Part shown: positions 1-64,000 of the stretch, piece by piece
Layout: the number at the start of each line of letters is the position of its first letter
How positions within the stretch are numbered: the stretch's first letter is position 1
Made by a program: the position numbers and the translations under genes
NCBI GenBank assembly: GCA_016868315.1
Contig: VGHE01000009.1
Span: 1 to 64,000 of the forward strand
Source of the DNA: Betaproteobacteria bacterium
GTDB taxonomy: Bacteria; Bdellovibrionota_B; Oligoflexia; Silvanigrellales; Silvanigrellaceae
Reading direction: 5' to 3'
DNA length: 64,000 nucleotides
Notes under the pieces: generated by a model
Seen by the model: the letters and a program-made list of their open reading frames with translations, nothing else
What the model was told of the DNA's origin: nothing
Database searches by the model: none

Positions 1-1499
1 GTATATTCAAGCACACGTTTCCCTTTGGCAGGAATAACAGTTCTCCACTCCGCTGTGCCTTTACCAAGCATTTTCTGCTCGAATGTCGTTTTTAGGATTT
101 TGGCATCACCCGGCAACCCTTCACGGTAAATCACTTGCTGCTCGCGGTCTTTGGCATTGCTAAAGACGACGCGGTTTGTAAATTCAACCACGCGCACTTC
201 TTTACGCTGCTCCCTGATGGTGGGCAGATTTTTGTACGAGAGCTGCCTCTTGCGTGCCGTGACATCGAAAGAAGTTCCCAAGCGCACACGCACCCTTTCG
301 TTCTCGGGAACGTGCCTAATTTTATCTTCACCCAAAAACTGTGAAAGCGTTGCTTTGTCGCGCTTGTAAACGCGCACAATACCTGCCGGCAGTGCCATGC
401 CCAGGCGCGATTGTTTATCGTTTTCAAAAGCAATGAACACGCCACCGGGAATCGGGTTTCCGAGCTCAACATTGTCGGTTACACCGCCTGCACCTTCTTC
501 CTCCTCACCGCCGTCTAGGTCATTCAAGTAATAACCACTCGAGGCTTCAAAGATAATCTCCTTACGAGTGGGGACATTTGCTACTTGCAGAAGCGTGAGC
601 TGCTTGGTTTGGTTTGAAGAAATTGTTGTTGCACGGGGCAGCGTATATAAATGATATTCGAAGAACGATTCACCCTGCATCTGTGGTGCAGCTGCAGACA
701 TGGGCATAGCATCGACTGCAGTCTCAGCATAATTCATCTTCGCGCGCCGATAGGCTCGAGGCTCTTCTACAGTTTGAATACTACCTGCCATGAGCTGTAG
801 TTTTGCATTGCGAAACGCCGTGCCACTTTGATTGGTGAGTGTTACAAACCCAGTCAGATTTATTTTATCTTCATTTTCGTTGAGGTCGGCGATATAATCC
901 GCTTTCCAGGTGATTCCCCCGCTCAGATAATTCAATTCCAAATCTTGCTCGCCGCTTTTACGGCTTTCAACGAGCAGGCTCAGGGTCGGCTCAGCACGGA
1001 GATTTTTCGGCACTTCCGGAAAAGAAATACGCCCCGGAACCCCTGTTTCAATCCTGTCTTTCATCTTCAGCACGACACCATTTTGTGTCGATAGAACTTC
1101 AGCTGACTCGCTGCTTTCGGAACCATTTGTAGGATGAGTCCGAGTCACGGAGACGTTTCTTCCCAGGAATTTTTCGAGCAACTTGGTTGGTGAAAGAAGG
1201 TCGAATTCGAGATTTTGTTCGAGAACCAACAAATCATCGGGGGCGTTCACGTTACGCAGTTGGGCTGTTTCGCTCAACATCTGTGAGCTCACATCCTGAA
1301 GCTCGAGAGCAGCAAATCCTTTATCGAATTTCACTCGGCGACGTTCACGAATCATCGAACGACCGTTGGAATAGACCGTCAGCGAGACTGCCGTTTGATC
1401 TTTCAATTGGCTACGCAGCACTTTTGTCTCTTGGGCATAGGTGGTCGAAGAGAGTGCAGCAACAAGTAAACCAACCAAGGCATGGAGATTCATCTTCAT
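1..1499 (-). CDS. DUF4139 (MuiA-like) exported protein, C-terminus cut by window edge
   Basis: The frame is open from an ATG at 1499 to the window edge, about 499 residues visible, and is absent from the ORF track because its stop lies outside. A typical signal peptide (MKMNLHALVGLLVAALSS, cleavage near TYAQ) predicts export. The body is beta-rich and matches the DUF4139 / mucoidy-inhibitor MuiA-like family: a central SGGITWKADY segment, an acidic linker (GGEEEEGAGG) and a later GTSFDVTARKR stretch. AAGGATG lies just upstream of the start. The biochemical role of the family is not established; members are exported. It follows speA on the same strand after a 61-bp gap and could be cotranscribed. 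Family call is by pattern recognition. Confidence 0.75.
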   Translation of the reverse strand, partial: MKMNLHALVGLLVAALSSTTYAQETKVLRSQLKDQTAVSLTVYSNGRSMIRERRRVKFDKGFAALELQDVSSQMLSETAQLRNVNAPDDLLVLEQNLEFDLLSPTKLLEKFLGRNVSVTRTHPTNGSESSESAEVLSTQNGVVLKMKDRIETGVPGRISFPEVPKNLRAEPTLSLLVESRKSGEQDLELNYLSGGITWKADYIADLNENEDKINLTGFVTLTNQSGTAFRNAKLQLMAGSIQTVEEPRAYRRAKMNYAETAVDAMPMSAAAPQMQGESFFEYHLYTLPRATTISSNQTKQLTLLQVANVPTRKEIIFEASSGYYLNDLDGGEEEEGAGGVTDNVELGNPIPGGVFIAFENDKQSRLGMALPAGIVRVYKRDKATLSQFLGEDKIRHVPENERVRVRLGTSFDVTARKRQLSYKNLPTIREQRKEVRVVEFTNRVVFSNAKDREQQVIYREGLPGDAKILKTTFEQKMLGKGTAEWRTVIPAKGKRVLEY

Positions 1500-1560
1500 G
1501 GGAGACATCCTTATCTCGCTGAATGAAAGTTCAGCTGCCCATGTCTGAATCAGGCGTGAA

Positions 1561-3486
1561 TTAGCCAATAATCTCGAGTCTGCTCTTCACGAGAAGATAC
1601 GGATACTCGGAGAAGTAGCCCTTCACTTGAGTCATGATGTGGTCAGCGTCAGTCGCGCTGAGTTTACCGTCTTCAATGCGTGCCTTCAATTGGTTGGCAT
1701 AACCCGTCAGAATCCCCTCATCGGTGTAGTTCATCACACGCAGGAGTTCACCAACGTCTTCGCCTTTGACCTCTTCGATGTTCTCGATTTGACCCGCAGG
1801 CGAGATTTGAACAATCAACTCGTTCACCGCTCCGAACAGGTTATGATTGTTTCCGAGTGCCTCCTGATATGCACCCACGAGGAAAAAGCCAATATGGTAA
1901 GGCGTATTCGATTGGGGAACATGCAGCTCAAGCGAAGGTTTGACGTCGCGTTTATCAACGAACTTGTCGAGGCAGCCATCCGAATCACAGGTGATATCCA
2001 TGATGACACCGGTTTTACTGGTGCGCTCGTTCAAACGCGTGAGTGGCATGACTGGAAACAGTTGCTCGATACTCCAAGAATCAGGAATCGACTGGAAAAT
2101 TGAGAAGTTTGCAAGATACTTGCTCGTTCGACTCTTCGCCAATTCCTCGAATTCTTCAAGCTGTACGCCCGAGAGCGCGTGATAGTGCAGTGCCTTGTTG
2201 GCAATCTCATTCACAATCACTTCCGCCTTGGCGCGGGCTTCGAGACTCAAATATCCAAGCCCGAAAAGCGTGAACAACTCATCGCGGTATTCAATTGAGT
2301 CGTGATAGAATTCAACGTAGTTCTTGCTGTTCATCTGCATGTGAACATTCATCATGTCACGCAGCAACTTATGATCGCTATCGTCCAGAACAACATCCTG
2401 AATATCGCCACCCATCTTCTCGACTTCACGCACATCAGTGACGAGCACTGCATGGTAAGCCGCCACAGCCCGTCCGCTCTCGCTCACAATCGTGGGAGGC
2501 GGGCAATTTTCCGACTGGCACACCTCTTGAACAAGGTAAACAACGTCGTTGGCGAATTCTTGAAGTGTATAGTTCGCGCTTGCATAAAAGCTTGTTTTAG
2601 AACCGTCGTAGTCGACACCAATACCACCACCAATGTTCAGGTAGCGGAGATTGAAGCCGTTCTTGTAAATTTTCGAGAACACACGGCTTGCTTCTTTCAT
2701 AGCGTTCTTTACACGCTTGATCTCCGTAATTTGGGAGCCAATATGGTAGTGCACCATCACGAGCGAGTTCTTCAGACCCGCCTCCTCAATGAGCCACAGG
2801 GCTTCCATCATCTCAACTGAGCTCAACCCGAATTTACTTTCCGTGCCGGAGGATTTCTCCCAGAGGCCGGATCCCTTCGAATAAAGCTTTGCGCGCAAAC
2901 CGATGTCGACGCAGAAACCCACTTGCTTTGCATACTCAATAATGAATTTGAGTTCGTCGGTGCCTTCAATGACGAGAATAATATTTTTACCCATGCGTTT
3001 CGCAGAGAACGCCATCTCAATATAGTGGGAGTCTTTGAAGCCGTTGCAAACCATGAGCGCTTCCGGGTGAAGATCATAGCTCAACGCCGCAAACAACTCA
3101 GCCTTGGTACCCACTTCGAGGCCGTAAGCATGCTTCCGACCACTCCGTACCAACGCATCAATAAATTCTTTTCTTTGGTTAACTTTAAAGGGGAACACAC
3201 AACGCAGGTCGCCTGCGTATTTGTATTCTTCCATGGCAGATCGAAAGGCCGTGTGCAGACGTGTTAATTGCGTATCGAGGATCTGGGGGAAACGCAGAAT
3301 GAGCGGAGTTTGAATGCGACGCTCGGATGCATGCTCAAGGATGCGTGTCAGGTCGAGCGAAACATCCTCGCTTCCAAACGGATGGACCTGCACAGTACCT
3401 CGGCTCGAAACTCCAAAATAACCTGAACTCCATCCATCAATCCCGTACTTCTGGAAAGCGTCCTGGATGTTTTGGGTCATAGCCAT
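1561..3486 (-). CDS. speA: biosynthetic arginine decarboxylase
   Basis: PLP enzyme converting arginine to agmatine, the first step of the agmatine route to putrescine and spermidine. The 641-residue product is close to the E. coli SpeA length (658). The N-terminal alanine-racemase-like barrel carries the PLP lysine in FPFKVNQRKE (about residue 101), the glycine-rich phosphate-binding stretch LNIGGGIGVDYDG, and near the C-terminus the DITCDSDG motif with the active-site cysteine. The track extends the frame to 3564, but ACAAGGAG sits 6 nt before ATG 3486 and the extra 26 residues do not look like SpeA. No speB or other polyamine gene is in the window. Confidence 0.95.
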   Translation of the reverse strand: MAMTQNIQDAFQKYGIDGWSSGYFGVSSRGTVQVHPFGSEDVSLDLTRILEHASERRIQTPLILRFPQILDTQLTRLHTAFRSAMEEYKYAGDLRCVFPFKVNQRKEFIDALVRSGRKHAYGLEVGTKAELFAALSYDLHPEALMVCNGFKDSHYIEMAFSAKRMGKNIILVIEGTDELKFIIEYAKQVGFCVDIGLRAKLYSKGSGLWEKSSGTESKFGLSSVEMMEALWLIEEAGLKNSLVMVHYHIGSQITEIKRVKNAMKEASRVFSKIYKNGFNLRYLNIGGGIGVDYDGSKTSFYASANYTLQEFANDVVYLVQEVCQSENCPPPTIVSESGRAVAAYHAVLVTDVREVEKMGGDIQDVVLDDSDHKLLRDMMNVHMQMNSKNYVEFYHDSIEYRDELFTLFGLGYLSLEARAKAEVIVNEIANKALHYHALSGVQLEEFEELAKSRTSKYLANFSIFQSIPDSWSIEQLFPVMPLTRLNERTSKTGVIMDITCDSDGCLDKFVDKRDVKPSLELHVPQSNTPYHIGFFLVGAYQEALGNNHNLFGAVNELIVQISPAGQIENIEEVKGEDVGELLRVMNYTDEGILTGYANQLKARIEDGKLSATDADHIMTQVKGYFSEYPYLLVKSRLEIIG

Positions 3487-3536
3487 GCGATTCTCCTTGT
3501 TTTCCCGCCCGGTTCTCGCCCCGGGGATCCTCGCGC

Positions 3537-3564
3537 GTCTTATCCCAAGCACCCGCGCAGTCAA
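3537..3564 (-). promoter_or_regulatory. candidate sigma70-type promoter for speA
   Basis: On the minus strand TTGACT (3564-3559) is followed after 16 bp by TAAGAC (3542-3537), about 50 bp before the speA start. The -35 is good and the -10 weak. This lies in the 172-bp divergent gap between speA and the plus-strand gene at 3659. Confidence 0.35.
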
Positions 3565-3658
3565 GGAAAATCCCCGTCAAGCCATGCATTCCTGGGGCAA
3601 TTTTTCGCCGCCCGCCCCCCTCCTCGCCGTTTATGATGGTCTTCAGAGGAGGATGGCT

Positions 3659-4153
3659 ATGTCGATCCTGAGAAATCAGCGTTACGCCCAGTTCGAGCAC
3701 GGAACCGCACGCGATGCTTTCCGTGGCCTCCCCTTGCAACAATTTCCGTGGGTTCTCGAGACCGTCGAGCACCGCTCTGCGCAGTCCGACCTACTTTGGG
3801 TTGTCGAAATTGCATGCCTTGAGGCGACCCCCAGCGGATTTGGAACCAAGCTCAACTTTGCTTTGCGGGGAACAGCTCGTCTTTCGCGCTCCTCTTTGGG
3901 CACGCACCTGTTCGACGGACAAAACCAATCACGCGTCAGTCGGCTTTTTTCTGAGAACCTGTTCGCGGTAGAAGACAGCTACCAATTTCAGAGCGAAGGC
4001 CAGTTGGAAGAACTCCAAAAACTCGCCAAAGAACTTTTAAAGAAATTTCAGTCTCAACTGGACTCGACTTGGACAGTTGAGAAGATCCGAAGCCAATTGC
4101 GAACGCATCTTCGGCAATCCTCACCCGGCGGATTTGGCGAGCGCGCCTTCTGA
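3659..4153 (+). CDS. hypothetical protein, 164 aa
   Basis: I do not recognise the family. The protein appears soluble and cytosolic, with no signal peptide or membrane segment. The C-terminal half is helical and lysine-rich (LEELQKLAKELLKKFQ). The start was set at ATG 3659 because AGAGGAGG lies 6 nt upstream; the track start at 3467 would overlap the speA start and add a non-conserved-looking 64 residues. An ATG at 3653 in the same frame abuts the ribosome-binding site and is less likely. It is divergent from speA and convergent with the HD-GYP gene across a 19-bp gap. Confidence 0.65.
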   Translation: MSILRNQRYAQFEHGTARDAFRGLPLQQFPWVLETVEHRSAQSDLLWVVEIACLEATPSGFGTKLNFALRGTARLSRSSLGTHLFDGQNQSRVSRLFSENLFAVEDSYQFQSEGQLEELQKLAKELLKKFQSQLDSTWTVEKIRSQLRTHLRQSSPGGFGERAF

Positions 4154-4172
4154 AGAAAATGTGGAGCTGTTT

Positions 4173-5447
4173 TTAGGCTCCCTTGCGCCGATTCAAGTCA
4201 TTTTCAAGGGATGCATTGTCTTTACTTTTTTCGGCATCACTGCCCTGAGTTGTTCGAAGTGATTCGGCAGCACTTCGTCCTGCTCCAACCTGAATAATCT
4301 TGCCCTTGGCCTCTTTATCGTAGGCCAGAACTTGGGGCGTAGCGGGTTTGTTCTGATACTTTTTCACGCTGTCGACGACCAACCCCACAAAGGGTTTGAA
4401 CAGCAACGGGTCGTAGTCATCATTTGATTCAATCATTATTTTCAAAGCCTGCCCGGGTTCGAATGCTTCCTTGTAAACGCGCTTCATAAGCAGTGCGCTG
4501 TAAACATCGGCAATCATACAAATGCGGCTATAGATATGAATACCACTTTCCGGCTCGGTTTCGAGCCGGCCTTTACGCCCCTCCGGATAGCCACGCCCAG
4601 TGAATTTTTCGTGGTGTTCGTAAGCAACACGAATTGCAAGGTCGCTTATGGGTGCTCCCTGCTTCACAGAATCCACAAGCTCATTGCGACCAAAAGTCGT
4701 ATGCTGCTTTATGACGTCAAACTCTTCGGGTGTTAGCTTGCCAGGCTTGTTGAGAATTTCACTCGGAACACAGGTTTTTCCCGTATCATGAAAGAGACCG
4801 CATTCGGCGACGTGCATAACCTCTTTCTCGGACATCGGACGGTCGACCATTTCCTGCGAGATAATCGCACAGAGCAAAGCAACGGTTGCGCTGTGATCAT
4901 ACAACGTTGGATCGCAAGCGATCATTTTACTCAAAGTGTAAAGAGCCGCTTGCGAATCCAAAACCGAGGAGACGATTTGCGAGGCACTCGCGCGCACGCG
5001 AGAAACAACTTCTTCGTCGATTCCGCCCTTCACCACCATCTGGCTTGAACTACTCAATTGGCCATAGACGTCGAGCGTTTTCCTATCCATGTGTGGCACA
5101 TACGCAAGCAGTCGATTGAGTTTTTTAGAACGAACTTGGTTGATGACCGCTTCAAATTTGGGACGGTCGGCTCGCCAAATGCAAACACGAAAGCTGCCTT
5201 TGGGCTTCAGGCAGGCAGACCAGATTTCATCGAGGAGCTCTTTGGAAAATTCCTTGGGTTTGATGAACTCAACCAACCATCCTTCAATCGATACGAAGAG
5301 TGAAAAGTCGATTTTCTGCACTTCGAACAAAAAATGAAACTGTTCAAGGCTGATGTTCACGAGCTTCTGTGAAAGCTCGTTGGTCAGGGGCACTACAACA
5401 CATCGATTGCGCGTTTCCTCGCGGATCGGCGGCGCCTTGAGATTCAT
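4173..5447 (-). CDS. HD-GYP domain protein, probable cyclic-di-GMP phosphodiesterase
   Basis: The 424-residue protein has a poorly recognisable N-terminal half (residues 1-170) and a C-terminal HD-GYP domain. Visible hallmarks are a first histidine in LYDHSA (~184), the metal-binding HDTGK (~220-224), HHEKFTGRGYP (~278-288) and ADVYSAL. HD-GYP enzymes hydrolyse c-di-GMP to GMP; the intact metal ligands and GYP triad suggest catalytic activity. A hydrophilic, low-complexity tail follows. The start was set at ATG 5447 with GGAGGGAG upstream; the track start at 5513 is a TTG. It lies 75 bp downstream of the ClpC-type gene on the same strand. Together with the tandem PilZ protein nearby it points to c-di-GMP signalling. 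Confidence 0.85.
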   Translation of the reverse strand: MNLKAPPIREETRNRCVVVPLTNELSQKLVNISLEQFHFLFEVQKIDFSLFVSIEGWLVEFIKPKEFSKELLDEIWSACLKPKGSFRVCIWRADRPKFEAVINQVRSKKLNRLLAYVPHMDRKTLDVYGQLSSSSQMVVKGGIDEEVVSRVRASASQIVSSVLDSQAALYTLSKMIACDPTLYDHSATVALLCAIISQEMVDRPMSEKEVMHVAECGLFHDTGKTCVPSEILNKPGKLTPEEFDVIKQHTTFGRNELVDSVKQGAPISDLAIRVAYEHHEKFTGRGYPEGRKGRLETEPESGIHIYSRICMIADVYSALLMKRVYKEAFEPGQALKIMIESNDDYDPLLFKPFVGLVVDSVKKYQNKPATPQVLAYDKEAKGKIIQVGAGRSAAESLRTTQGSDAEKSKDNASLENDLNRRKGA

Positions 5448-5522
5448 CCCGGACTCCCTCCGCGCCTCCGCTGTTCGGCGAGGAGCCAGAGAACCTGAGC
5501 CACTTTTATTCAAGATTCCAAT

Positions 5523-8018
5523 TTAATGAACAATTCTGACAGCAAGCTGCGATCTAGCTCCCTGCTCAAGCTCCACCTGCAAAAGCCGACCGTTGACCCT
5601 CTTGCCGTCTCGGTCGCGACCCACGCGAATGATTTCTTGGGCAACTCGGTTTTCGACTTCTTGCTCAAGCAACCTGCGTAGCGGTCGGGCACCATACATC
5701 GGATCGAAACCATGCTCGCACAGCCAGTCGCGTGCTCCATTGGAAACCTCCAGAGCAAGTCCCTGTTTCTCCAGCCGCACTGCCAAACTTTTTAATTGCG
5801 CATCGAGAATCATCTGGATTGAGGCTCGAGAGAATTTCTGGAAGACAATAATTTCATCGAGACGATTCAAGAATTCAGGTTTGAAGGATTTCTTGAGTTC
5901 ATCCTTCACAAGTCTTTCAACCTCATCATGACTCAACTCGCGCGCATCAGAGTTCAACCCCACGGCCCGCTTGTTTGAAACGATATGCTCGGAGCCAATG
6001 TTACTTGTGAAAATGATCAGGGTGTTTTCAAAATTCACCACCTGCCCCTCTGCGTCCGTGAGGCGACCGTCATCGAGAAGCTGTAGAAAAAGATTAAATG
6101 TTTCCGGATGTGCTTTCTCGATCTCATCGAATAACAACACGCAATAGGGCTGTCGTTTAACTCTCTCTGTAAGTTGGCCGCCCTCACCATAGCCAACGTA
6201 ACCTGGGGGCGAACCAATCAGCTTGGAGGTCTCATGACGCTCCATAAATTCACTCATATCGAAGCGAATAAGCCGCAATTCATCGTTGACCACAAACTCT
6301 GCCAGCGCCTTCGCAAGCTCAGTTTTACCAACCCCTGTTGGACCTAGGAAAAGGAAGGAGCCAATCGGCGCTCTGCGCTCGCGCAGTCCAACGCGGTTCC
6401 TGCGCAAGGCATTGGCAACAGCGCGCACAGCGTGTGGCTGACCAATCACACGCTTCTCGAGCTCAGTTTCAATGTTCGCCAGCTTGGTAAGATCCTCGGC
6501 CTGCAAACGTAACACTGGGATACCCGTGCTGCGCGAAACAAGTTCAGCGATGTCTTCTGGATGGACAATGCGATCTTCCGGGCGAATGGTAGCTTCCCAG
6601 TTTTTTCGCAGCTCCGAGATCCTGTTTTCCAGAGCAACAACGTCCATCTGAATTTCTGCCACACTCTGAAAATCCTGCCGATTAAACGCTTCGGTACGAT
6701 CCTCCTGCTTCTGCTGCTTTTCCTGCTCGAGTTTCTGAATTTCGGGCGGCAGACTCACAACACGGATCCGCTTGAGCGCTCCTGCTTCATCGATCAGGTC
6801 AATGGCTTTGTCGGGAAGACTGCGTCCAGTGATATACCGATGCGACAAATCGACAGCAGCAGCAAGCGCATCAGGACCATACTTAATATGGTGATGACGC
6901 TCATAACGCGCAGCAATAGCCTGCAGCATAAGTTTTGCATTCTCGAGCGACGGCTCTTCGACACGCACCGGCTGGAAGCGCCGCTCAAGCGCAGGATCTG
7001 ACTCAATGTATTGCTTATACTCTTTGAAGGTCGTCGCACCGATACATTGTAGTTGGCCACGCGCAAGAGCGGTTTTGAGAATGTTACTCGCATCAAGTGC
7101 CCCTGAAGTCCGACCAGCACCAACCACCGTATGAATTTCATCGATGAACAGAATGACCTCGCCTTCGAGAGCAATGATCTCTTCTTTGATTTGCTTAAGG
7201 CGTTCCTCAAATTCGCCATGCATTTTTGTTCCGGCGACCAACTCACCCATTTCGAGTGTTAAAACCCGTTTGCCGAGTAGATGCTCAGGAACTTCCTGGG
7301 CGAGCATACGCTGCACCAATCCCTCAACGATCACCGTTTTGCCAACTCCAGGCTCACCAATGAGAACCGGATTGTTCTTCTTTCGGCGAGAAAGGATCTG
7401 AATAACGCGGTCGATTTCTGCATCGCGCGCTGAGACTGGATCGAGTTCTCCACGCCGAGCCATTGCAGTGAGGTCTTTGGTGAATTGACTCAAGACACTT
7501 TGCCGCGATTCATCATCACGGTTTGCTATGGTCTGGCTTCCGCGGACACTGAGCAACGCCCGGCGCGTGTCTTCGTACGTGAGACCAACGCTGTGCAGCA
7601 GCTCACGCAGCGCGCCCTGGCGTTGATCGAAAAAGCCAAGAAACAAAGCTCCCGATGAAATGAACGCATCAGCGAAGTTTTTGCGCTCAGCATCAGCTTT
7701 CTCAAAAAGAAAATTGACCTCCTGAGTCCCATAGAGGTTCATGGAGTCGGCCTTTGCGCCCGGGGCAGGATCGGGTCTGCGCTGCAACTTATTGATGCGC
7801 TCATAAAGACCGTTGACGAGTCCGGTCTTCACCTTCACCTCATCAAGCTGCATCTCCTGTGCAACCTTCAGAACAATGGAATCCTTCTGCTCAACCAAAG
7901 CAAAAAGGATAAAGTCGGGCGTGAGTAAACGCGATTGAGCATTGACCGCCTCGGTGATTGCGGCCTGGAAAACTTCATTGACCTTGTGTGTGGAGCTCTT
8001 CAAAAAATGCTGTGGCAT
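5523..8018 (-). CDS. ClpC/ClpA-type AAA+ chaperone ATPase with two ATPase domains
   Basis: The 831-residue protein has a Clp N-domain (1-150), AAA domain 1 with Walker A GEPGVGKT (~221-228) and Walker B VILFIDE (~288-294), a short middle region (~425-475), AAA domain 2 with Walker A GPTGVGKT (~559-566), and a C-terminal small domain. The middle region is short and resembles the ClpC UVR-like linker rather than the long ClpB coiled coil. A VGL tripeptide in AAA2, in the position of the ClpP-docking VGF/IGL loop, suggests it feeds a ClpP protease. It would unfold proteins for degradation or refolding. GGGGGGAG precedes ATG 8018. It lies 63 bp downstream of lspA on the same strand. ClpB is the alternative name an automatic pipeline might give. 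Confidence 0.85.
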
Positions 8019-8081
8019 GACTCCCCCCTCGGTGCAAGTGTGCAGCGCTTGGGAGTCAACTTGAGACGGAACACTCGATTG

Positions 8082-8753
8082 TCAAGGGGCAGCGGATGGC
8101 TGCTGGAGAGCAACCTGCTTAGCGCCTCTGCGCAGAGAAACTTCCTGCAGCAGCATATCAATCAACATGAGAGCAATGCCTACGTTGATTGCCACGTCGG
8201 CCCAATTGAAGACCGGAAAGGAGTATTCCCAGCCAAAAATCTTCCAGTGAAAATGGAGAAAGTCGATAACGTACTTGAGCAGCACGCGGTCGATAAAATT
8301 CCCGGCCGCTCCAGATAAAACGAGAACCAACGAGGTACGGGCTAGACGCTGACCGGGATGCGAGCTCCTGAAAAGGTAGAGAATCATGCCGGAAACAAAC
8401 ACGGTAACAGTATAAAAGAGCCACAAACGAATGTGTTCGGGCGTATTTGCAAACGAGCCCCAGGCAGCGCCGGGGTTACGCACGTAGGTGAGGTGGAAAT
8501 CGACCCAGTTGGCGCTCATGGTACTGCGCTCCATTCCCTTTTCGGTGGCAAGCGAGGGTGATACGCCCCAGGTCATGACCCGGTATGAATCTCCCCGGTA
8601 GCTGCGCAGGTCGGTTTCATGGGACCAGGTCATGTATTGACGTTGGGCATGATATTTTGTGGTCTGGTCGAGCCCAACCATGGCCAGGAAGAGCAAGATA
8701 TAGCCGAACATGATAAGACGACCGGTGCGCTGCGGCTGAAGTTTAGATTCCAT
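8082..8753 (-). CDS. lspA: lipoprotein signal peptidase II with an insertion after the first membrane helix
   Basis: Inner-membrane aspartyl protease that cleaves prolipoprotein signal peptides before the lipidated cysteine. Four hydrophobic segments are visible. Family motifs are YVRNPGAAWG, SGAAGNFIDR (first catalytic Asp) and FNWADVAINVG (second catalytic Asp). At 223 residues it is about 55 longer than most LspA; the extra sequence is mainly a polar ~45-residue loop between helix 1 and the NPGAAWG motif. AAGGAATC precedes ATG 8753; the track start at 8915 would read into the divergent luxE-luxC gene. Many lipoproteins in the window are its likely substrates. Confidence 0.9.
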   Translation of the reverse strand: MESKLQPQRTGRLIMFGYILLFLAMVGLDQTTKYHAQRQYMTWSHETDLRSYRGDSYRVMTWGVSPSLATEKGMERSTMSANWVDFHLTYVRNPGAAWGSFANTPEHIRLWLFYTVTVFVSGMILYLFRSSHPGQRLARTSLVLVLSGAAGNFIDRVLLKYVIDFLHFHWKIFGWEYSFPVFNWADVAINVGIALMLIDMLLQEVSLRRGAKQVALQQPSAAP

Positions 8754-8800
8754 TCGGATTCCTTCATTAGGGTCGAGACCACGACGAGGAGTATGAAAGC

Positions 8801-10993
8801 ATGACTGCCCCCGAAAAGGCAATTGAATCCAGGGACGTTCGGCTGACTCCCGATGAAATCGCCAAACTGAAAGGCATCTGTGCTCGCACCCTGAGCGCTC
8901 AACCTCAATTGGCACATTGGCTCAAAAACATCGAAGTGGCTCCCGGTGTGGAGTTGCCGTTTCTTCCCATCCGGTGCTTCAGGCTCTTAAATGTTTCTCG
9001 ATTTCTCGAGCCCGAGGAAAATTCAAAACCGGAGTGGATTGCTGAATTCTTGTCGAGCGGCAGCACCCAGGCACAACGCGCACGCCACCGCATGTCAAAT
9101 GAAGGTCTGGAGAGCTATCGCCAAAGCGCCCTGCAAGGCTGGCAGAACGCTTGCAAACGCCTCGGAATACCTCCGCAGACGCCCGTCTTGAGTCTTGTTC
9201 CACCGGGCGAAAGCATCCCCGACAGTTCTCTCTCTATGATGCTCTCGTTTTGGCGTGACGCGGGCGTTCCGGTTCACTTTGTTGATCTCACGTCTTCTCC
9301 ACAAATGCTCGAATCATGTTTCAAGCAACTTCAACAACGCACAGGCAGGCTCCCAGAGTTTATTCTTTTTGGAACTTCACTGCACCATTTGCAGGTCTTG
9401 CAATGGCAACAAAATGTTCGTCCGGGGCAGCCCTTTTTGGATGCCGTACGGGTCTGGTGCTTCGATACAGGAGGAACAAAAGGCCGCACACAATCAACGC
9501 ATCAAGCAGAGCTCCACTCAGGTCTGAGGAGTTGGTTTCCGAGGCACACGCAGGTCGGCTTTTTATCTGAGTACGGGATGTGTGAACTGGCTTCTCAGGC
9601 CTACTCGCTGCAATCGCCCCATTCTGATTCGTTCGCATGCAGCCCCCAACTCAGAGCCGTTGCGGTCGCCCCGAAGATGAATTGCATTTTAGCGCATGAA
9701 CACAACGGCTTTCTTGGGTTCATCGATTTTGCGAACACGGATTCCTGGCCCTGCTTAATTAGCGAAGATTTGGGAATGACTCTATCGCAGCCTGAGTTCA
9801 GTTTCCGGTTGTCTGGACGAGCTCCCGATGCAACGCTCAAAGGCTGTAGTCTTAACGTTCGCGACACCTATCGATTTGATTTGGAGAGTCCCCCATCTGC
9901 TTCCATCGGGGAATACACAGAGGTGCTTCTGCAGGGCTCGCATGCACAGCCCCAAGCGCGCGCCATGCTCTCGGCCGAGAAACTTTTGCAATCACTCCCT
10001 GCAGGCCACTGGCCTGCACCTGCACTGAATGATCTGCGCGCAAGCCTGAGTGGTTGGGACACCGACCAAGCTGCAATCGCTTCATCTCCAAAGAAACTCA
10101 CTGACGAGCATATTGCTATCGTCACCTCTGCAAACATACCCATCACCTGGCTTTTTCCTGCCGTGCATGCGTGGCTCATGAACGCGCGTGATGTGACACT
10201 CTACCTTCCATCACTGCGCCCAGATGACCCTCTGACCGCGCTTGTGCGGAAACAAATTGTAGACTTGGCAGAGGCCTTCAACCAACAGACGGCTATTGAT
10301 TTCATCCAAGTGCGCAACCACCGCCTATTTCAGGAGAATTCGAACAAAAACAACTCAACCCAACGGATCCTTGTTTTCGGAAGCGATGAAACCATACGTA
10401 CGCTCAGCAGTGCATGCGCGCGGCTGGCACGCCCCCCGCATTTTATTCCTCTGGGACATTTCCAAAATGCACTCAAGCTCACCGAAACAAGTCATCCCGG
10501 AGAGTGCGCAGAGCTCTGTTCACTCTGGCTGGGACGCGGCTGCCTCACGCCGCTGCAGCTTGAAGCTCCTCGTGCTTGGACAAGCAATTTTTCTCGAACA
10601 TTCGCCGCAGAGCTTTTCTCAAGACTTATTGAAACGAGAAAAAAACGTATTGAAGCAGCTGAGAGCTGTGGTGTTGATGCCATGCAAGCGTTCTCACACC
10701 AACACAATCTTGCAGAGCTTTACGCCCTCGTGGCATCACACTCACTTGATCTCGATGTAAAGCACTGCAGCTTGACCGGAACCGTGGTCGTAAACGCAAC
10801 GCAATGTGCAACACTGCCCCCGACAGTTGTCTCAAAGCTCACTGACTTTTCTGGCTGCGGTTGGATAAACTTGGTCAACGACGGACAACTCACACCGCTG
10901 CCAGAGCACAATCCGTGTCCTGGACTGTGCGAGCCACATCAGGGAATGTCTTGGTACAATTGGTTTTTCAGAACCATGCCCAGCGGCGCATGA
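8801..10993 (+). CDS. LuxE-LuxC fusion: acyl-protein synthetase joined to acyl-CoA reductase-like domain
   Basis: One 730-residue chain joins two enzymes usually separate in lux operons. Residues ~1-375 resemble LuxE, an adenylating acyl-protein synthetase: AEFLSSGST (~82-89), EYGMCELASQAY (~257-268), ED at ~322 and the adenylate-forming FRLSGR...GCSL stretch (~335-350). Residues ~430-730 resemble LuxC, the fatty-acyl reductase: NIPITWLFPA (~445), FGSDETIR (~526-533) and GRGCLTPLQ, where Cys581 matches the acyl-accepting cysteine. The family activates fatty acids and reduces them to aldehyde with NADPH. No luciferase gene is nearby, so an aldehyde for another use, such as lipid or wax precursor, is inferred. 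GAGGAG lies 9 nt before the ATG. The 3' end overlaps the convergent PilZ gene by 26 bp. Confidence 0.8.
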   Translation: MTAPEKAIESRDVRLTPDEIAKLKGICARTLSAQPQLAHWLKNIEVAPGVELPFLPIRCFRLLNVSRFLEPEENSKPEWIAEFLSSGSTQAQRARHRMSNEGLESYRQSALQGWQNACKRLGIPPQTPVLSLVPPGESIPDSSLSMMLSFWRDAGVPVHFVDLTSSPQMLESCFKQLQQRTGRLPEFILFGTSLHHLQVLQWQQNVRPGQPFLDAVRVWCFDTGGTKGRTQSTHQAELHSGLRSWFPRHTQVGFLSEYGMCELASQAYSLQSPHSDSFACSPQLRAVAVAPKMNCILAHEHNGFLGFIDFANTDSWPCLISEDLGMTLSQPEFSFRLSGRAPDATLKGCSLNVRDTYRFDLESPPSASIGEYTEVLLQGSHAQPQARAMLSAEKLLQSLPAGHWPAPALNDLRASLSGWDTDQAAIASSPKKLTDEHIAIVTSANIPITWLFPAVHAWLMNARDVTLYLPSLRPDDPLTALVRKQIVDLAEAFNQQTAIDFIQVRNHRLFQENSNKNNSTQRILVFGSDETIRTLSSACARLARPPHFIPLGHFQNALKLTETSHPGECAELCSLWLGRGCLTPLQLEAPRAWTSNFSRTFAAELFSRLIETRKKRIEAAESCGVDAMQAFSHQHNLAELYALVASHSLDLDVKHCSLTGTVVVNATQCATLPPTVVSKLTDFSGCGWINLVNDGQLTPLPEHNPCPGLCEPHQGMSWYNWFFRTMPSGA

Positions 10994-12236
10994 GAGAATT
11001 GGGCTTAGGAAGTGTGAATCCCTCTCTATGCCGCAGCTCACCGTAAAGCTTACGCCACAGGCTGTACTTCAACACATTGCTTGCGAACAGACGCTCCGGA
11101 GCCAATTCGCTCTCATTCACAGCTTCCGAGCAACTCTTGATGAAAAAAGTCGTTCTTCGGAAACTTTCGTCAAGCCCGATTTTCTTGATTTGATTATGCA
11201 TGGCAAAGAGAAGAAAGCACTTCCAAAACGATGACCGCAGATTTTCATTGTCAGGAAGAGCACTGATCGAGCGCACTTGAATGAATTGATTTTGCCCTTG
11301 GAAGTCAGCACGCAACATGTAGGTCTCAGTTCCACAGGCATGGGAAAACTCGAGCACATCAACCAACGTGGGCTGCGTATCCTCGGTTACACTGCGGTGC
11401 TGCACAGGGGCATGTGTTGAATCTGAACAGCTCACGAGAACACGATACTCTTCATCGCAGTCGCTCAAGTGCTTCAACGAAAAACCAGCCTCAGTGATAT
11501 CGCCTCTTGAGAGTGACGTGTGTGCATAGAACAACCAATCAGCCAAAGGGCGAAGCTCTTGCTCTTCGCCACCATCGATGAACTCACAGCCCACAATATA
11601 GCGGTGTCCTGCCTCCTCGCGTCGAACATAAGCAATTCGAGCATAGGCTCTGCAATTTCCAAAAACAGGCAGGACGATATCGAACCAATAGCGCTGTTTT
11701 TCCATAAACGGCAGCGGGTGGCGATCAATCAAAAGACGCATGCCACCCTGAGACACATCGGTCATTTTAGCGAAAACGGTTTCTCCGAGGCGAAGCTCAT
11801 CTGCAACATAAACGAGTGGTGCCACGGCCTCGTTCATTTGAATGCGAGACAAGCGCCGCTTGACGTGGGCGGGACGCACGACTTCTGCAGATCGGCTCAG
11901 AGCAATTCCAAGGCGCACAAAATCCACAGAGCCCCCGCGCTCGACGCGAGTGTTGGCCACTGTGCCGCGGGCGCTGAACTTAGAACCATGAAAATCACAC
12001 AGCAGATCGACTGACTCACCAATTGAAAACAACGGCAAATCGGGCTTGAGCTCAAGCCTCAGCCCCAGACCAAAGGGGCTGTAATCTGTACAAACAGCCT
12101 CGAGCGTTTTGTGCCCGAGGGTTAGAGCCACACGATATGCCTCAGGAACGTTCACTTGGAAGCGAGCATCACGCCGTAGTTCGGCTACTGAGGAAGTTTT
12201 TTCACCCCCCTGCCCAAAAGACGACGTCGATTCCAT
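10968..12236 (-). CDS. tandem PilZ domain protein with unrecognised C-terminal domain
   Basis: The 422-residue protein has two PilZ-like c-di-GMP binding units. The first has RRDARFQV (~21-28) and DYSPFGLGL (~51-59); the second has KRRLSRIQ (~126-133) and DVSQGGMRLLI (~160-170). Each pairs an arginine-rich N-terminal motif with a (D/N)xSxxG motif, the established c-di-GMP binding signature. Residues ~250-422 form a third region that I cannot assign; its hydrophobic pattern is that of an alpha/beta globular domain. The start was set at ATG 12236 behind GGAGGG; the track start at 12275 is upstream. It is likely a cytosolic effector. The 3' end overlaps the luxE-luxC fusion on the opposite strand. 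Confidence 0.8.
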   Translation of the reverse strand: MESTSSFGQGGEKTSSVAELRRDARFQVNVPEAYRVALTLGHKTLEAVCTDYSPFGLGLRLELKPDLPLFSIGESVDLLCDFHGSKFSARGTVANTRVERGGSVDFVRLGIALSRSAEVVRPAHVKRRLSRIQMNEAVAPLVYVADELRLGETVFAKMTDVSQGGMRLLIDRHPLPFMEKQRYWFDIVLPVFGNCRAYARIAYVRREEAGHRYIVGCEFIDGGEEQELRPLADWLFYAHTSLSRGDITEAGFSLKHLSDCDEEYRVLVSCSDSTHAPVQHRSVTEDTQPTLVDVLEFSHACGTETYMLRADFQGQNQFIQVRSISALPDNENLRSSFWKCFLLFAMHNQIKKIGLDESFRRTTFFIKSCSEAVNESELAPERLFASNVLKYSLWRKLYGELRHREGFTLPKPNSLMRRWAWF

Positions 12237-12311
12237 GATGCCCTCCACACTTGTGCCACAGATCGAGTAAAACATGTGTTGGGAGAAAACTCACTGCGAA
12301 GGAGATGACAC

Positions 12312-12962
12312 ATGAAGACCACATTGTTTCTAATTGCGGGGTCACTGGCTGTTTTGGGGTGCGCCTCGAAGAAGTACGGCGATGAGAAAATTCAGACAAA
12401 GCTTGAAACCTCAGACAAAAAGACCTCAGAGAAAATGGGATTCGACAAAGACAGAAACCTGATGATTCAAGACAAAACCTCTGCAACCGACGAACTCATG
12501 ACCCAAACTCACGTCAACGAATCTCTCCAGGCCAAGCTCCAATTTGAATATCAGCAACTCAAGCGCTGCCGTACAGAGCTCTCGGACGTACGCCTGGGTG
12601 GAACGGGCGAAATGGCACCAATTCCGGAGATTGACGGAATCAAAGATGATCCCAACTACAAAGAGAGTGTGGGTATCGATGAATCGGGAGATTTGGTTTT
12701 CGTACGTCAGGAGAAATTCGAAGATCGCATCAAAAGCGAGAAAAACGCAGAGAAGAGCTACCGCCGCCTCACCAAGGTCATCAGCACCAACCGCGAGCAA
12801 TGCGAGCTGCGCATGCGCAAGGCACGTGTTGAGGCCGGATTGCCCGCTGAGCGCACTCCAGCCATCACGCGCTACGAAGGTGGCCAGGTTGTTATCGTTC
12901 AGCCCGCTGAACGGAACCTTGATGACGCGTTCAGATTTGCAAATGACGCCAAGCAGAAGTAA
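12312..12962 (+). CDS. small lipoprotein of unknown function
   Basis: The 216-residue protein has a short lipoprotein signal (MKTTLFLIAGSLAVLGC, lipobox VLGC) and a charged, mostly helical mature part with lysine/glutamate-rich stretches that could form coiled coil, plus two cysteines in the mature region (KRCRTE, EQCELR). It probably sits in the periplasm or outer membrane. GAAGGAG lies 8 nt before ATG 12312. It is 75 bp from the divergent PilZ gene and 12 bp upstream of the ABC exporter, so the two are probably cotranscribed. I do not recognise a family. Confidence 0.8.
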   Translation: MKTTLFLIAGSLAVLGCASKKYGDEKIQTKLETSDKKTSEKMGFDKDRNLMIQDKTSATDELMTQTHVNESLQAKLQFEYQQLKRCRTELSDVRLGGTGEMAPIPEIDGIKDDPNYKESVGIDESGDLVFVRQEKFEDRIKSEKNAEKSYRRLTKVISTNREQCELRMRKARVEAGLPAERTPAITRYEGGQVVIVQPAERNLDDAFRFANDAKQK

Positions 12963-12974
12963 TCCTTTGTCCCT

Positions 12975-15900
12975 ATGACGGGACGAATCAGAGAAGACCA
13001 AGCTCACTGGAGCAAATTGATCTTTCACAGCTGGATTGGCCCACTTTTACGAGTGGGCCATTTGCGTCCCATCACGCTCGATGACCTCCACCCGCAACCA
13101 CCACTTGAAGACTGCCTCGAAACCACCTCGCCCCTCTTCCGCGCGGCCTACCGCGGCAAGGTGCTGGCAGCACTACTGGCTGCTTTCCGCCCCCGATTTG
13201 TGCGCATCTTTTGGTTTTTGAGCACTTTGACCGCCTTGGGGTTATTGCGACCACTGCTTCTGCGTGAACTCATCCAACGCTTCAGTCCGGGCGAAGGAGT
13301 GCAGGCACAAAGCTTTTTGGCCTGGATAGAAACTCCGTTGGGCATGGCCTGCTTTGCTGTCAGTTGTTTTGTGCTGCTTGGCTTTGTTCGTTCGCATTTC
13401 CTGCGCCACTGTTTCAAGCTCACCTGGTCTATGCCAGGTTTGTTAAGGCATGAAGTTTATCAACGCCTGCTCCATCTCAAGTCAGCTCAACGCAATCAGC
13501 TCACAGCAGGCGAATACGTTAACCTGGCCACACGTGACTGTGACTCGACCTCCATGCTGCCCTTTCTGCTCGAACCACTGCTCTACCCGGTCACGATCGC
13601 TTTGTATTGCATCATGCTCGTCTCGTTTTTAGGTCCCTGGGCACTGTTAGCTGTCGTTGCTCTCGCTGCAGTTGTGCCTTTGGGACGCCGCCTGGAGCGA
13701 CGCATGAGTGATCTTGCGTCACGGGTGCGTGAGCACTCACGCATTCGACTCGGAATTCTCAGCGAAATTCTGACAGGAATCCGGATCATCAAGTTTCATG
13801 CATGGGAGGAGCGCTTCTCCAAAAAAGTACTCGTTGTGCGTGGCAAAGAGGTTGCTCTGATGCGCGAGCGAGCGCGCGTGGCTGCCCGCCACAGCGCACT
13901 CACAGCACTTCTGCCTATTCTGACGGGTGCAACGGTTGTCACTTTGGTGTCGTGGTTTACAGGAGTGCCCTCAACCGCCGACGTTTTTGCATCGTTTAGC
14001 GTGATTACTGCACTCGTCGGAATTTTCAGTGAAATTCCGGATCATCTGCAAAGCGCCACAGAAATCCGGGTGAGTCTCGACCGCATAGGGCGTTTTCTTG
14101 GTGAAGGAAGCAACACTTCAGAAGAGCCCCTGCTACCCAACACAAATTCCACGCAGTTAAACCTGCGCAACGCGACATTTATTCGCCCGGTTGCAGCCAA
14201 TACGCAGAGCCAAAGCCCTGCATTGCTGGGTATCAACTTGAGCCTCGACAAAGGAAACTGTGTGGCGGTTGTCGGCAGCATTGGGGCGGGAAAATCCACT
14301 CTACTGAGCGCATTATTGAGTGAGCTCACACTCACTGCGGGGGATGCACAACTCCCCCATCCCGTTTGTTTTGCGCCACAAATTCCTTGGAATCAAAACG
14401 CTTCCGTCAAAGACAACATCGTCTTTCAGCTCCCTTTTGATTCAGAGCTTTTCAGTCGTGTTGTGCATGGAGCAGCGCTCCAAGATGACCTCGACAGATG
14501 GCCTGCAGGCCTCGAGACCGAAGTTGGCGAGCGTGGAATCAACCTATCGGGTGGCCAGAAGCAACGCCTTGCCTTGGCGCGCACAGCCTATGCGAGTCTC
14601 CAGCAAGGTGTGGAAACGATAATTTGGGATGACCCATTCAGTGCACTCGATGAATCCGTTGCAAGTCACGTTTTTCAGACACTCCTCCAGAAAGAGCTAA
14701 TGGGACGCACGCGGATATTCTGCACGCACCGCATCGATTTTGCTTTGCGCGCAGACTGGGTTGTTGTGATGGAGGCGGGAAGGATTGTTGAACAAGGCGA
14801 ACCTGCTCAACTGTTGCAGCTTCAGGGCTCGTTTGCACGCTTGCACGGACTGCACATAAAAACACGTGGCGAGGAGCTCGTTGCGCACTCCTCAAGTGCC
14901 GAGTTGGCTCCAAACTCTGAAACTTCTACGCGCAGTGTTTCGGGCAAGCTCACAACCGACGAGCAAATCACTCTCCCCGTGTTCAATAAAATAGCCCTCA
15001 AAATTTATTCTAAGGCACTCGCCCCAGCACTTGGACTCCTTGGCGTTGGGTTTGTGTTCCTTCTCCCCCGCCTAACCGACATCGCATCGAACCTCTGGCT
15101 CGGGCATTGGACGTCGCACCCGTCCCAGGTTGCCATCACGACTGCCGTGGTCGTTTTCGCGCTTCTAACCTTTGTGACTGTTGTGGCCGAGCGCACGCGC
15201 TCAGTGGTACTCTTCGATGGTGGAGTTAAGGCGGGAACACGTTTATTTGAGAATTTACTCTCTGGCGTGATGCATGCCCCGATGCGCTTTTTCGATACTT
15301 CGCCCCAGGGAAGAATTCTCAACCGGTTCACCTCTGACACCAGCGCAGTCGACAACTCCATGCCTTCCTCGGTAGGCCAATTCCTGACCTCGCTCATTGG
15401 GATTTTCGCCTCCCTGCTTCCGGTGATTTGGAGTCAGCCGCCCACATTGATTCTCTTCCTTCCTGCGCTTGTTCTCTACGTTTGGCTATTTAAATGGGTA
15501 CGCAAAGCGCAGTTGCGCCTTAATGCACTCTCTCAGGTGGTGCGCAGCCCCTGGATGTCGCTCACAGCTGAAACACTCCCTGGGCTTTCCGTCGTGCAAT
15601 CACTCCAAGCTCAGCCACGCTTTCTTTCCCACTACACGAAGCTCATCAATCGTCACATCGCAACGGGTTTCTACACCATTGCAACCAACCTCTGGTTCGC
15701 CTTTCGTCTTGAGATGCTGGGAGTAGCGCTGGTGGGTGGATTTGTTTTACTGCTCGCTCTTAACCCAGGGCAGACTTCCCCCATGTTAACCGCCGTCGGA
15801 CTCACCTTCAGCCTTCAAATGATTGGTATTCTTGGGGGCGTTGCACGGAGCCTGCGGATGCTGGAGAACAATTTGGTCTCGGTGGATCGGGTGTTGGAAT

Positions 15901-16634
15901 ATGCGCAGCTCGCTCCCGAAAAAGAAGAGCAGGTTGCTCAAACACCTGCACGTTGGCCAACGCGAGGCGAAATACGGTTCAACAACCTGACCGCTGCGTA
16001 TGCAGAGCATCTGAGTCCCGTATTGCGGAACATCTCGAGAACTATTCCTGCGCAAAAGAAGGTCGGTATTGTGGGGCGAACAGGAAGCGGCAAGAGCAGC
16101 TTGTTTCTTGCCATCACCCGCATCATACCGGTGCCGCTCAATATGATTTTTATTGATGAAGTGGACATTGCAACAGTTCCGCTGAAGGAGCTGCGCCGTG
16201 CGATTGCTATCATTCCTCAAGACCCTGTGCTTTTTTCTGGTTCCCTAAGAGAGAATCTCGATCCGTTTTCACTCTACCCCGATGCAGACATCGGAACCGC
16301 TCTGAAGCGAGCGCATCTGCTCCACCTCTGTCCTTCCGCCACTGCTGCTGCAGACTTTAAAATAGAAGAAAACGGCCGGAATTTAAGTGTGGGCGAAAGG
16401 CAATTGGTTTGTCTTGCGCGTGCATTGCTTGCAAAATGCCGGATTCTTCTCATCGATGAGGCAACAGCCAATGTCGATGTGCGAACCGATGCTCTGATTC
16501 AACAAACCCTGCGCGAAGAGTTTGCCGACTGCACCCAATTGGTCATCGCACACCGCACGAACACATTGGTAGATTGCGACTTTCTCATCCGACTCGACCA
16601 CGGGCAAATTCAAACGAGTGAGCGCCTTAACTGA
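12975..16634 (+). CDS. full-length ABC exporter of the ABCC/MRP type
   Basis: The 1219-residue single chain is TMD1-NBD1-TMD2-NBD2. It opens with an MRP-like linker (SWIGPLLRVGHLRPITLDDL) and then about six hydrophobic segments. NBD1 has Walker A GSIGAGKS (~433), signature LSGGQKQR (~523) and a Walker B with Asp after Asp (IIWDDP, ~549), so the usual catalytic Glu is absent. TMD2 carries the MRP-type motif FFDTSPQGRILNRFTSD. NBD2 has Walker A GRTGSGKSS (~1034), signature LSVGERQ (~1136) and Walker B ILLIDEATANVD (~1157). The NBD asymmetry and motif wording match eukaryotic ABCC proteins (MRP, CFTR, Ycf1) without TMD0. Substrate unknown; organic-anion or conjugate export is the family norm. 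No clear Shine-Dalgarno precedes the ATG, which lies 12 bp after the lipoprotein gene. Confidence 0.88.
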   Translation: MTGRIREDQAHWSKLIFHSWIGPLLRVGHLRPITLDDLHPQPPLEDCLETTSPLFRAAYRGKVLAALLAAFRPRFVRIFWFLSTLTALGLLRPLLLRELIQRFSPGEGVQAQSFLAWIETPLGMACFAVSCFVLLGFVRSHFLRHCFKLTWSMPGLLRHEVYQRLLHLKSAQRNQLTAGEYVNLATRDCDSTSMLPFLLEPLLYPVTIALYCIMLVSFLGPWALLAVVALAAVVPLGRRLERRMSDLASRVREHSRIRLGILSEILTGIRIIKFHAWEERFSKKVLVVRGKEVALMRERARVAARHSALTALLPILTGATVVTLVSWFTGVPSTADVFASFSVITALVGIFSEIPDHLQSATEIRVSLDRIGRFLGEGSNTSEEPLLPNTNSTQLNLRNATFIRPVAANTQSQSPALLGINLSLDKGNCVAVVGSIGAGKSTLLSALLSELTLTAGDAQLPHPVCFAPQIPWNQNASVKDNIVFQLPFDSELFSRVVHGAALQDDLDRWPAGLETEVGERGINLSGGQKQRLALARTAYASLQQGVETIIWDDPFSALDESVASHVFQTLLQKELMGRTRIFCTHRIDFALRADWVVVMEAGRIVEQGEPAQLLQLQGSFARLHGLHIKTRGEELVAHSSSAELAPNSETSTRSVSGKLTTDEQITLPVFNKIALKIYSKALAPALGLLGVGFVFLLPRLTDIASNLWLGHWTSHPSQVAITTAVVVFALLTFVTVVAERTRSVVLFDGGVKAGTRLFENLLSGVMHAPMRFFDTSPQGRILNRFTSDTSAVDNSMPSSVGQFLTSLIGIFASLLPVIWSQPPTLILFLPALVLYVWLFKWVRKAQLRLNALSQVVRSPWMSLTAETLPGLSVVQSLQAQPRFLSHYTKLINRHIATGFYTIATNLWFAFRLEMLGVALVGGFVLLLALNPGQTSPMLTAVGLTFSLQMIGILGGVARSLRMLENNLVSVDRVLEYAQLAPEKEEQVAQTPARWPTRGEIRFNNLTAAYAEHLSPVLRNISRTIPAQKKVGIVGRTGSGKSSLFLAITRIIPVPLNMIFIDEVDIATVPLKELRRAIAIIPQDPVLFSGSLRENLDPFSLYPDADIGTALKRAHLLHLCPSATAAADFKIEENGRNLSVGERQLVCLARALLAKCRILLIDEATANVDVRTDALIQQTLREEFADCTQLVIAHRTNTLVDCDFLIRLDHGQIQTSERLN

Positions 16635-16647
16635 AACTGCTCAGCGT

Positions 16648-17016
16648 TCAATTGAAGTCAGTGCTGGTTTTCAAATACTGCAGAACTCGCGCTTTATCGG
16701 TGTTCGTCCACTGCGTGGTCGGAGACTGCGGCATAACCTTACTGCTGTCTGTTGATTCAATACGCGTAATAATCTTCTGACGATTTGCTCTCACTGAAGT
16801 AAACGTTGCGGTGTTGAAAGGGTCCTGTGCGGAATGGCAGCCTGTACAATGGGTAGTAAACAATGCTTTGTACGTTGCATCGAATTCAGCACCCGGCGTT
16901 GCACTCGGTTCGCCCGTGCCAGAAGAAGACTTTTCATCCCCACAGGCCCACAACAGCCCTCCGGCAATCAGCAATACTCCTGCCCAGATGCTTTTTTTCA
17001 TAATTTTGTTAAGCAT
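16648..17016 (-). CDS. c-type cytochrome-like lipoprotein, single CXXCH
   Basis: The 122-residue protein has a lipoprotein signal peptide (lipobox LLWAC at ~21-25), a Ser/Gly-rich linker and one heme c motif CTGCH (~57-61). A downstream VMPQ methionine is the likely sixth ligand, as in class I cytochromes c. It is probably a membrane-anchored periplasmic electron carrier or the heme domain of an unseen complex. AGAGGAGG lies 5 nt before ATG 17016. It is convergent with the ABC exporter (13-bp gap) and lies 50 bp downstream of the COG3146 gene on the same strand. No oxidase or reductase gene is near, so the partner is unknown. Confidence 0.8.
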   Translation of the reverse strand: MLNKIMKKSIWAGVLLIAGGLLWACGDEKSSSGTGEPSATPGAEFDATYKALFTTHCTGCHSAQDPFNTATFTSVRANRQKIITRIESTDSSKVMPQSPTTQWTNTDKARVLQYLKTSTDFN

Positions 17017-17066
17017 TCAATCCTCCTCTGAGCCTGGATAAGTTCCCGGCCAACTTATAGAGCATA

Positions 17067-18203
17067 TCATGTGTAGGGAAGATGCGGTTCCCATTCGCGG
17101 AACTGATCGTCAATCAAACCTTTCTCTTGCTCGAGAAACCGACGCACAGGTGCAATGAATTCATCATCGGCAAGAAAGTGCATACTGTAGGTCAATTGAG
17201 GAATAAAACCTCGCGGAATCTTGTGTTCGCCCTGGGCACCTGCCTCATACACCTTGAGTTTGTTGACGATGCAATACTCGATAGCCTGGTAGTAACACAG
17301 TTCGAAATGCAAAAAGCGCACCTCACGCAGGCAGCCCCAATAGCGGCCGAACATCTTTTCGCCTTTTTTGAAATTAATTGCGGCGGCGATGGGTGAACAA
17401 TCGAGGTGTGCGACAAAGAGAACAACTCTGTCTGCCATAGTTTTTATGAGAGTGCGGAAAAACTCCCGACTCAAGCAGGGTATAGAACCCCATCGTTCAT
17501 TGGTGTCGAGATAAAGGCGAGCCATCAAGTCGGCATCTTCCTCGGTCAATTGATTGCCCGTGCGAGTTTCGATGGTCAGACCCGAGGTCGCCAGAAGTTG
17601 ACGTCTTTCAAGTTGGATTTGTCGCCTACGTTTCGATTTTAGGGTCGAGAGAAATTGGTCGAAGTTTGCATACCCGTTATTGAACCAGTGGTACTGGAAT
17701 CCATGCCGCAGCATGAACTCTTTTTGTGCGAATGAACTGAGGTGCTCTTTTTGCAAGAAAAGCACGTGCACCGAAGAGCAGCCAATTCTTTTCGCGATTG
17801 AGATCAGTTCATCGGCAACAAGAGTTTCCATCGCAGAGCGATTGGCTGCCGGATGCACCAAGACTCGAGGCCCCGTAGCGGGTGTGTAGGGCACCGCGGC
17901 CACGAGCTTCGGATAGTATTCCTGACCTGCACGCGCATAAGCCTGGTTCCAGGCATGGTCAAACACAAACTCACCATACCCATGCGATTTAACGTAACAA
18001 AACGTTGCAGCGCACAGCCGAGCTTGAGAGTCTCTGACGATGACGTAGAAAGGCAGCCAACCCATGTCGGGCCCTGCGCAGCCTGTAACCTCAAGAGCAT
18101 GCAAATGCTCGTAGTCGGCAAATGGATAATCTGGGCAGGTTAAGGCATTCCACTCGGCCGCAGAAATGCCTTCTAGGGTTTGCCGAACCTCGAGTGAAAA
18201 CAT
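17067..18203 (-). CDS. COG3146/DUF482 family predicted N-acyltransferase (GNAT fold)
   Basis: The 378-residue soluble protein is of the type formerly called peptidogalycan biosynthesis protein. Recognisable stretches are HAWNQAYARAGQEYYPKL, VHVLFL, a KSKRRRQIQLERR basic helix and EAGAQGEHKIPRGF near the C-terminus. The family is predicted to have a FemAB-like double GNAT fold; its substrate is not established. ATG 18203 lies directly behind the U-tract of a terminator-like hairpin whose descending arm holds AGGAGG, 12 nt upstream. The track start at 18233 begins inside that hairpin. A TTG nearer the AGGAGG is an alternative start. Confidence 0.8.
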   Translation of the reverse strand: MFSLEVRQTLEGISAAEWNALTCPDYPFADYEHLHALEVTGCAGPDMGWLPFYVIVRDSQARLCAATFCYVKSHGYGEFVFDHAWNQAYARAGQEYYPKLVAAVPYTPATGPRVLVHPAANRSAMETLVADELISIAKRIGCSSVHVLFLQKEHLSSFAQKEFMLRHGFQYHWFNNGYANFDQFLSTLKSKRRRQIQLERRQLLATSGLTIETRTGNQLTEEDADLMARLYLDTNERWGSIPCLSREFFRTLIKTMADRVVLFVAHLDCSPIAAAINFKKGEKMFGRYWGCLREVRFLHFELCYYQAIEYCIVNKLKVYEAGAQGEHKIPRGFIPQLTYSMHFLADDEFIAPVRRFLEQEKGLIDDQFREWEPHLPYT

Positions 18204-18244
18204 AAAAAGCAAAAGCCTCCTCTGATCTTTCAAACAGAAGAGGC
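18204..18244 (-). terminator. intrinsic terminator that also carries the next gene's Shine-Dalgarno
   Basis: On the minus strand GCCTCTTCTG and CAGAGGAGGC form a 10-bp stem with one mismatch and a 10-nt loop, followed by TTTTGCTTTTT. This is a normal intrinsic terminator for the gene ending at 18295. The T-run ends exactly at ATG 18203 of the next gene, and AGGAGG (18221-18216) is in the 3' arm, so folding would also hide the ribosome-binding site. Confidence 0.75.
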
Positions 18245-18294
18245 ATCAACTTGCAAGGCTTCCTAGCGTTTGCAGGCGAGGTTTAATCAAACCA

Positions 18295-19281
18295 TCACTT
18301 CACTTCAACCGCGCTACCACGGGTGAATTCCCAGCGTCCTGAAGCAACATTGAGACCACCCACGCGAACAAAATAGTTGCCGGGAGTCACTCCGCTCAGA
18401 GCCACCTGTTTCTTGTTGGTAGAGAAGGAAAAGGTAATACTGCCAAAGTTTTGCTCGCCAGCGAATTCCAGACGGTAATGAGCCGCTTCGCCGTCGGCAC
18501 TCCACTGCAACGTATCTGTAGCTGCGATGGAGGCACCAACCTGCATACCGATGTTGAGCTTCGGAGCTGGGCTAATCGCAATTTCATTTGATTCTGTTTT
18601 GCCTGACACACGCCAGTAGACCTTACCTGCGGGAGGGTTTGGAATACGCAGCTGCCCTGCAGCGTTGGTGGTACCGGTCATGTACATAACCGAAAAATCC
18701 TGCATGCGAGAGACTTCAATCGCCGTGCCTGCAGGGGCGGAAACGAGCGGCCCTCCACCTTTTTCATTGTAGGCGTAAGTCGCAGAGGCCGAGGGCGCGG
18801 GAGCAGAAACCAGCTCCTCTTCTTCACCTTCTTCTTCCTCATCGAACTCTTCTTCTTTATCAACATCTGCAAACTCAGTGTCAGTTGCACCCACAGCTTT
18901 AGAGGCTTCGTCTTTCTTCTCGCCTGCTTGGCCAGCAGCATCCGGTGCCGGAGTCGTTGCAATCGTCGGTGTTTCGGTCGAAATCGCGCTATCTCCGAAC
19001 ACGAAATAATAGACACTCGACACAACGATTGTGGCCGATACACCTAGGATGAGGCCCATCATTATCTTGCGGCGCTTGTCATCGCCACCCATGCCACCAT
19101 CGCGGAAAATCTGGCTCACAGCGTTCGTGCCGCCACCAAATCCGCTCGAAAATTCTCCACCCGTTCCTTGTGCCGATTGAGACTTGGGCGCACCTCCGGC
19201 AGAACCTCCGAAGGTACCGTTGGCAGAGCCGAAGCCGGTGTCGAACTGGGAGCTGTTATTCTGTTCATCTTTACGTGCCAT
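18295..19281 (-). CDS. single-pass membrane protein with Gly-rich N-terminus and acidic linker
   Basis: The 328-residue protein begins with a Gly/Ser/Asn-rich cytoplasmic region (~1-65), then a basic KRRK and one membrane helix (MGLILGVSATIVVSSVYYFV, ~75-95), then an acidic linker (EEEFDEEEEGEEEE) and a C-terminal half (~170-328) of beta-rich sequence. The C-terminal part (LQWSADGEAAHYRLEFAG) resembles Ig/fibronectin-like or FecR-C-terminal-type repeats that contact periplasmic surfaces. No catalytic motif is seen. Topology is probably type II (C-terminus outside). A terminator follows it. Function unknown; a structural envelope role is a guess. Confidence 0.75.
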   Translation of the reverse strand: MARKDEQNNSSQFDTGFGSANGTFGGSAGGAPKSQSAQGTGGEFSSGFGGGTNAVSQIFRDGGMGGDDKRRKIMMGLILGVSATIVVSSVYYFVFGDSAISTETPTIATTPAPDAAGQAGEKKDEASKAVGATDTEFADVDKEEEFDEEEEGEEEELVSAPAPSASATYAYNEKGGGPLVSAPAGTAIEVSRMQDFSVMYMTGTTNAAGQLRIPNPPAGKVYWRVSGKTESNEIAISPAPKLNIGMQVGASIAATDTLQWSADGEAAHYRLEFAGEQNFGSITFSFSTNKKQVALSGVTPGNYFVRVGGLNVASGRWEFTRGSAVEVK

Positions 19282-19419
19282 GACCTAGAACCTCTTCGGT
19301 GCGTGAGTCGTCTCTAGAACTACGTTTCACACGGTTCATCGGCGGATGGTGAGGCGAGTTTAATCCGTTTGTCGATGGTTTGACGAACCGGCAAAAAGCA
19401 CCCACTTCAGCCCTACAAT

Positions 19420-19444
19420 GTGCCTCCGGCTGTGCCAGAGACAC
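19420..19444 (-). terminator. GC-rich hairpin downstream of the mevalonate/patatin operon
   Basis: On the minus strand GTGTCTCTGGC and GCCGGAGGCAC can form an uninterrupted 11-bp stem (two G-U pairs) with an ACA loop, 28 bp after the patatin stop. No T-run follows, so it may be an RNA 3' stabiliser or a weak terminator rather than a classical one. The rest of the 190-bp gap 19282-19471 holds nothing else I can name. Confidence 0.4.
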
Positions 19445-19471
19445 ATGCTCTTTCGGTGGCTCAAAATAATT

Positions 19472-21214
19472 TCAAGAAAACTGTTTACTGAGAAGGAGTT
19501 CTATTGTGCTACGTGGCTTCAGAACAAGCCCGTGCTTGGCGAATTTATGAACGAGAGAGTCATATTGAGCCAAAATCTGCTGCACAGCTCCGCGGTAGCC
19601 CATCTCGGCAAGCTCCGTACGAATGCGATAGCGCATCGGGTTGCCGGCCATCGCCTCCATCACCTCATCGGTGGGGCGGAAAACCACAAAATCGACATCA
19701 GGATTCACATCCATGCTGTGCTTGAGCATCGATGAAAAACGAGTTTGCACAAGGCTCTTGATTGCCTGAACTGCGGTGAAATAACCGCCATGTCGCATCA
19801 CTGCGCCAGGGAAATTACTCGTGTAGGCAACCATTGGGTCAATCATCAGAATAAGCCCCGCGCCTTTGCGGATGGCCGTGTTGAAATCCGAAGAACTGGT
19901 CAACTGCCCGTCAGCAAACCAGTGCCCATTCACCCGCTCAGGAAGATAGAACGGCGGCAGTGCAGTGCTTGCACGAATGGCTTGGCTGATTTTGATATTC
20001 CGCCAAGGCTCCTCGCCAAAGACAACATGTTCTCCGGTGTCTTGGTCGGTTGCACTGATATAAAGTTCTTTGGAAAGCGCACTGATGTTGTCAGGAATTC
20101 CAAGACGCGAGAGTTGCCTTTCAATAAAGGCCTTGAGGCGCTCACCACGGAAGAAGCCTACGGGCACGAGACGTTGCAGTCGCACAACCACTTCACCTGG
20201 ATCAAGTGTCGAGAGCATCCGCAGCACGCCCACAATCCGGCTCACGATTTCCCCACCAGCCAAATCGAAAATAACATTCAGAGACAACGGGTCGAGTTTG
20301 CCATGACGCTTATAAAGTTGCTTGAGAATATCGTGCGAATGTGTTCCAGCTGCCAAAAACGATGCCAAAATGGCACCTGATGACACCCCACAAAAAATAT
20401 CGAACTGGTTGCATGCACTTCCGTCCATGGCATCGTCGAGCGCATTGGTGACGCCAATCGCGTAAATGTAACCTTCAAGCCCGCCGCCAGAAATACACAG
20501 ACTTTTTTTTTGCTGCGACATGCGGAACTCGTAGAGCTGACGAATTGCAAACAAAAAAAGCTGCGCTGAACTTGCCGGATCGGTGATCACGCCGCGCACA
20601 TTCGCAAGACCCAAATTAAAAGAGCGCGTCTGGTTGTCTTCGCTGGAAGGCAAAACAACAAGGATGCGTCGGGTTGGATAGTGATAGCCGCGTGGCGAAA
20701 AACTTGTGAGCGCACTGCGAAAGTCTTCAAAGAGTGGTGGCTTGTTCGAGCCATTGTTTGGCTCGTTCTGTTGAACGCTGTGCAAAACCTCTGCGGACGA
20801 TGAAGACTGGTCGCCATTATCGAGGGAACTTTCCCCAGCTAACTTCTGCGCTGCATCTGAAGCACGACGCTTCGAGGTTTTTTGATGCACACCAGGAATT
20901 TTAGGAAGTTGAACGCGCTCATCGAGAATAATCAAATCGGGTTCGAGGTGTGCAATGTTGTGAGCGACTTGAAAAATATCAGAGCAGAAGAAGATAGTGG
21001 CCGGCGCCTGCATCTCATGACCGGCGATAAACGACGGCAAGCGCCTTGCGAGTGCTTTGCTGAGAACGAAAGCTTCGCCCTGCCCTTGGAGCCCCGGCTC
21101 TGGTTGGATGCCCACACGACGAAAGTCGGCCGACAACTGAGCGAGCACGGCCTGGGTGCCCAAATAGACAACCCGAAATCCTCGCGCACGTTGATCGTTC
21201 TGTTCAGCCGTCAT
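19472..21214 (-). CDS. patatin-like phospholipase with degenerate receiver-like N-terminal region
   Basis: Residues ~237-580 form a patatin domain: oxyanion-hole GGGLEG (~243-248), nucleophile motif GVSSG with Ser278, and dyad aspartate in DGQ (~435). Patatins are acyl hydrolases acting on phospholipids or other acyl lipids. Residues 1-235 are unusual: RVVYLGTQAVLAQL...EPDLIILDE (~93-99) and a second RRILVVLPS block (~182-190) both look like degenerate response-regulator or Rossmann-like folds, joined by a low-complexity linker (~110-160). The nucleophile and dyad are intact, so hydrolase activity is likely. It has no signal peptide. It lies 41 bp downstream of mevalonate kinase on the same strand and is likely part of that operon. 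Confidence 0.85.
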   Translation of the reverse strand: MTAEQNDQRARGFRVVYLGTQAVLAQLSADFRRVGIQPEPGLQGQGEAFVLSKALARRLPSFIAGHEMQAPATIFFCSDIFQVAHNIAHLEPDLIILDERVQLPKIPGVHQKTSKRRASDAAQKLAGESSLDNGDQSSSSAEVLHSVQQNEPNNGSNKPPLFEDFRSALTSFSPRGYHYPTRRILVVLPSSEDNQTRSFNLGLANVRGVITDPASSAQLFLFAIRQLYEFRMSQQKKSLCISGGGLEGYIYAIGVTNALDDAMDGSACNQFDIFCGVSSGAILASFLAAGTHSHDILKQLYKRHGKLDPLSLNVIFDLAGGEIVSRIVGVLRMLSTLDPGEVVVRLQRLVPVGFFRGERLKAFIERQLSRLGIPDNISALSKELYISATDQDTGEHVVFGEEPWRNIKISQAIRASTALPPFYLPERVNGHWFADGQLTSSSDFNTAIRKGAGLILMIDPMVAYTSNFPGAVMRHGGYFTAVQAIKSLVQTRFSSMLKHSMDVNPDVDFVVFRPTDEVMEAMAGNPMRYRIRTELAEMGYRGAVQQILAQYDSLVHKFAKHGLVLKPRSTIELLLSKQFS

Positions 21215-21255
21215 GGTGTGCCCCCCCGGAACTCAAAGCGAATCGAATCCAGAGT

Positions 21256-22263
21256 CTATGGATTTTCGTCCGCGCGCACAAATGTCAGATAATGTGGGTA
21301 TTCTTTCCATGCAGTCGAGAACGGAATGGGGGGTGAAGAGGCAAAAATCCCCAACGCTAAACCACCTCCACCGCCCCCCGTCAGCTTCGCTCCCAGGGCG
21401 CCGCACTTGCGCAGCTCAGCTACGCAGGCGTCGAGTTTTTGTGTTGAGACCTGCAAAGATTGCAGCGCCATGTGCGCCGCATTGAGGCTTTCGCCCAGTC
21501 CCAAGAGATCTCCTCTCTCCAGGGAAGCAATAACGCGCTCCGACAACTCACCAATCAACATAAAAGTAGATTCGACACTTTCACGCTGAGTCTCCCGCAA
21601 ATGCGCGACCTTTTGCACCATGGTGCGCGTCGGCGTGCGTTCACGGGTATCAATGAGTAACAACCAAAATCCTTTGCCGTTGCGCACAGAGCGTGAGCCC
21701 TGCTCGCGAACAAAACGAATGATTCCATCGGCCACAACCGTCGCTGCATCGAGACCGCTGGCACGACCATGAAAAAAACCATCGAGACGGTTTGCAAACA
21801 GTGAAATTTCGGCAGACGACCGCGCCTGTCCCAGTGTACGGGCAAGAGCCCTAAGCAAAGCAGCACTCAATGCGGCAGACCCACCCATTCCTGCGCCCAA
21901 CGGCAACTGCGAAAGGATTTCAATCTTCTGTGGTTCATACTTTTCGAGAAGATGTTCATTGTCTTCTTGATTAAGTAACAGACGCAAACCCAAATCGAGA
22001 GATTGAGTTAGCCGAAGCCTCTCCTCTAATGGCAACTGAACCAGCGTGTCTGCCATCGTCAGGCTCCAGACCTGCTGCCAGTGGTCGATTGCGTTCGCGG
22101 CGGCTGTTCCCTCTGGTGCCAGACGCTCACCGAATCTTACCGTTAGGGTTTGCGAACGGAGTGGCAGCGCTACGGCTGGGAAGCCCGCAACGGCAGCGTG
22201 TTCCCCAATCAAAATCGCCTTACCACAAGCAAGGCCTTCGGTTCCCGGTTCAGCGAGAAGCAT
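21256..22263 (-). CDS. mvk: mevalonate kinase
   Basis: GHMP-family kinase phosphorylating mevalonate to 5-phosphomevalonate. The 335-residue product has the N-terminal GKAILIGEHAAV motif (~14-25), the ATP-binding loop LPLGAGMGGSAALS (~118-131), DGFFHGRASGLDAATV with the catalytic Asp, and the C-terminal LTGGGGGG motif. These spell mevalonate kinase rather than the other GHMP members upstream. The start overlaps the end of mvaD by 14 bp, implying translational coupling. It is the last core pathway gene in the operon. Confidence 0.92.
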   Translation of the reverse strand: MLLAEPGTEGLACGKAILIGEHAAVAGFPAVALPLRSQTLTVRFGERLAPEGTAAANAIDHWQQVWSLTMADTLVQLPLEERLRLTQSLDLGLRLLLNQEDNEHLLEKYEPQKIEILSQLPLGAGMGGSAALSAALLRALARTLGQARSSAEISLFANRLDGFFHGRASGLDAATVVADGIIRFVREQGSRSVRNGKGFWLLLIDTRERTPTRTMVQKVAHLRETQRESVESTFMLIGELSERVIASLERGDLLGLGESLNAAHMALQSLQVSTQKLDACVAELRKCGALGAKLTGGGGGGLALGIFASSPPIPFSTAWKEYPHYLTFVRADENP

Positions 22264-23530
22264 CGAGGTCTCCCTCCGCGAAGAAAACCGCTGCCTCTGC
22301 GAGAGGCAATTGTTTCAGAGATGAATGATAAGGCTCCTGGCGCAAGGCAGCTCGGAGGCCATGCGTTTCGCCTATTTCGATGGATTGCCCCTGGGTGTTT
22401 CCCCACAGCAACTGCGCTCCAGAGAAGCTCCCCTGCTGCGCAAGCTGAGTCAGGTAGCTTTGCATGTGCTGAGCCGCATCGGGCAGAAATAAAAAATGAG
22501 GATTGGCGCCCGCATCGAGCGTCCAAAGCATATTCGCAGCATGCGCATCCCTGTAGGTCACGAAGTGTGCAATAGCCTGAGAGGTCTTTCTGCTCATATA
22601 TTCGAGTTTGGTTGCGCCAGAGAGCATTACAGCGTGCATTTCAAAAGCATCGAGCTCGCTCAGACGCTGCACTGTGCGAAAGTCGCCTTCAGCAAGTGCG
22701 GTTCTAAATTCTTGCAGTCTACGCGGATAATGAGCCAAGCGGATATCTTGAAGGACACTCGTCTGTGCCAACACATGCCCCTCTGAACTCCCAACGGATT
22801 TTTCTGACGAATCAAGAACCAATACGCAATGCTGCATCTGTGCAAAGTTTGGATGCGTGGCAAGAGACATGGTTGCAGAGGAATCTCCACGTTCAGCCAA
22901 CTCCCAAACCACATACTGCGATGATTCGGGCGCCTGAGCAAAAACTGCTGAACGTGTCGCAGAACCACTTCCTATACGCGCCCATTCTGTCAGCCAAAAT
23001 TGAAGGTCGGCTTCGCTCAAAAACCGTTTGAGGTTCAGAAGATCGGCCACTGCTGCGGCCAACGCTGCGTACCCAGCCGCACTTGAGGCAACCCCACAGG
23101 CCGTTGGAAAATTATTCACACTCTCGACCCGAACTGCAATTTCATCGGCGAAACCATGGAGGATAGACTTAAGAAAGCCCTCCATTTTTGCAGGCATTGC
23201 AGCTTCGCTCGCATTCAGCATCAACGAAAAGTGAGGACGTTCCGCGAATGAAGGAGACTGGCCATCCTTTAACGGAACAAAACGCCCGCGAACGGTCAAC
23301 CGTGTATAAGCACGAAAGGCATTCAAGGTCAGGCTCACACTCGAGTTCATCGGAAGTTGGTGCAATCCGTTTTTCTTGCCCCAGTATTTGAGCAAAGCGA
23401 TGTTGCTCGGCGCACTGCTCCAGCCTTCATCTCCGGATTGCAGTAAAAGTTCACCGCGCTGCCGTGCGTGCAGAAGACGCTCAGATAGGGCTGCTAGCCG
23501 CGGATTCTGACGAAAAATATTTTCATTCAT
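22250..23530 (-). CDS. mvaD: diphosphomevalonate decarboxylase
   Basis: ATP-dependent enzyme making isopentenyl diphosphate from mevalonate 5-diphosphate. Diagnostic motifs are SAPSNIALLKYWGK (~41-54), LPMNSSVSLTL and NNFPTACGVASSAAGYAAL. At 426 residues it is longer than many family members (about 330-400) because of an N-terminal extension of ~35 residues and a longer C-terminus. The start shares an ATGA overlap with the upstream phosphomevalonate kinase gene, and its end overlaps mvk by 14 bp. The phosphomevalonate decarboxylase variant is unlikely given the nearby phosphomevalonate kinase. Confidence 0.93.
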   Translation of the reverse strand: MNENIFRQNPRLAALSERLLHARQRGELLLQSGDEGWSSAPSNIALLKYWGKKNGLHQLPMNSSVSLTLNAFRAYTRLTVRGRFVPLKDGQSPSFAERPHFSLMLNASEAAMPAKMEGFLKSILHGFADEIAVRVESVNNFPTACGVASSAAGYAALAAAVADLLNLKRFLSEADLQFWLTEWARIGSGSATRSAVFAQAPESSQYVVWELAERGDSSATMSLATHPNFAQMQHCVLVLDSSEKSVGSSEGHVLAQTSVLQDIRLAHYPRRLQEFRTALAEGDFRTVQRLSELDAFEMHAVMLSGATKLEYMSRKTSQAIAHFVTYRDAHAANMLWTLDAGANPHFLFLPDAAQHMQSYLTQLAQQGSFSGAQLLWGNTQGQSIEIGETHGLRAALRQEPYHSSLKQLPLAEAAVFFAEGDLDASR

Positions 23531-24591
23531 TGTTCTTCCTCAAATGCGAAGCTAACTTTCATTCGTGAAGCTGAAATCTGAGCTATGATTGCATCAATCT
23601 CTGACCGTGTTGCCATGACCCAAAGACAATCACCATGTCCTGCACCCATCGTCTTCCATGGAATTTCAGCGCGCTCACATGCAGCTACGAAATTCTGGAT
23701 TTCAGAGGTCTGAGGAAGCAGATCGGCTCGCAGTGCAAGGGCAGCTGCTTCGCGGCACAATTGCGCGGCGCGCAGAGAGGTCGGGTCTTGCAAAAATTGC
23801 CGCGCTAATGCTGTTTGTGCCTCAAAAAATCGTTCCGGAAGTTCTTTCCGAAGGGTGTTTTTCAAAACAGAACGGGTGTCAGAACGCACCCCCGTTTCCA
23901 CAAAGCATCCGAGCCGACGCAGCTCAGTTTGACCAATGGAGAGCGAAGAGATTTCAGGCTCAAAGCTATTCAAATTCAGAGCAGATGAATATCCCTTGTT
24001 CTTAAACTGCAGAACTCTGGCATGCGACTGCGTAGGAAAATGCAATGCTGACCACACTTGAACAGCAACATCATATCCGCTCCCACGTCCTTGAAGCCGC
24101 AGAAGTGAATCGAATAGGCGCTGCCAATATTTATCGATACCAACCTGCGCCATTCCAGACTGTGCAAAAAATTGTTCGGCCAGGGCAATGTGGAAGCAGG
24201 CCAACAACGCCGATGAACTTCCAAAACCCAAACTGGGAGAAAAACTGGCGACCACCTCGGCAGCCACTGAAACCCCAACCAGATGCGCTCGGAAGCCTGA
24301 AAGGTAACAGGCGAAATTCCGACGTTCGTCATTTGTTTCGAGAGCAAGGAATTCTTCAATTTGATTCGATTTAAGATGAATGGATCCCGATAAAAAGTCA
24401 CTCGCAAACTGGTGCGAAGCATCTTCTTCGCCAGAGGCGAAGGAAAAATCCAACGCCATGCGAAACTCAGGCAAGGTGACAACCACCGCATCACCGCCAC
24501 GCATCACGCCGTACTCACCAAAAAGCAAAGCTTTACCGGGAACAGAGATCGCCCGTAAACGGTTATGGTTCTTTTGCTGAATCGGTTCCAC
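23527..24591 (-). CDS. phosphomevalonate kinase (GHMP family)
   Basis: The 354-residue GHMP kinase has SVPGKALLFGEYGVM (~16-30), SPSLGFGSSSALL (ATP loop) and GRGSGYDVAVQ, the last typical of phosphomevalonate kinases, plus a C-terminal MGAGHGDC loop. It would convert 5-phosphomevalonate to the diphosphate, completing the classical route with mvk and mvaD in the same operon. The start is GTG 24591, 29 bp inside the end of HMG-CoA reductase; the ribosome-binding site is weak, so coupling to upstream translation is likely. Assignment to phosphomevalonate rather than another small molecule rests on motifs and context. Confidence 0.85.
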   Translation of the reverse strand: MEPIQQKNHNRLRAISVPGKALLFGEYGVMRGGDAVVVTLPEFRMALDFSFASGEEDASHQFASDFLSGSIHLKSNQIEEFLALETNDERRNFACYLSGFRAHLVGVSVAAEVVASFSPSLGFGSSSALLACFHIALAEQFFAQSGMAQVGIDKYWQRLFDSLLRLQGRGSGYDVAVQVWSALHFPTQSHARVLQFKNKGYSSALNLNSFEPEISSLSIGQTELRRLGCFVETGVRSDTRSVLKNTLRKELPERFFEAQTALARQFLQDPTSLRAAQLCREAAALALRADLLPQTSEIQNFVAACERAEIPWKTMGAGHGDCLWVMATRSEIDAIIAQISASRMKVSFAFEEEQ

Positions 24592-25906
24592 GTGCCACCG
24601 CCGTCAACGAGGGCATGTGATCATAGCGCCTCAGCATTTCGATGTTCTTCTCATGAAGCGCCATATGTCCGCGCTGAATTCCCTCGCAGGCCAAGGCGCG
24701 CAGAGCCGACAAATTCTGTGCCAAACCAACGCTCGCGATCAAACCGGAGAGTACGCCTGCTTCTGGATGGCCAAGCAAGGAGAGCGTCGACTGCACTGCA
24801 GGATGCAAACGTGTGACACCACCGACCGTGCCCACCGCCACCGGCACGGCAATCTCACCCACAAGCTGACCCTCTTCACCTTTGATCCAACGCGTCAGAG
24901 GTTTGTATTGGCCACTCATCGCTGCAAAGGCGTGAGCACCAGCTTCTACAGCGCGCCAGTCGTTCCCGGTGGCAATAACCACAGGGTCAATACCGTTCAT
25001 GATGCCCTTGTTGTGAGTCGCTGCACGATATGGATCGAGCTCGGCAAATTCCCATGCTTCAACGATCCGATCGACTGCTTCTGCACCGGTGAAGCCACCT
25101 ATTTCGAGAGTCTTGCTGTCCACCTCGCAACGCACACGCGTGATTCGGTGCACGGTTAGATTGGTGAGAATCTTCAGTCCAACGCGGCAAGGAATTGAGC
25201 TGGGCAACCAACGACCAATGTCTTCGGCGATCGTGTTGACGATGTTTGCGCCCATGGCCTCGCGCGTATCCACGTGCACATGAATGACGAAAACTCCAGG
25301 CTTGGGCAAAATACGGATCTCGACTCCTACTGTTCCACCGCCTCGGCTCAGCAAGCGAGGATGACACGCATTGGCCCGGTCGATGAGCTCAGCCCGAACG
25401 GATTCAAACCAACCAGGAACCCGCGCGGCATCTTCACTCTGGACTGTGAACTGGATTTGGCTGGTTGCAATCGATTTGGTGGGAGAGGTGAAAAAACCTC
25501 CGCGCGAGCGCGCGAGCTTCGCGCCATGACTCGCTGCAGCAACAACACTCGATTCTTCCACGGCCATTGGAATGAGATACTCACGACCGTCGATGAGAAA
25601 GTTTGTAGCCACTCCGAGCGGGAGGGCGAATGCACCGATGCAGTTTTCGATAAAGGTATCGGCGAGATCTTGAGAAAGATTCTCGGCACTAAAGAGCGCC
25701 CCTGCAGCATCTCGGGATAGAAAACCTCTTTCGACAAGCGCAGTAAGCCGCGCCTTAACGCTCATCTGTGCAAATCCAGAGATGCGACTCGACCGCGCAG
25801 CGGGGGCGTTTTTGACCTCTTCCCGCAATCCGCTTTCTACTCCATGCGCCAATACACAGGCGGACGTTTCGTTCGAAGCAACAATATTCAAATCGGAAGT
25901 TGTCAT
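24563..25906 (-). CDS. mvaA: hydroxymethylglutaryl-CoA reductase, class II
   Basis: Reduces HMG-CoA to mevalonate and commits carbon to isoprenoids. The 447-residue protein lacks a membrane anchor, as in bacterial class II enzymes. Motifs visible are ENCIGAFALPLGVATNF (~87-103), MAVEESSVVAAAS with the catalytic Glu (~117), TREAMGANIVNT, and ATHNKGIMNGIDPV with the catalytic Lys. An N-terminal stretch of ~40 residues before SSRISGF is not conserved-looking. The ATG overlaps the idi2 stop as ATGA. HMG-CoA synthase, which would supply the substrate, is not in the window. Confidence 0.95.
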   Translation of the reverse strand: MTTSDLNIVASNETSACVLAHGVESGLREEVKNAPAARSSRISGFAQMSVKARLTALVERGFLSRDAAGALFSAENLSQDLADTFIENCIGAFALPLGVATNFLIDGREYLIPMAVEESSVVAAASHGAKLARSRGGFFTSPTKSIATSQIQFTVQSEDAARVPGWFESVRAELIDRANACHPRLLSRGGGTVGVEIRILPKPGVFVIHVHVDTREAMGANIVNTIAEDIGRWLPSSIPCRVGLKILTNLTVHRITRVRCEVDSKTLEIGGFTGAEAVDRIVEAWEFAELDPYRAATHNKGIMNGIDPVVIATGNDWRAVEAGAHAFAAMSGQYKPLTRWIKGEEGQLVGEIAVPVAVGTVGGVTRLHPAVQSTLSLLGHPEAGVLSGLIASVGLAQNLSALRALACEGIQRGHMALHEKNIEMLRRYDHMPSLTAVARGTDSAKEP

Positions 25907-26997
25907 TGTTGACCCCTGAGTCTGAGACGAGAGGAGAGCTCATCGATTTTCTGAGCACCCGAACAGTACATTGCGATGCGCAGAGAACGAGTGAAGAATT
26001 GCATTTCTTGTTCGAGAGAATCTTCAGGCGATATGCCGTCGGAGGGATTCACCACCGCCCTAAAAAACGGAAGTCCGATACCGCACATCTGTGCTCCCAA
26101 GGCCAGTAGAACTGCGGCCTGCGCACCATCACGGATGCCACCGGTGGCCACCACCGCGCGCTCGGGTGCGACACCAAAAACCTTTGCCACCGGAACGCAT
26201 TCACGCACGGAATCAAGCGTAGACAAACCCCAGTTGCGAAAAAGTTCACCAAGGCGGTGTGTCAGCACATCACCCCGCTTGCCCTCAATAACACTCCAGC
26301 TTGTTCCGCCATTGCCACCCACATCAACTGCGGCAACACCGACCGAGAACAGACGCCGCGCGGTTTCAGCGGTCATACCAGAGCCAACTTCCTTGACAAT
26401 CACAGGTACGGGAAGGCGCTTCACCAGTTGCTCAATGTGAGGAAGCAAGCGGTCAAAGTTGCGTTCGCCTTCGGGCTGTATCTGCTCCTGCAAAGCATTC
26501 AAGTGAACCGCACATGCGTTGAGTTCGAGCTGCTCGGTCATGCGCACAACGGCATCAACTGCAACTCCGTAATTAAAGCTCACTGCACCTATATTGCCCA
26601 TGAGAAAAACACGCGGCGCGACTTTGCGCACATCGAACAGACGCCTGCTCGCAGGATCGCTAAGCATCAATTTCTGGGATCCCAACCCCATGGGAATATT
26701 CCAGCGCTCAGCAAGCAATGCGAGCGTTTCATTGATGCGTTGTCCCTCGCGCACACCTCCGGTCATGCCGGTGATCAGAAATGGCCACGAAAAAGTTCGA
26801 CCGAGAAACGGACGTCGGGTGTCGAGTGAATCTGGAGAGAACTCAGGCAGCGCTTCGGGCGCAAGAAAAAACTCAGTTCCTGCAACCGCACGCGACTCAA
26901 CATTCTGAGTCCGGCAGATATCGATGTGATGTTGCTTGCGCTCCGCAGCACGGTCGGGGGTGTCTTTGATGGCGGCCGACTCAAACGGATGCATCAC
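25903..26997 (-). CDS. fni: type 2 isopentenyl-diphosphate delta-isomerase (FMN-dependent)
   Basis: Interconverts IPP and DMAPP with FMN, reduced cofactor and Mg2+. The 364-residue TIM-barrel protein has ERKQHHIDI near the start (~19-27), TGMTGG flavin-site motif, MGLGSQKLML, HLNALQEQIQPEGER, VIVKEVGSGMT, and DVGGNGGTSW. These are specific to type 2 enzymes and distinct from the Nudix type 1. The start is GTG 26997 (GGAG 8 nt upstream) or the adjoining ATG 26994. It is the first gene of the operon idi2-mvaA-pmk-mvaD-mvk-patatin. Confidence 0.94.
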   Translation of the reverse strand: MMHPFESAAIKDTPDRAAERKQHHIDICRTQNVESRAVAGTEFFLAPEALPEFSPDSLDTRRPFLGRTFSWPFLITGMTGGVREGQRINETLALLAERWNIPMGLGSQKLMLSDPASRRLFDVRKVAPRVFLMGNIGAVSFNYGVAVDAVVRMTEQLELNACAVHLNALQEQIQPEGERNFDRLLPHIEQLVKRLPVPVIVKEVGSGMTAETARRLFSVGVAAVDVGGNGGTSWSVIEGKRGDVLTHRLGELFRNWGLSTLDSVRECVPVAKVFGVAPERAVVATGGIRDGAQAAVLLALGAQMCGIGLPFFRAVVNPSDGISPEDSLEQEMQFFTRSLRIAMYCSGAQKIDELSSRLRLRGQQ

Positions 26998-27024
26998 CTT
27001 CAGTTCTCCAGCAAAAGTATCTCT

Positions 27025-27053
27025 TGGTTATTGATAAACCACCGCAAGGTCAA
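27025..27053 (-). promoter_or_regulatory. weak candidate promoter for the mevalonate operon
   Basis: On the minus strand TTGACC (27053-27048) is followed after 17 bp by TAACCA (27030-27025). The -35 is good, the -10 poor. It lies about 30-55 bp before the idi2 start in the 204-bp divergent gap 26998-27201, which holds no other feature I can support. Confidence 0.25.
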
Positions 27054-27201
27054 CCAATTCTTGGGCAACTTGATAGCACTTAGGGGGGCTTGAAGGGGCG
27101 GCCGGGGTGCGTCAAAGCAATGCCTCACCTCAACGACGCAATTTGCCAGCACATTGGCTAAAATCGAGCAGAACATCCTGCGTCAGGAAAGGGCTTTTTA
27201 A

Positions 27202-28737
27202 ATGAAAAAATCCAATCATCATGGCAGCCTCACTCCAGCACTGGCGACCATCTGCGCGGCCGCAGTTTTGGGGCTGTCTGCCTGCAAGGATGCACCCACC
27301 GAGACCGACCCCTCTCAAGAACAGGTGTACGGACCACGCATAGGAACAGTTTTGCGCCTGGCAGGTGAACTTGGAGTCAAAGAGCGCCACTTGATGGCTG
27401 CTGGCTACGTGGGCGGCTATTTTGGACTCACCGATGGGCAGAAACACCAGGCCTGGCTGGGTGAGTCTGCGCGCAGTTCTTCACTTGGGCTCGATTTACG
27501 CCGTGCAGCGGAGCTTCAATCGCTCAACTTTCGAGGGCAAATGGACATCCTAGCCAAAGACATTCAGCTGCGCGCTGAGCGTCAACAGCCTCTCAATGAT
27601 TTCGACTGGTTAACTCTCATCGCACAGGCCGTTGTGGGTGATTTTGAGCCCGACCCCAACATTTCCGCAATGCAGATCCGCATGGTTCTCATGGAACTCA
27701 TTGAAGCGCATAATTCGGGTTTCAGCGCGTCACTCAACGATAAAGAGGTTTATACTCTCCGTCCCGCGGGAGACGACGAGCGAATTGATCTCCGCCTGCT
27801 CGACCCCGGTCAACTCCGTCTCCTCAACGGCTCGCGGTTTCAAAGTGACGGTCTGGCGGACATGGTGGTTGAAGGCAATGTAAAAGCGCGCGTCGGTGGA
27901 CTGCGCGCACCAGGCAAAATGCCTAAACTTGTGCTTCGCCTCTGCCCCTCCACCGCATTGCGTTGCTTCGAAGCGATGAGAAAAACGAGCACGCTCGGAG
28001 CTCACTTCCTCTCCTACCGCACCATGAACGGCAACCGTGAAACAATCCAATTCCACGACCACAAGCAAGAATTGGTTTGGAATGACGAAGTCCAGAAAGA
28101 CACCATCACGCTCATGATTGCAGGAATGACAGGCATCACCCGAGAAACGTTGCGTCCAGATCTGTTCGACTGGGAAGACTACGTCGCTCTGCGTAGCTTC
28201 GTGCGCCGCGCGGCAGGACGCGTGACCGAAGGACTCAACAACGACAATCCAATTGCAGCACAACGTGATTTTATCCGCACGCAAATAGCCGAAACTCTCG
28301 GTGTCATCGACGAGAACGCGCAGCGGCCTAATTTCGCGCTCGGTGCCACATGGGATTCAGCGCTGTTCCGGGAACTTCTTAACAGCGAGCTGCTGCCAAA
28401 GCAGCTCAGCCAAGTCAAAATCGAGCAGCCTCTGCACGGGCAAAGTCTTGCCGGAACCGTGATTGAAGGCGTTGTGTATCCCGACGCGGAAAGTGGGCAA
28501 ATTCAAATTTACCAAGATGCGTCTGAGCCCAATGCCGATGGTTCCACTTGGGATCTTGTCCTTAAGCGTGATCTCGATCCGCGCCAAAGACGCTTCGATT
28601 TCACCCATGAAATCCGCCGCAGCGGATTGAACGGCAACCAGATGCGCGCTCTTAAAGTGGTCAATCGTAAATCCGACGGAACCCTACTCGGCGCTCGCAT
28701 CATTCGACTGCGTATGGAAGGCATTGCACGCCCCTGA
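27202..28737 (+). CDS. lipoprotein of unknown function, 511 aa
   Basis: The signal peptide ends in a lipobox (GLSAC, Cys ~28), so the mature protein is lipid-anchored on the outer face of the inner membrane or at the outer membrane. The remainder mixes helices (residues ~45-180) with a C-terminal beta-rich part (~410-511) that resembles an Ig-like or carbohydrate-binding sandwich (GTVIEGVVYPDAESGQIQIYQD). No catalytic motif was recognised. AGGAAAGGG lies upstream of ATG 27202. It is divergent from the mevalonate operon. A palindrome sits 5 bp after its stop codon. Confidence 0.8.
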   Translation: MKKSNHHGSLTPALATICAAAVLGLSACKDAPTETDPSQEQVYGPRIGTVLRLAGELGVKERHLMAAGYVGGYFGLTDGQKHQAWLGESARSSSLGLDLRRAAELQSLNFRGQMDILAKDIQLRAERQQPLNDFDWLTLIAQAVVGDFEPDPNISAMQIRMVLMELIEAHNSGFSASLNDKEVYTLRPAGDDERIDLRLLDPGQLRLLNGSRFQSDGLADMVVEGNVKARVGGLRAPGKMPKLVLRLCPSTALRCFEAMRKTSTLGAHFLSYRTMNGNRETIQFHDHKQELVWNDEVQKDTITLMIAGMTGITRETLRPDLFDWEDYVALRSFVRRAAGRVTEGLNNDNPIAAQRDFIRTQIAETLGVIDENAQRPNFALGATWDSALFRELLNSELLPKQLSQVKIEQPLHGQSLAGTVIEGVVYPDAESGQIQIYQDASEPNADGSTWDLVLKRDLDPRQRRFDFTHEIRRSGLNGNQMRALKVVNRKSDGTLLGARIIRLRMEGIARP

Positions 28738-28742
28738 TTCAA

Positions 28743-28760
28743 GGAATTTCAGGAAATTCC
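28743..28760. repeat. perfect 8-bp inverted repeat, possible operator
   Basis: GGAATTTC-AG-GAAATTCC is a perfect palindrome with a 2-bp centre, 5 bp after a stop codon. The tight centre favours a dimeric DNA-binding protein over an RNA hairpin. No T-run follows. Confidence 0.45.
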
Positions 28761-28810
28761 GATATCACCTTCAGCGGGATTTTGACTCCCGGCGGTTTTT
28801 GGGCTGGCCA

Positions 28811-28836
28811 TTCAGTCAAAATCATCCGAGACTGAA
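28811..28836 (+). repeat. 7-bp inverted repeat, leader hairpin candidate
   Basis: TTCAGTC and GACTGAA are perfect complements separated by 12 nt. It lies in the 158-bp gap before the unknown two-gene operon. Confidence 0.35.
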
Positions 28837-28844
28837 AGAGAACC

Positions 28845-28865
28845 GTAGGGTTGTAGCGACCCTAC
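28845..28865 (+). repeat. 7-bp inverted repeat in the 5' leader of the unknown operon
   Basis: GTAGGGT and ACCCTAC flank a 7-nt loop and end 30 nt before the chosen TTG start. A hairpin here would stand just upstream of the GAGGAGG ribosome-binding site. Confidence 0.4.
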
Positions 28866-28895
28866 TTGAGTTCGCTTGAAGAGGAGGACAGCTGG

Positions 28896-29516
28896 TTGGA
28901 CGGCTCAAACTCATCACCGAGCAACATTTGGACCACGGATTTGAGTCCACAGGCGTTTTTCAGGGACAAAGTTCTGGACGCACAGAGCCGCCAGGGTATC
29001 CAATTGTCCGAAAACGTCGAGTTCTACATTGTCAACCTGTTGTGCGACTACCTCCGGGTCGACGACTCTCGGATGAGCGATGAGTGTCTGGCACTGATTC
29101 TCAAAAAGGCTCTCGAAAGCTCGCCCGGCGAACAAATCTTTTTATACAAAAAGCTCGCAGACACAGCGCTCTATTTCTCTGGTTTTTTCCAGGAGTACTT
29201 CAACCGCAAATGCTTCGATATCAAGTACTACGTGATGATGGGGGAAGGAGCATACGAGCAGCTCGCCAACCTCACCAAAAAAAGAACGGCCTCTGATGCC
29301 GCGCTGAGCAAAATGTACGGTGAAATGGCTTCGAGTTTTGGCACCGCTGTGGACATCATTACCGACGTTTCTGAGAACACCACTGGCTTCGAAAGCCACC
29401 GCAGCACCTTGTCTCTCTACGATGCATGGCTCTCAACAAGCAGCAAGAAACTCGCCCGCGATCTGAACAAGCGCGGAATCAATCCCATCCGCGTTTCGAA
29501 GAAGGCGGTTCAATGA
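28896..29516 (+). CDS. hypothetical protein, first gene of a two-gene operon
   Basis: I do not recognise the family. The protein is predicted cytosolic and largely helical (about 206 residues), with a conserved-looking core around FYIVNLLCDYLRVDD, LYKKLADTALYFSGFF and YYVMMGEGAYEQLANL. TTG 28896 was chosen because GAGGAGG lies 8 nt upstream; the track's TTG at 28866 has no ribosome-binding site and lies against a hairpin. It overlaps the next gene by ATGA, so the two products are probably made together and may form a complex. Confidence 0.65.
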   Translation: MDGSNSSPSNIWTTDLSPQAFFRDKVLDAQSRQGIQLSENVEFYIVNLLCDYLRVDDSRMSDECLALILKKALESSPGEQIFLYKKLADTALYFSGFFQEYFNRKCFDIKYYVMMGEGAYEQLANLTKKRTASDAALSKMYGEMASSFGTAVDIITDVSENTTGFESHRSTLSLYDAWLSTSSKKLARDLNKRGINPIRVSKKAVQ

Positions 29517-30145
29517 GTGACAGCAACTTTGAGCTTGTCATCCGTTCAACCTGGGCATTCCTGGAAAACTTCTATCAACAAAATTCACAAATCAACGTGC
29601 TCGATTTTGTTTGCCTTGCCGATCATCCCAATGCTCGTGTCCTGATCGATGAAGTGAGTGAGCAAGAGACTGTTTTTTTCTCCATCGAATTACCGCGTGT
29701 ACTCAAAACTACACTGACATCGAACAGTGTAATTGAAATGCAGGCTTTATCCGTGATTGGCGAGGAGGTCAGTCATTTCTTTCACCTCGTGGATGCCGCG
29801 CAGCGGGAGCGCGCTGTGAGTGTTCTTCAACTCGAAGCATTGGCCGAGATCGATCGCTTTCTTTTATTTCTGCACTGGAACACTTTCCACCCCCAGTTAT
29901 GCCTGACAAAAAACTTTCAAAACTGCTCCCAGGTCTGCGACACTCTTTTCGAGCAGCGTGAATTTAAGAGCAGCGATCCGGAAATGTATCGCGACGCCGA
30001 AGCTCTCGCACTGCATCACCTGCGCAGGGCATTCTCACATTGCTGGACACACAGGCATATTGATACGAGCCGTTTTGATCCGAACGTGCAGTCTTACCTT
30101 TCAGATCTCGTTTTGAATGGTCGTTCTGCTCTCCTCTCTGCCTGA
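29513..30145 (+). CDS. hypothetical protein, second gene of a two-gene operon
   Basis: The 210-residue protein is predicted cytosolic and helical, with no recognised family. Notable stretches are VIGEEVSHFFHLVDAAQRE and a later HHLRRAFSHCWTHRH; the His/Glu content could suit metal binding, but no known motif is complete. The start at ATG 29513 overlaps the upstream stop (ATGA); the track start at 29426 lies inside the upstream gene. A terminator-like palindrome follows 23 bp after the stop. Confidence 0.7.
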   Translation: MSDSNFELVIRSTWAFLENFYQQNSQINVLDFVCLADHPNARVLIDEVSEQETVFFSIELPRVLKTTLTSNSVIEMQALSVIGEEVSHFFHLVDAAQRERAVSVLQLEALAEIDRFLLFLHWNTFHPQLCLTKNFQNCSQVCDTLFEQREFKSSDPEMYRDAEALALHHLRRAFSHCWTHRHIDTSRFDPNVQSYLSDLVLNGRSALLSA

Positions 30146-30161
30146 AAAACGGAGTTGAACC

Positions 30162-30193
30162 AAAAAAAGGCGACTCAGCTGAGTCACCTTTCA
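30162..30193. terminator. bidirectional intrinsic terminator
   Basis: The stem GGCGACTC-AGCT-GAGTCACC (30169-30188, one mismatch) has AAAAAAA on its left and CTTT on its right. On the minus strand the hairpin is followed by TTTTTTT, a strong terminator for the 80-residue gene; on the plus strand the T-run is short. Confidence 0.75.
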
Positions 30194-30219
30194 TACGACC
30201 ACTGCGCAATACTCAACGC

Positions 30220-30462
30220 TCAGCACACATGTTTGCGCGCTTCAGTTGCATCAATCGATTCAAAGAATGGATCATCAATGGCTCGAGTCTGATGCACCCA
30301 CTTGAACCACTGCACGCTCTGCTCGATGAGCCAAAAATGACTTGCGATACAACTTGCAGGTATATTTGCCTGGCAAAAATCCAATGCTTCCTGCTCGCTC
30401 GCAGCTGGATTGCGCTGAACCCAACTGCGAAAGGCCTCCTTGAAGTGATTCTTGTCAAACAT
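30220..30462 (-). CDS. small hypothetical protein, 80 aa
   Basis: Small acidic-to-neutral cytosolic protein with aromatic-rich C-terminal half (HFWLIEQSVQWFKWVHQ). No family recognised. ATG 30462 follows GGAGAAGGAGAG, a strong ribosome-binding site; the longer track forms (30513, 30542) lack one. It ends in a good terminator, which supports it as a real transcription unit. Confidence 0.65.
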   Translation of the reverse strand: MFDKNHFKEAFRSWVQRNPAASEQEALDFCQANIPASCIASHFWLIEQSVQWFKWVHQTRAIDDPFFESIDATEARKHVC

Positions 30463-30594
30463 GTCTCTCTCCTTCTCCACATGACACTCGGTTTCTCGGA
30501 AAGATTTGCCCAATGTTGAGAGGAATTTGCGACCAGCCTCAAAGCCCGCTAACCTAACACGGCTGACTTTCAGAACCTCTTTGAGGAACTTTTA

Positions 30595-31317
30595 ATGAAC
30601 ACAAAAATCACAGCCATGCTTTGCACCAATGACTCTCTTTTTGAACTCTCTGGCACAGTTGCAGCGAAGATTCGCCCTGCTGTTTTTGAGTTTCTCAAAA
30701 GCAAAGAATACCCATGGCAGCTTCTTGGAAAGACGCTCGCCGATTTCGTGGAACAACAGATTGCTGCAGTTCCCGCGAGTGAACGCCTCAAGGGAAACAT
30801 TTCACCTCAGGCTTTTCTTGAAAAAAAAGAACAAATCGTTGTTGAGGCGGGTGCAACAATTGAGGCCGGAGCTTACGTCGCGGGACCGACCTACATCGAA
30901 GCCGGGGCAACCGTGCGTCATGGGGCTTACGTCCGCGGCCAGGTCTATGTGTCCACGGGGGCGGTTGTGGGACACACAAGCGAACTCAAAGGAGCTCTTC
31001 TTTTGCCCGATTCCAAGGCCGCCCATTTCGCCTACGTGGGCGACACGATTTTAGGGCAAGATTGCAATCTTGGAGCAGGAACCAAATGCGCAAACCTCCG
31101 CCTCGATCACGGCCAGGTGCCGGTTCAAGTCGGAGACGCACGTGTACCCAGTGGACTCAAGAAATTTGGCGCAATTTTCGGCAATCGCTCCCAAACAGGA
31201 TGCAATGCAGTGACCAACCCGGGCACAATTCTTCTGCCGGGTGCAGTCCTGCTCCCCAACTCAACGGGGCAAGGCACGATTTCCCCACGTAAGGCTTTTA
31301 CGCGGCGGATCCCATAA
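30595..31317 (+). CDS. hexapeptide-repeat (left-handed beta-helix) protein, GlmU C-terminal-like
   Basis: The 240-residue protein has an N-terminal helical segment (~1-75) then repeated hexapeptide units (VVEAGATIEAGAYVAGPTYI, ~82-101) that form a left-handed beta-helix, as in GlmU and LpxA-type acyltransferases. Later stretches VGDTILGQDCNLGAGTKCANLR and FGAIFGNRSQTGCNAVTNPGT resemble the acetyl-CoA domain of GlmU. There is no pyrophosphorylase motif. It may transfer an acyl group to a sugar nucleotide, or be a structural relative; the substrate is unknown. GAGGAAC lies before ATG 30595. The 3' end overlaps the convergent gene by 20 bp. Confidence 0.75.
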   Translation: MNTKITAMLCTNDSLFELSGTVAAKIRPAVFEFLKSKEYPWQLLGKTLADFVEQQIAAVPASERLKGNISPQAFLEKKEQIVVEAGATIEAGAYVAGPTYIEAGATVRHGAYVRGQVYVSTGAVVGHTSELKGALLLPDSKAAHFAYVGDTILGQDCNLGAGTKCANLRLDHGQVPVQVGDARVPSGLKKFGAIFGNRSQTGCNAVTNPGTILLPGAVLLPNSTGQGTISPRKAFTRRIP

Positions 31318-31774
31318 TGCTCTCATGAACCCGCTCTAAACGCAGACAACAGCGTTCTTCTACAGTCGTGCTGCGGGTTGTGTTTGAGTCCATTGTAATA
31401 TCAATGCGTTCGCTTGAAACAAGGTCAAAGTGAAACCGAATGACTGTGCCATTCGGGCGCTGCCCTTCAAAGCTGAAAACCCGCCCTGCCGGATGCTCAG
31501 AGAGCATGGGTGAATCCACCGCATGAAGTGCGTGAAGCTGCTCACGCCCATCAAAATACTGAATCTCAAGGTGCTCTGAGTGGTCTTGGGAGAGAACGAA
31601 ATACACGTTCATCATTTGCCCTTCCGACTCGGCGGTTGTTACTTCAAGTCGGAGCCCATAGCATACGCCCGGTATCATCTCCTTGCCCGAAAAGCTGCAG
31701 CGCAGTTCTGTGCCATCCCTCATTTCTCCAGTGCCGCGAAAATCACCGAGTGCGGGAGCAAATGCTCGTATCAT
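31298..31774 (-). CDS. hypothetical protein, 158 aa
   Basis: Predicted soluble, beta-rich protein with no signal peptide and no family that I recognise. Alternating hydrophobic/polar strands (ELRCSFSG, NVYFVLSQ, VIRFHFDLVS) suggest a small beta-barrel, possibly PilZ-like or lipocalin-like, but no binding motif is present. ATG 31774 has AGGAGG 5 nt upstream; the track start at 31807 is not supported. It lies 105 bp downstream of the 974-residue gene and overlaps the hexapeptide-repeat gene by 20 bp on the opposite strand. Confidence 0.65.
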   Translation of the reverse strand: MIRAFAPALGDFRGTGEMRDGTELRCSFSGKEMIPGVCYGLRLEVTTAESEGQMMNVYFVLSQDHSEHLEIQYFDGREQLHALHAVDSPMLSEHPAGRVFSFEGQRPNGTVIRFHFDLVSSERIDITMDSNTTRSTTVEERCCLRLERVHESIMGSAA

Positions 31775-31879
31775 GGGAGCCTCCTGAGTCACGCCGAAAA
31801 GCAGCACAACTGCCTCTCAAGGGCATGGTTCGGCAGAGTTGATTCAGACTTAAGGAGCAATTGAAGAAGATCAATTTTT

Positions 31880-34804
31880 TTAATAATTACTCAGTAATTT
31901 CCGGATTGTAAAAAAGGACAACAACACTCTATCCCTGCCGCGGTTTTCATACCGTTTGGGGATGTCCTGCTCCAATTTTAGGTAAGACGAGGGATCTTCA
32001 GACCATTGTGCGGCAAATTCCGCTCCTAACTCTAATAATCGGGAATGATGAGCGATTTCACGTAAGCTCTTAAGCATCAATGCTCTCGCCTCTGCGATTT
32101 TGCGCTTCTGCATAAGAACCCAGATTCTGTCGGCCATCACAAATCCCATTTCGTGAGGTGTGCTGGCGAGCTGTTCTGTGACTTTACTGCTTGCCTCGAC
32201 CCCCGCAACATAGCCTAACAGCCGGTAACCACGCCCCAGCATGATCCAATATTGAATCTCCTGCTTGAGCTCAGGAAAGCGCTTGCGTGCGTCCTCGAGA
32301 GCGAGAACGACCGTCTTCATGAGCTCTTTGTCGTTCAGACCCGAAGCAACCTTCACCCCAAGGAAAAGCCATTCTACATAAAGGAAGGGGAACTCTCGCA
32401 AACGCTGTGTTGCATACAAGAAGCGCTTGCCCTGAATCTCTTTGTTAAGTTCCTCTGCTTTTGGATCGACGTTCTCAAAAACCAATCCAATCTGCTCAGA
32501 GATCATCGCAGCAGCACCTTGATAGTCTCCCGCCTGTGCAGCCAGGTGCCCCTCAATGATTCTGGCAAGCGGGGAAAAGCTTTTTTCACCGAAGAGAGGG
32601 GCAAGGCGCGCACGCGTCTGACGAGGTTCATTCATGTTTGCTTGGGCTATAACGTGAAAGACCCAGGCCATTAAACTGAATTCGGAATCTGTTTCTGGCT
32701 CCTCGCCCTGAACCATCAGCACCGGCAGCTCGTAGTAGCGGAGCAACAGATTCAAAAGCGACGGAAGCATATACGAACCAATATCAATTCCGAATTGGCC
32801 AGGCGCCAGGCGCATCTCAAAAGTCTTTTTGCGATTCCCAGTCAGGGTCTTAAGGTATTCAATTCTGAGTTTGTGCGGCACTGACATCAGTATCTTTGCA
32901 AAATGCCCAGACAACTGCAGGTTCCATTCAGAGGTCATGAACGGACCTTTGTCGATCATTTCATCTGTAAATTGAGTGAAACTTTCCAAAGTCGGATTTG
33001 AAAGTTGATTGCTTATCTCGAGCAAATTGACCCATTCACGCCACTCTGCAAGCTTTTCTGTGAGGCGCGGACGCAACAGGTCTATCGTTTCCCTCAGTTC
33101 CTGCGTGTTGCCTGACAACAGCATGCCGCGCGCAGCATGCAGACAAATCTCGACGTCACTCGTTTTGGCAGGATCGGAACAAGCCTGACTAAAAAGAATT
33201 GTTGCCTTGCTCAGTGCACCGACCTGTAAATAGTAACGAGCAGTTATTTCGCGGATGGCGTTCTTTTCGATGGGGTCTGTCGCAGCGTAAGTCTCTGGGA
33301 GCTGCCGGAGTAGATTTTGAACGCGGCGCGGCTGCACGCGATCGAGCGCTATGCTTGCATCAAAAAGTGGAGTCAGTGCTTTAACGTCCATTGCATAGCG
33401 ACTTGTTGGGCGCGTGAGTGCGAAATAGGTCTCTGACTTTTTCTCTTCAGCAGATTTTTGGGCAGGCGCATCAGCGTCTTTGCGGTCGAGTTCATCGGCT
33501 GCTTCAGCCTCCGCGGCTTCCATCTCTTTATCTTCATCCGCGCTCTGCAACGCTTTGGCCGATTTTGTATTTGCGGCAGAGGATGTCGCTGAAGGGGTGA
33601 TATTGTCCGGCTGTTTTGGAGCAACACTTTCGGCTGCTGTAATATTCTTCTCAGTGACCCGTCCGAACTGCTTGAGTCCAACCAAAGTCACACCAATCAC
33701 AACCGAGGCAACCAGGGTTCCAAGAACGATGCGCGCGTCTTTAGGTAACTGACGAAAAGACAGACGCGCCGGGTTCGTATTTGTGGGGCTAGCGACTTGA
33801 GACTGCGGCTGCTCCGCGCCTCCACCTTTAGGCTCGCCCTGTGCAGCTTTTGCGGCCGGAGACGCCTTCTTCCCGCCACCTGCTGGCTTGTCTTTCGCAG
33901 CCGCATCCTGAGCCTTCGCAGTACCACCTACTTTTGTCTTTTCTGACGTACCGACCTTCGTTGTTTCTGAATTATTTGTTGCTTTTTTGGGCTCAGGCTT
34001 TGCAATTGTTGCCGAACCTTGAGCCAGCAGATCGGAAACCCGTGGGGATTCCGGCTGCTCAATTTGGCTCTGCACAGCCAAAGGTCGAACCGCTGTCGCA
34101 ATAGTTGCCTCAAGTCCAGTGTTCGACGGAGGATTCGGGAAGGCTTCTGTCCGTTGCGCGGCCGCAAGTTCAATTTCAGTTTTCGTCTCGGGCAATATTA
34201 TTGTTTTGTCGGCATCGGAGCTGGCTCCATAGACCACCGTCTCGCCCAGTGCGGGCTGCAGGTCGGCCGAACTTGCGGCAACCTGCGCTCCTTTGAGCAC
34301 CTCCGCTACGAACATATCTTGAACGGCTGCACTTCCCCCACCCATCGATTCTGGCAGGGGCTCATCTACCATAACGAGAGCATCCAAGCCCTCGGGGACT
34401 GCAACCGGTGCGACCAGCGCACTCTCCTGCGCCGCTGAGTCACTCAAACTCACGCCATGATCATATTGCTGCGATCTGAAATCACCTGGATTTCCAACCT
34501 CGAGAGCGGGCAGCTCAAAGACGCCATCAAACTGCTCTGCCGACGTATCAGGTTGCCTTGTGCTCTGCTGAGATACTTGTGTTGAATCGGGGATCGGGTG
34601 ATTTTCTGGAGCCCCTGGAGTCGCCCTTGGAGCAGAAGGGTCAGAGGCGGGCGCTTCGCTAAAATCGAGTTCGAAGCTCGCGTCTTGAGAGTCCTGTGGG
34701 CTTGCGGAACCATTGCTTGCGCCTGCTCCCGGTTGTCCCACACCTTTGTCGGGGGGATCGGGCAGACGCCACGCCTGGTTGTTTTTGTTCCACATCAAAC
34801 TCAT
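31880..34804 (-). CDS. large single-pass membrane protein: disordered N-terminus plus helical repeat C-terminus
   Basis: About 974 residues. The first ~350 are Pro/Ala/Ser/Gln/Lys-rich and look disordered and cytoplasmic. One membrane helix (VLGTLVASVVIGVTLVGLKQF) lies near residue 365. Then an acidic/Ala-rich spacer (DEDKEMEAAEAEAADELDRKD) and ~500 residues of amphipathic helices resembling TPR or a similar solenoid, presumably periplasmic. The start is ATG 34804 (or ATG 34795); the ribosome-binding site is weak, and the track start at 34822 is a TTG. It lies 72 bp after tgt on the same strand. No enzymatic motif is seen; the architecture suits a scaffold linking cytoplasm and envelope (inference). 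Confidence 0.75.
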   Translation of the reverse strand: MSLMWNKNNQAWRLPDPPDKGVGQPGAGASNGSASPQDSQDASFELDFSEAPASDPSAPRATPGAPENHPIPDSTQVSQQSTRQPDTSAEQFDGVFELPALEVGNPGDFRSQQYDHGVSLSDSAAQESALVAPVAVPEGLDALVMVDEPLPESMGGGSAAVQDMFVAEVLKGAQVAASSADLQPALGETVVYGASSDADKTIILPETKTEIELAAAQRTEAFPNPPSNTGLEATIATAVRPLAVQSQIEQPESPRVSDLLAQGSATIAKPEPKKATNNSETTKVGTSEKTKVGGTAKAQDAAAKDKPAGGGKKASPAAKAAQGEPKGGGAEQPQSQVASPTNTNPARLSFRQLPKDARIVLGTLVASVVIGVTLVGLKQFGRVTEKNITAAESVAPKQPDNITPSATSSAANTKSAKALQSADEDKEMEAAEAEAADELDRKDADAPAQKSAEEKKSETYFALTRPTSRYAMDVKALTPLFDASIALDRVQPRRVQNLLRQLPETYAATDPIEKNAIREITARYYLQVGALSKATILFSQACSDPAKTSDVEICLHAARGMLLSGNTQELRETIDLLRPRLTEKLAEWREWVNLLEISNQLSNPTLESFTQFTDEMIDKGPFMTSEWNLQLSGHFAKILMSVPHKLRIEYLKTLTGNRKKTFEMRLAPGQFGIDIGSYMLPSLLNLLLRYYELPVLMVQGEEPETDSEFSLMAWVFHVIAQANMNEPRQTRARLAPLFGEKSFSPLARIIEGHLAAQAGDYQGAAAMISEQIGLVFENVDPKAEELNKEIQGKRFLYATQRLREFPFLYVEWLFLGVKVASGLNDKELMKTVVLALEDARKRFPELKQEIQYWIMLGRGYRLLGYVAGVEASSKVTEQLASTPHEMGFVMADRIWVLMQKRKIAEARALMLKSLREIAHHSRLLELGAEFAAQWSEDPSSYLKLEQDIPKRYENRGRDRVLLSFFTIRKLLSNY

Positions 34805-34876
34805 TCCGAAGGTGACCCTCAATCACATTTGCTCATGGGGGGATCGGAAGATCTTTTAAGAACAGTCGGGAAATAT

Positions 34877-36166
34877 TTACCGCGTCGCTCGTCCAACGTA
34901 CATGCGCCGCACCTCGAGCAACTGCTCTGCAGGGGATTCGCTTTCCAAAGCGACGCGCAGTTCGGCCATGAAGTCGTGCAAAAATTGCAGGCTATGGAGA
35001 GTCAGCAATCGATAAACACTCAACTCTTGAGCTACGAACAAGTGGCGCAAATAGGCTCTTGAGTAGGTTCGACAGGTCGGGCACCGGCACTGAGGGTCGA
35101 GCGGAGTGTCTCCGAAGCGATGAACTGCATTTTTGATATGAATTTTCCCTGTAGGATCCGCGTTCGTTCTCACAAAAACAGAACCATTGCGGGCATTGCG
35201 TGTCGGCAACACGCAATCGAACATATCAATTCCTAAAAGCACGCCATCGAACAGGTCATCGGGTGTTCCAACACCCATAAGATAGCGAGGCTTATCATGA
35301 GGTAGAAACGCGGTTGTGCCCGCGAGCACACGGCGGAGCTCTTCCTTGGGCTCACCCACGGAGAGACCACCTACCGCATACCCTTCAAAGCCGATATCAA
35401 CCAACTGGCGCGCACTCAGCACGCGCAGATCAGTGTGCATTCCACCCTGAACAATTCCGAATTGTGCACGGGTTTTCTCAGTGCGAGCGGCACGTGCGCG
35501 TTTAGCCCAGCGCATCGAACGCTCCATGCTGAGTCGTGCCACGTCATGTTCCGCCGGATAGGGAGTGCACTCATCGAGAACCATTTGAATGTCGGAATCG
35601 ATGGTGTCTTGAATCTGGACAGCATTTTCTGGAGTCAGAGTGATCTTTGAGCCATTAATGTGGTTCGCAAAAGTAACACCGTCTTCGGTCAGTTTGCGGA
35701 TCTTCGCAAGACTCATCACCTGAAATCCGCCACTGTCTGTGAGCAGCACGCCTGGCCAACGCATGAATCCATGCAAACCAGAGAAGGAGCTGAGCACTTC
35801 AAGCCCCGGTCTTAAGTAAAGGTGATAGGTATTTCCAAGAATCAGCGAAAATCCAATCGACGATACATCAGCGGACTCGAGGCTCTTGACAGCACCGGCA
35901 GTGCCAACGGGCATGAACGTCGGGGTTTCCACAACCACATCACCAAAAGTCATTTGCCCACGTCGCGGACCAACGGCAGAAAAAAGAATATTGTCAGCTT
36001 CTGAGATGACTTGACGAGAATGCAGATAGTCCTGTTCACTTTTCAACCACGAACCGCGCATCACAGGCGAATCAAAACGTTCCAGCTGCGTTCCAGCCAG
36101 CTGTTCGAACGAATGGCTCTTCTTGAGAGTGAAAGACATTTTCTTACGGCTAGGCAAATTCATCAT
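34877..36166 (-). CDS. tgt: queuine tRNA-ribosyltransferase with N-terminal extension
   Basis: Exchanges guanine-34 in GUN anticodons for preQ1 in queuosine synthesis. Motifs are TPTFMPVGTAGAVK, LILGNTYHLYLRPG, LLTDSGGFQVMSL (catalytic Asp region), FDCVLPTRNARNG (second Asp and tRNA-binding loop) and the zinc site CRCPTCRTYSRAYLRHLF. At 429 residues it is ~50 longer than typical bacterial Tgt; the extra sequence is at the N-terminus before VGPRRGQM. The ATG overlaps the queA stop (ATGA), so both steps of Q34 formation are coupled. A second in-frame Met (MSFTLKK) follows nine codons later. Confidence 0.95.
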   Translation of the reverse strand: MMNLPSRKKMSFTLKKSHSFEQLAGTQLERFDSPVMRGSWLKSEQDYLHSRQVISEADNILFSAVGPRRGQMTFGDVVVETPTFMPVGTAGAVKSLESADVSSIGFSLILGNTYHLYLRPGLEVLSSFSGLHGFMRWPGVLLTDSGGFQVMSLAKIRKLTEDGVTFANHINGSKITLTPENAVQIQDTIDSDIQMVLDECTPYPAEHDVARLSMERSMRWAKRARAARTEKTRAQFGIVQGGMHTDLRVLSARQLVDIGFEGYAVGGLSVGEPKEELRRVLAGTTAFLPHDKPRYLMGVGTPDDLFDGVLLGIDMFDCVLPTRNARNGSVFVRTNADPTGKIHIKNAVHRFGDTPLDPQCRCPTCRTYSRAYLRHLFVAQELSVYRLLTLHSLQFLHDFMAELRVALESESPAEQLLEVRRMYVGRATR

Positions 36167-37356
36167 TTTTTTTCCGGGAAAAGAAGAAGACTTGAATCTC
36201 CGTAACTAAATAACCTGTAGCTTTCAGAGATTGCATGGCGATAGAGCTCGCTCCACTGTTCGAAGCCAATCAGTGCAGCAACAAGCATCACAAGTGTGCT
36301 CTCGGGTTGATGAAAGTTGGTGATGATGCCGTCACAGCAGAGCGGTGCGTAGAAAGATTCTCTGGATTGCGGTTTCACAAAAAGATTTGTTTCGTGCCAG
36401 ACCCCTGCTGCGGCATTGAGTTTGGGAACGATGCTGGAGCGAATCTCTCCCCAGCGCTTTTTGAATGGTTCGCGCTCTGCGTTGCTTGCTTTGGGTAGTT
36501 CTACGCCAATAACTCTCAACAGAACCGATTCCAGACAACGGAAGGATGTTGTGCCCACACAAATCACTGGGCAACCGGCATCGAGATGCTCAACAACAAG
36601 ATCCATTGTGTTTTGAGGAATCACACACAGCTCGGAGTGCATGTTGTGTTCGTCGAGTGTCTGCGCGGTTACTGGCTGAAATGTCCCCAGCCCCACATGC
36701 AGAGTCACCGGCGCCATACGGATCACCATATGTGCGCACTCAGCAAGAACTGCGGGCGTGAAATGAAGACCAGCAGTTGGAGCTGCGGCACTGCCAAGAT
36801 CCCGCGCATAGACCGTCTGATAGCGCATGCGATCAAGCGCATGGAGCGCAGGGTCAGTCACCTTCTGAGGATCGCGCTCAATATAGGGAGGCAGAGGCAT
36901 TTCCCCGTGAGACATAAGAAATTCCGACAGCGGTATCCCAGAGACATTTTTTACACGTGGGGGGTCGATACTTTGAATCTCGAAGGCTGGCTTTTTACCC
37001 TCTTCGGTAAACAATACCTCGCCCACCTTCATTTTTTTCTGGGGGCGCAGCAAACAGGAAATATCCTCTTCGGTTTTGGTAGAGAGTACGAACACTTCAG
37101 CACGACCACCTGAATTCCTGATGCAGCGCAGACGCGCCGGAAAAACCTTCGAGTCGTTCACCAAAAGCAAAATCGACGGAAACTGCGCCACTGGAAAAGC
37201 TTCGCGCAAAACCTGAGGCAATTCTGAGAAAGTGCGATCATGATGCAAGCCACGCACGCCATCCCAGTAGAGTAGACGTGCGGCATCGCGTTCAGGAAGA
37301 GGAGCCTGCGCTACAAGCTTCTCCGGATAGTCGAAATGGAAATCTTTGGTCTTCAT
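36163..37356 (-). CDS. queA: tRNA preQ1(34) S-adenosylmethionine ribosyltransferase-isomerase
   Basis: Transfers the ribosyl part of SAM to preQ1 in tRNA to form epoxyqueuosine. The 397-residue protein shows FDYPEKLVAQAPLPERDAAR at the start, LLLVNDSKVFPARL, PLPPYIERDPQK, YQTVYA, AAPTAGLHFTP and HVGLGTFQPV, all QueA hallmarks. Some members are ~340-355 residues; the extra length here lies mostly in loops in the C-terminal third. It overlaps alr upstream and tgt downstream by 4 bp each, so alr-queA-tgt is one coupled operon. Confidence 0.95.
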   Translation of the reverse strand: MKTKDFHFDYPEKLVAQAPLPERDAARLLYWDGVRGLHHDRTFSELPQVLREAFPVAQFPSILLLVNDSKVFPARLRCIRNSGGRAEVFVLSTKTEEDISCLLRPQKKMKVGEVLFTEEGKKPAFEIQSIDPPRVKNVSGIPLSEFLMSHGEMPLPPYIERDPQKVTDPALHALDRMRYQTVYARDLGSAAAPTAGLHFTPAVLAECAHMVIRMAPVTLHVGLGTFQPVTAQTLDEHNMHSELCVIPQNTMDLVVEHLDAGCPVICVGTTSFRCLESVLLRVIGVELPKASNAEREPFKKRWGEIRSSIVPKLNAAAGVWHETNLFVKPQSRESFYAPLCCDGIITNFHQPESTLVMLVAALIGFEQWSELYRHAISESYRLFSYGDSSLLLFPEKK

Positions 37357-38549
37357 TGATCGATGACAATTCTTCGCAGATGCGATCCTATGCGGGTGAC
37401 TATCTCGTAGTGGATGGTTTGTGCCCAGCCAGCAACCATCTCTGCGCTCACCGTTTCACCAGAATCGCTGCCCAAGAGGGTGGCCACTACCTGGCCTTCA
37501 TCACCCGTCACGCCGGTCACGTCAACCACGATGTGATTCATCATAACCCGTCCCAGAACCGGGGCGCGGTGCCCATTGACAAGAACATGCGCTCGCCCCG
37601 AAAGAATTCTGGGGTATCCATCGTAGTAACCAATAGGCAACACCGCAATTCGGGTTTCGCGCTCACAGCGAAAAGTACAGCCGTAGCCCACATATGCGCC
37701 TGCCGCGAGTTTCTTCACGATTTGCGAGCGACATCGCCAACTCAACACCGGCTGCAATTTAGGTAAGTTGGGGAGTACGATTTTGGCTGAGAGTCTTGTT
37801 TCCGTCGAGGGCCACAAACCATATAGACTTATGCCGACCCGCACAAAATCGCATTGTGACTGAGGGAGAACCAGGGTTGCTGCACTCGCGGCAATATGCC
37901 TTTCAAAATCTGCAGAATTCTTCCCGAGAAGCGCACTTAAAGAAGTCACTCCTGCGTCAAATTGCTTAAGCTGCTGGAGCGCATATTGCTGCTCAGTTAC
38001 ATCTTCGGTGTTGGCAAAATGGGAGAGAACCCCTTTTACTTCGAACGGACACTCGGGAGCATTTAGAAACGCAAGCTTTGTCCGCATTTCAGAAGGAAAA
38101 AAACCCTCTCTTGAGAGTCCGGTTTCTACATGCACATGCGCTTGCGCGCGCAATCCTCGCGCCTGAAGTGCAGCAACAGCGGCAACAGCGTTGTCGTCGC
38201 CGAGTGTGACTTCGACACCCTCTTCCGCAAGCTGAACAAACTCTTCGGGAGAGGTTGCGCCGATAACAAGAAGCCGCCGCCGTGGCCACTGCCTCGATTC
38301 TTCATATTTGCGAACCAAAAGAGCATCCCTGGGGGAGATCAGATGAATGATATCAACGAGAGGATGCACGACCGTGAGGGTTTCCAGGAGTCCGTGGCCG
38401 TAGGCATTTGCCTTAAGGACAATCCCAAGCTTGCGCTCGCCATGATTTGTGTCTCCCTGACCCAACACACCGCGAAACGCGGCAAGATTTGCACGCAACG
38501 CGGAACCGTCAATTTCAATCCATGAAGACTCGGCCGAGGCCTCCAGCAT
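37353..38549 (-). CDS. alr: alanine racemase
   Basis: PLP enzyme supplying D-alanine for peptidoglycan. The 398-residue protein has the PLP-lysine motif VLKANAYGHG (Lys46), a central HVETGLSREGF, and the second-domain catalytic tyrosine in YVGYGCTFRCER, followed by VLPIGYYDGYPR. Length and order match Alr/DadX; the biosynthetic name is preferred because no D-amino-acid dehydrogenase is near. GGAGGGAG lies before ATG 38549. It leads the alr-queA-tgt operon. Confidence 0.95.
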   Translation of the reverse strand: MLEASAESSWIEIDGSALRANLAAFRGVLGQGDTNHGERKLGIVLKANAYGHGLLETLTVVHPLVDIIHLISPRDALLVRKYEESRQWPRRRLLVIGATSPEEFVQLAEEGVEVTLGDDNAVAAVAALQARGLRAQAHVHVETGLSREGFFPSEMRTKLAFLNAPECPFEVKGVLSHFANTEDVTEQQYALQQLKQFDAGVTSLSALLGKNSADFERHIAASAATLVLPQSQCDFVRVGISLYGLWPSTETRLSAKIVLPNLPKLQPVLSWRCRSQIVKKLAAGAYVGYGCTFRCERETRIAVLPIGYYDGYPRILSGRAHVLVNGHRAPVLGRVMMNHIVVDVTGVTGDEGQVVATLLGSDSGETVSAEMVAGWAQTIHYEIVTRIGSHLRRIVIDQ

Positions 38550-38640
38550 TGTCTCCCTCCATCAACTCAGCGAACTTCTCTGCCCTGCAACGCCACGCAG
38601 GCTGCTGCAAGTGTGCCAGAAATTTCCGACGCCTGGGCGA

Positions 38641-38669
38641 ATTTCTTCCTTTTTGCAAATGTGAGTCAA
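38641..38669 (-). promoter_or_regulatory. candidate promoter for alr-queA-tgt
   Basis: On the minus strand TTGACT (38669-38664) is followed after 17 bp by AGAAAT (38646-38641), giving a leader of about 85 nt. The -35 is strong, the -10 weak. Confidence 0.3.
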
Positions 38670-38685
38670 AGAGACGCCAGCCCCC

Positions 38686-38714
38686 TTGGGATGCTACCCC
38701 ACTTCCACTAAACT
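38686..38714 (+). promoter_or_regulatory. candidate promoter for the GspC-like gene
   Basis: TTGGGA (38686-38691), a 17-bp spacer and TAAACT (38709-38714) precede the ATG at 38767 by about 50 bp. Each hexamer matches the sigma70 consensus at 4 of 6 positions. Confidence 0.35.
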
Positions 38715-38766
38715 GACTTGTGCACGCACGTGAAGCTCAGTCTGCGAGAGGGAGAAACGGCAAACG

Positions 38767-39489
38767 ATGACGCCTGAACGCGCCATATTAGCAACAAACT
38801 CCGCTTGTCCGAAGCGTGCAGTGGTGCTTTTAAGCGCACTTTTTGCCCTCGTTTGGCTCCCTGCGACTTTTGCCGAAAGTAAATCGAAAAAACTTCAACT
38901 CGTGGGCGCAATCGTGAGCGCACGTGGTGGTGTTGCTTTGGTCAAAAACCGAGACAACAACGAGATCAAAGCTTTTAAAACAGGTGATTCGGTTTTTAGC
39001 ATAGGCACGCTGCTCAGTGTTGACCGTCAACAGATCATTCTAGTCGACAACGACGGCCAAATGACCATGGTTTCAAACAAGCTGGGCGGTATTACCAGCC
39101 GCACGCAACCCAAAGTCATCGTTTCAAACGAAGACAAGCACATCGAAGATGGCTTCTCGCGTATTGGAACCAAAATTGAAGTCGATACGCGTTACCGAGA
39201 TCGCATGATTCGCGAAGAGCTCCCAAGCATTTTGATGCAGGCATCGAGCGAACCGGTTGTGGTTAACGGCGAAATCACAGGTTTCCGCATTTTCCAGTTT
39301 GACCAGAATTCCATATTCCACAAACTCGGCTTAAAAGACGGCGATATTGTTAGGGAAATAAACGGAATACCGCTCACTGATGTAACCAAAACCATTCGCT
39401 TTCTCAACGGATTGCGCGAAGAGAGCCAGCTTCAGGTCAACGTTCTGCGTAATGGAGCGCCTGTTTCTCTCGAGCTCAACGTCCGGTAA
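38767..39489 (+). CDS. GspC-like type II secretion protein with PDZ domain
   Basis: The 240-residue protein has an N-terminal hydrophobic segment (~18-36), a small beta HR-like domain (LVGAIVSARGGVALVKNRDNNE, ~43-100) and a C-terminal PDZ domain (~165-240) with the GspC-type wording GFRIFQFDQNSIFHKLGLKDGDIVREING. GspC links the inner-membrane platform of the type II secretion system to the GspD secretin. No other gsp gene is adjacent, so it is either an orphan component or a GspC-like adaptor. It stands alone between the alr operon and rpmF. Confidence 0.8.
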   Translation: MTPERAILATNSACPKRAVVLLSALFALVWLPATFAESKSKKLQLVGAIVSARGGVALVKNRDNNEIKAFKTGDSVFSIGTLLSVDRQQIILVDNDGQMTMVSNKLGGITSRTQPKVIVSNEDKHIEDGFSRIGTKIEVDTRYRDRMIREELPSILMQASSEPVVVNGEITGFRIFQFDQNSIFHKLGLKDGDIVREINGIPLTDVTKTIRFLNGLREESQLQVNVLRNGAPVSLELNVR

Positions 39490-39519
39490 TTATTGGTTGC
39501 AAAGCCAGCAATGAAGTGG

Positions 39520-39548
39520 TTGACACTCCCCTTCTCTTCGTCTATCAC
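39520..39548 (+). promoter_or_regulatory. sigma70-type promoter for rpmF
   Basis: TTGACA (39520-39525, perfect -35), a 17-bp spacer and TATCAC (39543-39548, 4/6) predict a start near 39556 and a leader of about 90 nt. The leader contains a GGGCG...CGCCC pairing (~39569-39621) that may fold ahead of the ribosome-binding site. Confidence 0.65.
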
Positions 39549-39646
39549 CCGTGAGCTCAGCTAATGTCAGGGCGCGTCGGCGAGTCGCAACTCCTCCGGT
39601 TTAGTCCGGGCAAGACGCCCCCCATATTTGAATTCGAGGTTGTATC

Positions 39647-39853
39647 ATGGCAGTGCCAAAGAAACGTGTTTCTAAGTCCATTCGCAACATGCGCCGCGCT
39701 CACGACGCACTCACAGCTCTGAACTTGTCGAAGTGCTCGAACTGCGGCGCGCCTCGCCTTCCGCATTCCGTTTGCGAAAGCTGCGGATTCTACAAAGGCC
39801 GTTTCGTGGCTCAGCGCTATTTGAAAACCGACCTGGTCGCAGCTCTCCGCTAA
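39647..39853 (+). CDS. rpmF: 50S ribosomal protein L32, zinc-binding form
   Basis: Large-subunit ribosomal protein. The 68-residue sequence starts [11 protein letters not shown] and contains a zinc ribbon, CSNCG...CESCG, so it is the C+ (zinc-containing) form. GAGG lies 7 nt before the ATG. Flanked by a good promoter and a strong terminator, it is a monocistronic unit. The usual neighbours yceD, plsX and fabH are not here. Confidence 0.97.
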
Positions 39854-39879
39854 GCGGACATCCTGACGAACCTATCAAG

Positions 39880-39907
39880 AGCTCGGTCATTGCTGACCGA
39901 GCTTTTT
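39880..39907 (+). terminator. strong intrinsic terminator after rpmF
   Basis: AGCTCGGTCA and TGACCGAGCT form a perfect 10-bp stem with a TTGC loop, followed by TTTTT, 27 bp after the rpmF stop. Confidence 0.92.
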
Positions 39908-39935
39908 GTGTTTGAATCGTCCCGAAAGCCATAAT
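39906..39935 (+). promoter_or_regulatory. candidate promoter for the cysteine desulfurase gene
   Basis: CATAAT (39930-39935, 5/6 match to -10) is preceded after 18 bp by TTGTGT (39906-39911), which overlaps the T-run of the rpmF terminator. The start ATG at 39960 follows about 18 nt after the predicted transcription start. Confidence 0.4.
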
Positions 39936-39959
39936 TCCAGCCGAACGGAGCAGCATGCC

Positions 39960-41225
39960 ATGAGTTCAACTCCCGCCCGACTGTCGCAAAACTCTCCCTT
40001 TGCTGGGTGGTTTGGGCAGATGCATGCCGCAGAAAATAACCGCAGCTTCGGCGGTGTAACTCTCCCGGCGGAGCTCATTTACCTCGACCACGCCGCAGCA
40101 ACTCCGGTCGACAAGCGCGTGCTTGAGACCATGTTGCCCTGGGTGACAAATATTTACGGGAACCCAGCCAATCGCCTTCATCCCATGGGAGAATTGGCAG
40201 AGCATGGCTTGGCTCAGGCAAGACTCGATGTTGCCGCATGTGTCGGCGTGGAATTCGATGAAGTCACATTCTGCTCGAGCGCCACAGAGGCAAACAACTT
40301 ATTGTTACGAGGATTGATTCAACACCCGCTTCGGAAGCGAAACAAAATCCTCATTTCCGCCTCCGAACATTCTTCCATCCGCACAACGGCAGAGGCGCTT
40401 GCAGGAGCAGGTGTAAGCATTGAAGTCCTTGAAGTTGACGCTCAAGGGCAAATCAATCTTCTGGAAGCGGAGCAAGTTATTGATGAGAACACGCTCGCTG
40501 TTTGCGTGATGGATGTAAACAACGAAACAGGAATCATACAAAAGTCACTTCCTGCTGTTGCTCAAATGGCACACTCAAAAGGGGCGCTTGTACACGTAGA
40601 TGCCGTGCAAGGTTTTGCGCGGGGCAACTTTCATTCAACAACAACCCCCTTTGACACAGCGACACTGTCGGGTGCCAAGATCTATTCCGGCCGTGGTGCC
40701 GCTGCGCTGATTGTTCGCAAGCGTCATCCCCGTATTCGCCTTGCACCGCAGCTTACAGGAGGCGGACATGAGGCTGGTTTGCGATCAGGAACTCCCAATC
40801 TTGCCGCCGTTGCCGGCCTCGCTGCGGGAATGAAACTGCAGTTACAGGAGCGCAACGAACGACTCCATTACCTCTCCCATCTGCAGTCGATTTTTTGTTC
40901 TGCATTGTATGGACAAATCGATGCTAATATTGCCGGTCAAAACAGCGCACGCGTTCCGGGAATACTGATGCTCACAATCCCGCGTGTGAATGCCATGAAG
41001 TTGATTGAGAACGCTCGCATACTCTGCGTCAGTTCAGGGAGTGCCTGCAAAACACTCCAGGCCACCACAAGCCATGTGCTCCAGGCTATGGGCTTCGAGG
41101 AAGAAGAAGCACTTTCGAGCTTCAGGGTGTCGCTGGGTCTGAGCAACACTGAAGCAGAAATGAAGAAAGCGGCCGATCTGATTGCAGCAACTGCGCTCGA
41201 CCTGCGTCGCACTTCCGCAGTCTAA
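39960..41225 (+). CDS. cysteine desulfurase, NifS/IscS family
   Basis: PLP enzyme taking sulfur from cysteine as an enzyme persulfide for Fe-S clusters or tRNA thiolation. The 421-residue chain has IYLDHAAATPVD (~41), SSATEANNLLLRG, SEHSSIRTT (PLP-stacking His), NNETGIIQ, HVDAVQGF, the PLP lysine in SGAKIYSGRG and the active cysteine in SSGSACKTLQA (group I type). An N-terminal ~35-residue extension precedes the core. GGAG lies 9 nt upstream of ATG 39960; the track start at 39906 is inside the terminator. No iscU, iscA or mnmA lies beside it, so its sulfur acceptor is open. Confidence 0.92.
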   Translation: MSSTPARLSQNSPFAGWFGQMHAAENNRSFGGVTLPAELIYLDHAAATPVDKRVLETMLPWVTNIYGNPANRLHPMGELAEHGLAQARLDVAACVGVEFDEVTFCSSATEANNLLLRGLIQHPLRKRNKILISASEHSSIRTTAEALAGAGVSIEVLEVDAQGQINLLEAEQVIDENTLAVCVMDVNNETGIIQKSLPAVAQMAHSKGALVHVDAVQGFARGNFHSTTTPFDTATLSGAKIYSGRGAAALIVRKRHPRIRLAPQLTGGGHEAGLRSGTPNLAAVAGLAAGMKLQLQERNERLHYLSHLQSIFCSALYGQIDANIAGQNSARVPGILMLTIPRVNAMKLIENARILCVSSGSACKTLQATTSHVLQAMGFEEEEALSSFRVSLGLSNTEAEMKKAADLIAATALDLRRTSAV

Positions 41226-41354
41226 GCGCGGCGAAAAACTGACTCACAACATCTCCCCCTTCCCGATGAACGATGTATCCGCCCCGCGCGCGTGATACAA
41301 TTGCTCTGAAATTGTCTGCGCCTTTGCCATAGAAAACATCTCGAAGGGTGAACA

Positions 41355-42707
41355 ATGTACGATCTTGAGGTTCTCATTGTTGGTGGTGGCTGTCATGGCG
41401 TCGGACTCCTGCATGACCTGGCCTCGCGGAGAATTCCCAACGTCCATCTCGTCGAGGAAAAAACTCTCTCGAGCGGAACATCAAGCCGCTCAACAAAGCT
41501 AGTGCATGGTGGCCTGCGCTATCTTGAGCACCTCAAACAATGGCCCCTTGTATCGGAAGCCCTCTCGGAAAGAGCCATTCTTCTCAGAATTCTCAAAGGG
41601 CTCGTGCAGCCTCTGCCTTTTGTTTTGCCCGCCTTCAAAGGCGACAGGCCTGCCTGGATGTTACAGGCAGGGCTCTTCATCTACGACAGCCTTGCAGGAG
41701 ACGGTGGGCTACCACGCTCGCGCCGTCTTTCGACCGAAGAAATCTTCGAAGCTGCACCCTATCTCAACCGACAGAGAATTCTCGGACAAACAAGCGCGGC
41801 GTTTCTTTATTATGATGCTCAGATGCTCGACGATGTTATCGTTCGGGTGGCAGCTGAAGCTGCAGTCAAACTTGGCGCGAGCTATGAGGAAAACGCATCA
41901 GTTGTTGGCGTTGAGCCGCTGCATCAGCACGATGGATTCAAGGTCAGAATCAAATCCGCGCAAGGAGAACGAGTGATCACGGCACGCACTGTCGTGAATG
42001 CGGCAGGTGCATGGAATAACGCAAATCTCATTCGCTGGGGAATTACACCAAAAATCCGATGTCTTCTGAATCAGGGAAGCCATCTTATTTTTAAGAACAG
42101 CGCTGTTCCCCAGATACAACCCGAAGACGCTGCCGCTTCACTTTTGCAAAACAAAGACGGACGAGTCGTCTTCTTCATCCCCTGGAATGGAGAATGGCTG
42201 CTGGGCACAACTGAATCTCTTCTGCCTGCTCAAGCCCCTCGTGGACTCAAGCCCTCTGCGGAGGAGATCTCCTATTTGCTCGACGCGGCACGCCTGAACC
42301 TCGACATTGACGCAAGTGAACAAAATATCAAAGAAACCTTCGCAGGTGTGCGCACCATGCCTATCAACGACAAATCCAAATCCTTTTCAATCGCAACCCT
42401 CAAGTCAGAATGGTCTGAGAACCCGTTCGCTTCTCCCGCCTACATGCAGAGCACCGAGGGTTTAAACATCTCTGCACTTTCACGCGAAACAATTATTGAT
42501 GAAACCCGCCCCGGTCTGTTCTCCATTTACGGCGGAAAATACACAACCTATAGAGCCGAATGCGAGAAGCTCGGATCGCAGTTAACACGATTGCTCAAGC
42601 GGGGTGGACAATCAACAACCCGCACCTCAGACGCCTGGTTCCTTGCCGAGCTGCTTGAAGAGATGCCCGACATCTTTACCTCATCGCCATCGACGCGAGC
42701 GATTTGA
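41355..42707 (+). CDS. FAD-dependent glycerol-3-phosphate dehydrogenase-like protein
   Basis: The 450-residue flavoprotein has the dinucleotide-binding motif VLIVGGGCHGVGLLHDLA (~6-23), SSGTSSRSTKLVHGGLRYLE (~40-59), YYDAQMLDD, VNAAGAW, and a late YGGKYTTYRAECE. These are GlpD features; GlpD oxidises glycerol 3-phosphate to dihydroxyacetone phosphate and feeds quinone. The protein is ~50 residues shorter than E. coli GlpD (501), lacking most of the C-terminal helical domain. AAGGGTG lies before the ATG. The permease gene begins at the base after its stop, so they are cotranscribed. Confidence 0.85.
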   Translation: MYDLEVLIVGGGCHGVGLLHDLASRRIPNVHLVEEKTLSSGTSSRSTKLVHGGLRYLEHLKQWPLVSEALSERAILLRILKGLVQPLPFVLPAFKGDRPAWMLQAGLFIYDSLAGDGGLPRSRRLSTEEIFEAAPYLNRQRILGQTSAAFLYYDAQMLDDVIVRVAAEAAVKLGASYEENASVVGVEPLHQHDGFKVRIKSAQGERVITARTVVNAAGAWNNANLIRWGITPKIRCLLNQGSHLIFKNSAVPQIQPEDAAASLLQNKDGRVVFFIPWNGEWLLGTTESLLPAQAPRGLKPSAEEISYLLDAARLNLDIDASEQNIKETFAGVRTMPINDKSKSFSIATLKSEWSENPFASPAYMQSTEGLNISALSRETIIDETRPGLFSIYGGKYTTYRAECEKLGSQLTRLLKRGGQSTTRTSDAWFLAELLEEMPDIFTSSPSTRAI

Positions 42708-43625
42708 ATGATACCTACATCTGAAAAAAACAGCGGGGCTGTTTATGCGATTGCAGCATATTCAGCGTGGGGGTTTGTTCCACTGTTTTGGGCACAGCTG
42801 CGCATGTTTTCTCCGGTTCAGATTCTTGCGCATCGAATACTTTGGTCGCTTCTCTTTTTTGTCTTTATATTTATTCTCAGAAACAATCTAAAATCCTGGA
42901 TCACCGAGCTAAGAAATGGAACAACACTGAAGCGCAGTCTGCCAAGCTCGCTTGCGATTGGTGTGAACTGGGGATTGTATATTTATGCAGTCAATTCCGG
43001 ACATGCCCTGGAGTCAAGTCTCGGATATTTTATTAACCCCATCTTCAACATTTTAATCGGCGCAGTTTTTTTCAAAGAGAAACTCAATCGTTTGCAGTGG
43101 ACTGCATTTGCCACGGCATTCACAGGAGTAGCCTGGCTGACGTTTGTTAACGGTCGTATACCCTGGGTGGCTTTGTCGCTGGCGGCCACCTTTAGTGCCT
43201 ACGGTGTGATACGCAAAAAAACATCCATAAAGGGCACCACCGGTACAGCAACCGAGAGCCTTATTCTGATTCCTCTCTCTTTAGTGATTTTGTCTTCGGG
43301 TGCACTTGCTCCCGTTTCAATCGGAAATCTATCTGATCCACTCATTCCTGCGCTCTTGTTGATTCTTGGAGGCGCAGTCACTGCCCTGCCTCTGGTATGG
43401 TTTTCGGAGGCTGCTCAACGCATGCCACTCAGCACGCTGGGCTTCTTCCAATACATTTCACCAACATTTCAGTTTCTGATTGCTGTGTTCGTTTTCAAAG
43501 AGGATTTCAACGCCAGTCTTTTCTCAGCGTTCCTGATCATATGGGTTGGTCTGGCAATTTTTATTTATGATTCGGCACGCAGCCATTTTCAGGGGCGGAT
43601 GGAACCTTCCAACGTTTCGACTTGA
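42708..43625 (+). CDS. RarD-type EamA permease
   Basis: The 305-residue protein has about ten hydrophobic segments, consistent with two EamA units of the drug/metabolite transporter superfamily. Family wording for RarD includes AIAAYSAWGFVPLFWAQL, HRILWSL, GVNWGLYIYAVNSGHALESSLGYFINP and FQYISPTFQFLIAVFVF. RarD substrates are not firmly known. It abuts the GlpD-like gene (TGA then ATG). The C-terminal 37 bp overlap the convergent gene. Confidence 0.88.
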   Translation: MIPTSEKNSGAVYAIAAYSAWGFVPLFWAQLRMFSPVQILAHRILWSLLFFVFIFILRNNLKSWITELRNGTTLKRSLPSSLAIGVNWGLYIYAVNSGHALESSLGYFINPIFNILIGAVFFKEKLNRLQWTAFATAFTGVAWLTFVNGRIPWVALSLAATFSAYGVIRKKTSIKGTTGTATESLILIPLSLVILSSGALAPVSIGNLSDPLIPALLLILGGAVTALPLVWFSEAAQRMPLSTLGFFQYISPTFQFLIAVFVFKEDFNASLFSAFLIIWVGLAIFIYDSARSHFQGRMEPSNVST

Positions 43626-44140
43626 TGCCGCAAAGCATCAATTTCCCGCGACAGTACGTTCAGTTCACGAAACGACTCAATTGTTTTCCACAGACTGCTG
43701 ACAGCGGCTGACACATTCATCTGCACCAAACGTGGATGCTCATTGGATGTAAAAAGAAATTGAACAGGCAGTGCGTTGTCGAAGAACTGGTCTATCCGTT
43801 CAAGCCACTGCACAGCCTGCAGATCCATAGACTGCGCGCCTGTGTTTTCACCCGAGTTTTGCACGAGCAAAAGGATACCCAAAAACTGGGGCAAGGGCAT
43901 GCGACGCTCAAGTTCACCCAAAAGCTTTTGCAATTCACGTTGCGCAGTTTTCAGTGACAACGGCAAAACCATCACCACCGGTGTGCCCATCCGATGCAAC
44001 GAGGCCAGTACGCTCATCCACTCTTCGTTTTCAATCATCCGCACGCCCGGCACATCGCGTACGGCATGTTCGATCAGATCTTGCTCGGCCAAAGGACGAG
44101 CTTCAAACTCTTCTGATCGCACCAAAACACACATGGACAT
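43589..44140 (-). CDS. hypothetical protein, 183 aa
   Basis: No family recognised. The predicted soluble protein has a conserved-looking central region (GTPVVMVLPLSLKTAQRELQ) and a C-terminal coiled-coil-like helix (REIDALRHQVETLEGS). GAGGGT lies 5 nt before ATG 44140; a second ATG two codons on is possible. It starts 12 bp after the GYF_2-like solenoid gene ends, so the two are probably one transcript. Its 3' end overlaps the RarD gene by 37 bp on the other strand. Confidence 0.65.
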   Translation of the reverse strand: MSMCVLVRSEEFEARPLAEQDLIEHAVRDVPGVRMIENEEWMSVLASLHRMGTPVVMVLPLSLKTAQRELQKLLGELERRMPLPQFLGILLLVQNSGENTGAQSMDLQAVQWLERIDQFFDNALPVQFLFTSNEHPRLVQMNVSAAVSSLWKTIESFRELNVLSREIDALRHQVETLEGSIRP

Positions 44141-44152
44141 CAGCGACCCTCT

Positions 44153-46018
44153 TCAACTTTCCCCGTCCCGGCTCTTTGCATAGTCAAGAACAAACCTGAT
44201 CGAAGGATTGTCACTGACCCCATACTTCTTCAGGTTAATGAACAACTCACCAATTTCTTTGCTCGCATTTTTGCTGCCACGGAGGAGAATTTCTTTCGAG
44301 GCATCAAGAACAAATCTTTCAACAATGAGCTCCAACTCTCCAGGTCTGGCCTGCTCCTGAAACTCACTCAACAGAGGAACAAACTCTCGCCAGTCACCCT
44401 GCATCTCAGCCCACCGGGCACGCGCGCAAAGAAGAGTGTCGCTCACACCCTTGCCACAAAGATTCGATTGATTTGTTGACTTTTTATTTCCGCGCAATTG
44501 TGCATCGAGCACACCGTTGAAATAAAGGGTCAGCAACCAATCGCCCGCTGCATTTTTCTTTCCCGACAAACGTGCAAGAGCAGGTGCCATTGTGGGATAG
44601 CTCTGACGAAAGCTTCGCAGTAAAGCTTCATCTGGAGCGCCGAGAGTCACATACTCGAGGCGCGCCTGAGCAGCATCCTCAAGTGCAGGTGCAACAGTTA
44701 ACTGAGGACTCAGTCTTAATCCCGAAAAACACTTTTCAAAATCACCACTGAGCTCGGGTAACTTCTGCTTATTGGCGCTGACCCGCTGGAGGAGAAAGAG
44801 AAGTGCTTCTGAGGCCGCCCCAGAGTCGATGAGCTGACAAAGAAAGCCCGACTTAGATTGCAATCCCAGTGCCTTTTCTAAAGTTCCACTCCACTGTGGC
44901 GTTTTTTTAGGCTGACGCTGTGAGTGTTGTGTGAGCTCGCGCATTGCCGCAACAATCTCACGATCAGTTGAAGTTAAACTCGAGAATATTTCGGGCAAGC
45001 GCTCAAGTGCAGCTGTCACGATTGCGTTTTTGGACGCAGCCTGCGGATATTCAAGGATTGTAATGAGTGATAAAACAGTTGCTCGTGCGAGAAGAAGTCC
45101 ATGCAGCATCCGCTCAGAAGGTTCTGAGCCTGGGATCACCCGAATCAAGCGTTCGAGAACAACACCCACCTCTTCCAAAGCTGCTGCGACGTGCTCTTCT
45201 TTCTTTTTGCCCTGTGCGCTCAGAATTTCCCGGCGAACCTGGACAACCCGCGAGAGCTCATAGGCCACCACAGCAAGGCCACGTTGCCTGGATTCGGGAG
45301 AGAGCAAGAGCAACAGCTGCTTCCACTCCGGAATCTTGTCGAGTTCGGCATGCGAGAGATGCACAAGTGCAAGTGAAGCTGTGAGCTCTGGCGACGGCAG
45401 ATGCCCTTCTGGATAAAGCGATCTATCCTTTTGAATTTTAATCAGTGATAGAGCGTGTCTCTTCGGATCGCGCAGTATCTTGGATTCAAGCACATCCTGA
45501 TAAGTGCGCAGCGCATCTGGCGTTGCACTCAACAGTTTCGCATGCAGCGCATTCGCTGCTCCGAGCAGGGGTTTTCCAGGCCGCAAACTTTTCAATCCAG
45601 CAACGAATATCGCAAATCCAATTAATCCCACACCAAAGAGTGCCAGCAGCTCACGCCATGCGCGTTGTAGAAATTTACCAGACTCCTTGCCAGAGCCATT
45701 CTCGAGTCGTGTGAGGTTGTCGCCCGGCTCAACCTTCGCCCCTTCAGCAGCACCTTTTTTATCCCCAGGCCAAAGTACGGGATGAGCCGATGGTGCGGGT
45801 GCTTGACGTGCAAGGATACCCTCGAGTTCACCCTCACCCGCAAAATCGGTGAACCACTCCATCACGAGAAGGGGAGAGTCGCCCTCGGGGGTAATCCATT
45901 GAACGGAATGTAAAATACCGGGGTTTTCTCTGAGATAACTGATCACTTCAGCTGTCTTAAACGGGCCGACAGCCTCGTTGTCCGTAACAATAAAATGTTT
46001 CAATTCAGACAATTGCAA
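44153..46018 (-). CDS. GYF_2-like domain membrane protein with helical solenoid C-terminus
   Basis: About 620 residues. The N-terminus (FIVTDNEAVGPFKTAEVISYL...VQWITPEGDSPLLVMEW) resembles the GYF_2/DUF4339 domain, a small peptide-binding fold of bacterial membrane proteins. A Pro/Gly linker and one membrane helix (LALFGVGLIGFAIFVAGL, ~125-145) follow. The remaining ~470 residues are amphipathic helices with a TPR-like or other solenoid pattern, probably periplasmic. No ATG is near the start; TTG 46018 has GGAG 6 nt upstream, and the track TTG 46030 lacks a site. It recalls the layout of the 974-residue protein at 31880, but I cannot show homology. Confidence 0.7.
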   Translation of the reverse strand: MQLSELKHFIVTDNEAVGPFKTAEVISYLRENPGILHSVQWITPEGDSPLLVMEWFTDFAGEGELEGILARQAPAPSAHPVLWPGDKKGAAEGAKVEPGDNLTRLENGSGKESGKFLQRAWRELLALFGVGLIGFAIFVAGLKSLRPGKPLLGAANALHAKLLSATPDALRTYQDVLESKILRDPKRHALSLIKIQKDRSLYPEGHLPSPELTASLALVHLSHAELDKIPEWKQLLLLLSPESRQRGLAVVAYELSRVVQVRREILSAQGKKKEEHVAAALEEVGVVLERLIRVIPGSEPSERMLHGLLLARATVLSLITILEYPQAASKNAIVTAALERLPEIFSSLTSTDREIVAAMRELTQHSQRQPKKTPQWSGTLEKALGLQSKSGFLCQLIDSGAASEALLFLLQRVSANKQKLPELSGDFEKCFSGLRLSPQLTVAPALEDAAQARLEYVTLGAPDEALLRSFRQSYPTMAPALARLSGKKNAAGDWLLTLYFNGVLDAQLRGNKKSTNQSNLCGKGVSDTLLCARARWAEMQGDWREFVPLLSEFQEQARPGELELIVERFVLDASKEILLRGSKNASKEIGELFINLKKYGVSDNPSIRFVLDYAKSRDGES

Positions 46019-46164
46019 AAACAGCTCCAAACGCCAACAAGGCTTCCCGACATTTTGGCCTGCCTCCTAGAAAGGCACAACGTCGAAAATGGCACAGACC
46101 ACTAGGGAAAGATTGCACGATGCGGTAAAATCGCGTCGCGGATATGTTTTTGTGGGGGAATGCC

Positions 46165-47442
46165 ATGTCGAACCCATCAAGCCCAAAATCGAAGCGCGAA
46201 CTGTTGCCACCAAACCTTGTTGCCTTTCTTGCCGGTATCGTATTGGCATTGGCTATCGGGATGATCTTCCGCAAATGGATTGACCGCATGGATTCACAAG
46301 CGACAGCCATGCGCGCTCTGAATCCTGAATCCAACACGGACCCGGGCAAAGGCGCAGATCTTATGCGCTTGAATAATAAATCAGCCCTCCCCTCCGCTTC
46401 TGTCGATGCTACCCAAACGCAAACAGCAAACAAAAAAGAATCTGTGGCTCCTGTGGCCGCTTCGGAACCACTGAAGCCAGAATCCGCTGCCGTGCTTTTT
46501 CAAGAAGAGACAATCACAGAAAATGCCGCTGGTGAGGTCGACTACACAACGTGGCGCCGACAGTTCAGAAGCTTTGAGGAGCTTTTGATGGAACGTGGCA
46601 CGAAAAATCTGAGCGTCACAATGACCCCCCGCTATCGTCACCAAGCGAAGGGGCTGGCAATCACCCGTGGCCAGTTCTTGGATGTTGTCTCGAAAAAAGT
46701 TCCTGCGAATCTTCCCACGCGTCCTGCGAATGTTGGAATGGTTCTGCACGCTCTTTCACCGGTTGACTTCGAGCTTCAGCAGTTTACGCGTTCTGCCCGC
46801 GATTCTATTGCCCAAATCGAGCCGCTCTGCCGCCCAGGCGCGTCGCAGTTAAAACTTGAAGGCGTTGAGAGACTCACAGTACTAATCAGCAACACGCCTC
46901 AGTATTACAAGTGCCTCAATGACTTCTTCGATAAAAATCCGGAATTCATCAACATCCAGGAACTCACCTTCGTTGGATTTACCCGCGGCTCGACTTTCTT
47001 TGCGAGTTTGTCTGCTCAGAAGAAACTCATTTCGTTGCAAATGTGGAACCCCGACTGGCTCCTAGACAACACCGTTGGGCTCGAGGAAACCGGAAGCGAG
47101 CAGCCAAGAGCGTGCCGCGCGCTGCGTCTCGCGAACGTCACTCGCGCACTGGGGCAACCTTCCGACGTCAGAATGCAAATCCCCGCATCGTTCCGGCCAC
47201 TCGTTGGTTCATACAGCGATCCTGTGAATCCTACTCCGCCAAAGCCCTTTGTGATCGGCAATTTCGCACTCGTTCCTTCACACATGCCAAGAGGCACCCT
47301 CGTTGCCACTGCATTCACGAGTCCCGGTCAAGAGCGAACCAAAAGTGCAACAGTAAAGCCACCGGGAGTCGGCAAGACCAAAGCGCTTGTGCTCGCAACA
47401 CAAGGGAAGAAACTCCAGTTCATGAGCGTGAGCAGAGAATGA
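46165..47442 (+). CDS. membrane-anchored protein of unknown function, 425 aa
   Basis: A single N-terminal membrane helix (LVAFLAGIVLALAIGMIF, ~17-34) anchors a probably periplasmic protein. Residues ~55-115 are low complexity; the rest (~130-425) is globular, with two cysteines ~55 apart (EPLCRPG, YKCLND) and a C-terminal beta-rich part. No known domain was recognised. ATG 46165 has GGGGGAA upstream; the track start at 46144 is seven codons earlier. It is followed after 7 bp by a polytopic membrane protein, so the pair is an operon. Confidence 0.7.
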   Translation: MSNPSSPKSKRELLPPNLVAFLAGIVLALAIGMIFRKWIDRMDSQATAMRALNPESNTDPGKGADLMRLNNKSALPSASVDATQTQTANKKESVAPVAASEPLKPESAAVLFQEETITENAAGEVDYTTWRRQFRSFEELLMERGTKNLSVTMTPRYRHQAKGLAITRGQFLDVVSKKVPANLPTRPANVGMVLHALSPVDFELQQFTRSARDSIAQIEPLCRPGASQLKLEGVERLTVLISNTPQYYKCLNDFFDKNPEFINIQELTFVGFTRGSTFFASLSAQKKLISLQMWNPDWLLDNTVGLEETGSEQPRACRALRLANVTRALGQPSDVRMQIPASFRPLVGSYSDPVNPTPPKPFVIGNFALVPSHMPRGTLVATAFTSPGQERTKSATVKPPGVGKTKALVLATQGKKLQFMSVSRE

Positions 47443-47449
47443 AACGCGC

Positions 47450-49018
47450 ATGAGCACAGCCGTCTACCGTCGCAACGATGAAGAAAATCACGATACAGCG
47501 TCTTGGCTAACACGCCTTGCTCTCTTGTATCTCGGAGCTCCTGTTTTTCTCTTCATAACACACTGGCTAAATCTGGGAGCTGCGCTTTTCTTCTCCGGTA
47601 TATTGTTGCTTGGTGTGTGGCAGGTCTGGAATTTTCACGCGCGCCCAACTGCTCTCTCGCTCTCACAGCTCATTTCGCAATGCGCCGAGAAACATGCCGT
47701 CGTGTTCACTGTGTTTCTGGTGTGGATGGCTCTCTCCGGAGTCGGTGGCATTGGACACCAGAACACCGACTACGCCGCAAGCAACGCTCTGCTCAAAGAT
47801 CTCATCGACAACCCATGGCCTCTGCAACTGCGAGACAACGTGCCGCTCGTCTACTACGTTTGCTACTACCTGCCTGCAGCTCTCATTGGCAAATGGCTTG
47901 GTTGGAACGCAGCATGGGTGTTCATCTTCGTTTGGAGCTATTTCGGCCTCATGCTTCTCTGGAGCGTGCTGTCTGTGGCACTCGGACTCGAGAGTCTACC
48001 GCGCGTGCGCAAATTGTGCGCAGCGTTGATATTCGTCTTCCTCGGAGGATGGGACGTCGTTGGAGCGCTTCTCAATTATCCGATCGACGTTCTTATTCCG
48101 GGAACCCACATTGAATGGTGGGCAAAGATCGGCCAGTTTTCGAGCCACACCACCTTACTTTTTTGGGTACCCCAGCATGTGCTTGCGCCTTGGCTTGCGA
48201 CCGCGTTTTTATTGCTCGCTTTGAAGCGACAACTCGGAATCGAATCTATTCTTCTGATCGCAGCTTTCTCGTTTCTATGGAGTCCGATGGCAAGCCTAGG
48301 GCTGCTGCCTTTTCTTGCTGTGCTGTTCGGCTTTATTTTCGAGAATAATCGCAGCACTGCGTTCATAAACAGCACAAACTTTTTTGTTGCACCGGCGTTT
48401 GCATTGCTGGGACTACTTTACTACGGCTCAAATGCTTTCCGCTTTGCCACTGGATGGCAGTGGGGAGAACAAGATTTTCTCCGCAATTACAGTCTCATCT
48501 TTTTGCTTGAACTCATTCCCTTGGCTGCTCCGTTTTTGTTTCAGCACCTGAAGCAAAAGGTCTTTCTCAACGAAATCTCCCTGCCACCGCCCCTGCTCCT
48601 CAGCTCAGCTGAAAAAGCTTTCGGCTGGGCTGCCATTATAACCTTGTGCATCTTACCTTTTTACCGCGTCGGTCTCATGAATGACCTCTGCATGCGCGCC
48701 TCGGTGCCAGCCATCCTCATTTTGGGAAGTTATTCTCTGCGGGTACTCAGAACAGAGTTTACCTTCCAAACCCTGCAGCGCAGTGCCGTGGCAGTTTGTT
48801 TGTTGATTGGAGCAGGCTCGGCAGCAAGCGAAATTCACCGGTCGCTGAGTCTCTACAGTGCCCGCATTCCGCCACGCGATGCTGTCTCGTCGCTGCTCAA
48901 CACTCCGAAAAACTCTGTTATTGAACAACGTGCTGGCGACCCAGCTGCGTTTTTCTGGCATTGGCTCGGGCCTATCCGGTCGACCCCAAACAGAAACTCA
49001 ACTAACCAATCAAATTGA
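47450..49018 (+). CDS. polytopic inner-membrane protein, possible GT-C-type glycosyltransferase
   Basis: The 522-residue protein has about 11-12 hydrophobic segments and a soluble loop after the second or third that reads NTDYAASNALLKDLIDNPWPLQL, where the NTDY and the following short aspartate stretch recall the first-loop acidic motif of GT-C glycosyltransferases. This is suggestive only. GT-C enzymes transfer sugars from polyprenyl-phosphate carriers. It follows the anchored protein at 46165 by 7 bp, and its last 9 bp overlap plsB on the opposite strand. Alternative: uncharacterised polytopic membrane protein. Confidence 0.7.
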   Translation: MSTAVYRRNDEENHDTASWLTRLALLYLGAPVFLFITHWLNLGAALFFSGILLLGVWQVWNFHARPTALSLSQLISQCAEKHAVVFTVFLVWMALSGVGGIGHQNTDYAASNALLKDLIDNPWPLQLRDNVPLVYYVCYYLPAALIGKWLGWNAAWVFIFVWSYFGLMLLWSVLSVALGLESLPRVRKLCAALIFVFLGGWDVVGALLNYPIDVLIPGTHIEWWAKIGQFSSHTTLLFWVPQHVLAPWLATAFLLLALKRQLGIESILLIAAFSFLWSPMASLGLLPFLAVLFGFIFENNRSTAFINSTNFFVAPAFALLGLLYYGSNAFRFATGWQWGEQDFLRNYSLIFLLELIPLAAPFLFQHLKQKVFLNEISLPPPLLLSSAEKAFGWAAIITLCILPFYRVGLMNDLCMRASVPAILILGSYSLRVLRTEFTFQTLQRSAVAVCLLIGAGSAASEIHRSLSLYSARIPPRDAVSSLLNTPKNSVIEQRAGDPAAFFWHWLGPIRSTPNRNSTNQSN

Positions 49019-51622
49019 ATGATCGCGCCAGCGTTCTACGTGCAGGAACGAAGACAGATGTGCAAGCTGACCAAAACTGACCGTCAGACCGGCTCCCTCG
49101 GCGGTCGTGTAATAGCGTGAACGCAGGAACGCATCTGCAATGCGTCCCCCAAAGACCTGACTCAACTGCCCTTGAACGTTCACCTGACCTCGAAAAAACG
49201 CCGAGCGGTGCAATTTCAATGAAAGCGACAAAAGCTCGTCGCGCTTAAACATGCCCGACTCCTGAGTCAGCTGCAAAGCGGCACCCATCTGGATGCTGTA
49301 GAGCTCAACTTCAGGCTCAACCAGAGCTGCAATCCAGCTCAGTGTCTCGGGTGTTTTTGGATCTGAGGTATTCAGCTCAACCCATCCGCCCTCACGCTTC
49401 CAGGTCAGAAGATTCAACTCTTCAAAAATCTCCAACGCTGCGGAGACGAGCGAACCAGTGGAGGTCGACTCTGGCCAGAAGACCTCCTCCTCCCAGAGTT
49501 GACGCACGCCTTCGAGCTGACCTTCGAGAGCTACAACAGAAACTCCAGACTGCTTTCTTTCTCCCAACAAACAAGTCTGAACGAGAAGCTGTGCCACAAT
49601 GCCGGGAATAGCAATCAAGTGAAAAATGGTTCCGCGATACCACCACAGATTGAGTTGTGCTGTTTCTGCTTTCTGCACCGGTGCATCAGCAGCGGTAGCC
49701 ATGAGAGGCTGAAGGAAGCCCCAACGCACAGCGCTCGTTAACAGGTCGTCTGGGCGATTCTTTGCCTCATGTGCAGTATTTGAGAATTCTGACGCGTTTG
49801 AGATAATTTCAACTTCCTCAACGAATCCATTTCCATTGGATTCTCCCGCCGAAATCGACCATCCAAGCAACGAACCCAAACGACCAACGATACGCCTTAA
49901 AAGAGCAACTCGCTGCAGGCAAACCGTGCGAGTCAATACAACATTGCCCGAATGCGAGAGAACGACAGAGGCCAACAAAGCCGTGTCGGATGCAGTCGCA
50001 CAAGAGTTTATCCCTTGGTTCACACGCCGAGCCAGATCACGCACAATCGCCTGGATGCGCGAATCGCGCAGATCAAAATCAGGACGCAAATCTGACAAAT
50101 TTTCAGGCAGAGGCTCTTTATCGAGCGCGCCACCTGTGGCTTCCGAGAACATCTGCATCTTTCTCACGGACTCTGTCCAGAAATCGCCGAACCGTATAGG
50201 TGTACCAAACGCAACCTCAACTCGACCATACGTGCTGAACAGAAATCGCAAAGACTTTATTAACTGCCAGAAGGACTCTTTCTCTTTCTTGGCACCGCTC
50301 AATTCACGCGCGTAAGCATTATCTTCCATCACCTTGTCGTACGAAATAAAAACAGGGCAGAGAAAGGTGTTTTCAGCTCTGCGCTTGACGATACTCTGCA
50401 CGGACATACTCGTGAGACCGGTTTTTGGGGGTAGCAATTTGCCGATACGCGAGCGCCCACCCTCATGAAAGAACTCAACCGAATGCCCATTGGTCAATAG
50501 AAAGTCCACATAACTGGAAAACACGGCACTGTAGAGCTTATTGCCTGCAAATGAACGACGCAGAAAAAACGCTCCACCGCGGCGGAGCACTGGCCCTGCG
50601 GGGAAGAAACTGAGGTTAACTCCAGCCGCAATGTGGGGGGCTGCAAGCCCTTTTTTCTTCATCAAATAGGAGAGCAACATGTAGTCGAGATGGCTTCGGT
50701 GACAGGGCATCCACAAAACCTGCCCAGTTTTGGTCTCCTGTGCAACGGAGTCGAGATTGCGTACACGCACTCCTTGAAAAATACGTGTCCATACAAAATC
50801 AAGAACTGTCTCGAAGGCTCGGATGGTGTTGTAGTTGTATTTGGAGGCAATCTCCTTCAAATAATGCACTGCCTTGCGCATTTGTTTTTTGGCGCCTTCT
50901 CCCTGCCCGATGATTCGTTTAACTTCCTGGCTTGAGAGAATACGCTGACTGGCTGTGGCCAAATCATAAATAACAGGCCCACACACAGCAGTGCGTTCGC
51001 GCTGAAATTCAATCAGAAGCGAACGCCGAATGCGACGCCCAGCGACCATTTCCTCACCGGCAGGAACTGTAGATAGTTCAACAGGATTGCTGAAGTGAAC
51101 GCGCAGCTGCCCTGCGTGCAGGAGCAACATAAAATATTTTTGAAGAACGTTCTCCATGCCCTCATCAGGAAACAGCGAGCGCAGAAGAATATTGCGCTCA
51201 TTTCTGTCAGGAACACGGCTCCAAAACACCTGAACCGGAAGTAACGTCAGCTGCCCCCGCTTGACTCGATGATCTGATTTCAACAGTTCAGAAACCGCAG
51301 GGCTCAGAAAATCCTTACGGCTGCGCGGAATAAAACTGATATTGCGTGTGCGCATCGAAAGCAGCGCAGCTTTGCGGAAGCGATTGGGGCGTGCTTCGAC
51401 CCAAATGCGAGGTAACCCCATCATCTTGAGGGCTTTGTTGACAGCAAGGAGATCAAGGATGGACATGCGCGGCAGCACATAAACCACATCTTTCCCTTCT
51501 GTCACCCTTTTAATCCACTCATCGGGTTTCTCCGTGGGCGTGAGTTGCAAACGAAAGAGAACCCGGATGGGTGTGAGAAGGAAAAGCCACTGCGAAAAAT
51601 GCAAGCCGAGCAGACGAAACAT
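49010..51622 (-). CDS. plsB: glycerol-3-phosphate 1-O-acyltransferase, PlsB type
   Basis: Makes lysophosphatidic acid from glycerol 3-phosphate and acyl-CoA or acyl-ACP at the inner membrane, the first step of phospholipid synthesis. The 870-residue protein has the catalytic PCHRSHLDYM (HX4D, ~304), GPVLRRGGAFFLRRSF, EFFHEGGRSRIGK and a later FLCPVFISYDKV, the ordered blocks of PlsB. Long flanking helical regions are usual for PlsB (~807 in E. coli). AAGGTG precedes ATG 51622. It is 19 bp downstream of panC on the same strand. Confidence 0.93.
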   Translation of the reverse strand: MFRLLGLHFSQWLFLLTPIRVLFRLQLTPTEKPDEWIKRVTEGKDVVYVLPRMSILDLLAVNKALKMMGLPRIWVEARPNRFRKAALLSMRTRNISFIPRSRKDFLSPAVSELLKSDHRVKRGQLTLLPVQVFWSRVPDRNERNILLRSLFPDEGMENVLQKYFMLLLHAGQLRVHFSNPVELSTVPAGEEMVAGRRIRRSLLIEFQRERTAVCGPVIYDLATASQRILSSQEVKRIIGQGEGAKKQMRKAVHYLKEIASKYNYNTIRAFETVLDFVWTRIFQGVRVRNLDSVAQETKTGQVLWMPCHRSHLDYMLLSYLMKKKGLAAPHIAAGVNLSFFPAGPVLRRGGAFFLRRSFAGNKLYSAVFSSYVDFLLTNGHSVEFFHEGGRSRIGKLLPPKTGLTSMSVQSIVKRRAENTFLCPVFISYDKVMEDNAYARELSGAKKEKESFWQLIKSLRFLFSTYGRVEVAFGTPIRFGDFWTESVRKMQMFSEATGGALDKEPLPENLSDLRPDFDLRDSRIQAIVRDLARRVNQGINSCATASDTALLASVVLSHSGNVVLTRTVCLQRVALLRRIVGRLGSLLGWSISAGESNGNGFVEEVEIISNASEFSNTAHEAKNRPDDLLTSAVRWGFLQPLMATAADAPVQKAETAQLNLWWYRGTIFHLIAIPGIVAQLLVQTCLLGERKQSGVSVVALEGQLEGVRQLWEEEVFWPESTSTGSLVSAALEIFEELNLLTWKREGGWVELNTSDPKTPETLSWIAALVEPEVELYSIQMGAALQLTQESGMFKRDELLSLSLKLHRSAFFRGQVNVQGQLSQVFGGRIADAFLRSRYYTTAEGAGLTVSFGQLAHLSSFLHVERWRDHSI

Positions 51623-51641
51623 TTTGTCACCTTAGTGTTGT

Positions 51642-52574
51642 TTACTTGGAATGCACAAAATCAAGAAGTTGTTCGAGATGATCCGGATTGCGACTCAGAA
51701 GAATATTATCAATCAAACGCGTTCTAACCCCATCTTCGCCAGTCACAAATGCAGCCACAGCTAACACTGCCTCTGATTCAACTTGCACAGAACAGAGCCC
51801 AAGAGTCTTGGCATCCCGCAGCTCACAATACTGCAGCTCGAAGGAGGCGTCCGAAGCCAGACTGGTGCGGCACAACTCCAAAAGCTTTTGACTCGAGTGC
51901 TCACCCTGCAGATATTGTCCAGCAACTGCCTTGAGGGCAGCTGGGATGCGCAACGCTGCCTGGCGTGCAGTAGCATCGAGAAACTTATTGCGGCTACTGA
52001 GAGCGAATCCATGCGAATCACGCACGGTCGGCACACCCACAAGGCGAGTTGGGTGCGCGGTATCCTGAACCATGCGCTGCAAAATCGAATATTGCTGAAA
52101 ATCCTTCAAACCGAAATAAGCTCTATCGGCGCGAGCAAGATTCAAAAGCAGCATCACAACCGTGCACACTCCGGCAAAGTGCCCGGGGCGATAGGCACCA
52201 CAAAGAACTTCATCCATCCCGGTCACGTTGACCTGAGTTGCGAAACCTTGCGGATACATTTGATCAGCGGAGGGAGCGAAAACAATCTGCGCGCCTGCCT
52301 GCTCACAAAGCGTCAAATCAGCCTCGAGCGTACGAGGGTACTTTGCAAGATCCTCGTTGGCACCAAACTGTTTGGGATTCACAAAGATGGAAACAACCGT
52401 AATCGCATTTTCTTTGGAACTGCGGCGCACAAGCGCGGCATGCCCCTCATGCAGAGCACCCATGGTCGGCACAAAACCGACACTGCAGCGCACCTCTGCG
52501 TCGACAAGGGTTTGAGCCAAAGAATCCAACATTGACCTGAACTGATCGCGGCTGCGCGCAACAAGAATCCCCAC
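51642..52574 (-). CDS. panC: pantothenate synthetase
   Basis: Joins pantoate and beta-alanine with ATP to pantothenate, precursor of CoA and ACP. The 310-residue chain has VPTMGALHEGH (~35-45), SIFVNPKQFG, YPRTLEAD, GHFAGVCTVV, FGLKDFQQ and a KMSKS-like LSSRNKFL. GTG 52574 is the start, with GGGAGG 7 nt upstream. It begins 3 bp after the livF stop and so is the last gene of the liv operon; valine and pantoate share the precursor ketoisovalerate, a plausible link (inference). panB and panD are not in the window. Confidence 0.95.
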   Translation of the reverse strand: MGILVARSRDQFRSMLDSLAQTLVDAEVRCSVGFVPTMGALHEGHAALVRRSSKENAITVVSIFVNPKQFGANEDLAKYPRTLEADLTLCEQAGAQIVFAPSADQMYPQGFATQVNVTGMDEVLCGAYRPGHFAGVCTVVMLLLNLARADRAYFGLKDFQQYSILQRMVQDTAHPTRLVGVPTVRDSHGFALSSRNKFLDATARQAALRIPAALKAVAGQYLQGEHSSQKLLELCRTSLASDASFELQYCELRDAKTLGLCSVQVESEAVLAVAAFVTGEDGVRTRLIDNILLSRNPDHLEQLLDFVHSK

Positions 52575-52577
52575 CTC

Positions 52578-53294
52578 TCAGCCTCCCAAATATGCTTTCT
52601 GAAGCGCCTCGTCTTTGAGGAGCTCGCTCGCCTGCCCTTGCTGCACAATCTCACCCACCTCAAGAACGTAGGCACGGTGGGCAATCTTGAGCGCCATGCG
52701 CGCATTTTGCTCAGCCAGCAGAATTGTCATTCCCTCTTTCCTGTTGAGCTCCAAAATCTTCTGGAAGATCTGCTGCACCAGCAGAGGAGCGATACCAAGA
52801 CTCGGCTCATCGAGAAGCAGAAGTGCGGGTTTGGCCATCAGGGCTCGGCCGATGGCAAGCATCTGCTGCTCACCACCCGACAGAGTGTGCGCATCCTGCT
52901 TGAGCCGCTCTTTCAAACGCGGAAACAGCTCAAAAATACTGTCCAACTCCTGATTGATTTCTGTGGCTGAAGCCTTTCGCGAAAACGCGCCGAGCATCAG
53001 ATTCTCTCGGACAGACAGGTCTGGAAAAACCAGGCGCCCTTCAGGCGACTGCACCAAACCCATGCGAACAATAAGATGACTCGGAAGGGTATGAATGTCT
53101 TTACCTTTAAATTGAATGCGACCTGAGGCCATTTTCACCAGACTAGACAGCGAGCGCATCGTGGTCGTTTTGCCCGCGCCATTTGAACCAACGAAGGTGA
53201 CAATCTCACCCTCATTCACTTCAAAACTGATTTCGCGGAGCGCCTCAATGGCTCCATAGCGGACGGTCAGATTCTCAACTTTCAGGAGACTCAT
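52578..53294 (-). CDS. livF: branched-chain amino acid ABC transporter ATPase LivF
   Basis: The 238-residue ATPase has Walker A GSNGAGKTT (~36-44), a Q-loop (GLVQSPEGRLVFPDLSV), signature LSGGEQQM and Walker B LLLLDEPSLG, followed by the LivF-type GIAPLLVQQIF. It powers uptake with LivG through LivH/LivM. Overlaps livG by 4 bp, and panC starts 3 bp after its stop. Confidence 0.95.
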   Translation of the reverse strand: MSLLKVENLTVRYGAIEALREISFEVNEGEIVTFVGSNGAGKTTTMRSLSSLVKMASGRIQFKGKDIHTLPSHLIVRMGLVQSPEGRLVFPDLSVRENLMLGAFSRKASATEINQELDSIFELFPRLKERLKQDAHTLSGGEQQMLAIGRALMAKPALLLLDEPSLGIAPLLVQQIFQKILELNRKEGMTILLAEQNARMALKIAHRAYVLEVGEIVQQGQASELLKDEALQKAYLGG

Positions 53295-54133
53295 GAGTGA
53301 CTCCCTTGTCCCGAAGCGGCGGCGGTTCCCTCGCCCGTGGTTTCCTCGGCTCCCAGATACGCTTCAATCACTTTGGGATTCTTTTGAATTTCGAGAGGAC
53401 TGCCAACAGCAATCACCTCACCGTGGTCAAGAACAGTGATATTCGCGCAGAGATTCATGACAAATTTCATGTCATGTTCAATAAGAAGAACACCCAGACC
53501 ATGAACATCACAAATACTGCGGACGAGTTTGGCGAGCTCATCTTTTTCGGTGGGGTTCATGCCCGCGGCAGGTTCATCGAGCAGAAGAACCTTCGGATTG
53601 GTCATCATGGCTCGCGCGATTTCCAACTTTCGCTGCAATCCGTAGGGAAGTGAAGTGGCCTCCCAATTTTCATAACTTGACAGACCAACAAATTCGAGAA
53701 GCTTGCGGGCAGACTCAAGTAATTTCTTTTCCTTGAGCGCTACCGCGGGAAGTGCAAAAAGGCTCGCGACACTTTGTCCGCGCCGCTGCCAACTCGCCGC
53801 AGCGATAACGTTTTCGAGCACCGTAAGCCCTGCGAACAATCGAATGTTCTGGAAGGTTCGTGCTACTCCCGAACGGGCAATCACATGCGCACCGCGCCCG
53901 GTAAGTTCAGTTTCCTGCAGATAAACCGTGCCCTGGTTGGGTTTATAAACACCTGTCATAAGGTTGAACACTGTGGTTTTGCCGGCACCGTTGGGACCAA
54001 TGAGTCCAACGATTTGCCGCGCAGGAACACGCAGAGAGAAATTCTGCACAGCCACGAGCCCACCGAAACGGATAGTGAGATTCTCAACCTTCAACAAAAA
54101 CTCTGAAGAGCCGTGATTAGAAGTTGAATTCAT
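53291..54133 (-). CDS. livG: branched-chain amino acid ABC transporter ATPase LivG
   Basis: The 280-residue ATPase has Walker A GPNGAGKTT (~43-51), ARTFQNIRLF (Q-loop), the divergent LivG signature region (PYGLQRKLEIARA) and Walker B VLLLDEPAAGMNP, with a C-terminal extension of Gly/Thr residues. LivG and LivF pair at the membrane. Overlaps livM and livF by 4 bp each. Confidence 0.95.
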   Translation of the reverse strand: MNSTSNHGSSEFLLKVENLTIRFGGLVAVQNFSLRVPARQIVGLIGPNGAGKTTVFNLMTGVYKPNQGTVYLQETELTGRGAHVIARSGVARTFQNIRLFAGLTVLENVIAAASWQRRGQSVASLFALPAVALKEKKLLESARKLLEFVGLSSYENWEATSLPYGLQRKLEIARAMMTNPKVLLLDEPAAGMNPTEKDELAKLVRSICDVHGLGVLLIEHDMKFVMNLCANITVLDHGEVIAVGSPLEIQKNPKVIEAYLGAEETTGEGTAAASGQGSHS

Positions 54134-55032
54134 CGCGTTCCTCCGCGCTGCTGAGCCGCCTTGGGCATGAAGCGCATGAACAGTGACTGCAGTCCCTTCG
54201 GACTGAAAAGCATCACAAAGATCACAATGAGAGCAAAATAGATCATACGTTGCTCACGCAGAGTGTCATTGTGGCGAAGCGCTTCGGGAACAACAACGAG
54301 AATCAAAGCGCCAAGAACGCTTCCAGACAAGCTCGTCATACCGCCAATCACAACTGCCAAAACAATAATCACGCTGCGCGAGAAGTCGGCTTCATCCGGG
54401 CTTATAAATTGTACCGCATGAACGTAAAGAGCTCCGGCGATTCCAGCAATCGCAGAACCAATCACAAATGCTGAGAGCTTGGCCGAATAGGTACTAATAC
54501 CTAAGCTCCGCGCTGCGATTTCATCGTCACGTGTCGCCTGGATGGCCATGCCCAGTCCTGTTCGGCGAAAGCGAGCCAAAGCCCACCACACCAAAGCGAG
54601 AGTCACAAAAACCCATGGCAGTGAGCTCAATTTAGGAATATTACCAAATCCGCGTGTTCCACCAACCGCATCAATATTCTTCAACGCAGTTCCAAGAATT
54701 TCGGCAAAACCAAGAGTCGCCATGGCCAGATAGTCACCCTGCAAACGCAGACACGGCACGGCCACTAGAAAGCCTGCAGCCAAAGCAGAGAGAGCCCCAA
54801 CCACGAGTGAAAGCAGCATCAATAAAGTGGGATCGGTGAGCCCAAGCGCAGGCGCCGCATAGACCGTAAAGGCTGCTGCCGAGTATCCACCCACAGCATA
54901 GAACGCGGCATGCCCAAGTGACAGCAAACCCGCTCCACCCAATATCAACTGCAGACCCAGTGCTTGAATGGCCGTGATACCGAAAAAAATGAGCGGCAAT
55001 ATTGAGTATTGGAGAAACTCTTGCACCGTCAT
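54130..55032 (-). CDS. livM: branched-chain amino acid ABC transporter permease LivM
   Basis: The 300-residue permease has about eight to nine hydrophobic segments. Family stretches include LQLILGGAGLLSLGHAAFYA, LRLQGDYLAMATLGFAEI and the EAA-like TRDDEIAARSLGIST loop that contacts the ATPases. Length is at the short end for LivM (E. coli 425). It overlaps livH by ATGA. Confidence 0.94.
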   Translation of the reverse strand: MTVQEFLQYSILPLIFFGITAIQALGLQLILGGAGLLSLGHAAFYAVGGYSAAAFTVYAAPALGLTDPTLLMLLSLVVGALSALAAGFLVAVPCLRLQGDYLAMATLGFAEILGTALKNIDAVGGTRGFGNIPKLSSLPWVFVTLALVWWALARFRRTGLGMAIQATRDDEIAARSLGISTYSAKLSAFVIGSAIAGIAGALYVHAVQFISPDEADFSRSVIIVLAVVIGGMTSLSGSVLGALILVVVPEALRHNDTLREQRMIYFALIVIFVMLFSPKGLQSLFMRFMPKAAQQRGGTR

Positions 55033-55976
55033 ACCTTCACCATCCGAGCCTTGCCGAGAAGTCCTTGCGGACGCAGCAATAGAACAAGGATAAGAATGAA
55101 GAAGGCAGCTCCATCTTTGTAGGTCGACAAATCGTAGCCCACCAGCAGACGCTCAGCGATACCCAGCACAAGGCCGCCTAAAAGAGCGCCCGGAATAACA
55201 CCAATTCCTCCCAAGACGGCAGCGGCAAAGGCTTTTAGGCCACTGGAAATTCCCATGTACGGTGTGACTTGATTGTCGGCCATGCCTTGCAACAGACCTG
55301 CCACAACAGCCAAAGCCGCACCAATGAAAAACGTGAGTGAAATAGTGCGATCAAAGGGTACACCCACGAGGCGAGCTGCGTTCGGTTGCAGAGCCAGTGC
55401 GCGGATACCCTGGCCGGGACGGGTTTTTCTCAGGAAAAGCTCAAGCCCCAGTGTCACAGCGATTGCGACCACAAAAATCAGCAAATCGCGATGCCGCACA
55501 ACAATTTGTCCCCAATCAAAAAGACCTTCCGGAAGCTGCGGAAGTGTAACCTGATCGACGGGAGGAAAGAGGGATTTGATAAAACCGAAGACGGTGCCGT
55601 CGGGCAAGGTTGCCGGATAGCTTTGTGGATTAGAGCCAAGAATCGCTTGCACAAGATTTTGAAGAAGCAGGCTCAACCCAACCGCGGTAATCAGAGGTGC
55701 GAGCTTGCCCGCACCACGCAATGGCTTGTAGCAGAAACGCTCCATTGCAACCGCAAAGAACCCAACACAACACATGCCCACAACCAACGCCAGATGCCAG
55801 GGAAGGCCGAGCGAGATGGCATACATCACAAAATATGCGCCCACCATGAACAACTCGCCATGCGCAAAGTTCACCAGCTGGAGCACACCGAAAACCATAG
55901 AATAGCCGAGCGCGATGAGTGCATAAACACTCCCAACAGCAAGGCCATCAAAGATGTACTGAATGAGATCAAACAC
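55029..55976 (-). CDS. livH: branched-chain amino acid ABC transporter permease LivH
   Basis: The 315-residue permease has about eight hydrophobic segments with family stretches IFDGLAVGSVYALIALGYSMVFG, VNFAHGELFMVG and a late GGLVLGIAERL. The start is GTG 55976 with GGGAG 9 nt upstream; the track start at 56021 adds 15 residues not seen in the family. A hairpin lies between it and livK. Confidence 0.94.
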   Translation of the reverse strand: MFDLIQYIFDGLAVGSVYALIALGYSMVFGVLQLVNFAHGELFMVGAYFVMYAISLGLPWHLALVVGMCCVGFFAVAMERFCYKPLRGAGKLAPLITAVGLSLLLQNLVQAILGSNPQSYPATLPDGTVFGFIKSLFPPVDQVTLPQLPEGLFDWGQIVVRHRDLLIFVVAIAVTLGLELFLRKTRPGQGIRALALQPNAARLVGVPFDRTISLTFFIGAALAVVAGLLQGMADNQVTPYMGISSGLKAFAAAVLGGIGVIPGALLGGLVLGIAERLLVGYDLSTYKDGAAFFILILVLLLRPQGLLGKARMVKV

Positions 55977-56009
55977 CGACAGACACTCCCTGTCCGAATC
56001 AACAAGACA

Positions 56010-56043
56010 AGGGGAAGGCACCCCACCGAGATAGCCCTCCCCT
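56010..56043 (-). other. intercistronic hairpin between livK and livH
   Basis: AGGGGAAGGC and GCCCTCCCCT are complementary over 10 bp with one mismatch, around a 14-nt loop, in the 93-bp livK-livH gap. There is no T-run. It may stabilise the livK mRNA end or lower read-through so that binding protein exceeds permease (inference). Confidence 0.45.
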
Positions 56044-56069
56044 GCATTTCAGTCACGCGCAGAAAAATA

Positions 56070-57224
56070 TCATGGATACACGCGAGTAAGGAATTTGAAT
56101 TCCTTTTCTGTTGTGGTCACGATCACGGCTGGCTTCACCGCGTTGCGGTTTTGATCCAGGGTAATGGTTCCTGTGATTCCGTCGAAGTTCTTCATGGAAG
56201 CGATTGCATCACGAATCTTCTTGGGATCGTTCGAGCCTGCTTTCTTGATAGCTGCACGCATGAAGAATCCAGCATCGTAGCCAAGAGCCGCCATAGCTCC
56301 TGGGTTTTCTTTGTTGCGGGTCTTGTATTCGCGCACAAATTCCTGAACCCGAGGGTCAGTGTCGTCGGAAGCGAAATGGCTGGACACAAAATGACCAGCA
56401 GCAGCAGCGCCAGCAATCTTGAACAAGTCAGGGCTATCCCAACCGTCGGTGCCGAGGAACTTGGTGTTGAGCTTGAGCTCTTTAGCTTGGCGCAAAATTG
56501 CGCCTACTTGAGTGTAGTATCCAGGAATGAAGACCACGTCAGGTGTAGCTTTACGGATCTTCATGAGCTGGGTTTTGAAGTCGCGGTCTTTCTGCGAGTA
56601 GGAAATGACGAGTTCATCTTTGATAGAACCGCCTGCAGTCGCAAAGGCTTGCTTGAAAGAATCGCGCAGACCACGGCTGTAGTCAGAGTCAGAGTCAACC
56701 AGAATGGCTGCTGTCTTCGCTTTAAGGTTGCTGACAGCGAACTTCGCCATCACTGCACCTTGAAAACTATCAACAAAACAGATGCGCGAAATAAATTCTT
56801 TGCCCATCGTGATAGTGTCATTGGTCGAAGCATGGGTTACCAGAGGAATTTTGGCTGACTGAGCTGCAGCCGAGGCCGCGATGGTATTTGAGCTAGCCAC
56901 TTCACCAATGATGACCGCAACCTTGTCGGAGGCAATCAGTTTGTTGACCGCAGCCGCAGAGCCGGCAGGCGTGCCTTGGGTGTCTTCCACCTGCATTTTG
57001 AGCTGAGGACTATCTTTGCCAGCCTTATCGAGTGCCAGCTTCAAGCCATTGAGCGATTCTTGCCCAAAGGTCGCTTTGTCTCCCGTCAGGGGGAGAATCA
57101 CACCGACTTTGACTTCGGTCACGGCGGCATGGGAAAGCGTCGAAACGCCGAGGCCCAATGAGCAAAGACCTACAGAAAGAGCAGCCAGAACAACACGACG
57201 CGTGGGTCTGTTTTGCGTGGTCAT
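56070..57224 (-). CDS. livK: branched-chain amino acid-binding periplasmic protein
   Basis: The 384-residue protein has a signal peptide (RRVVLAALSVGLCSLGLG, cleavage near SHAAV), then a type I periplasmic-binding fold: EVKVGVILPLTGDKATFGQ, GEVASSNTIAASAAAQ, IPLVTHASTND, ATPDVVFIPGYY and YDAGFFMRAAI. It captures leucine, isoleucine, valine or similar amino acids for LivHMGF. CAGGAG lies 5 nt before ATG 57224. Divergent from nadE across 140 bp with no clear promoter. Confidence 0.92.
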   Translation of the reverse strand: MTTQNRPTRRVVLAALSVGLCSLGLGVSTLSHAAVTEVKVGVILPLTGDKATFGQESLNGLKLALDKAGKDSPQLKMQVEDTQGTPAGSAAAVNKLIASDKVAVIIGEVASSNTIAASAAAQSAKIPLVTHASTNDTITMGKEFISRICFVDSFQGAVMAKFAVSNLKAKTAAILVDSDSDYSRGLRDSFKQAFATAGGSIKDELVISYSQKDRDFKTQLMKIRKATPDVVFIPGYYTQVGAILRQAKELKLNTKFLGTDGWDSPDLFKIAGAAAAGHFVSSHFASDDTDPRVQEFVREYKTRNKENPGAMAALGYDAGFFMRAAIKKAGSNDPKKIRDAIASMKNFDGITGTITLDQNRNAVKPAVIVTTTEKEFKFLTRVYP

Positions 57225-57364
57225 CGAAACTCCTGTGTCTCCGCTTCCGGCATGGGAAGGGAGAGGCGCTAAGGTTTATGAACATGAAGGCTCATCTGGT
57301 ATGTCATTTAGGTCAGGAAAATTCAAGGGTCTCGCCCTGAGACTGCCACCTGGAGGGGCAACTC

Positions 57365-59224
57365 ATGCGTATTTGTATCGCCCAGACTCGTGTTCGCGCC
57401 GCTGCACTCGAGCAAAACTTTGCAGCCATGAAGGCTGCCATTGCCAAAGCACGCGCCGATGGAGCCGACCTCATCGTTTTCCCTGAGATGGCTCTGCCGG
57501 GTTATTTTCTCGGTGATGCATGGGAGCGTCCACACTTCCTGAAGGCCTGTCAGGAATACGCGCAACAACTCGCAGCACTCAGCAACGACGTGGCCATTCT
57601 GTTTGGAAGTGTCGGTGTCGACCCGACTGCACGCAATGAAGACGGCCGAATTCGAAAGTACAATGCGGCATTCGTGGCGCAGAGCGGACGTTTCCTCATG
57701 AACGAAAAACTGCAACTGCCCTTTTGGCCCAAAGCGTTGCTGCCAAATTACCGCGAATTTGACGACACCCGACACTTCCACGACCTGCGTAAGTTGGCTC
57801 TTGAACGCGGCGTTGCTCCTGAGCAACTCCTCAATCCTGCCATGATTCGCCTGCGCAACGGAACCACGGTGAGACTCGGAATTGGATTGTGTGAAGATGC
57901 GTGGGATGAAGATTACGCATTCAAACCCTACAGCGCGCTTTGCAGTGCTCAGCACAAGCCCGATCTGCTCATCAACCTGAGTTGCTCACCGTTCACTTTG
58001 GGTAAACAATCCAGACGAAAAAAACTCTTCTGTAGCATGTCCACCAAGGCGGGCTTACCGGTTGTCTACGTTAATGCTGTGGGGAGCCAGAACGTAGGCA
58101 AGACCATTTTCAGCTTCGACGGCCAAAGTGGGATCTATTTAGGGCAGGACTTTTTCCCAACTGCCGAACCTTTCGCAGAATGTTCTGAAACAATTGATCC
58201 TGCTGAAATAACCTCGAACAAAACTCCAATACGAATGAGCGAGGCACCAAGCGAGCGCATTCAAGAAATTCAAATTGCGCTTGAGAAAGGCTTGAGTTTT
58301 GTGCGCGAAGAATGGCAGCTCAGGAAAGTTGTCGTCGGTGTCAGCGGTGGAATCGATTCAGCACTCTCAGCTGTTTTACATGCACGCGTTTTTGGCGCCG
58401 AGAACGTCACCTGCGTGAATCTTCCCTCTCAATACAATTCACAATTAACCATAAATGCAGCACACCAACTGGCCAAAAATCTGAATTGCGCCTACGCATC
58501 ATTGAGCATCGAGGAATCAGTGAAGTTAACCCTCCGACAGCTTGAAGACGCACGCCAACAAGGGGTTGAGATACCAGCAACTCTGAACCCTCTTGTGGCT
58601 GAGAATATTCAGGCGCGCGATCGTGGCTCACGGCTTGTTGCAAGCGTGTCTTCAGCTTTGGGTGCCGTTTTTCCCTGCAACGCAAACAAATCTGAAATGA
58701 CCGTGGGCTACTCAACGTTGTACGGAGATCACGCGGGGTACCTCGCACCACTCGGTGACCTGTGGAAGGGAGATGTTTACGCGCTGGCAGCGCATTACAA
58801 TTCAACAATTTATGGGAAAGAAATAATCCCGCAGGACACATTGAACGTGAAGCCGAGTGCGGAACTTTCACCGCAACAGGACATCACCAAAGGCCTGGGC
58901 GACCCACTGCACTATCCTTACCACGATGAGCTTTTCCGCCTCTGGGTCGAGGAGTGGAACAGACACGATTGCGAAAGCGTTATCGACGCTTGGATGAAGG
59001 GAACTCTCGCTGCTTGGCTCAGCCCAGAGGCCGCTTTTTACCTCTCACAAAACTTCAAAACCCAAGAGGCGTTCGAGGCTGATGTGCGGAGATGGTGGAG
59101 TGCCTACGTGGGAATGGGAGCCTTCAAAAGAGTGCAGGCTCCTCCAGTTCTAGCTCTCACACGACGAGCCTTCGGCTTTGACCACCGCGAGGCTGTCGGA
59201 CTTCACTTAGCGCGGGGGAAATAG
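57365..59224 (+). CDS. nadE: glutamine-dependent NAD+ synthetase
   Basis: Last step of NAD synthesis: amidates deamido-NAD with ammonia from glutamine. The 619-residue protein joins an N-terminal nitrilase-type amidase (FPEMALPGYFLG with the Glu, EKLQLP with the Lys, LCEDAWDED with Cys176) to an ATP-pyrophosphatase synthetase domain (GVSGGIDSAL, ~323-332). All three amidase catalytic residues are present, so it should use glutamine. GGAGGGG lies before the ATG. The last 22 bp overlap the convergent TrpR-like gene. Confidence 0.94.
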   Translation: MRICIAQTRVRAAALEQNFAAMKAAIAKARADGADLIVFPEMALPGYFLGDAWERPHFLKACQEYAQQLAALSNDVAILFGSVGVDPTARNEDGRIRKYNAAFVAQSGRFLMNEKLQLPFWPKALLPNYREFDDTRHFHDLRKLALERGVAPEQLLNPAMIRLRNGTTVRLGIGLCEDAWDEDYAFKPYSALCSAQHKPDLLINLSCSPFTLGKQSRRKKLFCSMSTKAGLPVVYVNAVGSQNVGKTIFSFDGQSGIYLGQDFFPTAEPFAECSETIDPAEITSNKTPIRMSEAPSERIQEIQIALEKGLSFVREEWQLRKVVVGVSGGIDSALSAVLHARVFGAENVTCVNLPSQYNSQLTINAAHQLAKNLNCAYASLSIEESVKLTLRQLEDARQQGVEIPATLNPLVAENIQARDRGSRLVASVSSALGAVFPCNANKSEMTVGYSTLYGDHAGYLAPLGDLWKGDVYALAAHYNSTIYGKEIIPQDTLNVKPSAELSPQQDITKGLGDPLHYPYHDELFRLWVEEWNRHDCESVIDAWMKGTLAAWLSPEAAFYLSQNFKTQEAFEADVRRWWSAYVGMGAFKRVQAPPVLALTRRAFGFDHREAVGLHLARGK

Positions 59225-59478
59225 CGTTTCAAAAGGTCATTCTCCCGTTGCCAAACTCGGCTGCCGCGCGTCACGGTAGCAATACCAACGCGCAGCTGCT
59301 CGGAAATTTCGCGCTGTGGAGTTCCGCGCGCAAGGCCATCTAAAATACCCAAGCGCTGCACGAGTGCATCGATCTCTGCGGGTGTCAGAAGAGATTTCAA
59401 CAGCTGCATCAAATCATCTTCTCTAGCGTTTTTGAGAAAACCCGTGAGTTCGCTGATGCGCGGATCGACTGTTTCCAT
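59203..59478 (-). CDS. TrpR-family transcriptional regulator
   Basis: The 91-residue protein matches the TrpR/YerC helical fold: LLTPAEIDALVQRLGILDGLARG, then the helix-turn-helix REISEQLRVGIATVTRGSRVW. E. coli TrpR has the same LTP...RGS pattern. TrpR proper binds tryptophan and represses trp genes; many YerC-type members have no known ligand, and there is no trp gene here. ATG 59478 has GAGG 5 nt upstream; the track start at 59496 is a TTG. Paired inverted repeats sit about 75-95 bp upstream. Its 3' end overlaps nadE. Confidence 0.85.
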   Translation of the reverse strand: METVDPRISELTGFLKNAREDDLMQLLKSLLTPAEIDALVQRLGILDGLARGTPQREISEQLRVGIATVTRGSRVWQRENDLLKRYFPRAK

Positions 59479-59542
59479 GAAATCCTCTTCGGTCAAGGTT
59501 GCGTTTTTGGCCGGCGCGACAATGCCAGTGGGATGTTCAAAC

Positions 59543-59558
59543 GGACAAGCAAATGTCC
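59543..59558 (-). repeat. short inverted repeat overlapping the larger one upstream of the TrpR-like gene
   Basis: GGACA and TGTCC (5 bp, 6-nt loop). The TGTCC arm is shared with the larger inverted repeat at 59552-59575, so the two hairpins are mutually exclusive, like an attenuator pair. Confidence 0.35.
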
Positions 59559-59575
59559 CTCAAACCAGGGACATT
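59552..59575 (-). promoter_or_regulatory. perfect 9-bp inverted repeat: operator of the TrpR-like gene or terminator of the upstream gene
   Basis: AATGTCCCT-CAAACC-AGGGACATT spans the stop codon (TAA, 59576-59574) of the TPR gene and lies 73 bp before the TrpR-like start. On the minus strand the stem is followed by TTGCTTG, not a strong T-run. As an operator it would suit autoregulation by a dimeric TrpR-type protein. Confidence 0.5.
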
Positions 59576-60452
59576 AACTCGCTTGAGGCGGGTTTTTATT
59601 GGAATTTTCGGAATCTTCCGAATCAAAGCTGCGGTTCATCCGGACACCAGAGGCCGCCCGCGTCACATAGGAGACCGTATCCACGTGGGTGAGGATGTTC
59701 TTTAGGAAATGACGCCGTGCCCGAACAACACTTCCATTGCGGGAAATGTCAAAGTTCAGCAGCGGCACGTGTGAGTCATTCTGACCGAAAATTTTAAGAC
59801 GCAAAAAATCCACGCGTGGATCTTGGTCGAATTCAATGACTGCAACCTTCAGTTCGTCCCATGCATAGACGCGCTCACGAAAGCGGGTGCACACAGAGAG
59901 ACCACGCAGACCCACGAGAATACGTTTAATGCCGGTCATCTGTATCGCGAGCAGCGCTACGCACGGCAGGAGCACCAGAAACACAAAAGAGAGTGCCATG
60001 GTGATCACTTCATTCGGATTGGTGAAACGCACTTGAGCGCTTGTCAGAAGAAAAACAACGCAGCCCACGAGTCCGGCGATCGAAACCCACAACTGACTTC
60101 CCGGAAATGCATAGTACCAGCGCCCTTCCGAGGTCAGCTCGCTAAACAAGATGGCCTCTCGCTCTTCGTTAGCGCGTTGCTCAATTTCCTGCACAACCTC
60201 TTCGGAGGGATTAGGCAATTGTGAGAGTTTAAGCAGCGTTTGATACGACTCCTCAAAGCGTCCCCAAGAATCCAGAATTCTGGCCTTGAGCCGAAGCGCT
60301 TCAGGATTACGCGGCGCTAGGTCGAGCAAATCCTCTAGGATTTGTAGTGACCCTGTTCCGTCGCCTGCAGCATAGAGCTTTTGTGCTTCATTTACGTGCT
60401 TCATACACGGCGTATCGGCAGGCAGAAAGACAGTCTGAGCCCCCTCAGACAT
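59574..60452 (-). CDS. TPR-containing two-helix membrane protein
   Basis: The 292-residue protein has an N-terminal TPR-like part (EAQKLYAAGDGTGSLQILEDLLDLAPRNPEALRLKARIL, ~18-60), then two membrane helices (~120-170), and a cytoplasmic C-terminal domain of PH-like appearance (RVYAWDELKVAVIEFDQDP, ~205-225) plus a disordered tail. ATG 60452 was chosen; the ribosome-binding site is weak. It lies downstream of rplI. Function unknown; a scaffold or quality-control role is only a guess. Confidence 0.7.
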   Translation of the reverse strand: MSEGAQTVFLPADTPCMKHVNEAQKLYAAGDGTGSLQILEDLLDLAPRNPEALRLKARILDSWGRFEESYQTLLKLSQLPNPSEEVVQEIEQRANEEREAILFSELTSEGRWYYAFPGSQLWVSIAGLVGCVVFLLTSAQVRFTNPNEVITMALSFVFLVLLPCVALLAIQMTGIKRILVGLRGLSVCTRFRERVYAWDELKVAVIEFDQDPRVDFLRLKIFGQNDSHVPLLNFDISRNGSVVRARRHFLKNILTHVDTVSYVTRAASGVRMNRSFDSEDSENSNKNPPQAS

Positions 60453-60509
60453 GAAAATGCCGCCGAGCCAAACGGCTGGCGGCAATTCATAAGCGGGGCG
60501 AGGTGGGGC

Positions 60510-60956
60510 TTAGCCCTGAGCGACAACCCAAATCTTAAATTCTGCAGACACTTCTGGGTGAAGTTTGACAGAACCGCGATAAACGCCAACACGCTTGATG
60601 TCGTCGAGGATGGAAATAGAACGGCGGTCGAATTCAAAGCCTTCCGACTTGAAAGCGTCTGCCAGCTCTTGAGTGGTTACAGTACCGAAAATCTTGTCTT
60701 CTTCGCCCACAGCCTTCTGAACGGTCAAGGAAACCGAGCCGATTTGGGTTGCGAGTTCTTTCGCAGTTGCGAGAGCCTTAGCTTTGCCGAGTTCAGCCAA
60801 GCGGAGCTGGTGATCCAGCTGCGACTTGTTGCGGGCATCAGCGAGAATCGCGAGCTTGCGCGGAAAAAGAAAGTTACGCGCATAGCCGGGCTTGACCTTT
60901 ACGAGGTCGCCGATGTGGCCAAGATTTGGGACGTTTTGTTGAAGTAATACTTGCAT
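60510..60956 (-). CDS. rplI: 50S ribosomal protein L9
   Basis: Large-subunit ribosomal protein with the L9 N-terminal motif QNVPNLGHIGDLVKVKPGYARNFL (~8-31), the connecting helix, and the C-terminal RNA-binding domain. Length (148) is the family norm. It follows the DUF2232 gene and rpsF on the same strand, in the usual rpsF-(rpsR)-DUF2232-rplI order apart from the missing rpsR. Confidence 0.97.
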   Translation of the reverse strand: MQVLLQQNVPNLGHIGDLVKVKPGYARNFLFPRKLAILADARNKSQLDHQLRLAELGKAKALATAKELATQIGSVSLTVQKAVGEEDKIFGTVTTQELADAFKSEGFEFDRRSISILDDIKRVGVYRGSVKLHPEVSAEFKIWVVAQG

Positions 60957-61004
60957 GCTTATACCCCGATCATGAATCTTCGATCCGAAAACGGAAACAA
61001 CCGC

Positions 61005-62390
61005 CTACACCGCATTTTTGTTTTTGGCAAGCCGGTTTCTAAAATCATAGGCATTGTCGAGCAATCCGACTCCCGCGAGCACCGCAACAACAAGAAACGG
61101 CCCCCCGTCGAGCGAGCTCGAGAGCAGAAGAATGGCAAAGACTGCCGCCAAGGCAACCAATGGGCGCAGACAGGCATGAACTATCAGTGCCCCCTGCAAT
61201 GCCAGCCCCACCAGAACCATGAGCGCAGCCAAAGCCCCCCACACCAGCACTGGGCCTTTGGGCTCGGCGGGGAGCCAGCTCCCGAGTTCTGCGTCCCCCT
61301 GCCAGAGCGAGGACATGTACAACAGCATTGCGAGTGCGGGCACCGCCAACCACAAAGGAACCGCAAACAAACGCGAGCGCCATCCCGGTTCAGCGGAGAG
61401 GGTGAAGCGGTAGCCAAAGATATCTGTTGTCGAAGGTGGATTTGGCTCACGTGCCAGGCGTCTGAGCCAGCCCGGTAGCATCGCTGATCCGGACTTCTTC
61501 TCCTCGGACCACGGAGCTGTATTGCCGGATTCAGATGCGCCCCGCGTAGGCTTCTTCACGTGCGCCTGAACGACCACTCCGCTGGTCAAAGCATCCAGAG
61601 GGGCTCCCCTCTTTCGCCCCATGAGAGCCTTCATGCTCTCCGCGGTCTGCTGGAAAATGAACACCATCTGATGCGGAAAAACTTCACGGTTAGCGAGCAC
61701 ATAACGGAGCACAAAGTGCATGCGTTCGGTTTGGTTGAACGCAAAATCAATAAGAACCACCGTTGCGGCCAATGAACCCAGGACAAAAACTGAAAGCGAA
61801 CCGGAGTCGGCAAAGAGAAGCCAAGCCAAGCGTTCCCAACTCTCTTGGTCGAGGAAACGCTGCATTTCATCGATTACCCGAGACTCCTTCAGCTGTCGCA
61901 GCAGAGTTTCGGCTTGTGCTGCATTAGTCGCGCCCAACCCACCCGCAATATTCGCAGTCAACCAGGCCTCGACGTTGAAGCCCTGCGGAACGCCGAGCAG
62001 ACTGCTCATCATCAAGACCACCGGCAGTGCCAAAACCAGCAAAGCCCAGAGCGCGGAGCGGTTTTTAAAACGAAACATGAGGCTGAGCCATAAAAACGGC
62101 AGACTCAATATCCCCAATGTTCCGGCCATCACAAACACCGGGAGCCGGGTTATCATGCCCAAGAAATAAATGAGCATGGATACGGCTGCCATGAGAAGAA
62201 CTGCACTGCGCAAACGCAGCACAGAGGCAACCTGCGCCACATGATAGGCCGCAAGCGGAAAGACAAAAGCCAATAGGCTAATGGCAATAAGAATGCCGGA
62301 CAACAGAAGACCCGCGGAGCGTTTCTGCTGCGCGGGCCGTTCCGGTTGAACTCCGGATGGCTGTTCATTCCAATCAGGAAAACCATTCAT
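61005..62390 (-). CDS. DUF2232-like polytopic membrane protein between rpsF and rplI
   Basis: The 461-residue protein has about eight to ten hydrophobic segments in two blocks, separated by a hydrophilic cytoplasmic loop (~255-325). Location between rpsF and rplI and the membrane layout match DUF2232 (YybS) proteins, which occupy this place in many bacteria. It has no catalytic motif. The middle loop and C-terminal block are longer than in short family members. Role unknown. Confidence 0.7.
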   Translation of the reverse strand: MNGFPDWNEQPSGVQPERPAQQKRSAGLLLSGILIAISLLAFVFPLAAYHVAQVASVLRLRSAVLLMAAVSMLIYFLGMITRLPVFVMAGTLGILSLPFLWLSLMFRFKNRSALWALLVLALPVVLMMSSLLGVPQGFNVEAWLTANIAGGLGATNAAQAETLLRQLKESRVIDEMQRFLDQESWERLAWLLFADSGSLSVFVLGSLAATVVLIDFAFNQTERMHFVLRYVLANREVFPHQMVFIFQQTAESMKALMGRKRGAPLDALTSGVVVQAHVKKPTRGASESGNTAPWSEEKKSGSAMLPGWLRRLAREPNPPSTTDIFGYRFTLSAEPGWRSRLFAVPLWLAVPALAMLLYMSSLWQGDAELGSWLPAEPKGPVLVWGALAALMVLVGLALQGALIVHACLRPLVALAAVFAILLLSSSLDGGPFLVVAVLAGVGLLDNAYDFRNRLAKNKNAV

Positions 62391-62434
62391 TCAGAGGTCT
62401 CTTTTGTGCTTGAGTTGACGGGAGTGAGGGATTC

Positions 62435-62860
62435 TCACTCTTCGTCACGTGGTGCGCCGCGGCGTGCGCTCATCGAATCGCCTTCAGCGCGCTCGCGAGC
62501 CTGCTCTGCTGCGCGTGTTGCGGCAGCTTCAGCTTGCTTCTGCAGTTCAACGCGGCGAGCTTCGACGTTCACCTTGTCGGAAAGCTTGATAATCAGGCTG
62601 CGCAACACGTTTTCGTCGAGCTTCAAAATACGCTCGAGTTCGCGAGCGCTATCCTGCTCGGTTGCAACATCATACACGTGGTAAATGCCGCGGGTTGCCT
62701 TGTTGATAGGATAAGCAAGCTTGCGAACACCCCAGGTGTCCTTACGGATAATTTGACCGCCATTGGTACCAATAATACCCTCCCAACGAGCCAGCATCTT
62801 GCTGAGCTCAGCTTCGGGAAGGTCCGGCTTGGCGATGATCATTGCTTCGTATTCACGCAT
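62435..62860 (-). CDS. rpsF: 30S ribosomal protein S6
   Basis: Small-subunit ribosomal protein binding next to S18. MREYEAMIIAKPDLPEAEL, WGVRKLAYPINKATRGIYHVYDV and the LERILKLDENVLRSLIIKL strand are typical. At 141 residues it carries a charged Ala/Glu/Arg-rich tail beyond the core. AAGGAG lies 8 nt before ATG 62860; the track's 154-codon extension upstream is spurious. rpsR, usually the next gene, is absent; the DUF2232 gene comes 44 bp later. Confidence 0.96.
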   Translation of the reverse strand: MREYEAMIIAKPDLPEAELSKMLARWEGIIGTNGGQIIRKDTWGVRKLAYPINKATRGIYHVYDVATEQDSARELERILKLDENVLRSLIIKLSDKVNVEARRVELQKQAEAAATRAAEQARERAEGDSMSARRGAPRDEE

Positions 62861-62951
62861 TATAAAAGCTCCTTCTGGATCGCTGCTGAAACACATGAGC
62901 CCCCTCATCAGCATCTGGTGTGCGGGGGCAAGGAGATTAACCAGACCGCGT

Positions 62952-62980
62952 CGCATAACCGCTCTTGAGCAAACATGCAA
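62952..62980 (-). promoter_or_regulatory. weak candidate promoter for rpsF
   Basis: On the minus strand TTGCAT (62980-62975), 17 bp, then TATGCG (62957-62952); both hexamers are poor matches to consensus. It lies in the 157-bp divergent gap with the gene at 63018. Confidence 0.25.
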
Positions 62981-63017
62981 GCGTTCAGATTCATCCCCCC
63001 AGGAAAGTCCGAAGTTT

Positions 63018-63791
63018 GTGGCTCTTTTTCGCAGAAAAGCCCAGTTTGCAGGCCTGCTCCAGTACAGACTCTGGGGACGCGCCCTTGCCTTCCTGCCCTT
63101 CGTGCTCGCAATTCGAGGAGTATCTGCTGCAGAGCCTGGGAAAATTGATTCCGACACAGCAGCAGGCGCACCTCCCCCCTGCCAATGGAGCCTGCCCCTT
63201 TCCGCGACGCTTACTGGTTTTTTTGCTGCGCAAATTGAATGCAAAACAGGAATAAGCTGGGGAGTGCGCTTCGGAACGGCACTTTTAGGATTCCGACAGC
63301 CCGTTGAATACGTCAGAACCAAAGCGAGCGTGGCCTACCCACCCGAAGGTTTACAGGGACGGCCAGCTGGGCTGGCTTCATGGCAAGTCGTCCACAGTGT
63401 AAAGTACGCCTATCTCCCAGAAGGCACCGCGACGCGGATTAAAACGTCCGGAGCCGAGCTCGCCCTTGCATCACCAGCACTTCAGCAGTGGAACGCCCTG
63501 ATGGACTCAGACCTCAGCCTTGAGCTGCGCTATTGGGGTGAAACTGCGGATAAGGCACCGCGCTTTGGCCTCAGAGCTTGGCAAACACTTCCCGCACGCT
63601 GGCGCACTCTCGGGGGCTTACACGAAACCCGCAATGCTGACGCGCGCGGGCTTCAGGCTCTGTATTTCTTCACCAAGAATCCGTGGGCGGCTGAATTGGG
63701 TCTGGGGCGAATGACGGTCGAAGTCGATCGTATTTCGGCCACCTCGCTTTATCCAACTTTCGAGATCACACTGGAATTGGGAACGCCATGA
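63018..63791 (+). CDS. exported protein of unknown function, 257 aa
   Basis: The mature part is beta-rich and unrecognised (GVRFGTALLGFRQPVEY, WQVVHSVKYAYLPEGTATRIKT), with repeated aromatic strand patterns that could suit a periplasmic or outer-membrane-associated beta protein. The N-terminus (VALFRRKAQF...ALAFLPFVLAIRGVSAAE) resembles a signal peptide with a long basic start, cleaved near SAAEP. GTG 63018 is the best start but its AGGA is 13 nt away; the track start at 62763 antisenses rpsF. It overlaps the lipoprotein gene at 63788 by ATGA. Confidence 0.6.
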   Translation: MALFRRKAQFAGLLQYRLWGRALAFLPFVLAIRGVSAAEPGKIDSDTAAGAPPPCQWSLPLSATLTGFFAAQIECKTGISWGVRFGTALLGFRQPVEYVRTKASVAYPPEGLQGRPAGLASWQVVHSVKYAYLPEGTATRIKTSGAELALASPALQQWNALMDSDLSLELRYWGETADKAPRFGLRAWQTLPARWRTLGGLHETRNADARGLQALYFFTKNPWAAELGLGRMTVEVDRISATSLYPTFEITLELGTP

Positions 63792-64000
63792 AAAAGTTTC
63801 TTCGATGCGGAATACTTTCATCCATAGTTCTTCTCGGGGGCTGCGAAATCCGATCGCGAATACCTGATTTGGTACCTTCACCCAATTCAAGTCCTGCGCT
63901 CAACCAGGGGATTCCGCTGAAGGGTAATATTGTCCGCGTGGGAGCTGCGCGAGCGGAATTTATACCAGAAAGGCCGACCGCACTTTCTGGCTATGGAGGA
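63788..64000 (+). CDS. lipoprotein, N-terminal fragment, possibly neutral ceramidase-like
   Basis: The start (ATG 63788) overlaps the upstream stop as ATGA. The visible 71 residues give a lipoprotein signal with lipobox LLGGC and then a linker and VGAARAEFIPERPTALSGYGG. The last stretch resembles the start of neutral/alkaline ceramidase-type hydrolases (a VGxARxxITP...GY pattern), but too little is seen to be sure. The gene continues past the window. Confidence 0.65.
   Translation, partial: MKKFLRCGILSSIVLLGGCEIRSRIPDLVPSPNSSPALNQGIPLKGNIVRVGAARAEFIPERPTALSGYGG

Follow-up and report, generated by a model that had tools for sequence, protein, structure and literature searches.

We found that a minus-strand gene in the window, which is the whole 64,000-nucleotide stretch of DNA that we analyzed, encodes a patatin-type lipase fused to an N-terminal pseudo-receiver (PsR) (Table 1). 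This fusion architecture has good support and has been conserved in two bacterial phyla. Our main reading, to which we give a probability of roughly 0.6, is that the gene specifies a patatin-type phospholipase of the cytoplasm and that a GlnR-like PsR would control it without phosphotransfer, by dimerization or by the binding of a partner or ligand. The phospholipase may be gated by a signal, as a sequence-only reading of this DNA had suggested.

TABLE 1 Features of the fusion gene and its neighbors in the window
Feature	Position	Strand	Basis
PsR-patatin fusion protein, 580 aa	19472..21214	-	ORF, PF01734, full-length orthologues
Predicted PsR, first half, residues 12-100: β1, α1, extra β-hairpin, β2, α2, β3 (receiver numbering), ending D98-E99-R100	20915..21181	-	AlphaFold2 and hhalign
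D98-E99-R100: receiver phosphoacceptor Asp position and D+2 Arg	20915..20923	-	57 aligned N-termini
Inserted linker, predicted disordered, residues about 101-160	20735..20914	-	pLDDT, alignment gap, pN
Predicted PsR, second half, residues 161-234: α3, β4, α4, β5, α5 (receiver numbering), entering first patatin strand at 236	20513..20734	-	pLDDT, invariant residues
Patatin catalytic domain, residues 239-446	19877..20500	-	PF01734, invariant catalytic residues, Foldseek CapV/PlpD/patatin
Patatin nucleophile S278	20381-20383	-
Patatin D435	19910-19912	-
C-terminal extension, residues 447-580, conserved, mostly helical, no Pfam model	19475..19876	-	Congener identity and model
328-aa downstream gene	18295..19281	-	tblastn, clustering
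Mevalonate kinase (mvk)	21256..22263	-	TIGR00549, E = 4.2e-60, above cutoff
Diphosphomevalonate decarboxylase	22250-23530	-	Pfam; order kept in relatives
Phosphomevalonate kinase-like GHMP kinase	23527-24591	-	Order kept in relatives
HMG-CoA reductase	24563-25906	-	Pfam; order kept in relatives
Type 2 IPP isomerase-like FMN enzyme	25903-26997	-	Pfam; order kept in relatives

A patatin domain with intact catalytic residues

The open reading frame begins with ATG, and PF01734 matched its patatin domain at E = 1.9e-26 (93.9 bits against a gathering cutoff of 27.7). The best PDB matches of the patatin fold in Foldseek were CapV, PlpD, and patatin (best E = 1.5e-14). Across 21 aligned homologues, the nucleophile S278 (GVSSG), D435 (DGQ), and the glycine-rich oxyanion loop at G243-G244 were invariant, which bears out the sequence-only reading that the catalytic residues are intact. 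Judged by these residues, the protein is probably a working patatin-type acyl hydrolase. No signal peptide or membrane segment was evident by eye in the fusion protein, and it is most likely a cytoplasmic phospholipase. In the C-terminal extension, residues 461 to 580 were 88 to 92% identical between congeners. The protein was the sole patatin detected in the 3.2-Mb assembly, which is 94.8% complete.

An insertion splits a single N-terminal domain

We modeled the window protein with AlphaFold2 from an input alignment of 21 rows. Before the linker, the model has a strand at residues 13 to 18, a helix at 21 to 33, a hairpin at 38 to 51, a strand at 72 to 77, a helix at 80 to 90, and a strand at 94 to 98. 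After the linker, helices at 162 to 172, 194 to 203, and 216 to 233 alternate with strands at 184 to 188 and 208 to 211, and the first patatin strand follows at 236. The pLDDT was about 80 to 93 in the first half, except for a low-confidence loop at 51 to 67, and about 79 to 93 in the second half, while residues 111 to 150 of the linker scored 33 to 38 and are predicted to be disordered.

We aligned full-length or near-full-length homologues from 20 related genomes. The linker is a gap in 12 Oligoflexia homologues (Oligoflexales, Pseudobacteriovorax, and kin), and the insertion is restricted to Silvanigrellales, most members of which carry it at variable length after “PDLIILDER”; it is short in one genus (L028). 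The other Oligoflexia have a compact N-terminus of about 165 amino acids (e.g., LLYVAS...DLLIYDER...SRVVAIL...AFELGR..VRDVYVAP). When the N-terminus of a compact relative was modeled alone, the mean pLDDT was 92.6 and the pTM was 0.87. In this model and that of the window protein, the order of secondary-structure elements fits a receiver with one extra hairpin, although fold comparison favors small GTPases (see below). Residues P174, R183, and L201 in the second half were invariant in the homologue alignment.

The sequence-only reading had placed two receiver-like segments, EPDLIILDE and RRILVVLPS, on either side of a low-complexity linker. Both are present, at residues 91 to 99 and 182 to 190, and the linker is real and also predicted to be disordered. 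However, because the compact homologues lack the insertion and fold as one continuous domain, the two segments correspond to β3 and β4 in receiver numbering within a single domain, and two separate receiver segments are ruled out. The description of a degenerate receiver fused to patatin is supported, but with one such domain and not two. Structure prediction had been proposed as the check on this region, with the lack of a fold or of conservation among homologues to count against it; the N-terminus was predicted to be folded and was conserved.

Comparison between congeners gave a pN of 0.47 to 0.58 for the linker, 0.13 to 0.22 for the domain halves, and 0.04 to 0.07 for patatin. We used pN and pS and dropped dN/dS ratios because synonymous sites were saturated. 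Both halves of the PsR are under purifying selection, and the linker evolves freely.

Profile comparisons assign the domain to receivers

Sequence searches did not name the N-terminal domain. PF00072 did not match the window protein; among 25 N-termini, a single one gave its best E value, 0.084. The N-terminal profile also had no match when searched against PDB sequences. When the compact domain was compared with the PDB by Foldseek, the 50 listed matches were all small GTPases or other proteins or complexes with a G domain (best E = 1.9e-6), with TM-scores of 0.41 to 0.58 and an rmsd of about 5 to 7 Å. Since the Pfam and PDB sequence searches found nothing usable and Foldseek listed small GTPases, we turned to profile-profile comparison.

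With hhalign, 30 N-termini matched 24 receivers from the window’s genome at a probability of 94% (score, 47.3; E = 1.4e-7, an E value that is for a single comparison and is to be weighed against the controls), and D98 paired with the phosphoacceptor Asp. Among the controls, neither reversed receivers nor the 30 unrelated families exceeded 1.2%, and GTPase profiles (Arf-like, FeoB/Era/Der-type, and pooled) reached at most 0.6%; the domain matched none of about 35 control comparisons. By subset, the probability of the receiver match was 42% for Silvanigrellales, 79% for other Oligoflexia, 43% for two deltaproteobacterial sequences, and 91.6% for 27 sequences of the Myxococcales-containing phylum, and all sets combined gave 94.6%, with one sequence (L057, identical to L190) common to two sets.

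Foldseek ranks GTPases first because the antiparallel hairpin after α1 mimics β2-β3 of Ras. In the compact-relative model, the β1-α1 connection is 1 to 2 residues, and the P-loop GxxxxGK[ST] is therefore absent. Fold comparison alone favors GTPases; on the profile evidence, the N-terminus is a receiver-homologous domain with a decorating hairpin.

One receiver active-site residue is kept

We took a census of the former active site in 57 aligned N-termini, 56 of them distinct. Asp occupies the phosphoacceptor position in 55/57 and Glu in 2/57, and the D+2 position is Arg in 56/57, while only 4 of the 24 receivers in the window’s genome have Arg there. The former acidic pair (DD) is mostly A, G, S, or T and is non-acidic in nearly all rows (Asp in 4/57 at one position), with a hydroxyl residue, Ser or Thr, at one of its positions in 31/57. 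The Lys position holds Lys in 4/57, and the receiver Thr/Ser position is variable and mostly neither. R183 and G202 are kept in 54/57 and 53/57, respectively.

In the window protein, the lost positions are occupied by G19 and T20 (acidic pair), P189 (Thr/Ser), and D212 (Lys), so that Asp alone is kept from the canonical quintet of acidic pair, Asp, Thr/Ser, and Lys. By these residues, the domain is a PsR that lacks what normal Mg2+-dependent phosphotransfer requires. With four of the five active-site residues lost, a phosphorylation-gated lipase is unlikely.

Conservation and gene neighborhoods

Using the alignment as the query, we found the fusion protein in 48 of the 58 genomes searched from the window’s phylum and in 35 of the 39 high-quality ones, almost always as one copy and mostly matching the full profile. 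A sample of 284 genomes from a second phylum (Deltaproteobacteria, Myxococcales; it holds loci L057 and L070) yielded a related patatin at E ≤ 1e-20 in 137. Here, 29 matches in 28 genomes extend into the N-terminal domain, and the D-x-R motif is present in nearly every extractable N-terminus. The same architecture, for which a search had been suggested, thus recurs in dozens of genomes, and since it is found across both phyla, we take the fusion to be old and widely retained. The patatin tree separates 9 rows of Silvanigrellales from 12 of other Oligoflexia with support of 100/100, with no resolved order within the family.

In the window, patatin is the last gene of a minus-strand mevalonate (MVA) run. 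Its distance from the mvk stop is exactly the 41 bp (21215-21255) reported in the sequence-only reading, and the corresponding gaps in two congeners measure 41 and 42 bp. We found no predicted promoter or terminator site in this gap; promoter counts were no higher than in shuffles, so the scan is uninformative on a separate transcript. The GHMP protein of the operon (23527-24591, minus strand) changes much more quickly than the other products of the operon: it is 49% and 40% identical to those of the congeners, compared to 80% and 74% identity for HMG-CoA reductase. It also falls below the Pfam and NCBIfam cutoffs. Beside the operon, and conserved there in three genera of the family (G001/G002, G003, and G005), is a divergent gene for a 511-aa protein that belongs to no known Pfam family (27202-28737, plus strand). 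Elsewhere in the window, a 1,219-aa open reading frame (12975-16634, plus strand) looks by eye like a full-length transporter with two ABC cassettes, similar to the ABCC/MRP proteins of eukaryotes.

The adjacency of MVA genes and patatin was seen only in the window’s genus (3 genomes) and in one further genus of the family (G005). A third case is possible in G003, where the MVA operon stops close to the edge of its contig and patatin begins another contig. In the Silvanigrella, Fluviispira, and Spirobacillus relatives, the genes ahead of patatin are a cluster of the fliG-fliI type and one for an RlmL-like methyltransferase, and the full MVA operon is present hundreds of kilobases away (in G011, at 2.58 versus 3.02 Mb). 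In other Oligoflexia families, patatin lies after a DsbD-like gene and before SfsA and GST. This order is widely kept in loci L032 to L039, and in several loci the DsbD-like gene and patatin overlap by a few bases at stop and start. The mevalonate link is lineage-specific, and the proposal that lipid hydrolysis is tied to isoprenoid supply is not supported.

The 328-aa gene adjoins patatin downstream in the Silvanigrellales loci that could be read past patatin, whatever the upstream operon, with the diverged MAG L029 as the exception. Its product has acidic stretches of low complexity and probably one membrane segment, and it gave no Pfam or NCBIfam match above cutoff. Directly upstream of patatin in two deltaproteobacterial loci (L057:6289-7605 and L066:6404-7738) is an EAL-domain gene. 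This suggests a possible c-di-GMP link, although a pair of loci is a slender basis for it.

Discussion

The closest parallel to the window domain is in the GlnR-type PsRs, atypical response regulators of actinomycetes with a receiver fold, which the window domain probably shares. They likewise keep the Asp but have lost the phosphorylation pocket. In GlnR, unphosphorylated Asp-50 forms bonds with Arg-52 and Thr-9 and contributes to dimerization (PMC10704036, PMC12632262). The D50-x-R52 of GlnR parallels D98-x-R100, a motif found in 55 to 56 of the 57 rows, and T9 parallels the Ser/Thr at the former DD position (T20 in the window). By this analogy, the Asp98-Arg100 contact and a phosphorylation-independent dimer may be shared with GlnR. 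The two differ in that the window domain has the extra β-hairpin after α1 and is too diverged in sequence for PF00072, and in that the output of GlnR is a DNA-binding domain rather than a patatin lipase. Phosphorylation-independent control by a PsR is also known from ShkA, CikA, and KaiA, whose outputs are kinases or clock proteins (PMC12632262).

In the mechanism that we propose, unphosphorylated Asp98 would be held by Arg100, as in GlnR, and perhaps also by T20 at the old acidic-pair position. Because Asp98 would be held in this way, the PsR would sit in a fixed “on-like” state. The α4-β5-α5 face would be the acting surface, with the last helix predicted to run straight into patatin. As a dimerization, partner-binding, or ligand-binding module, the PsR would then control assembly of the lipase or substrate access to it. 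Expression would follow the host operon of the gene, which is the MVA operon in the window’s genus.

The N-terminal domain could instead be a structural or assembly cap that serves folding, dimerization, or localization of the lipase and receives no signal. It is always fused and co-conserved where found, no recurrent sensor gene lies near patatin, and PsRs are often constitutive dimers (PMC12632262). Yet the near-invariant D-x-R suggests that the former active site has a specific role, though possibly a purely structural one, and we hold the cap to be possible but doubtful. It is unlikely that the protein is a low-efficiency but real response regulator, in which a cognate kinase phosphorylates D98 and thereby switches the lipase. 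Phosphorylation is not always abolished by loss of DD, T, or K (PMC12632262), and D98 itself is kept, but the other active-site positions have diverged nearly throughout, and no histidine kinase was recognized among the recurrent neighbors whose sequences were examined. After the Foldseek result, we seriously weighed a degenerate small-GTPase-like domain, in which case the lipase would carry its own counterpart of the GTPases that activate patatins such as VipD, whose activator is Rab5 (PMC12871566). The G-domain matches and the Ras-like hairpin are consistent with this pseudo-GTPase, but the missing P-loop and the profile-profile controls rule against it, as do the low TM-scores and large rmsd, and we consider it improbable.

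Two further readings involve the MVA operon. The PsR might be a ligand sensor (e.g., of an isoprenoid quinone or lipid) that directly opens or closes the lipase and was secondarily recruited to the operon in which the ligand is made. The PsRs of CikA and KaiA bind quinones, and that of ShkA binds c-di-GMP (PMC12632262). We think this very unlikely for the fusion protein; if true, the protein would be a one-component, phosphorylation-free membrane-lipid sensor-effector. Alternatively, as a dedicated member of the MVA system, the lipase would remodel membrane lipid as the supply of isoprenoids changes. Its near-constant spacing behind mvk in the three congeners and its place next to mvk in the second genus fit such a role, but synteny speaks against the coupling, since linkage to MVA genes is not conserved in the fli-rlmL and dsbD-sfsA/GST settings described above, and there is hardly any chance that it is correct.

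Among known patatins, the fusion protein shares its catalytic fold with the CBASS effectors CapV and CapE and with PlpD. It scored 43 bits against a cutoff of 200 for the CBASS_lipase model and has another kind of N-terminal domain, and no cyclase was recognized among the recurrent neighbors of patatin. It was likewise below cutoff for the NCBIfam DS2 anti-phage lipase model (39.4 versus 400 bits) and for the RssA model (21.6 versus 272 bits). Enterobacteria have a gene pair of RssA, a patatin, and RssB, a receiver protein. There, patatin and a receiver-type protein are paired as separate genes, while here, they form one polypeptide. The patatin activity of VipD also depends on a second protein module, a separate host GTPase (PMC12871566), whereas the module of the fusion protein is fused and has no GTPase motifs.

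We found no description of a patatin fused to a receiver or PsR in the open-access literature. A 2025 review of PsRs names no phospholipase or patatin output and treats the switching mode of PsRs as an open question (PMC12632262). The fusion protein thus joins a PsR type that Pfam misses to an output absent from that review. Its recognition corrects an annotation gap, the N-terminal domain having no Pfam model. In a large conserved family that joins one type of PsR to an easily assayed enzyme, control by a PsR could be tested through enzyme activity rather than transcription reporters.
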